Source of the DNA: a virus
IMG/VR virus record: IMGVR_UViG_3300042141_000261
Location: 1-46,549 of that record
Direction: 5' to 3' (one strand)
DNA length: 46,549 bases
The notes below the pieces were generated by a model, which saw nothing but the letters and a program-made list of their open reading frames with translations, was not told where the DNA came from and did not search any database. Position 1 is the stretch's first letter; the number at the start of each line of letters is the position of its first letter. Of the stretch, positions 1-46,549 are shown one piece after another. The translations under genes were made by a program, and so were the position numbers.

Positions 1-2
1 AG

Positions 3-3000
3 TTTAATTTAAATTGGAAAAATAACCAAATAACCCCACAACAAAAACAACAAGCTCTACAACTATACTCTCAATATCTTGAACAGAATCCTAACGGAAC
101 TGTAGAACAATTTAAGAGTTGGGTTGATGAGTTTAATAAAAATAAACATTTACAATTAGCTTCAGATAATAACTTATTTAATGAGAATAAAACTCTTGCT
201 AATGCTGTATATGAAGCTTTAGGGTTTAAAACTAAACCAGATGTAATATTACCTATTGGTACAAGTGGTAGTGGTAAATCTACATTTATAAAATCTTTAC
301 CACAAAAAGATTTAGTAGTTATAGAACCTGACGCTATGAGAGTAGAATTTACAGGGGATATAAATAACAAATCTAAAGATAAAGAGATATATGAAGAAGC
401 TGCTAAAAGAGCTATAACTGCAATTAAACAAGGTAAACAAGTTGTTTTTGATACTACTAATTTAACTAAAGATAAAAGACTACCTTTTATTGAAGCTATT
501 AAAAAAGAAATACCTAGTGCTAATATCCAATACAAGTTAATGGAATTAAATCCAGAACTTGCTAAACAAAGAATAAAAGCACAAATAACAAGAGGAGAAA
601 ATAGAGCTAATGTATCTGATTCTACAATAGATAGACATGCTGAATCTTATAAGCAAATGCTTGAAGATATTCAATTAGAGCCTATAACTAATTATGAAAT
701 AACCCCACAACAAAAACAACAAGCTCTACAACTATATTCTCAATACTTAGATACTATATTCCCTGATAGTAAAGTAAAGGATATTGTATATAGAGGAGGT
801 AATTTAGGTGTAAATCAGCCACAAAATGTTGAAGCTTTTACTACAAGTAAATCATATGCTGAATATAGGGCAGAACAAAATAATACTCAAGTTTATCCTG
901 CTGTTTTAAACATAAAAGATTCAAAACTAGTTGATAAAAAAGAAACAAGAACATTATCTTTAGATAGGGATGAGTTTCAATATGAAAATTATGGCTTTAC
1001 AGATAATAAAGATCAAACTAAGCAAGTTGGTAATTTTTATACAGTAAAAGAAAATAATAGACATATATTAGGAACTAAACAAGATATAGAAGGATTTAAA
1101 GAGTTTGTTAAACCTAAGCAAACTAAAAAAGTAAAACAGAAACCTGTTGTATTAGACATATCAAATATAAATCCAAGTGCAACTTTATCCGATATTGCTA
1201 AACTTCTTAACACAAGTGATATCAAATTTGATTCTTTAGCAACAGCTGATACAAAAGTTAGATTTTCACTTACCCCGGAATTACAATCAACTGTTGATTA
1301 TGCATTAAGACAATCTAATGAAATTCAACAGAAAATAGTAAAGAGATTGTTTCATCAAGCTCAGTCCATTAAGGAAGAAGTTGGTTCATTAGCTGCAGGA
1401 TTTCAAGGACCAATTGTTGTTCTTAACGAAGAGAACCACGTATACTATAACTTATTAGATACAACTGATACTTTCCGTTCTACTACAGAAAGAATTAAAG
1501 GAAAGCTTTCTGAAGAAGACATGTTCAATAAGAAATTAAATATTGATCTTGGCAATGACTTTGATAAGTTATTGCAAGGATTAACTTCAGATAAAAAATT
1601 AGATGAAGTTTTTTCTCAAATGAAAGTTCTTAAGAGAGAACAAGCAGAAAAAGCTTACTTGCAGTTGCAAGAAAATCTTAAAGAGATTACAAGAGGTGGT
1701 GGTGTTGCTGTACCTCAGGTTGTTGTTTATGACCAAAAGTCAAAGACTGCCGGTTCAATTGATATTCTTGTTATTTTACCAGATGGTAAATTAAGAATTG
1801 TAGATCTTAAGACCAGTAAAAATTCTGTAAAAGATATGGTTTTAAATGAGCAATCTAAACTTAAGTATGATAAAGAGTACGAACTAGGGCCGGATAGTGA
1901 TCTTAAAAAAGAAGGAATTGAAAGATTATCTACAAGAGCTCAACAAGGAACTCAAGTAAATATTTATAGAAGAATGCTTGAAAATATGGGTTATGAAGTA
2001 GATATGAGTGAAATGGGTGCTTCTACTTTTCATATTCAAGTTGGTGTTAAAGGTAAAGATGCACAACAAGAATTTACAGGTGATTTTAGATCTGATGAAT
2101 GGATTGCTCATCCTGTAAGTCAAAATAGTCCGTATGTAAATATTCTTGTTCCAAAAAATGTTGACTTAATTTCATTAGAAGATTTGACTAAAAATATTGA
2201 TATAGCAGCAGATAAGGCTGTTGACTGGGATTCAGAATTAAAAGATGATGAAAAAATACCAGAAGATACAGAATTTTCTGATCCATACATTGAGTATGAA
2301 GTTATTACACAAGCTTTAATGAACTATAGACTAGCTTTACTTACAAAACTTAAAGCGATAGATCAAATTAAAAGCTCTATCTATATGGACAGAACTAAAG
2401 AACAAACAGAAGAAAATATTCTTAACGCTTTATCTGCTATTAATATGGCACTGGCTGAGGGTCCTAATTCAAGTTCAGCTTTATTTACAGAATTGTTACG
2501 AGATGCTTTAAAACAGATTCAAAGTTTTACAGATTATATAAATGATCCAAATAATTTTAGCAAACCAGAATATATTACATATGTTCTTAACTTTAACAGA
2601 TTTATTAAAACTTTTGAAGGTTTATATTCTGTAACAGATCTTACTGGTATTAATGCTACACAAAAATCTTTAATCTTACGTTTACAAACTCAATTAAATA
2701 ATTTAGGGGTTAGTAATTCAACTCGAGATGGTGTTATTAATGATGCTATTACAAATTATGTAAAAACACAAATTAAAAATTGGTCTTCTAGAGATGATTT
2801 AACTGATGATGTTCTTAATGATTTGATGAAGCATGCGCGTGATATAGGTGATATGGAATTGTCTACTGGTGATTTGTCGACATCAAGAGATACTATTCTT
2901 GCAGTAATGGATAAAATATATAAAGTTAAAAAACAAGAACTTTTAGATCGTGTAGAAACAAGAAATAGACTTATTGCAGGTTTATCTTCAAGATTGCAAA

Positions 3001-5807
3001 AATTATCTCCAGATAAAAATACTCAGGATTTATATGATTTTATGCTTGAATTTGATGATGATGGCGAATTTACAGGAAGATATGTTCAAAGATTAGGTAA
3101 ACAATATTATAAAAAGCAACAAGATCTTAGAGACAAACTGTATGATGAAAACGGTAACCCGCTTGAATATAGAGATGTAAGTGACGCAGCAACAGCTAAG
3201 AAAGAAGATTTAGAATTTAATATTAATCTTGCTAAACTTAAAGCTGCTTATGCTGCTTTTTGGTCGGCTGAAAGATTGACATTAGACGATAAACTTGTTG
3301 ATGGGGAATTTCATAAATATACAGATGAGTTTAAAGCTATAAGAGCAAAGCATCAATACTATGTATCTGTAAATGGCAAACCGATATGGAGAAGAAAAGC
3401 CGGTGTATCGGATAGAGCTTATCAAGTTTACTTAGCTAAATATTTTAACCAAGTTGAATATACATATGCAAAGAAAGATCAAAATGATAATTTCACTGGG
3501 GCAATTGTAAGAGAATCTGTATTTAATGCTGTTAAACCACAGTATCGTGTTGCTAATGATTATAATTTACGTACTGGTGAAAGAATGATTAGTGATAAAT
3601 ATGAAAAAATTATGAATCCAACTGACGCTTTGGGTCAAGTTCAAAAAGAATTTTTTCTAGCTTATCAAGAAATTTATGAAAATGAATTGCTAAAAAAATT
3701 ACCTATGGGATATAGATCTCAAATGTTAGGTAAACCCCCTATTGTAAAAGGCAAATTATTTCAAGATGTAAAAAACAAACCCAACATTGTAGGTAAATTA
3801 TGGTCTAAAGCTACAAGAAGTATAAACAATCTTATTTCAGAAACTGCAGAGCAAAGAGGTGTTGTAATAGATGAGAATGGCAATCTTGTTGATCAACTTC
3901 CTATTTTTTATACCGGAAGAGTGAGAACAGATGCAGAACTTGAAGCTGTTAATAATGAAATAAACGCGTTAGAAGAATCTAAAAAAAAGGGTTTAATTAA
4001 ACAAGATGATTACAATAGAGAAATTGCTATTTTAAAGGGAAGGCGTTTAACCATTCAAGCAAGACCCTCCAAAGGTGAGCTTAGTAAAGATATGGGTGCG
4101 TCTCTTATGCAGTTTAGTGCAATGGCAGAACATTACGAAGTAATGTCTACAGTTGAAGATACCTTTAAAGCATTTATTAAAGTCTTAGAACAGCGCCGTT
4201 ATCAACCATCAGATCCTTTGATTACATTAGGAACCTGGTCAAAAAATATGTTTACACCAAAAGCTGCAAAAACTGTATTAGAAGCTAATGTTGTAAAAAG
4301 AGCTAAAAAATGGATGGCAATGGTATATTACGATAATGAAAGAGTTACCAAAGGCTTTCTGGAAAAAGTTACAGATGGTTTGATATCATATTCTTCTCTA
4401 TCTTATGTAGCGTTTAACCCTTTTGGTAACTTTAATAACTATGCTTTAGGTAGAATTAATAATTCTATTGAAGCTTTAGGAAGTAGATTTTTTTCTGGAT
4501 CTGCATATGCTAGAGCAGAATTTGAGTTTAACAAAAGAGCTTTGCCGGATCTTATAGTAAGATTGGGAGCTGTAGCGAAAAAACCTTTTAATAAATCAGA
4601 TTATGATCCTGAGGAGCCTTCAAGTAAATATGAAGCCTTAGTAGATTTATTTAGAATGATGGATAATAAATCTGAACAAAGGGAAAATCAATTTGGTCCA
4701 GAACCTATTGGTAAATCTTGGTTTAGAAAAGCTACTGACTTTGGTTATGTACTTCAAGATGCGGCTGAATACAATGTGCAAACTAAAGTTGGTATGGCTA
4801 TTCTTATGGATACTATGATTATGAATAAATCAACTGGAGATATTATTTCTTTATATGATGCTTTTGAATTTAATTCAGAAACAAAAAAAGCAAGTTTAAA
4901 AGATGGTTATGATACAATTGTAACTCTTGATAAAAAAAATGTTGATAAGGATGGAAATTCTAAAATAATTAAAGAATCCTCTTACAATGATAATTTTAGA
5001 TATGAACTTAGAAACAAGATACGTGAAGTAAATAAACAAATACATGGTAACTACGCTAAAGATGATAGAATGGTTATTGAATCATACACTTTGGGTAGAC
5101 TGGCGGCACAATTTCATAAATGGGTTGCTCCGGCTATTAAGGCAAGATTTCGCCGAGAATACTTTGATGAAAACTTAGGGTGGTTAGAAGGAAGATATAG
5201 ATCTTTTTGGAAATTTTTAGCATATACCGGAAAACAACTCACATCATTACAACTTGAATTTGGTAAACATCAAGAAAATTTTTTGGTTGAATATGGTTAC
5301 ACAGGAGATGGTTCACAGCAAGATCAAAGAGCTAAAGATAAACTATTTGGTGCTTACAGAACATTAGGCGAAATTGGAATTATAATGATGACTTTTGCTA
5401 TTAGTAGTATTTTTAGTGCAATGTTTTCAGATGATGATGATGATACTGAGTTTGAAAGTAGAATGGAAAACTTTTTAAGATATCAAGCTGATAGAACATA
5501 TAAGGAGTTGATATTATTTACTCCCTTAGGAAGCCAGCAAATTTATCAAATGTTTAAGTCTCCAATTGCAGCTACTAGAACACTTGGTGAATTTGGTGAA
5601 GCGCTATCTTTAAGTGTAACAACACCACTGGCTTATTTAATTAAAGGTGAAGAAGAGTTCTATCTTGATAAAGATTATGTTTATCAACGGGGTGTTAGAA
5701 AAGGAGAACTTAAACTTTATAAAAATTGGGAGGATGTAATACCTATTTTATATAGTATTAAGAAATGGGAAGATTTTAATAATCTAACTAATTTTTATAT
5801 TAAATAA
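3..5807 (+). CDS. Giant multidomain polyvalent-type phage protein (5'-partial)
   Basis: The frame is open from base 3, so the start lies outside the window and about 1,934 residues are visible. Domains in order: a P-loop kinase of AAA_33/polynucleotide-kinase or zeta-toxin type, with Walker A GTSGSGKST near bases 258-284 and a downstream FDTTN motif near 450; an ADP-ribosyltransferase-like segment starting KDIVYRG near base 777; a PD-(D/E)XK nuclease with GSIDIL near 1751, DLKTSK near 1802 and a Q-x3-Y helix near 1950; a long charged helical region; and a C-terminal hydrophobic segment near 5370-5420 followed by five Asp. Fusion of effector-type enzymes is typical of polyvalent proteins, which may enter the cell with the DNA; that role is inference. 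An ATG at 336 exists, but starting there would cut off Walker A. Confidence 0.8.
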   Translation, partial: FNLNWKNNQITPQQKQQALQLYSQYLEQNPNGTVEQFKSWVDEFNKNKHLQLASDNNLFNENKTLANAVYEALGFKTKPDVILPIGTSGSGKSTFIKSLPQKDLVVIEPDAMRVEFTGDINNKSKDKEIYEEAAKRAITAIKQGKQVVFDTTNLTKDKRLPFIEAIKKEIPSANIQYKLMELNPELAKQRIKAQITRGENRANVSDSTIDRHAESYKQMLEDIQLEPITNYEITPQQKQQALQLYSQYLDTIFPDSKVKDIVYRGGNLGVNQPQNVEAFTTSKSYAEYRAEQNNTQVYPAVLNIKDSKLVDKKETRTLSLDRDEFQYENYGFTDNKDQTKQVGNFYTVKENNRHILGTKQDIEGFKEFVKPKQTKKVKQKPVVLDISNINPSATLSDIAKLLNTSDIKFDSLATADTKVRFSLTPELQSTVDYALRQSNEIQQKIVKRLFHQAQSIKEEVGSLAAGFQGPIVVLNEENHVYYNLLDTTDTFRSTTERIKGKLSEEDMFNKKLNIDLGNDFDKLLQGLTSDKKLDEVFSQMKVLKREQAEKAYLQLQENLKEITRGGGVAVPQVVVYDQKSKTAGSIDILVILPDGKLRIVDLKTSKNSVKDMVLNEQSKLKYDKEYELGPDSDLKKEGIERLSTRAQQGTQVNIYRRMLENMGYEVDMSEMGASTFHIQVGVKGKDAQQEFTGDFRSDEWIAHPVSQNSPYVNILVPKNVDLISLEDLTKNIDIAADKAVDWDSELKDDEKIPEDTEFSDPYIEYEVITQALMNYRLALLTKLKAIDQIKSSIYMDRTKEQTEENILNALSAINMALAEGPNSSSALFTELLRDALKQIQSFTDYINDPNNFSKPEYITYVLNFNRFIKTFEGLYSVTDLTGINATQKSLILRLQTQLNNLGVSNSTRDGVINDAITNYVKTQIKNWSSRDDLTDDVLNDLMKHARDIGDMELSTGDLSTSRDTILAVMDKIYKVKKQELLDRVETRNRLIAGLSSRLQKLSPDKNTQDLYDFMLEFDDDGEFTGRYVQRLGKQYYKKQQDLRDKLYDENGNPLEYRDVSDAATAKKEDLEFNINLAKLKAAYAAFWSAERLTLDDKLVDGEFHKYTDEFKAIRAKHQYYVSVNGKPIWRRKAGVSDRAYQVYLAKYFNQVEYTYAKKDQNDNFTGAIVRESVFNAVKPQYRVANDYNLRTGERMISDKYEKIMNPTDALGQVQKEFFLAYQEIYENELLKKLPMGYRSQMLGKPPIVKGKLFQDVKNKPNIVGKLWSKATRSINNLISETAEQRGVVIDENGNLVDQLPIFYTGRVRTDAELEAVNNEINALEESKKKGLIKQDDYNREIAILKGRRLTIQARPSKGELSKDMGASLMQFSAMAEHYEVMSTVEDTFKAFIKVLEQRRYQPSDPLITLGTWSKNMFTPKAAKTVLEANVVKRAKKWMAMVYYDNERVTKGFLEKVTDGLISYSSLSYVAFNPFGNFNNYALGRINNSIEALGSRFFSGSAYARAEFEFNKRALPDLIVRLGAVAKKPFNKSDYDPEEPSSKYEALVDLFRMMDNKSEQRENQFGPEPIGKSWFRKATDFGYVLQDAAEYNVQTKVGMAILMDTMIMNKSTGDIISLYDAFEFNSETKKASLKDGYDTIVTLDKKNVDKDGNSKIIKESSYNDNFRYELRNKIREVNKQIHGNYAKDDRMVIESYTLGRLAAQFHKWVAPAIKARFRREYFDENLGWLEGRYRSFWKFLAYTGKQLTSLQLEFGKHQENFLVEYGYTGDGSQQDQRAKDKLFGAYRTLGEIGIIMMTFAISSIFSAMFSDDDDDTEFESRMENFLRYQADRTYKELILFTPLGSQQIYQMFKSPIAATRTLGEFGEALSLSVTTPLAYLIKGEEEFYLDKDYVYQRGVRKGELKLYKNWEDVIPILYSIKKWEDFNNLTNFYIK
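30..67 (+). repeat. Direct repeat, copy 1 (linker of the giant protein)
   Basis: A 38-base stretch here recurs exactly at 699-736, in the same reading frame. Both copies encode the linker ITPQQKQQALQLYSQYL. The two copies bracket the P-loop kinase domain. Confidence 0.85.
699..736 (+). repeat. Direct repeat, copy 2 (linker of the giant protein)
   Basis: Second copy of the 38-base repeat at 30-67. Identity fades in the following dozen bases. It sits between the kinase domain and the ADP-ribosyltransferase-like domain, which suggests that domains are joined or swapped at this linker. Confidence 0.85.
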
Positions 5808-5827
5808 TAATACATGGGCCCGGGGCT

Positions 5828-6226
5828 TCAACCCGCATGGCTTTCCACTTCCCACGTATTATTATCCAAGCTTATTTTGTTTTCATATAGGAATCTATAT
5901 ATTAGATCCGTTAGATAACCAATAAGCCAGGCCGTTGCTTCCTCATTTTGTATTCCGCAATTTTCCATTATTTTAGAAGCTAAATGAAAAGTTTCATGTG
6001 CTATTAAATTGTGATTTATAAAATTTTTTGATAGCGTAACATAGTACTTAAAAATACTACTTGTTGTATTTTCAAATACACAACCTTCATTTTCACTTAT
6101 ATCTATTTTAGTAATATTTTCATTTACATAATTATTTAAAATTTGCACAGATTCACCAATAATTACAATTATTTTAGAATTGTAAATTTGGAGATCTATA
6201 TGCTTTATGTAAACTTTGGGTTTCAT
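5828..6226 (-). CDS. HExxH-motif putative metallopeptidase-like phage protein
   Basis: A 132-residue protein carrying HETFH, an HExxH zinc-binding motif, near residues 78-82, followed about 16 residues later by NEEATAW, where a third-ligand Glu could sit. The arrangement resembles small zincin-like proteins of phages; no substrate can be deduced. The first half is beta-rich and unrecognised. It is the last gene of a minus-strand trio, 3 bases downstream of the ribonucleotide reductase alpha stop, and converges on the giant plus-strand gene. It has no signal peptide, so it should be cytoplasmic. A structural rather than catalytic zinc site is possible. Confidence 0.6.
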   Translation of the reverse strand: MKPKVYIKHIDLQIYNSKIIVIIGESVQILNNYVNENITKIDISENEGCVFENTTSSIFKYYVTLSKNFINHNLIAHETFHLASKIMENCGIQNEEATAWLIGYLTDLIYRFLYENKISLDNNTWEVESHAG

Positions 6227-6229
6227 ATT

Positions 6230-7855
6230 TTAACTTTCACAGCTAGAACATTCTAATATGTCTCTTACAAATGACTGAGCACTACTAACACTAAATTGAT
6301 AGTATAAAGTTTTAACTCCTTGTTCATGTGCAAACAAATACAGTTTGTTAATATCTTTAACCGGCACACTGGGATGAATCATTAGATTTAAAGACTGGGA
6401 TTGATCAATATATTTTTGTCTTGCCGCAGCTTGGATTACTATTTCTTTTGGGCTAATTTCAATAAAAGATTTAAAAACAGCTTTAGTTGGAAAATCTAAA
6501 TGTTGAACTGATCCATTCTTTTTTAATATACTTTCCCATACCTCAGGTGTATTGAGATTATACTTTTCTAACTCAGATTCTAAAATAGAATTCTTATAAA
6601 CAGATTTTGTTTTAGCTAGATCTTTGATAAAATAGTTAGATTTGATTGGTTCAATACCCATAGATACTTGTCCGTGTATAAAAGAACTTGATTTAGTTGG
6701 AGCAATTGCAATTAATGTAGTATTAGCATATCCCGGGCGTATAGATTTAACATTATGCTTTTCACATAAGTCTCTTGATGTTGCATCAGATCTTTCTTTA
6801 ATTGTTTTGAAAATCTCAACATTTAGAAATTTAGCTTCCATTGATTCAAACTCAACAAGCTTAGACTGCAGATAAGAGTGATAACCTAAAACCCCAAGAC
6901 CAATAGCTCTATGATCCTTAGCAAATCTATAAGCTCTAGCCATACCAGGTAGTGTAGAAGATTTACTTATGAATTCATCAATTACAGCATTAAGAAATAA
7001 CGTGTATATTTCAACAGCATCTGTATTCTTAATTTCATCCCAATGCAAAAGGTTAATTGAACCTAAGCAACATACAAATGAATTGAAACTATCGGTTGGA
7101 AGTTGTATTTCTGAGCAAAGATTGGAAGCCGTTATTTCAAAGCCGAGCTCTTTATAAGGTGTATTATTATTGCTATTGTCTTTAAACATTATGTACGGAT
7201 ATCCAATATCATTACGTCTTTGAATTACTTTGGCCCATATAGAACGTTTTTCTTCATCGCCGGACTTCATACTTTCAAGCCAGGAATCGGTAACTGTTAC
7301 ACCATACTGAAGATTTTGTATTAGATTACCTTCTGTGCCAATATCTAAAAATTCTTCAATGTCTGCATGCTCAATTGGCAAATAAACAGCACAAGCGCCG
7401 CGTCTTGCTTCAGATTGTTTACAAACATCTACAATAGTATCATATATACGAGCATAATGAACGGGCCCATCTGCAGTGCCGCCGGTTGAAATAACTGAAC
7501 CACGGGATCTAATATTACCTAAAAAGATACTTGTTCCACCACCGTACTTAGACATCATACCAATTTCACGCCCAGCGTTTAGGATACTATCAAGATTATC
7601 ATCAACATTGCTTCCGTAGCAACTTATAGGTAGACCTTTTTGTTTACCAAAGTTAATCCATACAGGGGTTGATAAACTATAAAAACCCCGGGACATATAA
7701 TCTTCAAACTTTTGAGCAAAGCCCTCTATGTTTAAGTGCTTTTCTGCAGTCCTTGCAATATCTTTAATTCTTTGCTCAGGAGCTTCAGTTATGTAACCTC
7801 TTGAAAGAAAGGTTTTACTTTCTTCATTAAGCCAGTAATATTTAGAATAAGTCAT
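6230..7855 (-). CDS. nrdA: Class I ribonucleotide reductase, alpha (large) subunit
   Basis: Reduces ribonucleoside diphosphates to deoxyribonucleotides together with NrdB. The active site is complete: PISCYGS holds the first redox Cys, NLCSEI holds the N-x-C-x-E radical and general-acid set, FVCCLGS the second redox Cys, TLYYQF the paired Tyr of the radical path, and the C-terminus CSSCES the thioredoxin-accessible CxxC. It has no N-terminal ATP cone, so the overall-activity control seen in E. coli NrdA is probably absent, and at 541 residues it is short for the family. I chose the ATG at 7855, which overlaps the nrdB stop by 14 bases; an upstream ATG at 7945 would overlap nrdB by over 100 bases. 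Confidence 0.95.
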   Translation of the reverse strand: MTYSKYYWLNEESKTFLSRGYITEAPEQRIKDIARTAEKHLNIEGFAQKFEDYMSRGFYSLSTPVWINFGKQKGLPISCYGSNVDDNLDSILNAGREIGMMSKYGGGTSIFLGNIRSRGSVISTGGTADGPVHYARIYDTIVDVCKQSEARRGACAVYLPIEHADIEEFLDIGTEGNLIQNLQYGVTVTDSWLESMKSGDEEKRSIWAKVIQRRNDIGYPYIMFKDNSNNNTPYKELGFEITASNLCSEIQLPTDSFNSFVCCLGSINLLHWDEIKNTDAVEIYTLFLNAVIDEFISKSSTLPGMARAYRFAKDHRAIGLGVLGYHSYLQSKLVEFESMEAKFLNVEIFKTIKERSDATSRDLCEKHNVKSIRPGYANTTLIAIAPTKSSSFIHGQVSMGIEPIKSNYFIKDLAKTKSVYKNSILESELEKYNLNTPEVWESILKKNGSVQHLDFPTKAVFKSFIEISPKEIVIQAAARQKYIDQSQSLNLMIHPSVPVKDINKLYLFAHEQGVKTLYYQFSVSSAQSFVRDILECSSCES

Positions 7856-8822
7856 CTGCTGTAATTGCTTTTGATTTTTTGTTGTAGTCAATTTGTTTTT
7901 TATAAAAGAAATCACCCTCTTTGGTAGCTGTAATTTCAACTTCAAACCAATGTGTTTGGTTTAAATCATTTTGGTTTACTTCAAACAAAGGATCCATTCC
8001 AATTTTTTGAAGGGAGTTATTAAATCTGTTCATGATGAAACTTTTAATTGTTTCCTTAGAAAGGAAATCTAACTCACCCTTTTCAAATATCCAATCTAGA
8101 ATTCCACATTCTGCAGAATAAGCCTTTGTGCAGGCGGAATAAATTAATTCATAAAATTCAGAATCAAACCATTCCGGGTTCTCTGATTTAATGATATTAA
8201 TGATCTCAGCTCCAAAGTTGCCATGTATATCCTCCTCTTTACTTGTAGCTTCAACTACATTAGAAATACCTTTAAAAAGATTTCTCTCTTTATTAAAAGA
8301 CATCATAATAAGAAACTGGCTGAATAAACTAACATGTTCTATAAATAAAGAAAATAAAAGCACTGATTTGGTATACATTTTATCATCTTTACTCCGGGAC
8401 CCGTCCAAATACTTTTTTAAGTATTTAATTCTATTTGAAATAGCCGGTATTTCAATAACAGTTTCAAATTCTTTCTCAAGACCTAGAATTCTCAGTAGCC
8501 TTGCATAGGCGTCTTTGTGCCTAACTTCAGATTCAGCAAATGTCATTCCAACATCTCCCACTTCTGTAATAGGCATTCTTTTATACATGTCAGCCCAAAA
8601 TGTTTTTACATTAACTTCAATTTGAGCAATTGCCAACATGGTTCTTTTTATAACCTCCCTTTCTGAGTCACTGACTTTTACTCTAAAGTCATCAACATCA
8701 GTGGTAAAGTTGTATTCGGTGTCAATCCAATAGGAGTGTCTTATTGCATCTTTATATTTTAAAAGTTGGGGGTATTCATAGGGTAAAATATTAATTCTAG
8801 CCTGGAAGATATTTTTGTTCAT
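7842..8822 (-). CDS. nrdB: Class I ribonucleotide reductase, beta (radical) subunit
   Basis: A 326-residue ferritin-fold subunit that makes the tyrosyl radical used by NrdA. Metal ligands are visible: a Glu in AQIEVNVKTF, E-x-x-H in SEVRHKDAY with the radical Tyr four residues after the His, a Glu in FIEHVSL, and E-x-x-H in EEDIHG. The C-terminal tail ITADDLF is the acidic-aromatic type that docks on the alpha subunit. It is first in the trio nrdB-nrdA-HExxH, transcribed leftward from the divergent A+T-rich gap at 8823-8988. Confidence 0.95.
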   Translation of the reverse strand: MNKNIFQARINILPYEYPQLLKYKDAIRHSYWIDTEYNFTTDVDDFRVKVSDSEREVIKRTMLAIAQIEVNVKTFWADMYKRMPITEVGDVGMTFAESEVRHKDAYARLLRILGLEKEFETVIEIPAISNRIKYLKKYLDGSRSKDDKMYTKSVLLFSLFIEHVSLFSQFLIMMSFNKERNLFKGISNVVEATSKEEDIHGNFGAEIINIIKSENPEWFDSEFYELIYSACTKAYSAECGILDWIFEKGELDFLSKETIKSFIMNRFNNSLQKIGMDPLFEVNQNDLNQTHWFEVEITATKEGDFFYKKQIDYNKKSKAITADDLF

Positions 8823-8988
8823 TTATTAGTTTTAAAGTTGATACAAAACCAAATTACTAAAGATTTTTTAACTATCCTAATTTTTTTAATAAAAAAATAT
8901 AACTATTTGAAAATCAGAGTCTTAAATATATTTTTTTTAATTTTGTTAAAATTAAGAAGATTATTTTGTATTTTATAATAAGAGTTAT
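8823..8988. promoter_or_regulatory. Divergent intergenic region between nrdB and the plus-strand late genes
   Basis: 166 bases, almost wholly A/T, separating leftward nrdB from the rightward small-protein block, so promoters for both directions are expected here. I see only imperfect matches to the Bacteroidota -7 box: TATTTTG about 25 bases before the plus-strand ATG and TAATTTGG before nrdB. No coding sequence is apparent. Confidence 0.4.
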
Positions 8989-9363
8989 ATGTTTATCATG
9001 ATTGAAAGATTAAAGAGTATTTTTTATTACTACGATTCTGAAAAAACTGAGGTTGGCCAGGGTCTTATTTGGTTATTCCTTTTTCCTATTTTTTATAGTT
9101 TAGAAATGGGAATTAATTATTATTTAGTTATACCATCAATTTTATTAGGAGCGGCCACAATAAAGGCTGTTTGTTTACATACAATTCAAATAAGAAAGAT
9201 TTTGGCTTTTGGTAATTTTTTGTTTTCAATTGCTGTGGTTACATACTTTTTTATAAAAGGAATATTACCTGGTGATATTTATCACTGGATATGGGTAATA
9301 ATTAGTTTTTTTAACTTTTTTAATTTAACCACACTAACAAGAAAATGCTTATCAATTAAATAA
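8989..9363 (+). CDS. Small integral membrane protein, unknown
   Basis: 124 residues with three or four hydrophobic segments (about residues 25-45, 47-62, 70-90 and 100-115) separated by short basic loops, so an inner-membrane protein is likely. I do not recognise the family. It heads the plus-strand block and ends one base before the next ATG. A second in-frame ATG three codons in gives a near-identical product. The place beside lysis-type genes allows a holin-like role, but nothing in the sequence proves it. Confidence 0.6.
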   Translation: MFIMIERLKSIFYYYDSEKTEVGQGLIWLFLFPIFYSLEMGINYYLVIPSILLGAATIKAVCLHTIQIRKILAFGNFLFSIAVVTYFFIKGILPGDIYHWIWVIISFFNFFNLTTLTRKCLSIK

Positions 9364-9364
9364 A

Positions 9365-9679
9365 ATGGAAACTTTAGACAATTTAACCACTCTTTTAGCA
9401 ACTGTTTTTACAGTTTTATTTTCTGCCGGCGCTTGGAAGTTTTATGAATCTAGGTTAAAGCTAAAGACAAAAGACATGCAAAATGAAAGAAATGAGCAGA
9501 ATATGTACAGAGATGATTTAAGGGAAAGGGTTAAAAGATTAGAGAAACTTTTAACTGAAAGCTCTCTAGAAAAAGATCAAATGAGGGACCAAATCTTAAA
9601 TTTAACACGTGAGGTCAGTGAGTTAAGAGTTAAAGTTACCTTTCTTGAGAAAGAAAATGAAAGGTTAAAAAATAAATAA
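9365..9679 (+). CDS. Membrane-anchored coiled-coil protein
   Basis: 104 residues. One N-terminal transmembrane segment (about residues 8-24) is followed by a highly charged heptad-like helix to the C-terminus, rich in Glu, Lys, Arg and Leu. This topology matches inner-membrane spanins (Rz-like) and other phage membrane adaptors, although the clearer spanin candidate here is the lipoprotein at 11987. It starts one base after the previous stop. Confidence 0.6.
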   Translation: METLDNLTTLLATVFTVLFSAGAWKFYESRLKLKTKDMQNERNEQNMYRDDLRERVKRLEKLLTESSLEKDQMRDQILNLTREVSELRVKVTFLEKENERLKNK

Positions 9680-9728
9680 TTTGGCTTTATTTAATTTTAT
9701 TTGTATATTAGTTATATAAAGTTTAGTT

Positions 9729-9938
9729 ATGATAACCCTATTGAAAAGATTGCTTAGAACCCTATTTTCTTGTGTTTTTTGCAAAGATTTTTACTTTAAA
9801 CCTCTCGTTAAGGAAACTGAAGTTGTTCAAAAAGAACCTTTAGCTTATAAAAAAGAATGTAGTATTGAACAAAAAACCTCTAAAAAAGAGGAGGTTTCTG
9901 TTAAAAATAGGCGCAATGGACAAAAAAAATTGGATTAA
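9729..9938 (+). CDS. Small basic hypothetical protein
   Basis: 69 residues: a hydrophobic, Cys-containing N-terminus (LLRTLFSCVFCKDF) and a Lys/Glu-rich tail. Its last 23 bases overlap the start of the next, better supported gene. No family recognised; short length and skewed composition leave real doubt that it is expressed. Confidence 0.4.
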   Translation: MITLLKRLLRTLFSCVFCKDFYFKPLVKETEVVQKEPLAYKKECSIEQKTSKKEEVSVKNRRNGQKKLD

Positions 9939-10107
9939 AGGCGCAATAAAAAAACCTGGGTCTTTAACAGCAACTGCTAAAAAAGCAGGAGCTGTTTCTA
10001 AAGATGGGACCATTAAAAAGGAATGGCTTAAAGAAAAGGCAAAAGGTAATGATAAAACAGCACAAAGAGCTAGATTAGCTATTACACTATCTAAAATGAA
10101 AAAGTAA
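9916..10107 (+). CDS. Small basic phage protein, WIKGAIKKPG type
   Basis: 63 residues beginning MDKKNWIKGAIKKPGSLTAT, Lys-rich throughout. Proteins with a WI(K)xAIKKPG start and an AQRARLAxTLxK end recur among phages, often near structural genes, but have no assigned function; this is recalled pattern knowledge. I placed the start at 9916 rather than an upstream in-frame ATG at 9865 because family members begin near this Trp. Its stop overlaps the next ATG as TAATG. Confidence 0.65.
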   Translation: MDKKNWIKGAIKKPGSLTATAKKAGAVSKDGTIKKEWLKEKAKGNDKTAQRARLAITLSKMKK

Positions 10108-10235
10108 TGAAAACTGAAAGTTCTGTTAAGAAAAAGGTTAAAGTTTCTAGACCAGGTGTCAATGCTAAAACTAAAACTAGCAAAAGCAAAATGAGTAGGT
10201 TATATAAAAAACCATATAGGGGTCAAGGTAAATAA
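10107..10235 (+). CDS. Very small basic protein, KKYRGQG type
   Basis: 42 residues, coupled to the previous gene by a TAATG overlap. The string SRPGVNAKTKTSKSK and the end KKPYRGQGK match a motif I recognise from small basic phage proteins near virion genes. Function is unknown; the Lys/Arg content suggests nucleic-acid or capsid contact, which is inference. Confidence 0.65.
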   Translation: MKTESSVKKKVKVSRPGVNAKTKTSKSKMSRLYKKPYRGQGK

Positions 10236-10241
10236 TACACT

Positions 10242-10391
10242 ATGAATAATATGCAAATGGAATTATATCTTAATTCACCCTCTGAAAAATTTCTTTTAGG
10301 GTGGGAAAATATAGAACCTAGCAGTTCTCAACCATACCGTTTAATACTAATACACGTTTTGTGTTTTACTCTAAAAATTTACATTCTATAA
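10242..10391 (+). CDS. Possible 49-residue hypothetical protein
   Basis: An ATG six bases after the previous stop opens 49 codons starting MNNMQMELYLNSPSEKFLLG and ending in a hydrophobic stretch. Spacing and direction fit the gene string, but composition differs from its neighbours and no family is recognised. The tail after about residue 32 could be read-out of an A+T-rich leader for the gene at 10409. Confidence 0.35.
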   Translation: MNNMQMELYLNSPSEKFLLGWENIEPSSSQPYRLILIHVLCFTLKIYIL

Positions 10392-10408
10392 CCCCTTAAA
10401 ATAAAAAA

Positions 10409-10696
10409 ATGAAAAAGTTAAAAAAATATCAACTAGGACGTGAGATTAAATTACCACCTTATGAAGAAATGAAAAAGCCAGGAACAAATGTTAAATTACC
10501 GCCTTATCAAGGTAGCGTAAAAAAGCCAGGAACAGATATTAAATTACCACCTTATAATCCAAAAAATACATTGCCGCCACCTGATAAAAATACAAAACCA
10601 GAACCTAAAGATACAACAATGTACAAAAAAGGAGGAGTTGTAAAACCAGCCATGAAAAAACAAAACACATCAGTAATAAAATCTAAAAAGAAATAA
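10409..10696 (+). CDS. Pro/Lys-rich repeat protein
   Basis: 95 residues of low complexity. KLPPY occurs three times (near residues 14-18, 29-33 and 47-51), the last two following KKPGT, giving a repeat of about 16-19 residues; a PPPDKNTKPEPK stretch and a Lys-rich tail with KKGGVVK follow. It is probably disordered. It lies among small virion-linked proteins; no function can be assigned. Confidence 0.6.
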   Translation: MKKLKKYQLGREIKLPPYEEMKKPGTNVKLPPYQGSVKKPGTDIKLPPYNPKNTLPPPDKNTKPEPKDTTMYKKGGVVKPAMKKQNTSVIKSKKK

Positions 10697-10698
10697 CT

Positions 10699-10980
10699 AT
10701 GAAAAAAATTAATTTGAAAGATGTACCTGCAGATAATGTAGGTCTGGGTAAATTACCCACTGAAGTTCGTAACAAAATGGGTTATAAGAAAATGGGTGGT
10801 GAAAAGCTTTTGAATAAAATGCAAATGGGTGGAACTATGGATATGTCTGATAACTTTGTAGAAAAAATGCGTGGTGGTGGGATGGTTAAAAAGATGAAGT
10901 ACAAGGAGCCAATTATGAAAAAGCAGATTGGTGGTAGTATGCAGTCAAGAATTAATAGTTTTAAATCTAGAAGAAAATAA
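10699..10980 (+). CDS. Small Gly/Met/Lys-rich protein
   Basis: 93 residues with repeated KMGG, QMGG and RGGG turns, for example KMQMGGTMDMSDNF and RGGGMVKKMK, and a basic end. Such Gly-Met-Lys proteins recur among phage structural genes without known function. It starts two bases after the previous stop. Confidence 0.6.
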   Translation: MKKINLKDVPADNVGLGKLPTEVRNKMGYKKMGGEKLLNKMQMGGTMDMSDNFVEKMRGGGMVKKMKYKEPIMKKQIGGSMQSRINSFKSRRK

Positions 10981-10983
10981 GAA

Positions 10984-11298
10984 ATGAATATTTTAACAGA
11001 TATAATGTCATTACTTAAAAGGAAGAAATATTTAAAAGAGCTTTCTAAGGATGATGTATTTGTTGTAGGTGTTCATAAAGAACCCGATATTCTTGGAATA
11101 GCTTCCCCAGTTCCTTATAAAAGTGTTTCTTTAGTAAAAGTATCTGACATTGCAAATATCCCGTCTAATAAGATAAAAAAAGAAACAGTTCTTTCTTCTG
11201 ATCCAGGTGAACCAGGTGATATTAGAGTAGATGCTAATTATATATATGTGTGCACTGCAGCAAATGTTTGGAAAAGAGTGGCTTTAAACACCTTTTAA
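10984..11298 (+). CDS. Phage structural-type protein with GDIRVDANYIYVC module
   Basis: 104 residues. The C-terminal part DPGEPGDIRVDANYIYVC followed by ANVWKRVAL matches a short beta module often found at ends of phage fibre or virion proteins (G-D-x-x-x-D-x-x-Y-x-Y-V-C then W-K-R). A virion-associated role is therefore likely, but it could be a decoration or a chaperone-like protein. It lies three bases after its upstream neighbour. Confidence 0.6.
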   Translation: MNILTDIMSLLKRKKYLKELSKDDVFVVGVHKEPDILGIASPVPYKSVSLVKVSDIANIPSNKIKKETVLSSDPGEPGDIRVDANYIYVCTAANVWKRVALNTF

Positions 11299-11299
11299 T

Positions 11300-11485
11300 A
11301 TGAAAACAAAAAGTAAAGTGAATTCAGCAGGTACTTATACTAAACCCGGTATGAGAGAATCCTTATTTAAAAAGATTAAAGCCGGTACTAAAGGTGGAGA
11401 TCCAGGAGAATGGTCCGCACGTAAGGCTCAATTACTTGCAAAAGAATATAAGTCTAAAGGTGGTGGTTATAAAACTAAAAAGTAA
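11300..11485 (+). CDS. Small conserved phage protein, WSARKAQLLAKEYK type
   Basis: 61 residues. NSAGTYTKPGMRESLF, then GGDPGEWSARKAQLLAKEYK and KGGGYK, form a pattern I recognise from many aquatic phages and some large viruses; function unknown. It shares its final base with the ATG of the next gene (TAATG), so the two are probably co-translated. Confidence 0.75.
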   Translation: MKTKSKVNSAGTYTKPGMRESLFKKIKAGTKGGDPGEWSARKAQLLAKEYKSKGGGYKTKK

Positions 11486-11751
11486 TGGCTAAAGATCCTC
11501 AGCAAAGTTTAAAAGACTGGACAGCACAGAAATGGATGACCTCAGGCACTTATGCAAATAAGAAGAAAGGATCATCTAAAGAAGTAAAGTCTAAAGGTAC
11601 TAAAAGGTATTTACCTGAAGCTGCTTGGGGAGCATTATCTTCAGGAGAAAAAGCTGCCACTAATAAAGCTAAAGCTGTGGGAAATAGTAAAGGAAAACAA
11701 TTTGTTTCACAGCCTAAATCGGCAAAAGAAAAAGCTAAAAGATATAGATAA
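11485..11751 (+). CDS. Small conserved phage protein, KRYLPEAAW / KGKQFVSQPK type
   Basis: 88 residues. The order DWTAQKWMTSG, KRYLPEAAWGALSSGEKAAT, KGKQFVSQPK, KRYR is a conserved layout found in phages and some large viruses next to the preceding WSARKAQ protein. High Lys content suggests nucleic-acid binding or packing in the virion; this is inference. Confidence 0.75.
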   Translation: MAKDPQQSLKDWTAQKWMTSGTYANKKKGSSKEVKSKGTKRYLPEAAWGALSSGEKAATNKAKAVGNSKGKQFVSQPKSAKEKAKRYR

Positions 11752-11769
11752 ACCTTTAAATTTAAAAAA

Positions 11770-11985
11770 ATGAAACTTAAAATGTCAAAAGAGGACAAGG
11801 CGCGTGAAGAAAAGTGGGCCGTTGAATCTGCAATGAGCACTATAAGCAGGTACAATGAAATTCAAAAAGATAAAGCTTTGCTAGCAAAAGTAAAAAAAGC
11901 TGCTGCAGAGCAAGTTAAAATGTTAGGAGGGATGGTATCCGGAATTGGAACAGCACCTGTTAAAAAAACATTGAAGAAGAAGTAA
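11770..11985 (+). CDS. Small charged hypothetical protein
   Basis: 71 residues, mainly helical and Lys/Ala-rich, with a short Gly-containing segment (MLGGMVSGIGTAP) before a basic end. An in-frame Met at residue 5 is an alternative start. Unrecognised; position and composition match the neighbouring small basic proteins. It stops one base before the spanin candidate. Confidence 0.5.
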   Translation: MKLKMSKEDKAREEKWAVESAMSTISRYNEIQKDKALLAKVKKAAAEQVKMLGGMVSGIGTAPVKKTLKKK

Positions 11986-11986
11986 A

Positions 11987-12487
11987 ATGAAAAAGTATTT
12001 TATATTCATTCTGCTTTTATTAATGCCTTCTTGTTTTGTAACAAGAAAGCAAAGGGAGAAGATTTGCAATGAATGTAAAACACATACTGAGCACTACATC
12101 AGAGATAGTATCTATATAAAAGATACCTTAGTAAAAATAGAACCTGATAGTACTTATTTTGAGGCTTTTCTTTTTTGTGATAGTATGGGAAATGTTTTCA
12201 TGCGGGATTTATCTCTTTTACAGGGTAGAATTGTTGATTTAAATTTTGCACTGAAGAATAATAATCTCAAAGTTAAAGCAAAAACAGACACAATTAAAGT
12301 TTATGTTAAGGGCGCTACAGAGGTTAAATATGTAAGCATAGAAACAAAAGTTGAAAAACCGGTTAAAGTTTACAAAGAATATTGGTGGAAGTGGCCTCTT
12401 ATTATTTGGTCTGGTTTTAGTGCTATAATTTTTACAATTTCCTATAGATCTGTATTGTATAGTTTCTTTAAAATTATTATAAGATGA
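11987..12487 (+). CDS. Unimolecular-spanin candidate (lipoprotein with C-terminal membrane segment)
   Basis: 166 residues. A signal peptide of type II (FIFILLLLMPSC) has its lipobox Cys at residue 16, predicting an outer-membrane lipid anchor; a periplasmic beta-rich stretch follows; near residue 140, WWKWPLIIWSGFSAIIF begins a C-terminal transmembrane helix. One protein anchored in both membranes is the defining architecture of u-spanins, which fuse the two membranes in the last step of lysis. It overlaps the small two-helix protein at 12484 by ATGA, giving a plausible lysis pair. No endolysin is visible in the window. Confidence 0.65.
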   Translation: MKKYFIFILLLLMPSCFVTRKQREKICNECKTHTEHYIRDSIYIKDTLVKIEPDSTYFEAFLFCDSMGNVFMRDLSLLQGRIVDLNFALKNNNLKVKAKTDTIKVYVKGATEVKYVSIETKVEKPVKVYKEYWWKWPLIIWSGFSAIIFTISYRSVLYSFFKIIIR

Positions 12488-12708
12488 AATTAAAAGATAG
12501 ACTTAGAGAAGGTACGACAACTTTTATAGGGTTGTTATTTTTATTATCCGCAGTTGGAATGACAGTAATGAATATCTTTTTTGAAAAAGATTTTGCTATT
12601 TGGTCTTCAATCATTCCAGTTGCTTTACTGGGGTGGGTGTTTTTATGGGCCAAGAATTCTCTTTTAGAAGGTATTACACTTGGTATATTTAATTCAAATC
12701 AAAATTAA
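12484..12708 (+). CDS. Two-helix membrane protein, holin candidate
   Basis: 74 residues: a basic N-terminus, two hydrophobic helices (about residues 13-32 and 40-58) and a short polar tail. Size and topology suit a class II holin, and it is translationally coupled (ATGA) to the u-spanin candidate. Holins share no sequence motif, so the call rests on topology and context alone. Confidence 0.5.
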   Translation: MKLKDRLREGTTTFIGLLFLLSAVGMTVMNIFFEKDFAIWSSIIPVALLGWVFLWAKNSLLEGITLGIFNSNQN

Positions 12709-12720
12709 AAATATAAAATT

Positions 12721-14397
12721 ATGAAGTTAATACAGGAACTATTAGGAATAATAGAAAGGAAAGAAACAGTTAAAACTCTTATTCCAAATAGGGATTGGTT
12801 TGAACTAGGTAGGCTTCAGAGTAGTAATGTAAGTAGTCCTTCTTATACTCCTAAAATGCAGTCTCATGGAATAAGATTTGATGATTTACTAGCTCAAATT
12901 ATAAGTAATATTCCTAGTATAACTTTAACCACAACAGGAAGTTCAGGACCCGCAACTTTTATAAATAATGTACTAAACATTCCACAATATGCTAGTAATA
13001 TAACTTTAACCACAACGGGTACTTCAGGACCTGCAACACTTACAAATAATGTATTAAATATTCCTCAATATGCCGGACTTACATATACAGCAGGAACCGG
13101 TTTACAATTATCAGGTAATGTATTTTCTCTTGCATTGGTTCCTACTGCAAGTGCTAGTGGTAGTTTTTACTTACAAAATGGTGGTCTTTTTTCGTATCTT
13201 GAAAGTATAACACTTAATTCATTCGGGCAGATAACACAGTATAATACCAAAACAGTTAATACGCCAGAACTATTAGCTGGAGCAGGTATAACGCTAACAC
13301 CTAATTTTAATCCTACTAGTGTATCAACTATTACAATAAGTGCAACAGGTGTAAGTTCACCAAACGCTTGGTATAATATTGCGGTAGCTAACGGTTCTTC
13401 TGCGGGTGGTTCTAGTACAATTGTTCCAGATGCTGTTCAAGATACTTTAACTTTTGCGGGAGGTACTGGTATAGAAGTTTCTACTTTGGATACTGGAGGA
13501 ACTCTAGATAGAGTTGTAATTAGAAATACGGGTGTGACAAGCTTTGCAGGTGCAACAGGTGCAATAAGTATAGGCTCAGGTCTTAGTTTTAGTGGTGGTA
13601 CTTTAACTGCTACTGGAGGATCAGGAACTGTTACTTCTGTTGGCTTAATAATGCCAGTGGGCTTTAGTGTTTCAAATAGCCCAGTAACAACGTCTGGTAT
13701 ATTAAATGTACAACTTACTCTTGGTAGTGGTGTAGTAGGTGTTTGTAGTGGTGACTTAAGTATTTTAAACTTAAGCGGTCTTACTTTTAATAATTCTACT
13801 TGCACACTTACAGCAGACCCTGCTCCTATTCAATCAATAATAGCAGGCACAGGAATAACAGTAACGCCAGGTCCAAATGTTACAGTATCTAGTTCAGTTG
13901 TAAGCTGTTTAGATAATAAGTATGATACTTACAACATGGTTGTAGGAAAAGGAAATGATGCAACTATAGTATCAAATGCAAATGGTGTATTAGGTTTTAA
14001 AGCTACGGTTGCGAATTTAGAATATAATTTAGTACTTACATTATCTTATCAAGGTGCCAATGGTAATACTAATTATACAGAAACACATGTTAGTATGCCT
14101 GTTCACTTTAGAAAATCATCTACAAGTGGAAATAATGTTACTGCTCCATTTACACATTTAGTACAATGGGATGATTATGTATTTATTCCCCATGAAGATA
14201 CCTTTCGTAGTGCAACAAGAACATACTCCTGGACTGTTAAAAATTTAGCTTTAAATGAAGCTATTTCAATATGGGTAGGTGGTACACCTGCTTATACTGG
14301 TAACGGTGATATAAAAGTTAAAAATGCAAATTTGTCAATAACTGTAGCATCTTGTGAAGCATTTAGTACTAACATAGCACCAATAACTCTAGCATAA
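12721..14397 (+). CDS. Tail-fibre-like / receptor-binding structural protein
   Basis: 558 residues rich in Thr, Ser, Gly and Asn. Near residues 70-120 a 25-residue unit ending NNVLNIPQYA is repeated in tandem; several beta-turn segments follow (GAISIGSGLSFSGGTLTATG, GTVTSVGLIMPVGFSVS) of the kind that make trimeric fibre shafts in Bacteroidota phages. The last 150 residues lose the repeats and look like a globular tip. This fits an adhesin or tail fibre; prophage-encoded surface adhesins share such repeats, so receptor specificity cannot be told. Confidence 0.75.
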   Translation: MKLIQELLGIIERKETVKTLIPNRDWFELGRLQSSNVSSPSYTPKMQSHGIRFDDLLAQIISNIPSITLTTTGSSGPATFINNVLNIPQYASNITLTTTGTSGPATLTNNVLNIPQYAGLTYTAGTGLQLSGNVFSLALVPTASASGSFYLQNGGLFSYLESITLNSFGQITQYNTKTVNTPELLAGAGITLTPNFNPTSVSTITISATGVSSPNAWYNIAVANGSSAGGSSTIVPDAVQDTLTFAGGTGIEVSTLDTGGTLDRVVIRNTGVTSFAGATGAISIGSGLSFSGGTLTATGGSGTVTSVGLIMPVGFSVSNSPVTTSGILNVQLTLGSGVVGVCSGDLSILNLSGLTFNNSTCTLTADPAPIQSIIAGTGITVTPGPNVTVSSSVVSCLDNKYDTYNMVVGKGNDATIVSNANGVLGFKATVANLEYNLVLTLSYQGANGNTNYTETHVSMPVHFRKSSTSGNNVTAPFTHLVQWDDYVFIPHEDTFRSATRTYSWTVKNLALNEAISIWVGGTPAYTGNGDIKVKNANLSITVASCEAFSTNIAPITLA

Positions 14398-14398
14398 T

Positions 14399-14698
14399 AT
14401 GGAACCTAAACTTAAAAAAGCAGGTGTTAGTGGTTATAATAAACCGAAAGCAACACCATCTCACCCAACTAAATCACATATTGTAGTTGCTAAAGAGGGT
14501 GATAAAACTAAAACTATACGTTTTGGGCAACAGGGTGTCAAGACTAACCAAACAGTTGGTCAGAGAGAAGCCTTTAAATCAAGACATGCTAAAAACATAT
14601 CTAAAGGTAAAATGAGTGCGGCTTACTGGGCGGATAAAGTAAAATGGTCCCCAAGTAAAACAGCATCTCCAAGTAAAAAATGGAAAAAAGGTAGTTAA
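14399..14698 (+). CDS. Small conserved phage protein, AGVSGYNKPK / RFGQQGVKT type
   Basis: 99 residues. AGVSGYNKPK, HPTKSHIVVAKEGDKTKTIR, FGQQGVKTNQ, SRHAKNISKGKMSAAYWADK and VKWSP form a well-conserved series that I recognise from phages and some large viruses, function unknown. It is the last rightward gene of the block and ends head to tail with no spacer against the leftward gene at 14699. Confidence 0.75.
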   Translation: MEPKLKKAGVSGYNKPKATPSHPTKSHIVVAKEGDKTKTIRFGQQGVKTNQTVGQREAFKSRHAKNISKGKMSAAYWADKVKWSPSKTASPSKKWKKGS

Positions 14699-15037
14699 TT
14701 ACTTTAAAATCTCCAAAATATAAATGGAGTTGTTTGTCTTAAATCTAATTTTAGATTTAGTGGTATAAAATAGTTCTGTTATTGGTGTTGTAAACCATGT
14801 GAATGCTATTCCAGGATCTAATAATAGAGATCTACCAATCGCAGGTTCATTATAAAAATTAAAATTTTGCTTTGAATTTAAAGCAACCCATTTAATTTTA
14901 TAACCCATTTTAGTTAAGCCGTCAGATTCTCTTGTAAGTTTATACTTGAGTTTTTTTGGCTTTGCCAATTTGTGCCTGTCTTGTTCTAAGACAGCAGCTA
15001 TTTTTGGATTTGATCTTGACTTTTTTTCTATTGTCAT
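14699..15037 (-). CDS. Phage hypothetical protein, EPAIGRSLLLDPG type
   Basis: 112 residues with a basic N-terminus and a beta-rich C-terminal half (NEPAIGRSLLLDPGIAFTWF, then FYTTKSKIRFKTNNSIYILE). I recall similar phage proteins; no function is known. It is the last leftward gene of the long minus-strand block, and a hairpin at 15052-15106 lies in its leader. Confidence 0.55.
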   Translation of the reverse strand: MTIEKKSRSNPKIAAVLEQDRHKLAKPKKLKYKLTRESDGLTKMGYKIKWVALNSKQNFNFYNEPAIGRSLLLDPGIAFTWFTTPITELFYTTKSKIRFKTNNSIYILEILK

Positions 15038-15051
15038 AATTATTAAAGTTT

Positions 15052-15106
15052 AAGAGAGCCCGGGTAGAAACTAAAAAACTACCCGGGATTGGTTCTCTCT
15101 TTTTTA
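15052..15106 (+). terminator. Strong stem-loop, terminator candidate
   Basis: An inner 9-bp stem CCCGGGTAG/CTACCCGGG (15059-15067 with 15079-15087) and an outer 7-bp stem AAGAGAG/CTCTCTT (15052-15058 with 15095-15101) with a bulge, followed on the plus strand by a T run. It should stop rightward transcription running past 14698. Read leftward it follows the tiny gene at 15104 directly but lacks a good U run, so it may instead slow or stabilise that transcript. Confidence 0.65.
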
Positions 15107-15178
15107 AAACTTAGCTTTTCTACTTACATTTATAATTATAAATAAACCCAAAAGTAAAATAAGAAATGCTTTGATCAT
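15104..15178 (-). CDS. Tiny predicted membrane peptide
   Basis: 24 codons starting MIKAFLILLLGLFIIINVSR and ending with a basic tail: a single transmembrane helix. Its ATG overlaps the stop of the DUF932-like gene as TAATG, which argues for coupled translation, and the hairpin at 15052-15106 follows. No function is inferred; a chance reading frame is possible. Confidence 0.4.
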   Translation of the reverse strand: MIKAFLILLLGLFIIINVSRKAKF

Positions 15179-16026
15179 TAAAGTTCAAAAGTAGAATTTT
15201 CAATAATTGAATCTAAATTAAGCCTATTACTATCAATATCAATATCATTTACATTAATGATATCATAAGTATCCTTAGTGTTTATGTTACTGTTAGATAA
15301 GAATTCTGCTGTCATAAACTTATGAAACTCTTTACTATTATAAAGCCAATTTCTAGGGTGCGTTTTCTTTAATGCTAATGTAACATGGTTATATAAAGCC
15401 CAAGCATTATCATTACTTACATTATAATTAAAAGAACTTTTTTCCATCTCACCTTTAATCATAGATAATTGACTAGGCTCTAGAATATCTTTTTCATAAT
15501 ATAAACGCCCAATTAACTGTGCTTGTTCTTTTCTAGAAAGTGTAATATTCTTTAATGCATTTTTATCATTGATGATATTTTTAAATGTATTTGCAGAACC
15601 TAAGATTTGAGATTCAATTTGTGAAATAATGTCTAAGTCTGCAGTACCAGTGTGTTTTCTAGCAAAATTTATTTCTCCACAAACAACACCGTTATCACAT
15701 ACAAAAACATAAGCACCAACAGAACACTGAAAACGAATAGATTTATCATAAGAATTTGTCCAAGCAAACATCATTCCAATATCAGGATCTTGAATGTCAG
15801 GTGTATAGTTTACAGGACTTAAATGATAAATTCCTTGAGCAACATTGCCGCCCTGGTTACATTTATATAGTTCTTTTTCAATTTTATAACCGGAATTAGT
15901 TAAATTTTCCGTTACTTGATCAATCACAAAGCTATGTGGTATGACCGTGTATGATTCTGCGTGGTTAGGCAGACTAACATTCTCTAGGTATATCCTAGAA
16001 ACCTCTCTTGATTTTTGGTATCCCAT
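15178..16026 (-). CDS. DUF932-like phage protein
   Basis: 282 residues. The central WTNSYDKSIRFQCSVGAYVF, then CDNGVV, and a helical second half resemble the DUF932 / phage-plasmid-like protein family, whose function is unknown. The C-terminus ends NSTFEL, much like two DNA-metabolism proteins here (ends DDFEL and DDDNTFEL). It has its own well-formed promoter at 16040-16071 and is followed by a coupled tiny membrane peptide. Confidence 0.6.
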   Translation of the reverse strand: MGYQKSREVSRIYLENVSLPNHAESYTVIPHSFVIDQVTENLTNSGYKIEKELYKCNQGGNVAQGIYHLSPVNYTPDIQDPDIGMMFAWTNSYDKSIRFQCSVGAYVFVCDNGVVCGEINFARKHTGTADLDIISQIESQILGSANTFKNIINDKNALKNITLSRKEQAQLIGRLYYEKDILEPSQLSMIKGEMEKSSFNYNVSNDNAWALYNHVTLALKKTHPRNWLYNSKEFHKFMTAEFLSNSNINTKDTYDIINVNDIDIDSNRLNLDSIIENSTFEL

Positions 16027-16039
16027 GATTTAGTTTTTA

Positions 16040-16071
16040 CAAAGATAGTTGATAATAGTGAAACAAACAAA
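16040..16071 (-). promoter_or_regulatory. Bacteroidota-type promoter for the DUF932-like gene
   Basis: On the minus strand a TTTG box (16071-16068) is followed after exactly 20 bases by TATCTTTG (16047-16040), matching -33 TTTG / -7 TAnnTTTG. The ATG is 13 bases downstream. This is the best promoter match I found. Confidence 0.6.
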
Positions 16072-16902
16072 TTAAAATATATATCTAATTGTTTTAGGAT
16101 CGAAATATTTAGAATATATATCAGTAAACTTGTTTAAAAGTTTATACTTATAGCTCAAAGGATATCTCATTATACCCTGTTTATTCTTTACTTCTGAGCT
16201 ATATTTCATTAATTCCTGAGCTTCATCTGTAGATCTGCTCATTTGATTTTTATGATTGGTTAGTGCAATGACTTCACATTTGTTTTCACCGGCGTTTAAT
16301 TTAACTTCTTTAAAAAGATTATCATAATGCTTTTCCCATCCTGGATAAAAAACTACAGGACTATAATTACAGTGCACCTCCCAACCTAATTCTTTAAGTC
16401 TATTAATATCAAGAATCCTGCTTGATATTTTTTGCATTTTTGGTTCTAAAGTATCCGAATAAAACTGAGGCATCAAACTAACTCTTACTCTTGGTTTTTT
16501 ATTAAAATGATTCACATCTAGTTTTAATAGCGAAGAATATTTTGTAGCCATAGTTGTATTTAGTCTAGGATGGTCATCATATCTTTTAAGATAGTTAATT
16601 AAAGGTTCAGGTAAATGTTTTTGCATTAATACTAAATCTGTATTGCATGCTATATCAACCATAGTGTAAATAGGATCTTGCTGATCCGGTGTTTTGTTAA
16701 AACCTTTTTCCCATTCAACTACAGATTGAAATATATCATCAACATTTTTATTTACAAAAACACGATTGTTATATCTTGACATATAACAATAACTATTAAC
16801 ACATCCTCCAAAACAACCATAAATTATATTTGGAGCAATGCAATTAGCGCTGTTGTTATTGTCTTTAGTTATAAGAGTTTTAGTATTTTGAATTTTAATC
16901 AT
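16072..16902 (-). CDS. Spore-photoproduct-lyase-like radical SAM protein
   Basis: 276 residues. GCFGGCVNSYCYMSRY near residues 29-44 supplies three Cys for a [4Fe-4S] cluster, and the mid-protein stretch PRVRVSLMPQFYSDTLEP, then RILDINRLKELGWEVHCNYS and PGWEKHY, follows the pattern of the SplB family, which reverses UV thymine dimers by radical SAM chemistry. The Cys spacing is CX3CX4C, not the usual CX3CX2C; the codons read cleanly, so this is not a frameshift. A DNA-repair or nucleic-acid-modification role is inference. It lies upstream of the DUF932-like gene, but that gene has its own promoter. Confidence 0.65.
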   Translation of the reverse strand: MIKIQNTKTLITKDNNNSANCIAPNIIYGCFGGCVNSYCYMSRYNNRVFVNKNVDDIFQSVVEWEKGFNKTPDQQDPIYTMVDIACNTDLVLMQKHLPEPLINYLKRYDDHPRLNTTMATKYSSLLKLDVNHFNKKPRVRVSLMPQFYSDTLEPKMQKISSRILDINRLKELGWEVHCNYSPVVFYPGWEKHYDNLFKEVKLNAGENKCEVIALTNHKNQMSRSTDEAQELMKYSSEVKNKQGIMRYPLSYKYKLLNKFTDIYSKYFDPKTIRYIF

Positions 16903-17409
16903 TTAATCCCACCAGGTCTTTAATCCTGTTTTCTTATTTTTTATAATATTACAAAATTCTTCCCATTCCTTTTCATCTAATTCAACAGAATATAAAAATA
17001 CCTTGCTGTTATGTTCTCTCTCTTCATCCGTTAATTTGTCTTCATAAGTAAAAGAATTGGGCCTATCAGGTAATGGAACAAAATCACCATCATTATCAAT
17101 TAACTTACCATACTTTTCTTCAGCCATATCCATATAAACATAATCATTCAATTGGTTTTTTAGGATTTGACTTGCTCTTTCCATTTTAGCAATTTTGGGG
17201 ATGCGAGTAGAATCAACTTCAGTACCTTTGGATTTGGTTCTATCTCCCATATGCTCAATAGCTATCTGCATGAATTGTAATAGAGTGTAGTAATCCCACC
17301 ACCTAAATTGATATAGTGGTTTTCTAAATCTCCAAATGTTTTTGAAAAAGTTTATTAGACATTTTGTCTGATAGATAAATTCGATGTAATAGTATTTAGG
17401 GCTTTTCAT
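16903..17409 (-). CDS. Phage hypothetical protein, Trp/Tyr-rich
   Basis: 168 residues. The N-terminal half is aromatic and basic (FRKPLYQFRWWDYYTLLQF, then an IEHMGDRTKS helix), the C-terminal half acidic, ending WWD. It is cytoplasmic by sequence. Unrecognised beyond being phage-like. It overlaps the upstream gene's stop by 14 bases, in a run of five overlapping unknown genes (16903-19206) that are probably co-transcribed. Confidence 0.55.
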   Translation of the reverse strand: MKSPKYYYIEFIYQTKCLINFFKNIWRFRKPLYQFRWWDYYTLLQFMQIAIEHMGDRTKSKGTEVDSTRIPKIAKMERASQILKNQLNDYVYMDMAEEKYGKLIDNDGDFVPLPDRPNSFTYEDKLTDEEREHNSKVFLYSVELDEKEWEEFCNIIKNKKTGLKTWWD

Positions 17410-17794
17410 AATCTGATATTAATTTATTTAATAAATCCTTTCGTTCCTCATCTGTCATAATTTGATATTTTGAGAGGTAGTAATCATTTACTTTATTTTC
17501 TTCCAAATACTGATGCAATTCTCCTATGGTTCTACATATTTCATTATCATCTTTATCTGTCATTGTCAAATCAGTTCGTTTCCCAAAATCCTTTTCATAA
17601 CACCACCAATCGAATGTATCTCTACCATCCATACCGTAAATTGAACCAATCAACATAGCGATAACACTTTCATATGAGCCTGTAAAGTCTATAAGGTCAA
17701 TACCTGCTTCATATGCTTTATCTAATCTTTCTTGTTGTTCTTTAAGTTCAAAAACAATTCTTTCAAATACTTCCGGTTTTATGCTGTAATCCAT
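17396..17794 (-). CDS. Phage hypothetical protein, LIGSIYG / DWWCYEKDFG type
   Basis: 132 residues. The centre AMLIGSIYGMDGRDTFDWWC and YEKDFG matches a family I recall from phages and bacteria without a role. Mostly helical and acidic. Overlaps its upstream neighbour by 16 bases. Confidence 0.6.
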   Translation of the reverse strand: MDYSIKPEVFERIVFELKEQQERLDKAYEAGIDLIDFTGSYESVIAMLIGSIYGMDGRDTFDWWCYEKDFGKRTDLTMTDKDDNEICRTIGELHQYLEENKVNDYYLSKYQIMTDEERKDLLNKLISDYEKP

Positions 17795-18084
17795 TGTGTT
17801 TCGTTTTTAAATTGAATACTTTCATTTCCATCATATTCTTCAATAGTAAATTCTTCACCTTCATCTACCCATACTACTTCTAAATCTTCAACCCCTCCAG
17901 TATAGACATCCGGATAAGTGGTTTCAACATACTTTACCGCACCATCAAAATCTTCTGATTCAACCAACTCTATTAACTTTGGGTCAAATATTGCTTCAAG
18001 AGGAGCACCCCAAGTATAAAATCCAGCTCCAAATCCATATGAAATAAGAACTGCTACTTTACCATCTCTAATTACTTTGTTCAT
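17779..18084 (-). CDS. Phage hypothetical protein, GFGAGFYTW type
   Basis: 101 acidic residues. The start AVLISYGFGAGFYTW, a FDPKLIELVE helix and the end IEEYDGNESI are conserved in a family found in many phages, function unknown. ATGA overlap with the repeat protein upstream. Confidence 0.6.
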   Translation of the reverse strand: MNKVIRDGKVAVLISYGFGAGFYTWGAPLEAIFDPKLIELVESEDFDGAVKYVETTYPDVYTGGVEDLEVVWVDEGEEFTIEEYDGNESIQFKNETQWITA

Positions 18085-18533
18085 AGTTTGGTTAGTTTGT
18101 ATTTAATTCCATCAATCTCTACTACCTTACCTTGACAGGGTTTAGGTCGGTTGTCTATAACATCACCTTCTGAATTCTCATAGTAGATTATGTTTCCTTG
18201 AGAATCGTAATCTCTCTTTACCCAATATCCGTCTGAATTCTCATAGTAGATGCCTTTACCTTGAGAATCATATTCCCTCTTTACCCAAAATCCCTCTGAA
18301 TTCTCCCAGTAGATTTCATTGCCGTTAGAATCGTATTCACTCTTTGTCCAAAATCCATCTGAATACTCATGGTAGATTACCTTGCCTTGAGAATTACATT
18401 TCCACTTTTCCCAATATCCACTTGAACCCTCGGTATAGATTTGATTGCCATTCTTGTCTTTGATTACCAAACTACCATTGGCCTCAAAGTCCCATTTGAT
18501 TTGTTGTGCTATTGTTTTAGTTTCTTTGTTCAT
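18081..18533 (-). CDS. Repeat protein with YD/MORN-like 21-residue units
   Basis: 150 residues, largely made of about five tandem units of 21 residues of the form YWENSEGFWVKREYDSQGK, each with a conserved Tyr-Asp and Asn/Ser-Gly turn. The units resemble YD or MORN-like beta repeats, usually binding surfaces. The DNA repeats are similar but not identical, so the array is old enough to have drifted. It ends with a short KVVEIDGIKYKL strand. Binding partner unknown. Confidence 0.6.
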   Translation of the reverse strand: MNKETKTIAQQIKWDFEANGSLVIKDKNGNQIYTEGSSGYWEKWKCNSQGKVIYHEYSDGFWTKSEYDSNGNEIYWENSEGFWVKREYDSQGKGIYYENSDGYWVKRDYDSQGNIIYYENSEGDVIDNRPKPCQGKVVEIDGIKYKLTKL

Positions 18534-19206
18534 TGTTTTCTTCTTTAGCGTATAAGGTTTCTAAATAATCATCAAGATCCTTTGTAGTCATATATGTTTT
18601 ATCAAACTCAGGCTCAAATGTCTTAATTTGTTTAATAGTATGGTCTCTTTCACCAATTTTGTAGTAATGGTTTTCAATAGCATCCGCCAAATCTTGAATG
18701 TATTCTGGTCCCGCAACTGAAATTCTTAAATCATACCACTCCCACTTTGTCTTATAATCGTAGAATGTAATTCCTTTAGTTAATCTCTTATGTAAATTAG
18801 ATAACGTCCTATTACGAACCCTTACAATAGAACTATCATTACCAAATACTTGGAGGAATCTAAGAAACCAACGAGGACACCACCAAGGTTTTGCTTCATA
18901 ATCCATAGCCAAAACCAATGGGACCATAACTTTATCATAATTATTGTAATCAGGTACAGAACCTAAATAACCATACTTTTCAGAAAATCTTCTTGGAAAG
19001 AAAATATAACGAATATCATCCCACTCCAAATCACGAGTATGTATTATTCCTTTTTTTCTACCTTTCCAAAATAGAAGTGATTGTCCAAAGTCTTTAGCTT
19101 TTACACTAAATGGACGATTGTCCTTAAAGGGGCCAAATTTACTTTTTTTCATAGTAATCATATTAAACGGGTCTGAATCGTAATATTCGGGATTAATTTG
19201 TGTCAT
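18517..19206 (-). CDS. Phage hypothetical protein, unknown
   Basis: 229 residues with many aromatics and basic residues (KPWWCPRWFLRFLQVFG near the centre) and a helical acidic end. The Trp/Arg cluster recalls the start of the protein at 16903, so the two may be distantly related. No catalytic motif seen. ATGA-type overlap with the dNMP kinase upstream and 17-base overlap with the repeat protein downstream. Confidence 0.55.
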   Translation of the reverse strand: MTQINPEYYDSDPFNMITMKKSKFGPFKDNRPFSVKAKDFGQSLLFWKGRKKGIIHTRDLEWDDIRYIFFPRRFSEKYGYLGSVPDYNNYDKVMVPLVLAMDYEAKPWWCPRWFLRFLQVFGNDSSIVRVRNRTLSNLHKRLTKGITFYDYKTKWEWYDLRISVAGPEYIQDLADAIENHYYKIGERDHTIKQIKTFEPEFDKTYMTTKDLDDYLETLYAKEENNEQRN

Positions 19207-19811
19207 TTAATTATATTATTAACTTTAAAAACTAAATCTTCTAAACTTCCATTATTTTCAATTTTATAATCAAAATCATAGCCGTCTAGTTCTGTTTCAC
19301 TAATATGATCATTAGCAAGAGCTTTCATTGATGTTCCATAACCAGGTCTATTAACTCTAATTAATATTCCGCCTTTACTTTTTATACTTTCATATTCATT
19401 CTTAAATCTTACATCTGTAATAATCCATTTGCTATTGTAAACATAGTCCGCAAATAAAGCATTAATCCAAACGTTATTATGTAAATTATCTCTTAAAGCT
19501 TCTGTGCCTAACTTCTGTAATAATTGTCTTACAGTCATAGGACAAGCCCATTTGGTTCCTATTTTACCGGCTGGATTTGTATTCCATTGAGGTCCTAGTT
19601 CTGTTTCTTTAAAGGACTGATCTTCAAAATCTTTTATATCAATTCCTGTTAATATACTACTTATAAGTTTTAATTTATAAGCAAACTTTTTAATTTCCCA
19701 AGATCCACTGTCACTTAAAGTGCTTTGTAATTGTATAATCTTACCAACAGTGTCTTTACCGGAACCGGCTTTTCCACTTATACCAATTAAATTAATGTTT
19801 TGAATTTTCAT
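19203..19811 (-). CDS. Deoxynucleoside monophosphate kinase (T4 gp1-like)
   Basis: 202 residues. Walker A GKAGSGKDT near residues 13-21, the lid/base-binding stretch RQLLQKLGTEALRDNL, and ITDVRFKNE match phage dNMP kinases that convert dNMPs to dNDPs using ATP. It complements ribonucleotide reductase in supplying dNTP precursors, including those salvaged from host DNA. Overlaps the upstream zinc-motif protein by 20 bases. Confidence 0.85.
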   Translation of the reverse strand: MKIQNINLIGISGKAGSGKDTVGKIIQLQSTLSDSGSWEIKKFAYKLKLISSILTGIDIKDFEDQSFKETELGPQWNTNPAGKIGTKWACPMTVRQLLQKLGTEALRDNLHNNVWINALFADYVYNSKWIITDVRFKNEYESIKSKGGILIRVNRPGYGTSMKALANDHISETELDGYDFDYKIENNGSLEDLVFKVNNIIK

Positions 19812-20223
19812 TTCTATATTCTATTTCTTTTTTAATTAAATCAATATGCCACTTTACACCACCATATTTTACTACAGCATCTAACCATTCATCATTCATA
19901 TCACAAAGAGGAACATATTTTAATTCTTCTTTACCATTAATACCACGACCACCTCTGCAGGCATATTTACGAACTATTTCAAAAGGATCGTTGTCATAAA
20001 TAGTTAAAAGTTTAATTTTATTCATATCAACCGCACCATATCTTAAATAATCTGTACCTCCGTCCACAGTTGCCTTATTAGGGCAACTGCAAGTTTTATA
20101 ATCATGTCTATGATAACTAACAATAGTTTCAGAACATTCTAAACAAGTGACTGAATTGTATACAATTTGTCTTGTGTCTTCCACTATAAAGAAATTAGAA
20201 GAGAAAAAGACATCATTATACAT
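19792..20223 (-). CDS. Phage hypothetical protein with Cys/His motif
   Basis: 143 residues. CLECSETIVSYHRHDYKTCS followed by C-P-N gives four Cys and two His within about 22 residues, probably a zinc site; the next part DGGTDYLRYGAVD is a signature I recall from uncharacterised phage proteins. The remainder is helical. No enzymatic motif. It precedes the dNMP kinase gene, overlapping it by 20 bases. Confidence 0.6.
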   Translation of the reverse strand: MYNDVFFSSNFFIVEDTRQIVYNSVTCLECSETIVSYHRHDYKTCSCPNKATVDGGTDYLRYGAVDMNKIKLLTIYDNDPFEIVRKYACRGGRGINGKEELKYVPLCDMNDEWLDAVVKYGGVKWHIDLIKKEIEYRNENSKH

Positions 20224-20230
20224 AAATAAA

Positions 20231-20253
20231 TAAGCAAATAAAAAGCTTGCTTA
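20231..20253 (-). terminator. Weak hairpin between two genes
   Basis: TAAGCAA/TTGCTTA, a 7-bp stem with a 9-base loop, sits in the short gap between the MazG-like gene and the zinc-motif gene. On the minus strand a short T-rich stretch follows, so it may be a weak or partial terminator; the stem is A+T-rich. Confidence 0.3.
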
Positions 20254-20275
20254 TAATCCTGATTTTTTAAGTTTT

Positions 20276-20581
20276 TCATTTTGTATCTTTTACAAATTGA
20301 CCGTCTATCATTTTGCCAGTACGCGTACTGATAACTTTATATGCCGATTCAAGACATTCTTCCAAAGAAAGATTTTGCATTTTAGCTTGAATGATTAATG
20401 TAACCATGATATCACCCATTGCGTCAATGATTTCTTCTCTGTTATTATTATTTACAGCTTTACAAAACTCTGTTGTTTCTTCTAGAGTTTTAATAGCTTG
20501 TGCCATTGGTGTAGCTTTTGATAAAATACCTTTATCTTCAGCCCATTGTTCAACAGCACATTCTAATTCAAAGTAATCCAT
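20276..20581 (-). CDS. MazG-like nucleotide pyrophosphohydrolase
   Basis: 101 residues. TLEETTEFCKAV near residue 32 and DAMGDIMVTL near residue 53 give the E-x2-E ... D-x2-G-D metal-binding pattern of all-alpha NTP pyrophosphohydrolases. Such enzymes remove non-canonical dNTPs or lower (p)ppGpp; the substrate here cannot be told. It follows PolB by one base. Confidence 0.75.
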   Translation of the reverse strand: MDYFELECAVEQWAEDKGILSKATPMAQAIKTLEETTEFCKAVNNNNREEIIDAMGDIMVTLIIQAKMQNLSLEECLESAYKVISTRTGKMIDGQFVKDTK

Positions 20582-20582
20582 A

Positions 20583-22586
20583 TTAAAATAATTTAAGTTG
20601 TTGTGGACTATAGTTAATTATGTTTTCTATTTCCGATTCAATCAATTGAAAATAGTAATTTTGATTTATCTTATACAAATCCCATTTAGGTTTAATATCT
20701 ACTTTATTAAAAAGTACTTGCATCCATTGTCCTGCTTCTAATTGTATTTCCCTATTATCTTTTTTGTTTACTTTAGTTATTTTACAAGCTTCAGGGTGCT
20801 CTGTTTTACATATATAATACCTATTAATTTTTTGAATTTCTTTTTCTTCATATACACCATTTTTTATACATCTAGACATTTGTTTCCAATCACCTTTGGA
20901 TTTACTACCAATACAGTAGTCAAAAATATTCTTGTTACTTTCTAAATAATCTTTAGGTAAAATATCATGTATAAAGTAATGATATATTGCTTTTGGAATA
21001 ATCAATTTTGATTTATTTTTATGTAAGGCTAAATTATGAAAATCAAACCTGCCGGTTAATTTACAAGGAGCGTACATAAATTTAGAATCTTCAACTTTAA
21101 AGAGATAATGTGGGAATTCTTTTTGAATTTCTCTCCACTCAGCCATTTCCACTTCTTTGTAATTACTTAAAGCAATATAATTATTTACATCAGCCAGTAC
21201 AAGCTTTTGATATTCATTATGTTCTAACTTAAGACTTGTTATTGATTCCCATTCAGTACATATTTCCATATATTTTTGAAGATGTGTTCTAGGTATTTTA
21301 GTTTCTATACCATCTGTATTTTGCATTATTGCTTGGGCTTCAGGAATATTTTCCATAATCATCTCATAAAGCATCATAAGACTTAGCTGACCGTTAATAG
21401 TTATTTTCATAGTCATTTCCGGATCATAAAAGAAACTATCTTTATCATTACTTAAACCATATGTAGAGTTTAAAATAATCTTATAAACATAGTTCATAGG
21501 ATCTTTTTTAGGAATCTTTCTTCTTTCATCAAAGAACCATCTATATTGATCACAAAATTCTTTTTGTGGAAAATGACCTGGAGACCAAGAATTTTCAATT
21601 GCTAAGTTTGGATAAAAACTTACTACATCTGAAGTTATAATTACAAACTCTTCATCTGATTTATATACACCCGGAACATTTGCCCCATGAACACCGCCTA
21701 AACCAAAATATGTATTTACATTTTTGTATTTGATTGAGTGTTTAAAAGAACCCTTTAAATTATCTGGGTGTACTTCAATTGTTTTAAACTTATCTAAAAG
21801 TAATTTAAATTCTAAAGATTCAAACTTTATATAGTTTAAGATTAAATCTGATAATTTAATATTACATCTATAAGTACGCATATTCTTAATATCTTTCTTG
21901 GGAATATTCAATTTTTCTGATAAATAATAAGAAAAAAGCTCTTTACTTATTCTTGGTTCAGAAGCGCTGTATAAATTAATATTGTAATTCTTGCTTAGTT
22001 CTTTTCTAAGTCTTATTTGGGATTGAGATTTATTATAAATTTCTTTAGTTGATAGTACGTCATTTATACAATAACTAATAACTATATCTATCTCTGATTG
22101 ATTTTTAATTTCTGTTGTATGATGTATGGGCATTTCTAAAAGATTATCCCAATCCATACTATATTGAATCCATTTTAAACTTGACATTTTTTGAGGATTG
22201 TCCCAGTGATGCATTTTAAAAAGATCAATCTGACCTATTTGCATTCTAAAGGGGGCATAATCCTGAAATTCTTTATTATCGTTTCTATTAATGCATTTTA
22301 CTGCATACTCATAAATTATTTCTGCTATTTGACATCCTGATAAAGTTTCCCATAAAGCGTGATTATCTAAAATATAATGGGTTACTTGACTATCAAATGC
22401 CAAACCATTATAAGATATATGCCATTCTTTATTTTTTTTATTTTGAATCAAGAAATCAATAAAGTCTTTAAGATCATTTTTTAAATCATGAATAACAAAG
22501 ACTTTTCTTTCAGAATTTTTATAGTGCTCAAAAACTGCAATAAAACAATTTTTAAGCGTTTCATAGTCCATTATCCAATGATTCAT
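20583..22586 (-). CDS. Family B DNA polymerase
   Basis: 667 residues. The proofreading domain shows Exo I DYET at residues 7-10, Exo II YNGLAFD, and Exo III YCINDV. The polymerase domain shows motif A SDVVSFYPN, motif B KIILNSTYG, and motif C as QNTDG instead of the classic YGDTD, a variant seen in divergent viral PolBs. All catalytic Asp are present. It is short for PolB but complete. No terminal-protein (TPR1) insertion was obvious. It is the main replicative polymerase of this phage. Confidence 0.92.
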   Translation of the reverse strand: MNHWIMDYETLKNCFIAVFEHYKNSERKVFVIHDLKNDLKDFIDFLIQNKKNKEWHISYNGLAFDSQVTHYILDNHALWETLSGCQIAEIIYEYAVKCINRNDNKEFQDYAPFRMQIGQIDLFKMHHWDNPQKMSSLKWIQYSMDWDNLLEMPIHHTTEIKNQSEIDIVISYCINDVLSTKEIYNKSQSQIRLRKELSKNYNINLYSASEPRISKELFSYYLSEKLNIPKKDIKNMRTYRCNIKLSDLILNYIKFESLEFKLLLDKFKTIEVHPDNLKGSFKHSIKYKNVNTYFGLGGVHGANVPGVYKSDEEFVIITSDVVSFYPNLAIENSWSPGHFPQKEFCDQYRWFFDERRKIPKKDPMNYVYKIILNSTYGLSNDKDSFFYDPEMTMKITINGQLSLMMLYEMIMENIPEAQAIMQNTDGIETKIPRTHLQKYMEICTEWESITSLKLEHNEYQKLVLADVNNYIALSNYKEVEMAEWREIQKEFPHYLFKVEDSKFMYAPCKLTGRFDFHNLALHKNKSKLIIPKAIYHYFIHDILPKDYLESNKNIFDYCIGSKSKGDWKQMSRCIKNGVYEEKEIQKINRYYICKTEHPEACKITKVNKKDNREIQLEAGQWMQVLFNKVDIKPKWDLYKINQNYYFQLIESEIENIINYSPQQLKLF

Positions 22587-22589
22587 AAA

Positions 22590-22976
22590 TTACATTTTAT
22601 ATTTTTCTTTTATATGACTGTCTATTGGAACAGCATCCCCGTTTTCATCAATCCTTACAAACTTAATATTTGTAGATAAGATTATAGTCTGTGCGCCCGA
22701 GTATATATTATGAGATCTAGCTTCTATGTAAAAAGTCATACTTGTATTTCCCACTTCTTTTACATTTCCGTAAATTTTAATAAGCTGACCCTCTTTGGCA
22801 GAGCGTTTAAATATGCATTTGTCAATCATAACGGTCACCATTCTAGGTGTGTTACATATTTCCATAGCAAACGCAGCTGCCGCAGAGTCCAGCCATGCTA
22901 ATAACTTACCTCCAAATAAATTAGCATGAAAACCTAAGTCTGACTTTTTAACCGGGTGAGTGGTTATCAAGTGCAT
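22590..22976 (-). CDS. Hotdog-fold acyl-CoA thioesterase (YciA-like)
   Basis: 128 residues with the acyl-CoA hydrolase signature HANLFGGKLLAWLDSAAAAF near residues 17-36 (Asn-x-x-Gly-Gly then a long helix with an Asp), followed by the beta strands VTVMIDKCIFKRSAKEGQLI. Family members hydrolyse acyl-CoA thioesters. A metabolic gene of this type inside a replication operon, between PolB (3 bases) and an unknown gene (2 bases), is unusual and suggests control of host lipid or CoA pools during infection; that is inference. Confidence 0.8.
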   Translation of the reverse strand: MHLITTHPVKKSDLGFHANLFGGKLLAWLDSAAAAFAMEICNTPRMVTVMIDKCIFKRSAKEGQLIKIYGNVKEVGNTSMTFYIEARSHNIYSGAQTIILSTNIKFVRIDENGDAVPIDSHIKEKYKM

Positions 22977-22978
22977 AA

Positions 22979-23407
22979 TTAAGGTAATATAATCAAATCT
23001 TTTTTATCTACTTCAGTTTTATTTACATCTGCAAAATACTTTGAAATATCAAAATCTTCAGCGTTGATAGCAAACAAATATACTAACATAGTAATTTCAT
23101 CTTTTTCTTTAATGTAAATCTCAGAAAAAGTTTCAATTTGTAAACGTTGTTCTTTAACAACTTTACCGGTTTCATTATTTGGAAATTTTAATCTCATAGG
23201 CTGACCTTCTTCATCTAATCTTGGCACCATATGTAAAGATTCTTTTTTAACTTTACTAATTACAGCAAGTACTCCGGATGAAGGATCAAACATTGCCTCA
23301 ACAAAAGGGCAGTCTAGAGTCAAAGGAATTAAACTAAAAGAGTTTAATCCTCTAAAGGCTGTGCTAATGAGCATCATGTTTTTTCCAAATGTGGTTTCTT
23401 TTTTCAT
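22979..23407 (-). CDS. Phage hypothetical protein, unknown
   Basis: 142 residues, beta-rich with no cysteine-rich or catalytic motif; its centre VEAMFDPSSGVLAVIS and the acidic FADVNKTEVDKKD end recall uncharacterised proteins next to phage replication genes. A TATATTTG box 16 bases upstream suggests it starts its own transcript leading into the thioesterase and PolB. Confidence 0.55.
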   Translation of the reverse strand: MKKETTFGKNMMLISTAFRGLNSFSLIPLTLDCPFVEAMFDPSSGVLAVISKVKKESLHMVPRLDEEGQPMRLKFPNNETGKVVKEQRLQIETFSEIYIKEKDEITMLVYLFAINAEDFDISKYFADVNKTEVDKKDLIILP

Positions 23408-23423
23408 TTTTATTGTTTTTTTA

Positions 23424-23431
23424 CAAATATA
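23424..23431 (-). promoter_or_regulatory. Candidate -7 box TATATTTG
   Basis: TATATTTG on the minus strand matches TAnnTTTG, 16 bases before the ATG at 23407 with an A/T-rich leader. No clear TTTG box lies about 20 bases upstream, so the call is tentative. Confidence 0.35.
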
Positions 23432-23439
23432 AAGAACTA

Positions 23440-23991
23440 TTATAAACTAATTTCTTTTTCTTGTAAAATTTTTTCTTTTAAACATTCTTTTTCAAAATCA
23501 GGTTTACTGCAGATTTCATGAACCTCTCTAATTAGCTTGATATTAACTCCTAAGTTTTCTGCATATATTTCGTGATAGCTACCTGGATCTAAAAAACTTT
23601 TAATATACTCTGAAATTTTACCATACTCAGAAAAGTAGGCCAAAATTAAATCTTTAGATTTCAAAGAAAATTTAGAATAATGACCGTTAATAAACTGATC
23701 AAAATCATATTTATAACTTTTAAAGTTAAAAACATAAATTTGTTTATCCGCGAGATTATAATAAGATTTTAATAATCTATGACTTTTTAAATATTTTGTT
23801 TCAAAGTTTTTAAAATCTAAAGTCATTTCACATTTATATACACATATAAACTTATAATCTAAAACATTTATGAATTCATCCCAGCAGATAAATGTATCTG
23901 CCGGGACAAACTCAATATTTTTCTTAAATCCTAATAAAGGATAAAGAAAAACTTTGCTTTTTTGAAAATAAGATGTATATATAATATTCAT
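23440..23991 (-). CDS. Phage hypothetical protein, unknown
   Basis: 183 residues, Tyr/Phe/Lys-rich, starting MNIIYTSYFQKSKVFLYPLL; the first 20 residues are a pattern I recall from uncharacterised phage proteins. No motif suggests a function. It starts one base after the PD-(D/E)XK nuclease gene, so is likely co-translated with it. Confidence 0.55.
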   Translation of the reverse strand: MNIIYTSYFQKSKVFLYPLLGFKKNIEFVPADTFICWDEFINVLDYKFICVYKCEMTLDFKNFETKYLKSHRLLKSYYNLADKQIYVFNFKSYKYDFDQFINGHYSKFSLKSKDLILAYFSEYGKISEYIKSFLDPGSYHEIYAENLGVNIKLIREVHEICSKPDFEKECLKEKILQEKEISL

Positions 23992-23992
23992 T

Positions 23993-24997
23993 TTATAATC
24001 TAACTTTGTTCACTAAATAATTAAATGGTAAACTATAGTTGTTATTAGTATAATGATAATTAGCGGTCTCAAGTGCGTATCTAAGATCAGTTACCCATGC
24101 ATCTAAACTTATTTCTGAAACTTCAAATGGATATACCTGGTTGTATTTGTCAATAACTATAAAGGTAAAGATAATTTTGTAATTTTGCTTTTCTTCAGGT
24201 AAATTTTCAATTACTAATTTAGTATATATAACTGCTTGAAGCCAATAATTATAATAGTTAACTGTTTCCGGAAATTCATCAATTGTCTTACTTGTGGTTT
24301 TTAAATCACAAATTACAATCTCTTTTTTATCGTTATCAATTTTATAAAAGTCAACATACCCTTTTAAACCAAAATTATAATTATCTAATTTACATTCCAA
24401 ATATTTTTCAGAAAATGTTTCTATAGTGTCTAAAGGAAAATCGGTTTGAAATTCTCCAAATATTTTATTAACCTCAGTATTATTTTTTATAATTTCAATT
24501 TGCTCTTGACATCTTTTTAAAGTTTCTTCATCAACGACATCAACTTTAGAATTATTAATAAAATTCCAATATTCTACATTTTCTTGACATTGAATTTTAA
24601 CAAGTCTAGCAGAATCTTCTTTAAGAGTTTGGTATAGATTTTCTTCTTTTAAAATACTTAATATTGAATTTTCAAGTTCTTTAGACATTAAATCCACGTA
24701 TGAGTTATCAGTCGTTAACCCTAAATTTGATACTTTATGTAAGCTGTGTAAGATTTTTCGTACATTATCTGTGGGTAATTTGCCTGGTACTATTTTAAAT
24801 TTTTCTTGTAATTTTTCAGGTTCAAACAGCAAGCAATGTAAGACTTTACCTTCAAGTAAATGTTTGTCTAATTTTTCTTGCCTTTGTTTAAGTATATAAT
24901 CATTATAAAATAATGAAGGTGAAAAAAGCAGTTTATTCAAAGAAGAATAACTGAATTTAAAAGGTTTTGAATAAAAATCTTTTTCTTGTTCTGTCAT
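23993..24997 (-). CDS. PD-(D/E)XK exonuclease (Cas4/RecB-like)
   Basis: 334 residues. An N-terminal SYSSLNKLL helix, EGKVLHCLLFEP with the motif-I His, YVDFYK with the metal-binding Asp, CDLKTTSK with D-x-K, and a Q-x3-Y helix in YWLQAVIYTKLV are the full series for RecB/Cas4-like nucleases such as phage recombination exonucleases. Likely role: end resection for recombination with the SSB and Sak4-like proteins. Three bases downstream of the unknown gene at 25001. Confidence 0.8.
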   Translation of the reverse strand: MTEQEKDFYSKPFKFSYSSLNKLLFSPSLFYNDYILKQRQEKLDKHLLEGKVLHCLLFEPEKLQEKFKIVPGKLPTDNVRKILHSLHKVSNLGLTTDNSYVDLMSKELENSILSILKEENLYQTLKEDSARLVKIQCQENVEYWNFINNSKVDVVDEETLKRCQEQIEIIKNNTEVNKIFGEFQTDFPLDTIETFSEKYLECKLDNYNFGLKGYVDFYKIDNDKKEIVICDLKTTSKTIDEFPETVNYYNYWLQAVIYTKLVIENLPEEKQNYKIIFTFIVIDKYNQVYPFEVSEISLDAWVTDLRYALETANYHYTNNNYSLPFNYLVNKVRL

Positions 24998-25000
24998 AGT

Positions 25001-26140
25001 TTAAGGTAATAAAGATGGAACTATTGAAGCTTTTACATTTTCTTTTAGTTTAATATCTGTAATTTGAAATTCAAAAATAGAATGTTCAAAACCAATGTTT
25101 TTTTGCATATACTCTAATAAATCTTCAGAAACTATTTTAAAAGCAAATTCTGTTAATTTACCATCTTTAAACAAAAGATCTAATAACTTAGAATAATTAT
25201 CCAATCTTGAATATAATCGGTTAAAGTATTTCTCAAAATAAGATCTTAAAGTTTTAACATTAATACTATTCCAGATATCAGATTCTGTTTTTAGTTTATA
25301 ATCATATTTCCATATAAGTAAAGCTAATATATCAAACGAAGATTCATAATTACAATTTGCCATAGTAGTTAATACCATATTTACATCATGATTAGAATTA
25401 CTGTTTTCTAATACATTAGTAAAATAATAATAATTTTCATGCGTTAAAGTTATAGCTTTTGAGTTAACAAATTTTAAAATGTCACTATCAAGAACAAAAT
25501 TTGAAATTTGAGTTAAATCTAAATAGGTGTTATAATTTTTTATATTAAAAAGTCTAGTATCACTATAGCTGCATATAGTATTTAAATCATCTAAAAGATT
25601 ATCTTTAACACTCCTATCAAGTCTAAATTTAATTGTAATAACAAAAGGATCTTGACAATTATTAGATTCTAAATTTAAAATATCAACCACTTTTTTATAG
25701 CTTGTATCTAGAGTATAACCTTTATTATTATTATAAAAAGTTTGATTGAAAAAAGTTAAAAAATCATTTAATCTTATCCAGTCTCTAGATTCAAATTCAA
25801 ATAAGTTAGTTACACTAGATTTAGAAATAACACGATAATCAGCTTTAGTTTCATCTCTTGTAACTGAAAGATTGTAGTTTGTTTTAAGGCTATCAACTTT
25901 TTCTCTAGGTAAATTTATATTTGGATACCTATAAATTTTAGAATCTTTTAAATTTATAGATTCAAATTTTATAGTATTAATTTTAAAATGTTCAGATATA
26001 TTAAATCTTTCATTTTCTTTATATACACAATATACAGGTCTTAGCATATTGTCATAATTAGGTAATTTAAAAAATATTTCTCTACCTATATTTGATATTT
26101 CTATAAGAAGTGTTTTTGCAACTTTTAAATCATTGTTCAT
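25001..26140 (-). CDS. Unknown protein of the MoxR/VWA module (paralogue B)
   Basis: 379 residues, mostly helical, with no catalytic motif. The segment NYNLSVTRDETKADYRVISK near residues 90-109 resembles NNNLKLTNDYLNADCLVTHN in the adjacent protein at 26144, pointing to distant paralogy. It lies three bases after that gene in a tight run with a MoxR-type ATPase and a VWA protein, so it is probably a partner or substrate adaptor; inference from context only. Confidence 0.55.
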   Translation of the reverse strand: MNNDLKVAKTLLIEISNIGREIFFKLPNYDNMLRPVYCVYKENERFNISEHFKINTIKFESINLKDSKIYRYPNINLPREKVDSLKTNYNLSVTRDETKADYRVISKSSVTNLFEFESRDWIRLNDFLTFFNQTFYNNNKGYTLDTSYKKVVDILNLESNNCQDPFVITIKFRLDRSVKDNLLDDLNTICSYSDTRLFNIKNYNTYLDLTQISNFVLDSDILKFVNSKAITLTHENYYYFTNVLENSNSNHDVNMVLTTMANCNYESSFDILALLIWKYDYKLKTESDIWNSINVKTLRSYFEKYFNRLYSRLDNYSKLLDLLFKDGKLTEFAFKIVSEDLLEYMQKNIGFEHSIFEFQITDIKLKENVKASIVPSLLP

Positions 26141-26143
26141 TTT

Positions 26144-27142
26144 TTATAAATTTAAGTATTCAGGTTTAATTGAAAAAGTGCATTTATAAATGTCACCTTT
26201 AACTACATATACTTCTTTTCTTGCAATTGCTTCTAAATATTTAAAAGAATCATTAGTTAATTTAGAATCTTCTTTTAATCTTACTATAAACTGTATAGCA
26301 CTTAAGGTATTATAGTCATAACAGTTTTGTTCTATCCAATGAAGAACATCTTTATTTCTAGGAAATTTTGTAGAAAGATTATAAACACGTTGATAGAATT
26401 GCCATAATAAGTGAAAGTTTTCATCTTGTTTTAAAGTTGGAATTATTTTACCTGCAATTGCTATATCATCTTTATTAGAACTATTAGTCATACCAACTAA
26501 AAGATCTAAAAGTTTTTCATCCATAGCTACGAGCATTTGAGAGTTTTTAGAAATAGTTTCAATATTTTTTACATTTTTTATAACACCTGTATCAATTAAA
26601 TATGCTATATCTAAAGTTTTATTTTTTATAAGTAAAATTGATTCATGCCATTCTTTCATATAAGTATGCCTTTTTGCATTGTGAAACCACATATAGTTAT
26701 TGTTAACAACGCTTGCAATATTTTCTATTTTATTTTCAAATGTATAAATTGTATTATTTTCATTTTTTATAAAAAGAGCTGTTGTATTAGGTCTATGATT
26801 ACGATAATAATGATTTTCTAAATTATTATGTGTAACTAAACAATCGGCATTTAAATAATCATTTGTAAGTTTTAAATTATTATTTTTTGCCATATGCTTT
26901 ACTCTATCAGAAGAGACTGGGCATCTGCTCATAATATAAAAACTTTTTAAAGCAGAGCCATCAGATCTTTCTTCTTCTAAAATATTAAGAATATGAGCAT
27001 ACTTGCTTGAACCTAATTGTATATAGGGCTCTACACTATTTATTGCTAAAGAAGGTACCCCTACTATAGGGGCACCTTCTAAACCAAAATGCTGAAGAGC
27101 AGCAATACTAAAACCAAATTCGTCTCTGGGTTCTAAATTCAT
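26144..27142 (-). CDS. Unknown protein of the MoxR/VWA module (paralogue A)
   Basis: 332 residues. The N-terminal 60 residues contain Gly/Pro-rich strands (GLEGAPIVGVPSLAINS), then a mixed domain with the stretch shared with the protein at 25001, and a helical second half. It starts three bases after the MoxR ATPase. Function unknown; co-occurrence with MoxR and VWA proteins suggests a multi-protein remodelling complex. Confidence 0.55.
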   Translation of the reverse strand: MNLEPRDEFGFSIAALQHFGLEGAPIVGVPSLAINSVEPYIQLGSSKYAHILNILEEERSDGSALKSFYIMSRCPVSSDRVKHMAKNNNLKLTNDYLNADCLVTHNNLENHYYRNHRPNTTALFIKNENNTIYTFENKIENIASVVNNNYMWFHNAKRHTYMKEWHESILLIKNKTLDIAYLIDTGVIKNVKNIETISKNSQMLVAMDEKLLDLLVGMTNSSNKDDIAIAGKIIPTLKQDENFHLLWQFYQRVYNLSTKFPRNKDVLHWIEQNCYDYNTLSAIQFIVRLKEDSKLTNDSFKYLEAIARKEVYVVKGDIYKCTFSIKPEYLNL

Positions 27143-27145
27143 AAA

Positions 27146-28417
27146 TTAAATCATTGTCATTTTCATAACTTCAGGATCCATCATCATTTTATTGAATTTT
27201 TGCTTGTTACCATTAAAAATAGTTCTTACAATCACATACTTTAAATCATTAGTAAAATAATCTTTAGTTGATAAAGCAATTAAACGGTCAATTACTTTCT
27301 GATTAATAGTATTATCTTTTGCATAAACAAGAGCGTAGTTACACAATCTAGTTGCTAGAGTTGCTGCAATATCAGCTCTGTAACTTGAATCTTTTCCAAT
27401 GCAGGAAGAAAGCAAACCTAAAACATAACTTTCATTATCATTCAATAAAAGATCTTTAGGTGCTACAAGTTTATCTAGTTTATTATTAATAAATATAGTA
27501 AACATACTTGCAAAAGTGTCTCCTACAGAACCTTCACCTATCATTTGGATGAGAGATAAACTATTATCAAAAGATTCAATACTTGAAATTGAATTGAAAA
27601 ATGTAGTGATAGATCTAGCATTAGTTTCTGTAGTTACTAACTCCGGATGTAAAAGCAAAAAGTTAATACAACGTGAGTCAATTCCAGCGTCTTCTGCCCA
27701 ACGAGCCCATACATTTATATCAAACTTTAAGTTTGCTGTAATATATCTTGTCTTTTGAGCATTATCAATAGAATTAACCATGTAATCACCATTGTCCGGA
27801 TTAGATGTTAGAATAATATGCCAATCTTTAGGTAGTGACCAGGAAATATAAGTTTGTCTATCAATTAATTCCATTACAGCCTGAATAAATCTTATATCAG
27901 CACGATTCCAGTCATCAAGAAGTAAAATACCACCTTCTTTCTTATCAGCAATCCATTCTGGAGCACAATATGACATTCTATTTTTACCTGTCATTTTGTA
28001 GCCATTCTTTAAATATTCAGTTACAGCAAGTTCATCAACCCAAACACCCACTTTTTTAACTACAGTTGGATTATTTATTTGAGCTATATTATTTGCAGCT
28101 GCAGTTCTTTGAGCTGCTGTAAAATTAACACTGTTACTATCTTGAGCTACTTGCTTTTCTGTATACATTTGGAATTGACGAACTGGAAATCCAACCAAGT
28201 CACCTAGCTCTTCAATTTGAGCAAGATTTAATTTAACAAAATTTAAATTCTTTTCGGCTGCAATTTCTACAATTGTAGAAGTTTTACCAATACCGGATTC
28301 ACCCATTACTTCAACAGCAACTGGAGGTTTATTACTAGATTGTAAAAATCTATTGTTTTCAATAATATGATTGATAAAATTCTTTAATTCATCAATGTTT
28401 AAATTTACTTGTGCCAT
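27146..28417 (-). CDS. MoxR-type AAA+ ATPase
   Basis: 423 residues. Walker A GESGIGKTS near residue 35, Walker B GILLLDDWNRAD near residue 150, sensor 1 in IILTSNPDNGDY, and a helical lid. The order and the SNPD sensor match MoxR-clade AAA+ chaperones, which work with VWA-domain partners to assemble or activate protein complexes. The next gene downstream encodes no VWA; its partner lies just upstream at 28426. A DNA-related motor role cannot be excluded. Confidence 0.8.
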   Translation of the reverse strand: MAQVNLNIDELKNFINHIIENNRFLQSSNKPPVAVEVMGESGIGKTSTIVEIAAEKNLNFVKLNLAQIEELGDLVGFPVRQFQMYTEKQVAQDSNSVNFTAAQRTAAANNIAQINNPTVVKKVGVWVDELAVTEYLKNGYKMTGKNRMSYCAPEWIADKKEGGILLLDDWNRADIRFIQAVMELIDRQTYISWSLPKDWHIILTSNPDNGDYMVNSIDNAQKTRYITANLKFDINVWARWAEDAGIDSRCINFLLLHPELVTTETNARSITTFFNSISSIESFDNSLSLIQMIGEGSVGDTFASMFTIFINNKLDKLVAPKDLLLNDNESYVLGLLSSCIGKDSSYRADIAATLATRLCNYALVYAKDNTINQKVIDRLIALSTKDYFTNDLKYVIVRTIFNGNKQKFNKMMMDPEVMKMTMI

Positions 28418-28425
28418 TTTTTTTT

Positions 28426-29601
28426 TTAGTTTAATTTAATTACTTTACCTGGTAAATTATCGTTCATTTCTGAACGGTTACTCAATACCCATAATGTATT
28501 TTTAGGGCAGTTTATAGGTGGACTACATTCTCCATCTGTTAAATATATAAGAGCTGTGTATTTAGATTTACTATTATTAAAAAGATCAATAACAGGTTGG
28601 AAATCTGTTCCACCCCTTCCTTTAACAGATAAATCTTTTTTTGGATTAAAAACTTCTACAGAGTTTATAGAAGTATCACATTGCGCAATAGTAATGACAT
28701 GTCCTGTCTTATGCATATGAACTAATTCTTGAGCAAACTCTTGTAGTTCAGAACTACTTACAGAACCAGAAGTATCTATACCAACTAAAATATTATTTTT
28801 GTGTTTAATCTTTAATCCTGGATTTTCAATATAACGTTTATTAAACTTTCTTCTTAGTTTTTTTGTATAAATAATAACAGAACTTCCAACAAATCTTCTT
28901 AAATAACCACGCCAATCAAATTTTGGTGGTTCAATAGTGTTAATCCTATTTATAAGTTCTGATAGTTCACCAGGAATTGAACCTTGCCTTTTAGATACTG
29001 TTTCTGCAGTTTCTTTTAACTGATGTTCAATTTGTTTTGTTATAAGTTTTTTATCTGACTCAGATAAATTATCGAATTCATCCCAAGTTGGATGGTCATA
29101 TTTACTATTTCCATCCATTTGAGATAAAATATTATTTAAAGTTTCAGAAGTTCCGTTTTCTTTTGCTTTAGATAAAATATCATAATAAACTTTTGTACCT
29201 GCTTTTATTGGAAGTTTTAATTCCGGAAAAGTAGATAAAAGTAAACCTCCTATAGGTAAATGTTCTTCATCAATATATTGATTTATTTCTAAATCAGCAG
29301 CAATATTAAAAAGATTTTTATCTTTAAACATATCACGTAATATCAGATGATTAAACGCAATATGCAATAACTCATGTTTCAATAAACCTTGAATATGCAG
29401 ATCAGGTAAACCTTCTACAAAAGTTGGATTTATTGAAAGATCTACACCAATTCCGTTTTTACTTACGCCAGCCGTTGGTATATCATCTCTATATTTTTTA
29501 TTAAGTCCAATTAGAAATAGACCATAAAAAGGTTCTACAAAAATTAAATTTTTGGCTATTTTAGCTATTTTATCTGTAATAGCCATTAAATTTTTTTTCA
29601 T
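28426..29601 (-). CDS. VWA protein with N-terminal HExxH domain (DUF2201-like)
   Basis: 391 residues. The N-terminal domain has HELLH near residue 92 (zincin HExxH) followed by AADLEINQY; the C-terminal von Willebrand A domain has the MIDAS DTSGSVS and later Thr and Asp (GRGGTDFQ, LTDGECS). This DUF2201-type architecture is repeatedly found with MoxR ATPases, whose activity it may direct. It is the first gene of the module, eight bases before the ATPase. Whether the zinc site is catalytic is not known. Confidence 0.8.
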   Translation of the reverse strand: MKKNLMAITDKIAKIAKNLIFVEPFYGLFLIGLNKKYRDDIPTAGVSKNGIGVDLSINPTFVEGLPDLHIQGLLKHELLHIAFNHLILRDMFKDKNLFNIAADLEINQYIDEEHLPIGGLLLSTFPELKLPIKAGTKVYYDILSKAKENGTSETLNNILSQMDGNSKYDHPTWDEFDNLSESDKKLITKQIEHQLKETAETVSKRQGSIPGELSELINRINTIEPPKFDWRGYLRRFVGSSVIIYTKKLRRKFNKRYIENPGLKIKHKNNILVGIDTSGSVSSSELQEFAQELVHMHKTGHVITIAQCDTSINSVEVFNPKKDLSVKGRGGTDFQPVIDLFNNSKSKYTALIYLTDGECSPPINCPKNTLWVLSNRSEMNDNLPGKVIKLN

Positions 29602-29604
29602 AAT

Positions 29605-29961
29605 TTAAATTTTAAAATCAAAAACGCCATCTCTATTTACAAAGTTGAAACTGTCTTTGTATATATTTAATACAGTATATCTAAAATATTCATTTAAAAC
29701 AAAATCTTTATATTCTTTATTTTTCATTCTAATAATTATATTAATTTTATTTATTGACAAATCTTCTTTTAAAAGATTAAACTCGTTTCTAAATTCAACT
29801 TTACGCCTAATATCTTTAATATTTTTATAAAATAAATTAAGAACTAAAACGTCAAGTTTTAAATTTTCTATATTTGATTTTGCCACTTCAAAATCATCAT
29901 TGCCAGCATTTAACATACTAGTTAAACTTAAAAGTTGTTCATAAGTTATATTAACAATCAC
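29605..29961 (-). CDS. Phage hypothetical protein, helical
   Basis: 118 residues, mainly helical, Leu/Asn/Lys-rich, no motif. It begins with GTG, chosen because GTGA couples it to the RusA stop; it ends three bases before the VWA gene. May belong to the MoxR/VWA module or to recombination; undecided. Confidence 0.5.
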   Translation of the reverse strand: MIVNITYEQLLSLTSMLNAGNDDFEVAKSNIENLKLDVLVLNLFYKNIKDIRRKVEFRNEFNLLKEDLSINKINIIIRMKNKEYKDFVLNEYFRYTVLNIYKDSFNFVNRDGVFDFKI

Positions 29962-30344
29962 TTTTTTTTAGATTTTCTTTTAGGATTTATTTCAATTATC
30001 ACACCTGGTTTATTTTTATTATATTCATAATCAAAAAAAACAGGTTTAATCAAATCTGAATTATCATCAGTGATCCATCCATAAGTGACCATATCATCTT
30101 GAACAGTTTGTGCAGGATTAATATAATCAAACTTATGTCTGTTACCTCTAATGAATGTCATTCCAATTTCAACAGGTAAATCAAATTTTGCTAATTCAGC
30201 TTTAAATTTTTCTGCATATTCTAAGTAATATTTTTTTGAATTCTTTCTGTAATTAACAACTGCTTTACTTGCAATGAAATATTTTCCTGTCCAACGCCTT
30301 CCATTTTTGGATGATGGCACATTACCCGGTATAAAAAATTTCAT
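29958..30344 (-). CDS. rusA: RusA-like Holliday-junction resolvase
   Basis: 128 residues. The start FFIPGNVPSSKNGRRWTG, then FDYINPAQTVQDDMV and GWITDDNSDLI, give the spaced Asp series and DDN of the RusA fold, which cuts four-way junctions symmetrically. It shares one base with the primase stop region upstream. Role: resolving recombination or replication junctions before packaging. Confidence 0.8.
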   Translation of the reverse strand: MKFFIPGNVPSSKNGRRWTGKYFIASKAVVNYRKNSKKYYLEYAEKFKAELAKFDLPVEIGMTFIRGNRHKFDYINPAQTVQDDMVTYGWITDDNSDLIKPVFFDYEYNKNKPGVIIEINPKRKSKKK

Positions 30345-31309
30345 TATGTATATAGTATAGTTTTTAAAGTTTTAAATAAAATAGGGTTTACTTTATCATA
30401 TCCAAATTCTTTTAAAGAATCTGATATATCCTTACTCATTTCAAGAAAAGTACCATCAATATTATAAACATCTTTGTATTTTTGAATAGCATTTAAACCT
30501 GCTTTATCATTATCAAAAAGAGTTATAATTTTTTTATACTTGAGTTTTAAATTTTCAATTATATAGGCTTTGATTAGTGTGTTTTCACTATCCGGAGCTA
30601 TAACATCTAAATTATAACCAAAACCTTTAAGACATATTGCATCTTTTAAAGAAGAGCAAATGACTAAATAAGGTTGTGTATATTCCAGTTGATCTAAACC
30701 TTGTGTATAAGATTTGATCTTTAAAAATTTATTTTTCTTAAATGGTTGATATATTTTATATACTTCATCAGAATTATCGCAATAAGCATAAATATGTTCA
30801 GTTTGAATACTTAATTTAGTATTTGCATCTCTACAAATTTCAAAACTCAACACGGGTTTTATATTATATTTTTCAAGTAAAGTTTTACCAATTCTATAAG
30901 AAAGCCAATATTTTGCGTCATTAGTATTCCAATCTCTAAAAGTTATATTTGTTACTTGCCATTTAGAGTCAAAATTTAATTCATAGTTTGTAATAGTGTT
31001 ACTTTTACCAAAAGTATTGTAATCACTTATAATTTTATTACACGCCGCGGAATAATCAATGCTAAACATTTCCATTACTAATGTAATCTTATCACCATAT
31101 TTTCCAGATGAAAAGTCTTTAAAATAGTATTGGTTTTCTTTCCTATTTACGTAAATACAAAAACTTGGCGTTTTTTCTAAAGGATTCCAAATAGATTTAA
31201 GTTTTATAGATTGACCTGTAAGATCGTCTTCTAAATTTAAATAGTATTTAAAAGCCCAGTAACTTGGTACTTGATTTATTTCAAAAATAATATTTTTTGT
31301 AGTATACAT
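30344..31309 (-). CDS. DnaG-type primase with TOPRIM domain
   Basis: 321 residues. The N-terminus resembles a CHC2-type domain without its Cys (PSFCIYVNRKENQYYFKDFS, then GKYGD), followed by a TOPRIM domain with FDNDKAG near residue 265 (D-x-D). The first TOPRIM motif reads LVICSSLKDAICL, where Ser stands in place of the usual Glu, a change I recall from some phage primases. The protein is short, with no helicase part. Makes RNA primers for PolB; may depend on the DnaB-type helicase at 33273. Confidence 0.78.
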   Translation of the reverse strand: MYTTKNIIFEINQVPSYWAFKYYLNLEDDLTGQSIKLKSIWNPLEKTPSFCIYVNRKENQYYFKDFSSGKYGDKITLVMEMFSIDYSAACNKIISDYNTFGKSNTITNYELNFDSKWQVTNITFRDWNTNDAKYWLSYRIGKTLLEKYNIKPVLSFEICRDANTKLSIQTEHIYAYCDNSDEVYKIYQPFKKNKFLKIKSYTQGLDQLEYTQPYLVICSSLKDAICLKGFGYNLDVIAPDSENTLIKAYIIENLKLKYKKIITLFDNDKAGLNAIQKYKDVYNIDGTFLEMSKDISDSLKEFGYDKVNPILFKTLKTILYT

Positions 31310-31316
31310 AAAATTA

Positions 31317-31345
31317 AAAAGAGCAGGCTATTAACCTGCTCTTTT
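31317..31345 (-). terminator. Rho-independent terminator after the SSB gene
   Basis: AAAAGAGCAGG/CCTGCTCTTTT, an 11-bp perfect stem with a 7-base loop, followed on the minus strand by TTTTTAATTTT. It ends most SSB transcripts and would lower primase expression relative to SSB. The stem also has T runs on the other strand. Confidence 0.85.
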
Positions 31346-31365
31346 ATATTTTAAAATGTTAAATC

Positions 31366-32031
31366 TTAGAGTTCAAAATCATCTCCAGAATTTACAGCTG
31401 GCGCTTCAAAACTAGAAACTCCACTTGCTTCTTTCTTTACAAATTTTCTGACGTGTTCTTCATAATTAAATGTAATCAATCGGCTAGATTCAACATTAAG
31501 ACTTTCCATTGGAACGCCGGTTTTAGAAATACGAGGTAAATGTAAATCTACATTAATATAACCCTCAGTATTTTCCCATTCACGACCACCAATGCAAGTG
31601 TTGATATAATTTGTATTCTTGAAAATACTTTTACATTTATCCATAAAAGCTTCAATTGTATCAACATTAATATCATCCACTTCATTTCTTTTACCTGTCA
31701 CATCAGCAAGAAAAGCTACAGACTTTAAAATTTCTTGGTCTTTATTAATTTTTCTACCACTGTCTAAAACAGCATCTTTAAAAGGATATGGAGTTATTCT
31801 AACTCTTCCAACTTGGCCTTTATAACGAGGACCATCAGGCTTATTAGCATCAACTAAAAATCCTTGAAATTCTCCGCTTACAGGTTCACTTTCAACATTT
31901 AAAATAATATTAAATGAGTTTTTGTCATAAGGAGTTGCCTCAAAAGATAAACTGTTAATTTTAACTTTACAGTTACCAGGTGATAAAACTGGACTTACGC
32001 GGTTTGATGAAACATTTTTTGTACTTAGCAT
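31366..32031 (-). CDS. Single-stranded DNA-binding protein (phage type)
   Basis: 221 residues. VKINSLSFEATPYDKNSFNI and VGRVRITPYPF are the beta-strand pattern of SSB-like proteins in Bacteroidota phages; the acidic C-terminal tip ends SGDDFEL, the usual tail for partner binding. The strong terminator right after it and the SSB-Sak4 adjacency fit a highly made recombination and replication SSB. Assignment is by recalled family likeness and context. Confidence 0.7.
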   Translation of the reverse strand: MLSTKNVSSNRVSPVLSPGNCKVKINSLSFEATPYDKNSFNIILNVESEPVSGEFQGFLVDANKPDGPRYKGQVGRVRITPYPFKDAVLDSGRKINKDQEILKSVAFLADVTGKRNEVDDINVDTIEAFMDKCKSIFKNTNYINTCIGGREWENTEGYINVDLHLPRISKTGVPMESLNVESSRLITFNYEEHVRKFVKKEASGVSSFEAPAVNSGDDFEL

Positions 32032-32048
32032 TTTTTTTGGTTTAAAGG

Positions 32049-32732
32049 TTAATTTTCATATTTTTTAATGCATTCTTTTACGAATGCCAAATCATTAGGA
32101 ATAAATTCCTCGTCAAACATTTCCATTGGTGTTTTGCATGTTGTTTCACCATCTGTTTTAGTTGCAAACACATATGACAAACTACCATCTTCTTGTTTGA
32201 TTACTTTACCGTATAAAACAATTGAAAATAAACCCTCTAAAGTAAGAGCATTATCAATCATTTTACCCACTGTTTTAGCTTTAATTTTTCTTTTTCCATT
32301 GATATCAGTACTTTCTTCACAATGAGTTAGAAAAAATATATATAAGTCTTCTCTTAAATCTTTAGGGAATTTTGCAACTGCGGCTAAATTAGCAGCAATA
32401 GAAGTGAATTTATCATATCCTTTTTCAGAAGCTTTATCAAAGTACTCAAAGCTTGACATATACTGCCAGTCATCAACAATTAAATTTTTAATGTGTGGCA
32501 TTTTTTCATTTACATAGGTCATTGTTTTTAAAACTCCGGGACCTGAAGATACACTTACTAAATTTCCATCTGGGTTTTCTTTGTTTAAGGGTTTATATTT
32601 AGTTTTCCAACCTTTAAATGGTAAAGGTTTATTTGCAATATTTATAATAACTGTTTCTTTTGGATCTAAATTCCTAATGGAAGTTGATTTACCAGATCCA
32701 GATTCTGCAATAACTAATATGCTGTGTGCCAT
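32049..32732 (-). CDS. Sak4-like RecA-fold ATPase
   Basis: 227 residues. Walker A ESGSGKSTS near residues 9-17, Walker B NLIVDDWQYM near residue 87 and FLTHCEE match AAA_24/Sak4 phage recombinases, single-domain RecA relatives that anneal DNA with SSB. It is followed by the SSB gene, the usual pairing. Confidence 0.8.
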   Translation of the reverse strand: MAHSILVIAESGSGKSTSIRNLDPKETVIINIANKPLPFKGWKTKYKPLNKENPDGNLVSVSSGPGVLKTMTYVNEKMPHIKNLIVDDWQYMSSFEYFDKASEKGYDKFTSIAANLAAVAKFPKDLREDLYIFFLTHCEESTDINGKRKIKAKTVGKMIDNALTLEGLFSIVLYGKVIKQEDGSLSYVFATKTDGETTCKTPMEMFDEEFIPNDLAFVKECIKKYEN

Positions 32733-32733
32733 T

Positions 32734-33276
32734 TTATTTATTTTTAATTATGTTTTTTATTTCCACTAAAGTATCTGCTATTCTTTCTAAAGCATCTACT
32801 ATACCAATATTAGAATACTTCCACTCAGGATTCTCAATTTTTAAATCTGATTCTTGGTTTCTATTTGTAATAGGGATATTTGCGTCTAAGTTTCTATTTG
32901 TAATATCGTTAATTACTTTTAAATCACTTACAGGTACTAAATATCTTTGAAAACCGGCATTAGATACAATTAATTCATATTCTTCTTGCCAAAAAGGATT
33001 AGCCTGAAGAAAATATAATGTGCGTTTTGGATCTTCACACTCATAATTAATACTTACAAATTCAGTGTAAATATCTTGATTGTTTTGTAATTCACTTGCA
33101 AAAAAGCTAATATATAATTCATCTTTGCCTTGTGGTCTATATGCCATTTTAGGTATAAAAACAGCAGCATTTTTAAAAATTGACTCAAAATAAGGTTGAT
33201 GTTCTTGTCTTAATTCTAGAACTCTCAATCTTCTTTCATCAGGTGTAATTTGTTTTTCTGTTTTTGTGTTCATCAT
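32734..33276 (-). CDS. Phage hypothetical protein between helicase and Sak4
   Basis: 180 residues. A helical N-terminus (RRLRVLELRQEHQPYFE), a central beta region with FYFLQ-type strands, a low-complexity NRN stretch and a C-terminal coiled coil (VDALERIADTLVEIKNII). ATGA-like overlap with the helicase. Unknown; likely a DNA-replication accessory by context. Confidence 0.5.
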   Translation of the reverse strand: MMNTKTEKQITPDERRLRVLELRQEHQPYFESIFKNAAVFIPKMAYRPQGKDELYISFFASELQNNQDIYTEFVSINYECEDPKRTLYFLQANPFWQEEYELIVSNAGFQRYLVPVSDLKVINDITNRNLDANIPITNRNQESDLKIENPEWKYSNIGIVDALERIADTLVEIKNIIKNK

Positions 33277-34223
33277 CTTGATTGTGTTTGTGGAGTTGGT
33301 ATTTCTATTATTTCCATTGTACTAAAAAGACCTTTAAAAAAACTTATTCTTGTGTCTCCATTTCTAGCTTTTAAGAAGTGAAATACTAAAACGCTATCAT
33401 CTTCAATAATATATCTATCTGGGCCATAAAATCTAATTTTTCTATGTGCAGGTCTGTTAATACCAATTAAGTTATCGGCATGTTGTAGCATTGCATCTGA
33501 ACCAAATATATCTTGTTCAGTAATGTAATTACCATATTTACCATCTATAGCTCTTTCTGGATCTTCAACATTTCTATTTAATTGAGATAAAGTTATAAAT
33601 AAACAAGGATAATCTCTTTTACATTGTGTAAAAAATTCACCAAGTTCAAATAAAGTATCTAATCTATCTTTTTGATATGGTGCTTTTTTTACAAGTAATG
33701 TATGATCAAGAGTTATTATTGTTTTTTTACCTTTATGGTAATTCATATACATATCTACTTGTTCACGCATTTGGTTTACTGTAAGTGGTGTTCCTATAAT
33801 ATCAATAGGATACTTAACTCTTTTTTTAGCATATTCGTAGCATTGATTTATAGTGCTATCTAGAACTTTTGAACCAGAAGCGCTTGTTAATTCTTTATAA
33901 GATTTTCCAGTAACAGATGTAAACTCTCTAATTGCTGAGTTTCTACCTACCATTTCAAATTGAAATTCTAAAACTCTATAATCATCATTCGGATTGAGAT
34001 TGAAGGATTCTCTAATGATTTGGTCTTTAATTAAAGTTTTACCTGAACCAGGTCTCGCTGCAATTACAGTTAAACTATTCCATTCTAATCCGTCTACAGT
34101 TGCATCATTAAACTTTGGCCAAGGTGTATAAATAGATTTATCTTGACCTAATTGTCTACTTTTTATATATTTTAATGCTTCATTAAATGCTGAATGTTGA
34201 CCATCCCATAAATGCTGACTCAT
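33273..34223 (-). CDS. DnaB-type replicative helicase (RecA core)
   Basis: 316 residues. Walker A AARPGSGKT near residue 55, Walker B TIITLDHTLLV, LFITLSQLNRNVEDPERAI and a final HFLKARNGDTRISFF arm give the order of DnaB-family helicases. There is no N-terminal primase-binding domain, so it is a core-only form. It overlaps the upstream gene by 4 bases. Hexameric unwinding at the replication fork is the expected role. Confidence 0.85.
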   Translation of the reverse strand: MSQHLWDGQHSAFNEALKYIKSRQLGQDKSIYTPWPKFNDATVDGLEWNSLTVIAARPGSGKTLIKDQIIRESFNLNPNDDYRVLEFQFEMVGRNSAIREFTSVTGKSYKELTSASGSKVLDSTINQCYEYAKKRVKYPIDIIGTPLTVNQMREQVDMYMNYHKGKKTIITLDHTLLVKKAPYQKDRLDTLFELGEFFTQCKRDYPCLFITLSQLNRNVEDPERAIDGKYGNYITEQDIFGSDAMLQHADNLIGINRPAHRKIRFYGPDRYIIEDDSVLVFHFLKARNGDTRISFFKGLFSTMEIIEIPTPQTQSR

Positions 34224-34837
34224 ACTACTCTATCTTTAAAAAACTCTTTAGGTTTAGTATCAACACCATCTCGCACTAAATCACAATAATCAGCAAGAGT
34301 AGACTTTTTTACTTTGTGTTTATCTTGTTTAGAAATAAAATACTGGCTTGTCATCATATACAAATAATTATTATTTGCATATTCTTTTACATACATATCA
34401 CTTGCTTTGTGAACTTCTTCCCAAGTGTAATCGAATGTAGCAAAAAACCATCTAAAAGATTCATTCAAAGCTTTTACATTATTTCTGGCAGGCATTCCGC
34501 TTGGTAATTTTGCTTTAGGAAAAATAGATCTATATTTTTCTATGTTTTCTAAAAAATCTTTACCCATCAACTGGGTGTTTGTTCTTGCTTTAGCTTTTAT
34601 GAAATAATTATCTAAAGAATAAATAAAATTCATTCCTTTATCTGTTATTTCTATTTTTCTGAAAATAGGATCGTTTTCAGTAGTTTTATAAACTATAAAT
34701 TCAGCAAAAACAAGTTCTTTTATACATTTTTCTGTATCAATGTATGGACATTGAACATTTTCTCTAAAAGAAAATAAAAGCAAACATGCATCTGGCGATA
34801 TTTTATTTTCTAATATTTTTTGAAGTAGTTCCCACAT
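34220..34837 (-). CDS. Putative helicase loader / winged-helix protein
   Basis: 205 residues. The first 80 residues look like a winged helix (IEITDKGMNFIYSLDNYF); the C-terminal domain has FISKQDKHKVKKSTLADYCD, a conserved pattern I recall from phage proteins encoded beside DnaB helicases. ATGA overlap with the helicase gene. Helicase loading is inferred from domain layout and context. Confidence 0.55.
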   Translation of the reverse strand: MWELLQKILENKISPDACLLLFSFRENVQCPYIDTEKCIKELVFAEFIVYKTTENDPIFRKIEITDKGMNFIYSLDNYFIKAKARTNTQLMGKDFLENIEKYRSIFPKAKLPSGMPARNNVKALNESFRWFFATFDYTWEEVHKASDMYVKEYANNNYLYMMTSQYFISKQDKHKVKKSTLADYCDLVRDGVDTKPKEFFKDRVV

Positions 34838-34849
34838 ATGAATACAAAT

Positions 34850-35536
34850 TTACCAAATTATAGGTTCTTTTCCAATTATTTCAAGTCTTTTATTGACTTT
34901 GTTGAAAAGATCATTACTATCCCAAGAACCTTTAGAATAAGCAGCTGATGCAGGATGAGATGCTTTTATTATATGTAAATTAGATAAATGACTTGCCCAC
35001 TCCTCTGCTTTTTTACCTAATAAAACAGCAACGCAATCCTTGTGCCGGTTATTAATATGTTCTAGAAAAAAAGATGTAAAACCTTTCCATATATGGTAAT
35101 GACTTCCAATTTCGTTAACTCTACAAGTAAGAGCTGTATTAAGCATAATTACACCCTGTCGGGTATACTTAATTAGGTTTGGGTCTCTTTCATACCCATT
35201 CGGGTATAATTTTTCAATCTCATTAAATATGTAGCGTAATGACGGTTGCTCTTTCATTGTTTTACTGCAACTAAATGCAATACCATCAGCTACATTTGGC
35301 TGTGGATAAGGATCCTGACCAATTATTATAACTTTTATATTATCCGGGGGACATGTCAGTATACCTGAAAAAGATTCTTTAAGTCTTGGTGTAAAACTAT
35401 GACCTTTCTTCTTTTCTTCTAATAAACTATCTATAAGTATAGAATATTCAAATTGATTCAGAAAAAAGTCTAATATATGCCAATTATAACTTAAAAATAA
35501 TTCAGATAATTTTTCTTTTATCTCTGATTTATCCAT
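34850..35536 (-). CDS. ung: Uracil-DNA glycosylase, family 1
   Basis: 228 residues. IIGQDPYPQPNVADGIAFSC has the catalytic Asp of GQDPYP; the later HP motif reads SHPASAAY where HPS is typical. Removes uracil from DNA made by cytosine deamination or dUTP use. It is encoded with the replication genes, like the UDG of crAss-like phages. Confidence 0.93.
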   Translation of the reverse strand: MDKSEIKEKLSELFLSYNWHILDFFLNQFEYSILIDSLLEEKKKGHSFTPRLKESFSGILTCPPDNIKVIIIGQDPYPQPNVADGIAFSCSKTMKEQPSLRYIFNEIEKLYPNGYERDPNLIKYTRQGVIMLNTALTCRVNEIGSHYHIWKGFTSFFLEHINNRHKDCVAVLLGKKAEEWASHLSNLHIIKASHPASAAYSKGSWDSNDLFNKVNKRLEIIGKEPIIW

Positions 35537-35545
35537 ATTTATATG

Positions 35546-35553
35546 TATATTTG
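35546..35553 (+). promoter_or_regulatory. Candidate -7 box TATATTTG for the lone plus-strand gene
   Basis: TATATTTG ends 19 bases before the ATG at 35573, in the 36-base gap between divergent UDG and that gene. No -33 TTTG box is clear. The isolated plus-strand gene needs its own promoter, which supports the call. Confidence 0.4.
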
Positions 35554-35572
35554 CTTTAAAATTTAAAAAGAA

Positions 35573-35989
35573 ATGGAAAATAAAAAAAATCTTGTGCCAG
35601 AGTCATATGACTTAACGCAAAATATTAAAAATGTAGAAATAAATACTGGTTTTATTCTTGGCTTAGAGCGTATAATATTGTACTTTGTCACAGATTTAAT
35701 AGAAGATAAAACTACAATCCCCGGTATGTTTAAAAAGTTTGAGAGTTTGTTATCTCAAAATAAAGAAGAAGCAGAGAGTGTAAACTTAAATGTTTTTGAA
35801 TCTCATGTTTACACTCTCTTTGCTTTACAACAACTTTTTAGATCTCATGCTTATGAGCAAAATTTAGTAAGTAAAATTGAAACTGATGTGAACAATGAAG
35901 AAATTGAGTCTTTAATGGAAGCTTTTAAAACCAATGATTCTGCAAAAATTAAAGAGTTATACCAAAAATTTGGTAAACCATCATCTTAA
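35573..35989 (+). CDS. Lone plus-strand hypothetical protein
   Basis: 138 residues, helical and acidic (rich in Glu, Asn, Leu), no motif. The only rightward gene in the 31-kb leftward block; it converges on and overlaps the stop of the gene at 35981 by 9 bases. Could be a regulator or an anti-host protein; nothing in the sequence decides. Confidence 0.6.
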   Translation: MENKKNLVPESYDLTQNIKNVEINTGFILGLERIILYFVTDLIEDKTTIPGMFKKFESLLSQNKEEAESVNLNVFESHVYTLFALQQLFRSHAYEQNLVSKIETDVNNEEIESLMEAFKTNDSAKIKELYQKFGKPSS

Positions 35990-36436
35990 GTTTATATTAT
36001 TAAAATCTCCAATTTCAAAACAGGCTATAATTGCAAGATTTAACTCTGCTTTACTACATTCAGCAAAAGATTTATAATGAAGTTCCTTGGAGTTAGTATC
36101 CATATAAGATAAACCACAATTATCTTTAACTAATTTTTTAATTTCATTGAAAGTATGACCCACAGATGTTGCTAACTCTCGGCACATAGCATGAATTCTA
36201 GCAATTTGAGCAGCGCTTGCTTTATCTGTGCTATAAGAAATAAAAACATCTAATTTTGTACCATCTGGTATTGATCGCATGAAATTTTCAAATCTCATTT
36301 TATTTACACTAACTGAAAAATCAAAATTTCCATTTTTAGCATTAAGTTGGAGATAAATATTATCGCTTTGAGATATAATGTGAGAACCATCTTGTTCATC
36401 ACCAGGATCAGATATTATTGTGCTGAATTTTTTCAT
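35981..36436 (-). CDS. NinB-like recombination-associated protein
   Basis: 151 residues from the Met chosen here. The C-terminal stretch DKASAAQIARIHAMCRELAT with GHTFNEIKKLVKD and KSFAECSKAEL is like NinB/phage recombination-mediator proteins. The N-terminal half is beta-rich. An upstream in-frame Met at 36463 would add nine residues and increase overlap with the MazG-like gene; I prefer 36436. Role in single-strand annealing is inference. Confidence 0.6.
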   Translation of the reverse strand: MKKFSTIISDPGDEQDGSHIISQSDNIYLQLNAKNGNFDFSVSVNKMRFENFMRSIPDGTKLDVFISYSTDKASAAQIARIHAMCRELATSVGHTFNEIKKLVKDNCGLSYMDTNSKELHYKSFAECSKAELNLAIIACFEIGDFNNINLR

Positions 36437-36668
36437 CTTTAAAATAAATTTGTTTTTTTTCACTTATTCTATTAAGAATATACTGATTATCATAGTACAT
36501 ACTTAATTGGCGTAACCACATTAAAACATCTGCAATTTCATCTTCAACTTGCTTAGTATTTTTTAATTTAGGTTTATTTACACTTTGCATTAAAGCCACT
36601 GATAGTTCACAGCATTCTTCAGCTGTCTTTTTTTTGATATACTCTAGTTCATCAATTTCTATAATCAT
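36408..36668 (-). CDS. MazG-like nucleotide pyrophosphohydrolase, second copy
   Basis: 86 residues. KTAEECCELSVALMQ and EDEIADVLMWL give E-x-x-E and E-x2-D, the metal sites of the MazG helix bundle. It is a distinct gene from that at 20276, with little similarity beyond the motifs. One base from the helicase stop. Confidence 0.72.
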   Translation of the reverse strand: MIIEIDELEYIKKKTAEECCELSVALMQSVNKPKLKNTKQVEDEIADVLMWLRQLSMYYDNQYILNRISEKKQIYFKDEKIQHNNI

Positions 36669-36669
36669 A

Positions 36670-37767
36670 TTAGTAATTTATATATTCTATTTTTGACTTA
36701 TCCAATCCATCAAGTGCTTTTTCAACCCATATTTCATCAACGGAATCTTTATAGCAAAGTATATGACAAGTTGATATTTGTTCAGGGCTTAATCTTAATA
36801 ATCTACCTATTCTTTGTGCAGATTTTCTTTCATTACCATAGGCATGCATAATAATTCCAACTTTAAGTTGTGGTATTGAAACACCCTCATTCAATTGCAT
36901 TACGCAAGATAACTTTTTAATTTGTCCTTCTTTGAATAATCTTAAATTTTCTTCAGAGTTAGCATTATTTGAATGATAACTATATCTACACATTCTATCT
37001 GCTTGTTCTTGGGTATTAGCAAATATAATACACTTATCATTAATATTATTTAGAATACCAAGTAAATAGTCTTCTTTAGTTTGGTAAGCCATTAAAGCTC
37101 TCATTCTAAAAATAGAATAAAACTTTTTTTGTCCGGCACTTTCCGCTTCAGCTAAAAGATTAGATAGTCTAGTATAATCATTGTATTCTGAAGTGAACCA
37201 TATTTTATTAGTTTTGGTTTTCTTTTTGAGTGTATTTAATTTATTTAAACTAATTTTGTGTACTATAATTTTATAGTCGTTTAATATCTTTTGATCAGTG
37301 GCTTCATCCACTGAAAATCTAAAAACAACCGGGCAGTGCTTTTCAATTAGTTTATATTTTTCACTGCTTTTTACAACAGGAAGTGTTCCACTTAAACCTA
37401 ATATTTTATTATGATATGCATTTAAAAAGTTCTCATGTTGAGGTAGAATATTATGACATTCATCTAAACAAACAATATCATATTCATTAGGATCTTTTTT
37501 ATTTAATGAAAGATATGTGGTAAACTCTATATGATCTTTTAAAGATTCAACATTCATCTTTTCAAGTTCTGTATTCCAAGAATCTTTAACTGAGAGTTTT
37601 GGTATAACCACTAAAACTTTTAAAAAGACATTGTAGTTGTTTATTAAATATTTTATAGCAATCCTAGTTTTACCAACACCCATTGAGATACCAACACTAC
37701 ATTTTTTATAATTTTTGATAACATTTAAAGCCTGTTCTTGTACTGAATCTTTATTTGACATAAGCAT
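36670..37767 (-). CDS. SF2 DNA helicase
   Basis: 365 residues. Motif I ISMGVGKTR, motif II DECHN, motif III GLSGTLP, motif VI QRIGRLLR; the two RecA-like halves are complete, and no extra domain is present. DECH-box SF2 translocases of this size are part of crAss-like replication sets, acting on forks or recombination intermediates. Its start is 13 bases after the tRNA-Arg gene. Confidence 0.85.
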   Translation of the reverse strand: MLMSNKDSVQEQALNVIKNYKKCSVGISMGVGKTRIAIKYLINNYNVFLKVLVVIPKLSVKDSWNTELEKMNVESLKDHIEFTTYLSLNKKDPNEYDIVCLDECHNILPQHENFLNAYHNKILGLSGTLPVVKSSEKYKLIEKHCPVVFRFSVDEATDQKILNDYKIIVHKISLNKLNTLKKKTKTNKIWFTSEYNDYTRLSNLLAEAESAGQKKFYSIFRMRALMAYQTKEDYLLGILNNINDKCIIFANTQEQADRMCRYSYHSNNANSEENLRLFKEGQIKKLSCVMQLNEGVSIPQLKVGIIMHAYGNERKSAQRIGRLLRLSPEQISTCHILCYKDSVDEIWVEKALDGLDKSKIEYINY

Positions 37768-37780
37768 TTAATTTTAAAAG

Positions 37781-37852
37781 TAGTTCTACCTGGAATCGAA
37801 CCAGGAATAACAGATTAGAAATCTGTAGTTATATCCGTTTAACTATAGAACT
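37781..37852 (-). tRNA. tRNA-Arg (TCT)
   Basis: A 72-nt cloverleaf: acceptor AGTTCTA/TAGAACT, D stem GTTA/TAAC, anticodon stem ACAGA/TCTGT with loop TTTCTAA (anticodon TCT), T arm CCTGG-TTCGATT-CCAGG, discriminator A, no encoded CCA. It reads AGA, the favoured Arg codon of these genes, and sits inside the leftward replication operon. Confidence 0.92.
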
Positions 37853-37872
37853 AACACTTATTAAAAGTGTTT

Positions 37873-38169
37873 TTAATCATTGTCTTCTTTGAGTTTTTTT
37901 ATAATACTACTGATAATATTATCACTAGCATTTTCAAGTTCTTTCTCAAAATAATTAACTTTTTCAAGAATATATACAGAAGCTATAAAAATAAGTTCAT
38001 TATAACTAAAAGTATGTACAATCTTTTCAACCGCATGACTAGGTTTAAAATTTTCTTCTAAAAAACAACTTTTAATTATTTGAGTGACTTTTTCTTTACA
38101 GTCTTCCAAATCTTTTTCTGATACATTTAAAGCATCTTTAAGTTTTGCTTCATTATGATTAAATTCCAT
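37873..38169 (-). CDS. Helical hypothetical protein
   Basis: 98 residues, predicted all-helical with alternating charged residues (Glu/Lys) and no Cys cluster or catalytic motif. Two bases after the HNH gene. Function unknown. Confidence 0.5.
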   Translation of the reverse strand: MEFNHNEAKLKDALNVSEKDLEDCKEKVTQIIKSCFLEENFKPSHAVEKIVHTFSYNELIFIASVYILEKVNYFEKELENASDNIISSIIKKLKEDND

Positions 38170-38171
38170 AA

Positions 38172-38441
38172 TTAAAATTTTGATTGTGATAAGTTTAATT
38201 CTATTGCTTCTTTAGGGTTTTCTTCTATCCATCTGTGACAGTTTCTACATACAGAAAGCCACGTGGAAGTATCATTATGATACTTACCACGGCCTTTCAT
38301 ATGATGTATTTCATTTGCTTTTAGAAAACAGTTATAAATCTTAGCTTGACACATTGGATATTTATCCAAATGTATCTTTCTTAACTTTGAATATTCAGAG
38401 TTAAGTTTAACCATTTTCTTTGAAAACTTATTTATTGCCAA
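38172..38441 (-). CDS. HNH-family endonuclease
   Basis: 89 residues. EIHHMKGRGKYHNDT and CRNCHRWIEENP give the His-His, His and paired Cys zinc sites; an earlier MCQAKIYNCF supplies a second Cys pair. Small HNH proteins of phages act in packaging or recombination or are homing nucleases; this lies in the replication block, with a 14-base overlap on the gene upstream, so a homing nuclease is less likely. Confidence 0.78.
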   Translation of the reverse strand: MAINKFSKKMVKLNSEYSKLRKIHLDKYPMCQAKIYNCFLKANEIHHMKGRGKYHNDTSTWLSVCRNCHRWIEENPKEAIELNLSQSKF

Positions 38442-38952
38442 CTGCCTTAATAGTTAAAAAGTTTTTAGGCAAAAGTCCTTCAGCCATAAATTTTAATATA
38501 ACATCTTCATAAGTTAAACCTAAATCCTTTAAACTTAAAGTGTTTTTATATTCAGGTAAATACTCATCTGCCGGTATATTTACTATAGCTCTTACATTTT
38601 CACCAAATACTTTATAAAGATAGTCATTAACTCTTTTATTTACAATATACTGTTTCCAATTGTTTAAAACATCTTGACCTCTTTGCCATACCCTTTTAAT
38701 TCTTTTCTTTTTATCCCAATGCAAAGCATTTTGTTGTTCTTGTGTGTATATGTTTAAACCGTGTAGAACACGTTTAAACAAAAAATGTTGTTGAGGATTT
38801 AACTTAGAATAATCTAAATTTTTTAAATCATTAGGATTATGAAGTTGATACTCTTGTAAGATTCCATAATATGCGTATCTTTCTTCACGAAATTTTAGAT
38901 TATTTATTTGTTCTTCTTGTTGTAAAAGTTTAATTTGTTCTGAATTTAGCAT
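38428..38952 (-). CDS. Phage hypothetical protein, basic
   Basis: 174 residues with a helical N-terminus (EQIKLLQQEEQINNLKFREE), a basic stretch DKKKRIKRVWQRGQ suited to nucleic-acid contact, and a C-terminal helix bundle. I recall similar proteins in crAss-like gene sets without a role. Overlaps the HNH gene by 14 bases. Confidence 0.5.
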   Translation of the reverse strand: MLNSEQIKLLQQEEQINNLKFREERYAYYGILQEYQLHNPNDLKNLDYSKLNPQQHFLFKRVLHGLNIYTQEQQNALHWDKKKRIKRVWQRGQDVLNNWKQYIVNKRVNDYLYKVFGENVRAIVNIPADEYLPEYKNTLSLKDLGLTYEDVILKFMAEGLLPKNFLTIKAVGNK

Positions 38953-38971
38953 AAAGTTAGTTTTAAAGAGT

Positions 38972-39000
38972 AAAAAAAAGGGCGGTTATTAGCCGCCCTT
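38972..39000 (-). terminator. Rho-independent terminator
   Basis: AAGGGCGG/CCGCCCTT, an 8-bp stem with a 7-base loop, followed on the minus strand by eight T. It ends the transcript of the DNA-binding-candidate gene at 39019 and isolates the operon downstream. On the plus strand no T run follows. Confidence 0.88.
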
Positions 39001-39018
39001 CTAAAATAAATTTAAATT

Positions 39019-39534
39019 TTAAAGTTCAAATGTATTATCATCATCAATAGTTTCAAGTTCATTTGAAACTATATTGCTAATAGCACTATTAACTGAATTT
39101 GCATTAGCGCTACGAATTGCATCAACGTTATCATGGTTAATCAATTCATTTTGATCTTCCATATCTGTTGTGTAATAAGTGATCCTATAAATAGGTTGAC
39201 CATATAAACAGCAAACAACACCTGTTTTACCAGCAATTTTTAAATGCTGATCTGGGTTTTCTTCACTAAAAGGTGTAACAGACTCTTTTATGACAATTTT
39301 ACCTTCAATTTGCTGTCCGGCTTTATAACCAAGTTCTTTTAATTCCGCAACTGTACCTTTAACAAGAGTGGTAACTTTGCTTTTTTTAAGCCAATTTAGA
39401 CTTTTTGGATTAGCTGGATTTTGCTGAATAGTAATTGAAGATTGCTCTAATAGAATTACACCGTATTCAGGACTGTTTTTACTTTGGCGGATAACCATAC
39501 CGTTATCATCAGCCACTACTGTAACTGCATTCAT
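39019..39534 (-). CDS. DNA-binding candidate with acidic DDDNTFEL tail
   Basis: 171 residues. The body is beta-rich (two runs of strands, VVADDNGMVIRQSK onward), with no catalytic residues; the C-terminus ends IDDDNTFEL, similar to the SSB (ends DDFEL) and the DUF932-like protein (ends NSTFEL). A second ssDNA-binding or recruiting protein is plausible. High expression is suggested by the strong terminator just after it. Confidence 0.5.
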   Translation of the reverse strand: MNAVTVVADDNGMVIRQSKNSPEYGVILLEQSSITIQQNPANPKSLNWLKKSKVTTLVKGTVAELKELGYKAGQQIEGKIVIKESVTPFSEENPDQHLKIAGKTGVVCCLYGQPIYRITYYTTDMEDQNELINHDNVDAIRSANANSVNSAISNIVSNELETIDDDNTFEL

Positions 39535-39555
39535 TTTTTTAAGGTTTTAAGTTAG

Positions 39556-39843
39556 TTAAAAATTATCGTCTTCCTCAGGAAGAATATTATTTATATTGAT
39601 ATTTCGATCTAATAGATCAATATCATCATCAAATATAGAAAGGAATTCAGGTTCAATATCATCTAATATTTCTTCTAATTCTTTTTCTTGTTCTTTAGAA
39701 TATAAGTTATAAAATGGATCTTTAGACTCTTTAAGATATGACTTGCCCAATCCGTTTAAATCTTGTAAGTCTCTTTCAGACATATCAAGATACTGTTCAA
39801 CAGAAATCTCTATAATATTACCATTAGGCAGTTGCAAAATCAT
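39556..39843 (-). CDS. Acidic phage protein, QLPNGNIIEISVEQYL type
   Basis: 95 residues: QLPNGNIIEISVEQYLDMSE followed by RDLQDLNGLG at the N-terminus, a run of Glu/Asp in the centre and the end PEEDDNF. The N-terminal pattern recurs in Bacteroidota phages, role unknown. It has a TATATTTG box 20 bases upstream. Confidence 0.55.
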   Translation of the reverse strand: MILQLPNGNIIEISVEQYLDMSERDLQDLNGLGKSYLKESKDPFYNLYSKEQEKELEEILDDIEPEFLSIFDDDIDLLDRNININNILPEEDDNF

Positions 39844-39863
39844 CTCTTAACTCATATATAATA

Positions 39864-39871
39864 CAAATATA
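39864..39871 (-). promoter_or_regulatory. Candidate -7 box TATATTTG
   Basis: TATATTTG on the minus strand, 20 bases before the ATG at 39843. No obvious TTTG box 19-21 bases upstream. Same form as the boxes at 23424 and 35546. Confidence 0.35.
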
Positions 39872-39947
39872 TATAAGTTTATTTTATCTGTTTCTATTAA
39901 TGTTACGTTTTCATAGGAGTTTTAAATTTTTTGTTTTACTATTATAG

Positions 39948-40196
39948 CTATCTCAAAATTAAATATTTTCCTTTTCTAGTTAAATACCCTTTGGTTTTAA
40001 GTTCTTTAATATACAAAGAAACTTGAGACACGCTTTTTGAACTAATATCGGATAATGTATTTAAAGAAGGAAAGCACCTTCTGTTCTTATCTGCATAAGA
40101 TGTTAAAATAGCATACAAACCTTTTGCTTGTAAACTTAAGCCAGGATCTGTTACAATTTCTTTATTAACTATGCCAAAATTAAAGTTTTTTGACAT
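39948..40196 (-). CDS. RepL/helix-turn-helix replication-initiator-like protein
   Basis: 82 residues. The start NFGIVNKEIVTDPGLSLQAK and the later SYADKNRRCFPSLNTLSDIS, then SQVSLYIKELKTKGYLTRKG, form a typical winged helix of RepL/DnaD-N type, which binds replication origins or acts as a regulator. It is the only gene here ending in TAG, with an in-frame TAA two codons further on. It overlaps the gene upstream by 17 bases. Confidence 0.7.
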   Translation of the reverse strand: MSKNFNFGIVNKEIVTDPGLSLQAKGLYAILTSYADKNRRCFPSLNTLSDISSKSVSQVSLYIKELKTKGYLTRKGKYLILR

Positions 40197-40326
40197 ATTT
40201 ACTTTCTATAATAGAATAACAAACATCTAAATTTAATTCGCTTTCAAGTTCCTTATCCTGCCAAGCGTATTTATTAGACATCCATTTTCCAAAAGAAGGA
40301 CAACTCGCATCACTGTTAAGTGTCAT
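40180..40326 (-). CDS. Small hypothetical protein
   Basis: 48 residues starting MTLNSDASCPSFGKWMSNKY, acidic helix at the end. The start at 40326 gives a small overlap with the gene before it; a further upstream Met at 40419 would overlap far more. Unrecognised. Confidence 0.45.
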   Translation of the reverse strand: MTLNSDASCPSFGKWMSNKYAWQDKELESELNLDVCYSIIESKYVKKL

Positions 40327-40822
40327 TTGCTGAAGGGTTAAGTATTCCTTCAAATTCTGTACTAATAAGTCTTTTGAGATCAGTGCCATTGTTAAAATAA
40401 GGGATTTGAGATTTTTCAATTTTTTGAATGTCTAAAATACTGCATGTTGTTTCTAAAGTTTCATTTCCAAGAAACAAACAACATTTCATATTTATATTAT
40501 AAGGGTCGTGTGTCTCAGAATAATTATCACTTCGTATAATTTTACCAAATAATTTATTTTCAACAAGTAAGCCAATATCTATCAAATGATCTTCTACAAA
40601 TTTTGTATCTATAAAATTCTTACTTAAATTAGAAATATCTATAGAAAAATAAGTATCTTTTTCAAAACAACAATGTTTAGTTGAATTAAAATGTAAAGTA
40701 ATTACAAGATTTAAAAGAGGAGAACTAGAATTTGATATTAAACAATTTACTATATTATCTGAATTTTCAGACTTTATCATACTTTTTAATATACTTCTTA
40801 AAGTATCTGGTTTAATTATCAT
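40316..40822 (-). CDS. Hypothetical protein
   Basis: 168 residues, mixed helix and strand, with Cys scattered through the sequence but no clear zinc ligand set. Coupled by ATGA to the 52-residue gene upstream. Function unknown. Confidence 0.5.
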   Translation of the reverse strand: MIIKPDTLRSILKSMIKSENSDNIVNCLISNSSSPLLNLVITLHFNSTKHCCFEKDTYFSIDISNLSKNFIDTKFVEDHLIDIGLLVENKLFGKIIRSDNYSETHDPYNINMKCCLFLGNETLETTCSILDIQKIEKSQIPYFNNGTDLKRLISTEFEGILNPSANDT

Positions 40823-40977
40823 TTTTTTATACTGTTAATTACTTTTAACTTAACCCGGGCAATATCTATCACTTTTTTATTGTGACTATAGCTTATTATA
40901 TCCTCTATATTAGACTTTTCAATGGCCAATTTAGATTCAGATATAGAATTTAACCATTTTCTGTATTTTTCTTCCAT
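40819..40977 (-). CDS. Small helical hypothetical protein
   Basis: 52 residues starting MEEKYRKWLNSISESKLAIE, one or two charged helices. It ends in an ATGA overlap with the following ATG, a pattern shared by real gene pairs here, which is the main reason to accept it. Upstream, 41-base 40978-41075 shows no gene. Confidence 0.55.
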   Translation of the reverse strand: MEEKYRKWLNSISESKLAIEKSNIEDIISYSHNKKVIDIARVKLKVINSIKK

Positions 40978-41075
40978 TTTTATAGTTATTTAAACTGAAT
41001 CAGTCATTTTTAAATAAATCACTGTATAGTATAGTAATTAATTACTGGTATTGTTAGTATCCGATATACCGGAAG

Positions 41076-41765
41076 TTATGTAAAAAAACAGCTAATATCC
41101 ATTCTTTTTGTACTAAAGTACATGGAGTCTGTGGTGGTATAGGTTTTAAAACTATTTGATTCAAGACTTTCAATTTTTTTTAAATCTTCAAAAGAACTTG
41201 CTTTAACTTCTTTTAAAAATATACTATGCATACTTTGTACTTTTTTAACTACAGTCATAACATCACCAGAAGATAAAAAATCAGAGTCTGTACCTTTAAT
41301 TTCTAACCTTAAATGATAATAAAATGAATTTAGAGTATTATTCTTAGGATTAGCTAAATGTATTAGTTTGTAAGATTTTAAAAGATCTAGACTAAATTCT
41401 AAAGTTAACATCCAGTTTTTTTTATCTCCTATTTTTAAATTAAAAGCCTGGAAAATAAAATTATCTACAGGTTGCTCTGGTTTACAATAATCAATATAAT
41501 CAATTAGTTTATAAGTTAACCAATTTGTTAATCTATTACTCTTAATACATGAAATAATTAACTTATTTACTTTATATTCATAATATTGATTTATTGTTGT
41601 ACCATACCAATTTCTAGATATACTCAAATAAGATTCTATAGGTAATTTATCATCAGATTGAGATTCACTAAGAACTGTTAAGTTGTTATAACCAGATTCA
41701 GGAAAAATATCAATTCTTGTATCACCACGAGCAACTGAACCTTTTTTACTTTCAAAAAGTTTCAT
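41076..41765 (-). CDS. Hypothetical protein, beta-rich
   Basis: 229 residues from the ATG at 41765, which overlaps the upstream gene by 14 bases; an ATG at 41783 is possible. Strand-rich with Tyr and Asn, no catalytic motif. Its C-terminal coding run ends near a small A+T-rich gap without further features. Confidence 0.5.
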   Translation of the reverse strand: MKLFESKKGSVARGDTRIDIFPESGYNNLTVLSESQSDDKLPIESYLSISRNWYGTTINQYYEYKVNKLIISCIKSNRLTNWLTYKLIDYIDYCKPEQPVDNFIFQAFNLKIGDKKNWMLTLEFSLDLLKSYKLIHLANPKNNTLNSFYYHLRLEIKGTDSDFLSSGDVMTVVKKVQSMHSIFLKEVKASSFEDLKKIESLESNSFKTYTTTDSMYFSTKRMDISCFFT

Positions 41766-41943
41766 GTGTTTCTTTAGGTTCAAGATCTAAAACTTCAATT
41801 TCAAAAATAGTTTTAACATTTTTATGTACTATATAGATAGTACTATTTTGATCTTTGCGTGTATAAGCCACACTATAAGACGGAGTAAATAATTCAACTC
41901 CGTCTTTTGTGTAGCAGTATAATGTATTATCTGGATTAATCAT
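41752..41943 (-). CDS. Small hypothetical protein
   Basis: 63 residues, beta-rich (TLYCYTKDGVELFTPSYSVA), acidic end ETHETF. Overlaps both flanking genes by 8-14 bases. Unrecognised. Confidence 0.5.
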   Translation of the reverse strand: MINPDNTLYCYTKDGVELFTPSYSVAYTRKDQNSTIYIVHKNVKTIFEIEVLDLEPKETHETF

Positions 41944-42211
41944 AACTTTTACAATAGTTTAAATATTCAATTGTTTCTGAGGATTCTTGTTTTACAAACT
42001 TTTTTTTAATTGCAAAATCTAAAAGGTTTTGATTTTCTTGTAATGTTTCAATTAGTTGTTCTTCTGTAAAATCTAAAAGTTTAGATTTTTCAACAACTAT
42101 AGAATTGTCTTCATCAAAGAATACACGGACATTCTTTGTACCGGCTATTAATATCAAACCCATACCGGATTCAGTTAAAGCAAATAGTTCTTCTCTTAGT
42201 ATTTCTAACAT
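41936..42211 (-). CDS. Small acidic hypothetical protein
   Basis: 91 residues starting MLEILREELFALTESGMGLI. Acidic, helix-strand-helix. The start at 42211 leaves 17 bases to the previous gene; an upstream Met at 42280 would read into the 52-residue gene at 42229. No function inferred. Confidence 0.55.
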   Translation of the reverse strand: MLEILREELFALTESGMGLILIAGTKNVRVFFDEDNSIVVEKSKLLDFTEEQLIETLQENQNLLDFAIKKKFVKQESSETIEYLNYCKSYD

Positions 42212-42228
42212 ATTTAAGAATTTAGTTT

Positions 42229-42387
42229 TTAATAACCGTTGTATTTTTTTAATTCCACTAAATGATGATATAAAGGCCAATTTATAGTATATTTTTTTAT
42301 TACATCAGAGGTTTTTAAATTTTCATATTCTGATGCTTTTTTAATAATATAAGATTGCCATTCTTTAAAATTTTTATTAGTATTCAT
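42229..42387 (-). CDS. Small hypothetical protein
   Basis: 52 residues starting MNTNKNFKEWQSYIIKKASE and ending KKYNGY. Unrecognised; spacing of 17 bases to the next ATG and shared direction support it. A CATATTTG box about 25 bases upstream resembles the TATATTTG promoter boxes at 23424, 35546 and 39864 (one mismatch). Confidence 0.5.
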   Translation of the reverse strand: MNTNKNFKEWQSYIIKKASEYENLKTSDVIKKYTINWPLYHHLVELKKYNGY

Positions 42388-42432
42388 AATTTTAGACAGT
42401 TTAAAGTGTACAAATATGTGAGTTATTTAGAA

Positions 42433-42693
42433 TTATATAAAAAAAGGTCTAATTGTTATTACTCCAACTGCAAAACCAAAAGCAAAAGCCAAAGCAATAA
42501 ATAACCTTTCCTTAAATGTTTTGGCTTCAATGTTGTAATGATTCATAGGTAAACACAATAATGGATTTATAAAAACCATCAGTACCATACCCATCCAATT
42601 TTTTTCCATAAGGAATCTAAAGCCTGCTATACTATTTGCTTCTAAAATAATTGCAGTAAAGAAAACTAAAATAAGTTTGTATTTAAACTGCAT
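42433..42693 (-). CDS. Small membrane protein
   Basis: 86 residues with hydrophobic segments at about 5-20, 33-48 and 64-84, plus short basic loops. Unrecognised; a bacteriophage membrane protein of unknown role. It lies five bases after the lipoprotein gene. Confidence 0.5.
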   Translation of the reverse strand: MQFKYKLILVFFTAIILEANSIAGFRFLMEKNWMGMVLMVFINPLLCLPMNHYNIEAKTFKERLFIALAFAFGFAVGVITIRPFFI

Positions 42694-42698
42694 ATGAG

Positions 42699-42989
42699 TT
42701 ATTTTAATGACCGCTTATAAAACTCAACCTGTAAGCTATCTAATGTCAAATTGCAAATTGAAACACCAGCTTCACCATATGATCCTGAAGCAATCATATA
42801 CTTCATTCCACTTCTTTCAACGTAATGCAATTTTACCGGGTATCCAATCTCTTCATAATTTTGTGTAATTCTTGCTTTTGTTACTACTCTATTGGATTCT
42901 GTTTTCTCATTATTACACGAAGATAAAACAAATGCTAACATTGCATATAAAACAATAGTAGTTTTGGGAGACTTGATGTTTAGTTTCAT
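42699..42989 (-). CDS. Small lipoprotein, unknown
   Basis: 96 residues. KTTIVLYAMLAFVLSSC gives a type II signal peptide with lipobox LSSC, so an outer-membrane lipoprotein is predicted. The rest is beta-rich. I took the Met at 42989 because it puts the signal peptide at the N-terminus; a start at 43031 would add 14 Pro/Asn-rich residues. A role in superinfection exclusion is possible but unsupported. Confidence 0.55.
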   Translation of the reverse strand: MKLNIKSPKTTIVLYAMLAFVLSSCNNEKTESNRVVTKARITQNYEEIGYPVKLHYVERSGMKYMIASGSYGEAGVSICNLTLDSLQVEFYKRSLK

Positions 42990-43061
42990 GGGTTTAGGGT
43001 TTGGGTTGGACGATATGGGGGTTATGGGCAACCATAATGAACTGACAGTAATTTGCCATTT

Positions 43062-43352
43062 TTAATAAAATACTTTGCCGCATTGTTTACACTTCCAAAT
43101 TCCGCTTTTCCTCAAATAAATATCTTCGTGAGAACAAGGAACGGCAGCCGCTAACAATGGTTTTGCGGCAGTCGGAGGTTCAGGTAGTGGCATCCAATGG
43201 GTGACTTCACGGGGCCACCAAAAGCTGTCATCGCTGTTCCATTCATTGTAATAGGTATTGTACGAGGCAACGCTTTTTATTCCGATTTCATTGCAAACCA
43301 GCACGCGTTTTCCATCCTTGGGCATTTGGTCTTTACAGGCTATCCATTCCAT
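43062..43352 (-). CDS. DUF551-like protein with zinc-ribbon tail
   Basis: 96 residues. WIACKDQMPKDGKRVLVCNE and VTHWMPLPEPP match DUF551, common in phages; the C-terminal part holds CSHEDIYLRKSGIWKCKQCG, four metal-binding residues in a small ribbon. Its G+C content is visibly higher than the surroundings, as for the next gene to the right, suggesting acquisition from another phage or host. Confidence 0.65.
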   Translation of the reverse strand: MEWIACKDQMPKDGKRVLVCNEIGIKSVASYNTYYNEWNSDDSFWWPREVTHWMPLPEPPTAAKPLLAAAVPCSHEDIYLRKSGIWKCKQCGKVFY

Positions 43353-43635
43353 TATTTCAAGGGTTTAGGGCTTAAGAATATATTCGTATCTTTGTCTCAA
43401 TAGACCCCTTCTGTACCGTTCCCCGGTTGACGGACTCTCTGTTCACACCGTGCCTGTGGCACTACAGTGACTGGTTGTTTACCCACCTTCAACTACCAGA
43501 AAGTTTTTCTCGTTGAGAGCGGGTCCGGATCTAAAAAAGAAAAATCAAAAACTTTTCTTTATGAACCTTTTACCATACCAGTCTCACAACTGGAGTTAAT
43601 TGGGTTTCCAAGATGTCAAAGAACAATTTCTTTTG
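43353..43635. other. Non-coding G+C-rich gap between DUF551 gene and tRNA-Met
   Basis: 283 bases with no credible gene. Bases 43386-43560 are much more G+C-rich than the phage average and contain GTGCC/GGCAC and paired GGAC..CTCTC with GAGAG..GTCC, so a local RNA fold is possible. A plus-strand TATCTTTG box lies at 43386. Of unclear origin; perhaps acquired with the neighbouring island. Confidence 0.4.
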
Positions 43636-43709
<74 letters not shown>

Positions 43710-43722
43710 ATAATTATTTATC

Positions 43723-44127
43723 TTACCACCAAGAATCGTACCAAATCGTGTAGCCTTCTGCAAGTGATTGTTTTGCCTTTTCCAGAAATTCAATGTCCTC
43801 AGCTTTCCTATCGTCCGTTGATTCCCCAAAAAAGAAACCTTCGGTGAGTGGAAGTTCGTCATCAATAATGACGGCAGCAATTCGGTCCAAATCTTCCTGG
43901 GTAAGTTGAACAGGAACACAATTGAATGCTGCCTCCTTCCCTCCTTTTTCCCTGTAAATTTGCTCCATCAAACCGTGGAGGTTTGGGTGTTTTCTCCAGT
44001 AAAAGAAATCCTCTGGTTCCTGTGAATTTTCTTCACTTTCTCTCAGAACTTGAACCTCGTTGCCGAAATCAACTGGAGATGAAGGGTTGAAACCCTTTAA
44101 TCTGTAAGCGAACATGTCTAAGCCCAT
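43723..44127 (-). CDS. Phage protein, MGLDMFAYR / FYWRKHPNLHG type
   Basis: 134 residues. MGLDMFAYRLKGF, FYWRKHPNLHGLMEQIYREK, GFFFGEST and TIWYDSWW is a fully conserved family known from phages and bacteria, with no known function (sometimes misnamed phosphoglycerate kinase). Its more G+C-rich codons match the DUF551 gene and indicate recent gain. It lies 13 bases upstream of tRNA-Met in leftward reading. Confidence 0.75.
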   Translation of the reverse strand: MGLDMFAYRLKGFNPSSPVDFGNEVQVLRESEENSQEPEDFFYWRKHPNLHGLMEQIYREKGGKEAAFNCVPVQLTQEDLDRIAAVIIDDELPLTEGFFFGESTDDRKAEDIEFLEKAKQSLAEGYTIWYDSWW

Positions 44128-44173
44128 AATGTGTGTTTTTTATTTGGTTTAAGTTGTTTACATAAAATTTTAG

Positions 44174-44284
44174 TAGTCAGGACAGGATTCGAACCTGTAT
44201 GTTTACTCGTTTAGGCAATCAGACGAACAACTCTGAACCACTTAACTTTCAGCGGTCTGCGTCTACCAATTCCGCCACCTGACT
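44174..44284 (-). tRNA. tRNA-Leu-like gene, abnormally long (possible pseudogene)
   Basis: 111 nt. Acceptor AGTCAGG/CCTGACT, Leu-type D arm GCG...CGC with GGAATTGGTAGA, and T arm ACAGG-TTCGAAT-CCTGT are normal. The 59 bases between D arm and T arm are about 24 too many for a Leu tRNA. In them CCGCT/AGTGG or CTGAA/TTCAG can pair and TCGT/ACGA could form a variable arm, but no canonical 7-base anticodon loop forms. TAA (GTTAAG) and CAG (TTCAGAG) are candidate Leu anticodons; neither can be settled by eye. Confidence 0.6.
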
Positions 44285-44297
44285 ATGCTTTGTTTAA

Positions 44298-44540
44298 TTA
44301 AAACCTTTTAAAAGTATTAGATTTAAACAACTTTTCATTTTGTAGTTTAGATTCTCTTTTGCAGAGAATAAATATTCTAACAAAAATAAGATCAACAACC
44401 ACTAATATTGTAAGCCACAAAACAAAATCCCATGTTGAATAAGTATGGAATATTGAATATGCAATTGAACATACAATTAAAAATGTTGTAAGAATTATCC
44501 CAATGACTGAGCATAGGATTGGAAAGAAAAAACTTTTCAT
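44298..44540 (-). CDS. Two-helix small membrane protein
   Basis: 80 residues with two hydrophobic helices (about 4-28 and 38-60) and a basic C-terminal tail RESKLQNEKLFKS. Unknown role. It lies between tRNA-Leu-like and the structured RNA at 44583. Confidence 0.5.
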   Translation of the reverse strand: MKSFFFPILCSVIGIILTTFLIVCSIAYSIFHTYSTWDFVLWLTILVVVDLIFVRIFILCKRESKLQNEKLFKSNTFKRF

Positions 44541-44582
44541 AAGATTTTTAAAACTTAAAGATTAAAAAAAATTGTCTAAAAA

Positions 44583-44723
44583 AACTACAGCGCTATGTTT
44601 CAGTGGCCTGAAAACTTAAAATATCTCACAAACAAAATGAGATAAAAACCTTTTTTAAGTTTTAAGCCTATGTAGGTGCAATAAGTGATCAGATCTCGTA
44701 AACACCCCTCATGCGCTGTAGTT
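44583..44723 (-). ncRNA. Structured small RNA, unknown class
   Basis: Closed by an 11-bp perfect stem AACTACAGCGC/GCGCTGTAGTT (44583-44593 with 44713-44723). Inside: a 6-bp hairpin TTTCAG/CTGAAA at 44598-44613; an 11-bp stem AAAACTTAAAA/TTTTAAGTTTT (44611-44621 with 44653-44663) that holds a hairpin ATCTCA/TGAGAT (44623-44643); and GGTG/CACC (44675-44678 with 44703-44706). On the minus strand two T-rich runs follow the closing stem, as in a terminator. No open frame. Orientation leftward, like neighbours. I do not recognise the class. Confidence 0.6.
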
Positions 44724-44738
44724 ATTTTAGACTTTCAA

Positions 44739-44939
44739 TTATAAATTAATAAGTAACTCTTGATTATTATAGCTATCTATTCTTGATTCTGCTTCTTTTT
44801 TAGTTGAGCAGTTTTCTATAAAGTAACCTTTATAGTGCATACACTTGACATTATTAGCATTAATAAATGTCTTATCATGTTGTGCTTCATACTGTACAGG
44901 ATGAAGTTTCACGGTTCTAAAAGTTTTTATTCTTCCCAT
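44739..44939 (-). CDS. Small hypothetical protein
   Basis: 66 residues starting MGRIKTFRTVKLHPVQYEAQ, with four charged strands and the stretch CMHYKGYFIENC. I chose the Met at 44939, which overlaps the upstream membrane gene by 13 bases, over an earlier Met that would copy its membrane helix. Unrecognised. Confidence 0.45.
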   Translation of the reverse strand: MGRIKTFRTVKLHPVQYEAQHDKTFINANNVKCMHYKGYFIENCSTKKEAESRIDSYNNQELLINL

Positions 44940-45151
44940 AACCAAGAACCAACAGCAACTAAACAGCCCACAAACAAAAAGAAATTCATAACCCAAAGTG
45001 GTACAGAATCCATAATGTCATAAAAGGTAATGCTTGTAATTGCAGAGATTGTGAAAGCTAAAAATAAGTCCCAGCTTATAACCATCAAACCTGCAATAAT
45101 AGGCCATGCAACTATCTGAAGAGGCATTGGCAATTTTTTAATTTCGTTCAT
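44927..45151 (-). CDS. Two-helix small membrane protein
   Basis: 74 residues with hydrophobic segments at about 12-38 and 51-70. Unknown role; similar in layout to the proteins at 44298 and 45148, so this stretch is a group of small leftward membrane proteins. ATGA overlap with the gene upstream. Confidence 0.45.
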   Translation of the reverse strand: MNEIKKLPMPLQIVAWPIIAGLMVISWDLFLAFTISAITSITFYDIMDSVPLWVMNFFLFVGCLVAVGSWLWEE

Positions 45152-45330
45152 AGTTTATGAATTTTTGTTTCTAAAAGATTTTGGAGTTTAGTATGAAAAT
45201 ATTCTGCTTTGTGTCCATTGTATTCAAATGACATAATCAAATCAAATAGCAATAAACAAGGCATTGTGTAGACAATGAATAGTAATACATGCAGTGATGC
45301 ATAGTATAACGGAGTGATAATGTATCTCAT
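45148..45330 (-). CDS. Small membrane protein
   Basis: 60 residues with one long hydrophobic stretch at about 5-33 and a polar, basic tail. Unrecognised. Two bases after the gene at 45333. Confidence 0.4.
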   Translation of the reverse strand: MRYIITPLYYASLHVLLFIVYTMPCLLLFDLIMSFEYNGHKAEYFHTKLQNLLETKIHKL

Positions 45331-45332
45331 CT

Positions 45333-45587
45333 TTAAGGTTTTTTTATTATTTCTTCTTTTTTATTAAGTAAACTTTGTAGAAATTCATCTGACGTTGGAA
45401 CATCATTGTTACAACCCAAATAAGCCGATGTTTTTTTAATAGATTCAACAGTGTGCTCATTTCGTGCTATTTCCATAGCAAGAATATTACATCTCATTAA
45501 ATCAACATCATCTGTAATGCCCTTTTGAAAAAGAATCCTATACAAAAACATTAATGTAATTACATCTGAAATCAAACTTGTTTTCAT
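45333..45587 (-). CDS. Small hypothetical protein
   Basis: 84 residues, helical: a mildly hydrophobic N-terminus (SLISDVITLMFLYRILF) and a charged helix. First gene downstream of the large structured RNA, whose final hairpin is only 17 bases before this ATG; the two may share a transcript. Function unknown. Confidence 0.5.
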   Translation of the reverse strand: MKTSLISDVITLMFLYRILFQKGITDDVDLMRCNILAMEIARNEHTVESIKKTSAYLGCNNDVPTSDEFLQSLLNKKEEIIKKP

Positions 45588-45604
45588 TTTTTTTTACACA
45601 TTAT

Positions 45605-46549
45605 TACAACTTGCCAGTTGGGATTTAATTGTTCTTACACTTAACGGTAGTAAGATTCACCTTGTTAAATTAGTAACTACTTAGAGTAGTTTAACGTACA
45701 CACCATGAGTATTTAAACTCTGAGGGTTTTAACTTGTGTACTTATTCATTAAATAGTAGCATAACCTTCGTCAAGATTATTTGTTTTTACTATTTAACTA
45801 GCCAACCTATGGGTTGTTAATGCCAGGAAGTATCCAACCTGACAAAACTTACTTAAACATAACTCATAGAGCTTCATAAAGTTTGCAACCTTATATGAAG
45901 ATACTTGGATAAGTAGAAAACACCTACTTGTAAGAACGCTACATTCATTATCCCTATTCTTACTTTAAGGATAACTATCTGGTTTAACTCACCAGCATCT
46001 AAGGTTTGTGTTTTACACCTAAACTTTGATATAAGCTCTGTTAGATTTTGCTACCAATGGTACTAACATAAGTTTTACAAAGAACTGGTGCTCTCAACAA
46101 CTTGAGAAGTTATTAAGTTTTTTGTCAAGGTCTTCCAACCTAGGTGTAAGATAATAAGTATCCTATACTTGCATTGTTTCATCAGCACTTATGCTATGCT
46201 AATATAGCCACCTTGGTTTGGGTATAGCTATATATATTCTATTATGTAACGGCAGATTCACTCTTGTTTTAGTTAGTGTTTTTATGGGGGTGTTGCCATC
46301 CACAATTTAAAACACTCATAACCAAAAAATTATGAATTTATTTGCACCTAATTGTAGTCCTCTGCTGGTAAACTTGACCTATGTTCAGCTAGCCTAGTCA
46401 AGCACGTTATAACGCGTCACTGGACTACAATTAAGGTACATCACCCTCTGCACTCAGTATGCTTATCCTGTATTTCTACATCACGGATAAGTTAAGACAC
46501 TACACGGTCACATACTGCCTGACCTTGGGAATCAGGAATGGTGCATTAT
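45605..46549 (-). ncRNA. Large ornate structured RNA (GOLLD/ROOL-style candidate), 5' end outside window
   Basis: 945 nt without a gene, filled with complementary segments. Examples, plus-strand coordinates: 11 bp 46350-46360/46422-46432; 9 bp 46013-46021/46141-46149; 9 bp 45750-45758/45788-45796; 8 bp 45761-45768/45773-45780; 8 bp 46275-46282/46309-46316; 7 bp 46455-46461/46511-46517; 7 bp 45696-45702/45735-45741. Interleaved helices 45930-45936/45957-45963 and 45948-45953/45969-45974 form a pseudoknot. The minus strand is chosen because two helices (45821-45844, 45761-45780) have G-U pairs there that would be A-C on plus, and because a stem at 46463-46490 is capped by GAAA. Large size, structure and tRNA neighbours match GOLLD/ROOL RNAs of phages; membership is unproven. 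Confidence 0.65.

Follow-up and report, generated by a model that had tools for sequence, protein, structure and literature searches.

A probable mosaic of structured RNA domains at the GOLLD locus of putative crAss-like phages

A gene-free, structured region at the edge of a phage contig

What kind of RNA, and how many separate elements, might occupy nearly a kilobase without genes at the end of a phage contig? The window, that is, the whole stretch of 46,549 bases analysed here, is an IMG/VR viral record of freshwater source type representing a phage fragment, the viral contig being cut at position 46549. Its genes include those for a DNA polymerase, a primase, helicases and a ribonucleotide reductase. 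Relatives of the helicase at 36670-37767 come from Bacteroides crAss phages, Flavobacterium psychrophilum phages and Cellulophaga phages, and on this ground the phage is probably crAss-like. An earlier note had described the end of the window as a gene-free, heavily base-paired RNA of the minus strand. Indeed, no open reading frame of at least 60 aa overlaps 45588-46549, and the same 962 nt recur at 100% identity in L082, a contig from another sample that continues past the window end. Extended rightward in this way, the region remains gene-free over a total of ~1.25 kb (L082 9136-10391) between a 112-aa gene and an 84-aa gene, all co-directional, with another copy of module C (see below) just outside the window edge.

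Folding of 45588-46549 gave −252.9 kcal/mol for the minus strand, with a z of −6.4 over 20 dinucleotide shuffles; the plus strand of the gene-free region has a z of −3.6. The 200-nt windows inside the gene-free part are patchy (z from +0.3 to −3.3), so that stability alone is weak evidence and the covariation among homologues is decisive for the structured RNA. The choice of the minus strand holds, with modules C, B, D, A and Z all lying on it and the neighbouring genes running in the same direction (Table 1).

Searches of the whole window against Rfam 15, introns, riboswitches and ribozymes included, returned the tRNAs and chance-level matches only, and those of the gene-free region at E<=10 only chance-level matches. 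Direct blastn of the region against cultured phages found nothing, and queries with the B, A or C frames gave chance-level matches only. Along the sense strand of the region, scans for terminators, which like those for promoters assume other bacteria, detected no terminator-like site. Homologues were reached through the helicase gene: a search starting there yielded L004, L005 and L080, whose matches lie on the helicase strand and upstream of that gene; the conserved blocks A and B then served as search patterns, together with a third motif, ACAACTGARTGCAGAKGG. Spliced alignments were built by us around conserved anchors picked by sequence patterns, which makes the anchored positions look more conserved than they are but leaves the covariation of P2 unaffected. 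Between the modules the sole homologue, L082, is identical, and about half of the window stretch lies outside covariation support. In these parts, two candidate contacts are visible at the sequence level: the interleaved complementary stretches UUAUCC/GGAUAA and GUAAGAA/UUCUUAC at 45930-45975 (minus strand), and the complementarity of 45828-45834 to 45900-45906.

Elsewhere in the window, a second gene-free structured stretch lies at 44530-44735 (CTACAGCGC ... GCGCTGTAG ends), where overlapping 200-nt windows have a z of about −3.5 on both strands. A 111-nt tRNA-like gene with a long internal insert is found at 44174-44284 (Rfam tRNA, 40 bits; ARAGORN without report).

Table 1. Features of the RNA region and its surroundings, with ribozymes of related loci (coordinates of the window unless another contig is named)
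Feature	Coordinates	Strand	Description	Basis
Module C	46444..46545	-	three-way junction with loop-to-tail pseudoknot	sequence, mapping, covariation
C P1	46541-46545/46449-46453	-		
C P2	46532-46536/46518-46522	-	loop UUCCCAAGG, 46523-46531	
C P3	about 46511-46517/46455-46462	-	short variable insert	
C pseudoknot	46444-46446 (GGG)	-	GGG with CCC of the P2 loop	
Long hairpin	46343..46440	-	18-bp helix 46422-46440/46343-46360 enclosing smaller stems	MFE fold and sequence
Module B	46171..46200	-	nearly invariant H-type pseudoknot AGCAUAGCAUAAGUGCUGAUGAAACAAUGC	pattern search, covariation
Hairpins H2 and H3	46128..46165	-	3' of B; H2 46147-46165, H3 46128-46141	homologue folds
Module D	46083..46123	-	hairpin, loop pairs with its own 3' flank	five distinct sequences
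Module A	45687..45746	-	GUACAC...GUGUAC helix, inner GAGU/ACUC	homologous to GOLLD 5' segment of sister phages
Module Z	45592..45661	-	hairpin UCUUAC/GUAAGA plus AACUGGCAAGUU	ends 4 nt before the next gene's ATG
First gene 3' of the RNA region	45333..45587	-	84 aa, unknown	open frame, also in L082
tRNA-Met	43635-43709	same as RNA region		tRNA search of the window
tRNA-Arg	37780-37852	same as RNA region		tRNA search of the window
Pistol	L105 2664-2725	same as C or B module		
Hatchet	L139 1172-1310; G037 30306-30438	same as C or B module		

Covariation supports the fold of module C

Comparison of homologues indicates that module C folds compactly into a three-way junction, which a pseudoknot closes. 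Its frame reads UUAAUGCACCA-P2(stem-UUCC[C/A]AAGG-stem)-CAGUUGUAAU-[insert]-AUUACAACUG-A-GUGCA-GA[G/U]GG. Among 29 spliced homologues, 98.6% of the cells are paired and 14 of the 22 pairs show compensatory changes on both sides; none of 500 shuffles reaches the observed values, and sliding the partners brings the pairing down to 28-48%. The stem of P2 exists in a dozen sequence versions, and almost all of them pair fully. The loop and the tail change in concert, UUCCC occurring with GAGG in 72 and UUCCA with GAUGG in 11 of 83 instances without exception; the corresponding pseudoknot pair is C-G in the former and A-U in the latter, consistent in 83/83. In addition, the four G-U-type pairs of P1 and P2 all read U-G on the sense strand, and the C-A counterpart is absent. 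An expanded version of C has P2 opened and the helices GUGG/CCAC and CUGAUUAA/UUAAUCAG added, with variable tips, and a frame similar to C, termed M, is present at about 16 loci.

The fold of C bears on a TGCACC/GGTGCA pair (46540-46545 with 46343-46348) that had been suggested to close a larger domain. This pair is probably not real, because the homologues pair UGCAC at 46541-46545 with GUGCA at 46449-46453 as P1 of module C, and because GGUGCA at 46343-46348 closes the local 18-bp helix with 46422-46440.

Modules B, D and Z

Module B was found by exact pattern in 21 viral contigs, as a single copy in 16 of the 27 records examined, and has no occurrence among 84,980 genomes of bacteria and archaea. 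Near-matches with 1-6 mismatches were missing from the first set of loci, and two variants were later found in L225 and L241. In stem 1 (S1), one pair is G-C in eight, C-G in seven and A-U in two cases, and all 136 cells are paired. Putative compensatory variants of stem 2, collected with a relaxed pattern, were rejected, since the non-GCAU matches proved to be chance hits in coding sequence; stem 2 is thus invariant and outside covariation support. Global alignment around B is uninformative because the flanks are non-homologous. The same two hairpins, H2 and H3, follow B in most homologues by inspection, with differing stem sequences. Further RNA elements lie in two contigs: L094, which holds both B and C, encodes a phage tmRNA (2049-2452, minus strand, 72 bits), and L090 has, by eye only, a tRNA-like element without a normal D arm at about 2000-2060 (minus strand), ~60 nt after B.

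The pseudoknot of module D comprises two pairs of the types CG/UA and CG/UA/GC, with 9 of 10 cells paired over the five sequences. The element Z is also located 5' of an ATG in L141, L202, L218 and L238, giving five contexts in all. Modules C and B of the relatives have no family match in Rfam 15. Altogether, compensatory base changes, which the earlier note had named as the check on its helices, are present in modules C, B and D; together with the predicted pseudoknots in C and B, they demonstrate by comparison of sequences that these domains are conserved at the RNA level.

The same site holds divergent GOLLD RNAs in sister phages

An nhmmer profile built from six local GOLLD 5' regions recognises module A with an E-value of 5.3e-15, over 60 of the 554 profile positions. 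The module is ~90% identical to L004, L084 and L085, and block A occurs in five stretches. By contrast, neither the window nor L082 has a match to the covariance model RF02032 at E<=1, and a local profile of the GOLLD 3' domain finds nothing in the window; this domain is absent from both. Sister phages, as far as sequence comparison goes, hold GOLLD at this very site: divergent copies lie at the corresponding locus of L004, L010, L084, L085, L171, L218, L015 and L219. RF02032 gives full-length matches below its gathering score of 150 in L010 (132 bits), L004 (88.8 bits), and L084, L085, L171 and L218 (86-104 bits), whereas L219 and L015 are added by the local profiles. The GOLLD family appears to extend beyond what the current Rfam model detects. 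In L171 and L219, a C module stands directly on each side of GOLLD. Across phages, this locus is occupied by GOLLD, by GOLLD between flanking C modules, by a mosaic that includes a GOLLD fragment, or by C alone. The freshwater-1 RNA (RF02979) is also found near tRNAs of the same phages (L004 9880-9942, L101 1793-1854 and L105 668-729, that of L105 being just under the gathering score). For ROOL, cmscan at E<=10 reported none in the region, and RF03087 matched 0 of 26 records at E<=1, a search without a positive control.

The proposal that the region is either a divergent GOLLD or ROOL or a new class is therefore answered in part: new domains are present and are joined to a GOLLD fragment in a mosaic, and membership in either family is not supported by the covariance searches. 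Likewise, a conserved structured RNA region on the minus strand of a phage with tRNAs stands, but a single unitary giant RNA does not, because the domains occur separately elsewhere, often directly 5' of a gene. One long transcript might still form a stand-alone, trans-acting particle like GOLLD, in which other domains have replaced the GOLLD 3' domain. The GOLLD locus of the sister phages, the presence of block A and the lack of an internal terminator-like site (by scans assuming other bacteria) agree with such a particle, and GOLLD and ROOL make RNA-only cages (PMC12286853). However, it seems unlikely in view of the missing 3' domain that defines GOLLD, of the modules found separately elsewhere, and of the mere ~60 nt of the GOLLD 5' domain that are recognisable.

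Module C is widespread and often close to start codons

The C motif (ACAACTGARTGCAGAKGG) is present in at least 120 viral stretches, many of them contigs of 100-125 kb, and the large contigs have one C locus with one or two copies. The flanking genes are mostly co-directional with C, at ratios of 115:10 upstream and 117:13 downstream. The distance from C to the ATG is at most 80 nt in 41 of 111 cases, with a cluster at 29-60 nt and a median of 137 nt.

This co-directional leader position close to start codons would also suit a cis-regulatory RNA of the early operon, either a ligand-binding leader or an antitermination element of the put/EAR type, and the invariance of B resembles, by analogy, that of a binding pocket. 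Nevertheless, the downstream gene is not constant, a conserved terminator switch is lacking and hypervariable inserts are unusual for such elements, and we give this account little credence. In the small version, that of L105, B is followed by a terminator-like hairpin, which would suit a separate small RNA and counts against the mosaic explanation favoured below.

More doubtful still is self-cleavage of the operon transcript by C and/or B acting as new ribozymes. Both have small, strictly conserved cores with pseudoknots, and the same loci carry Pistol (L105), Hatchet (L139, G037) and hammerhead-like (L217) elements, but C and B show no match to a known catalytic core, and neither the tandem pair of C nor C beside GOLLD needs cleavage. 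Pistol and Hatchet are situated on the same strand as the C or B modules, at 0.5-1.1 kb upstream of them. The element in L217 (CTGATGAG...CGAAAC) directly follows the C motif and has no Rfam report at the gathering score.

Inserts in the third helix of module C are exchanged among phages

The tip of P3 in module C is a hypervariable insert that is swapped among phages, 101 inserts falling into 82 clusters. In 13 pairs the insert is common (76-100% identity) and the 400-bp flanks lack similarity, whereas L091 and L096 have both flanks in common and different inserts. One cassette family occupies the P3 frame in L152 and L195 and, in L154, the second frame of expanded C; another is found in different frames of L140 and L218. 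Free sharing of inserts between frames is supported by these few cases only. On either strand, the inserts exceed shuffles in stability by a modest margin (mean z of −0.88 sense and −0.95 antisense). As metagenomic contigs may contain chimeras, the shared inserts could in part be assembly chimeras, a reading weakened by the insert pairs of 76-99% identity that stem from different samples. Hence, at the level of the contigs, the domains are shown to occur in many phages in differing combinations, with the insert of the third helix of C exchanged. A DNA-level recombination site similar to attC, in which folded single-stranded DNA accepts cassettes, might produce such a conserved frame with exchanged inserts, but it is highly improbable given the usual single locus with one or two copies per genome, with neither a cassette array nor an integrase noticed, the four U-G pairs on the sense strand described above, and the sufficiency of plain homologous recombination across the conserved frame.

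A proposed model and comparison with known systems

Overall, we favour a mosaic structured-RNA region in the early operon of a crAss-like phage as the best explanation, which is probable as a whole. The identity of the region as a mosaic of recombining RNA domains in a leader or intergenic part of the early operon is very likely; the functional part is put forward tentatively and is rather doubtful. We propose that independently folding, recombining RNA domains form a string that would be transcribed together with the downstream genes. Module C may serve, chiefly in cis, as a compact boundary element for a neighbouring structured RNA or mRNA, and could define or protect ends as an exonuclease block or a processing signal. 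Such a role is suggested by the cluster of C at 29-60 nt before start codons and its place beside GOLLD, and by its resemblance to the loop-to-flank pseudoknots of exonuclease-resistant RNAs; however, not every copy of C is near a start codon, given the median of 137 nt. The whole string might be the equivalent of a giant phage RNA, assembled locally.

A further reading, which is possible though short of probable, holds that giant RNAs of a plug-in type are built from a shared kit of frames (C, expanded C, M and others) with interchangeable tip domains. Each frame would then be a conserved helix with a tertiary contact whose tip takes an interchangeable domain, and each phage would possess a composite RNA of its own, at a site that GOLLD occupies as well. 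Modules C and B represent well-supported predicted RNA structures that are new to Rfam 15 and present in numerous crAss-like phages, all uncultivated. There are few documented cases of whole domains being exchanged between RNAs, and the locus may make it practicable to ask what GOLLD and other giant phage RNAs do.

Among known systems, ROOL (RF03087) is likewise a class of large structured phage RNA, but its model matched none of the 26 records (E<=1, no positive control). The region shares more with GOLLD (RF02032): both are large, phage-encoded and structured, the locus is the same in sister phages and near tRNAs, and part of the local GOLLD 5' domain has its homologue in module A. However, the 3' domain is missing here, and the other modules are unrelated to GOLLD and are found in its absence in most of the genomes searched. 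In exonuclease-resistant RNAs (xrRNAs), a hairpin loop of a three-way junction pairs with the 3' flank. Module C follows the same general idea of a junction plus loop-to-3'-flank pairing, but has no sequence relation to xrRNAs and is likened to them by its predicted fold. Finally, the mobile regulatory stem-loop cassettes of T4-type phages are also structured intergenic elements shuffled between phages; whereas those are promoter cassettes, the elements described here would combine a conserved tertiary RNA fold with hypervariable inserts.
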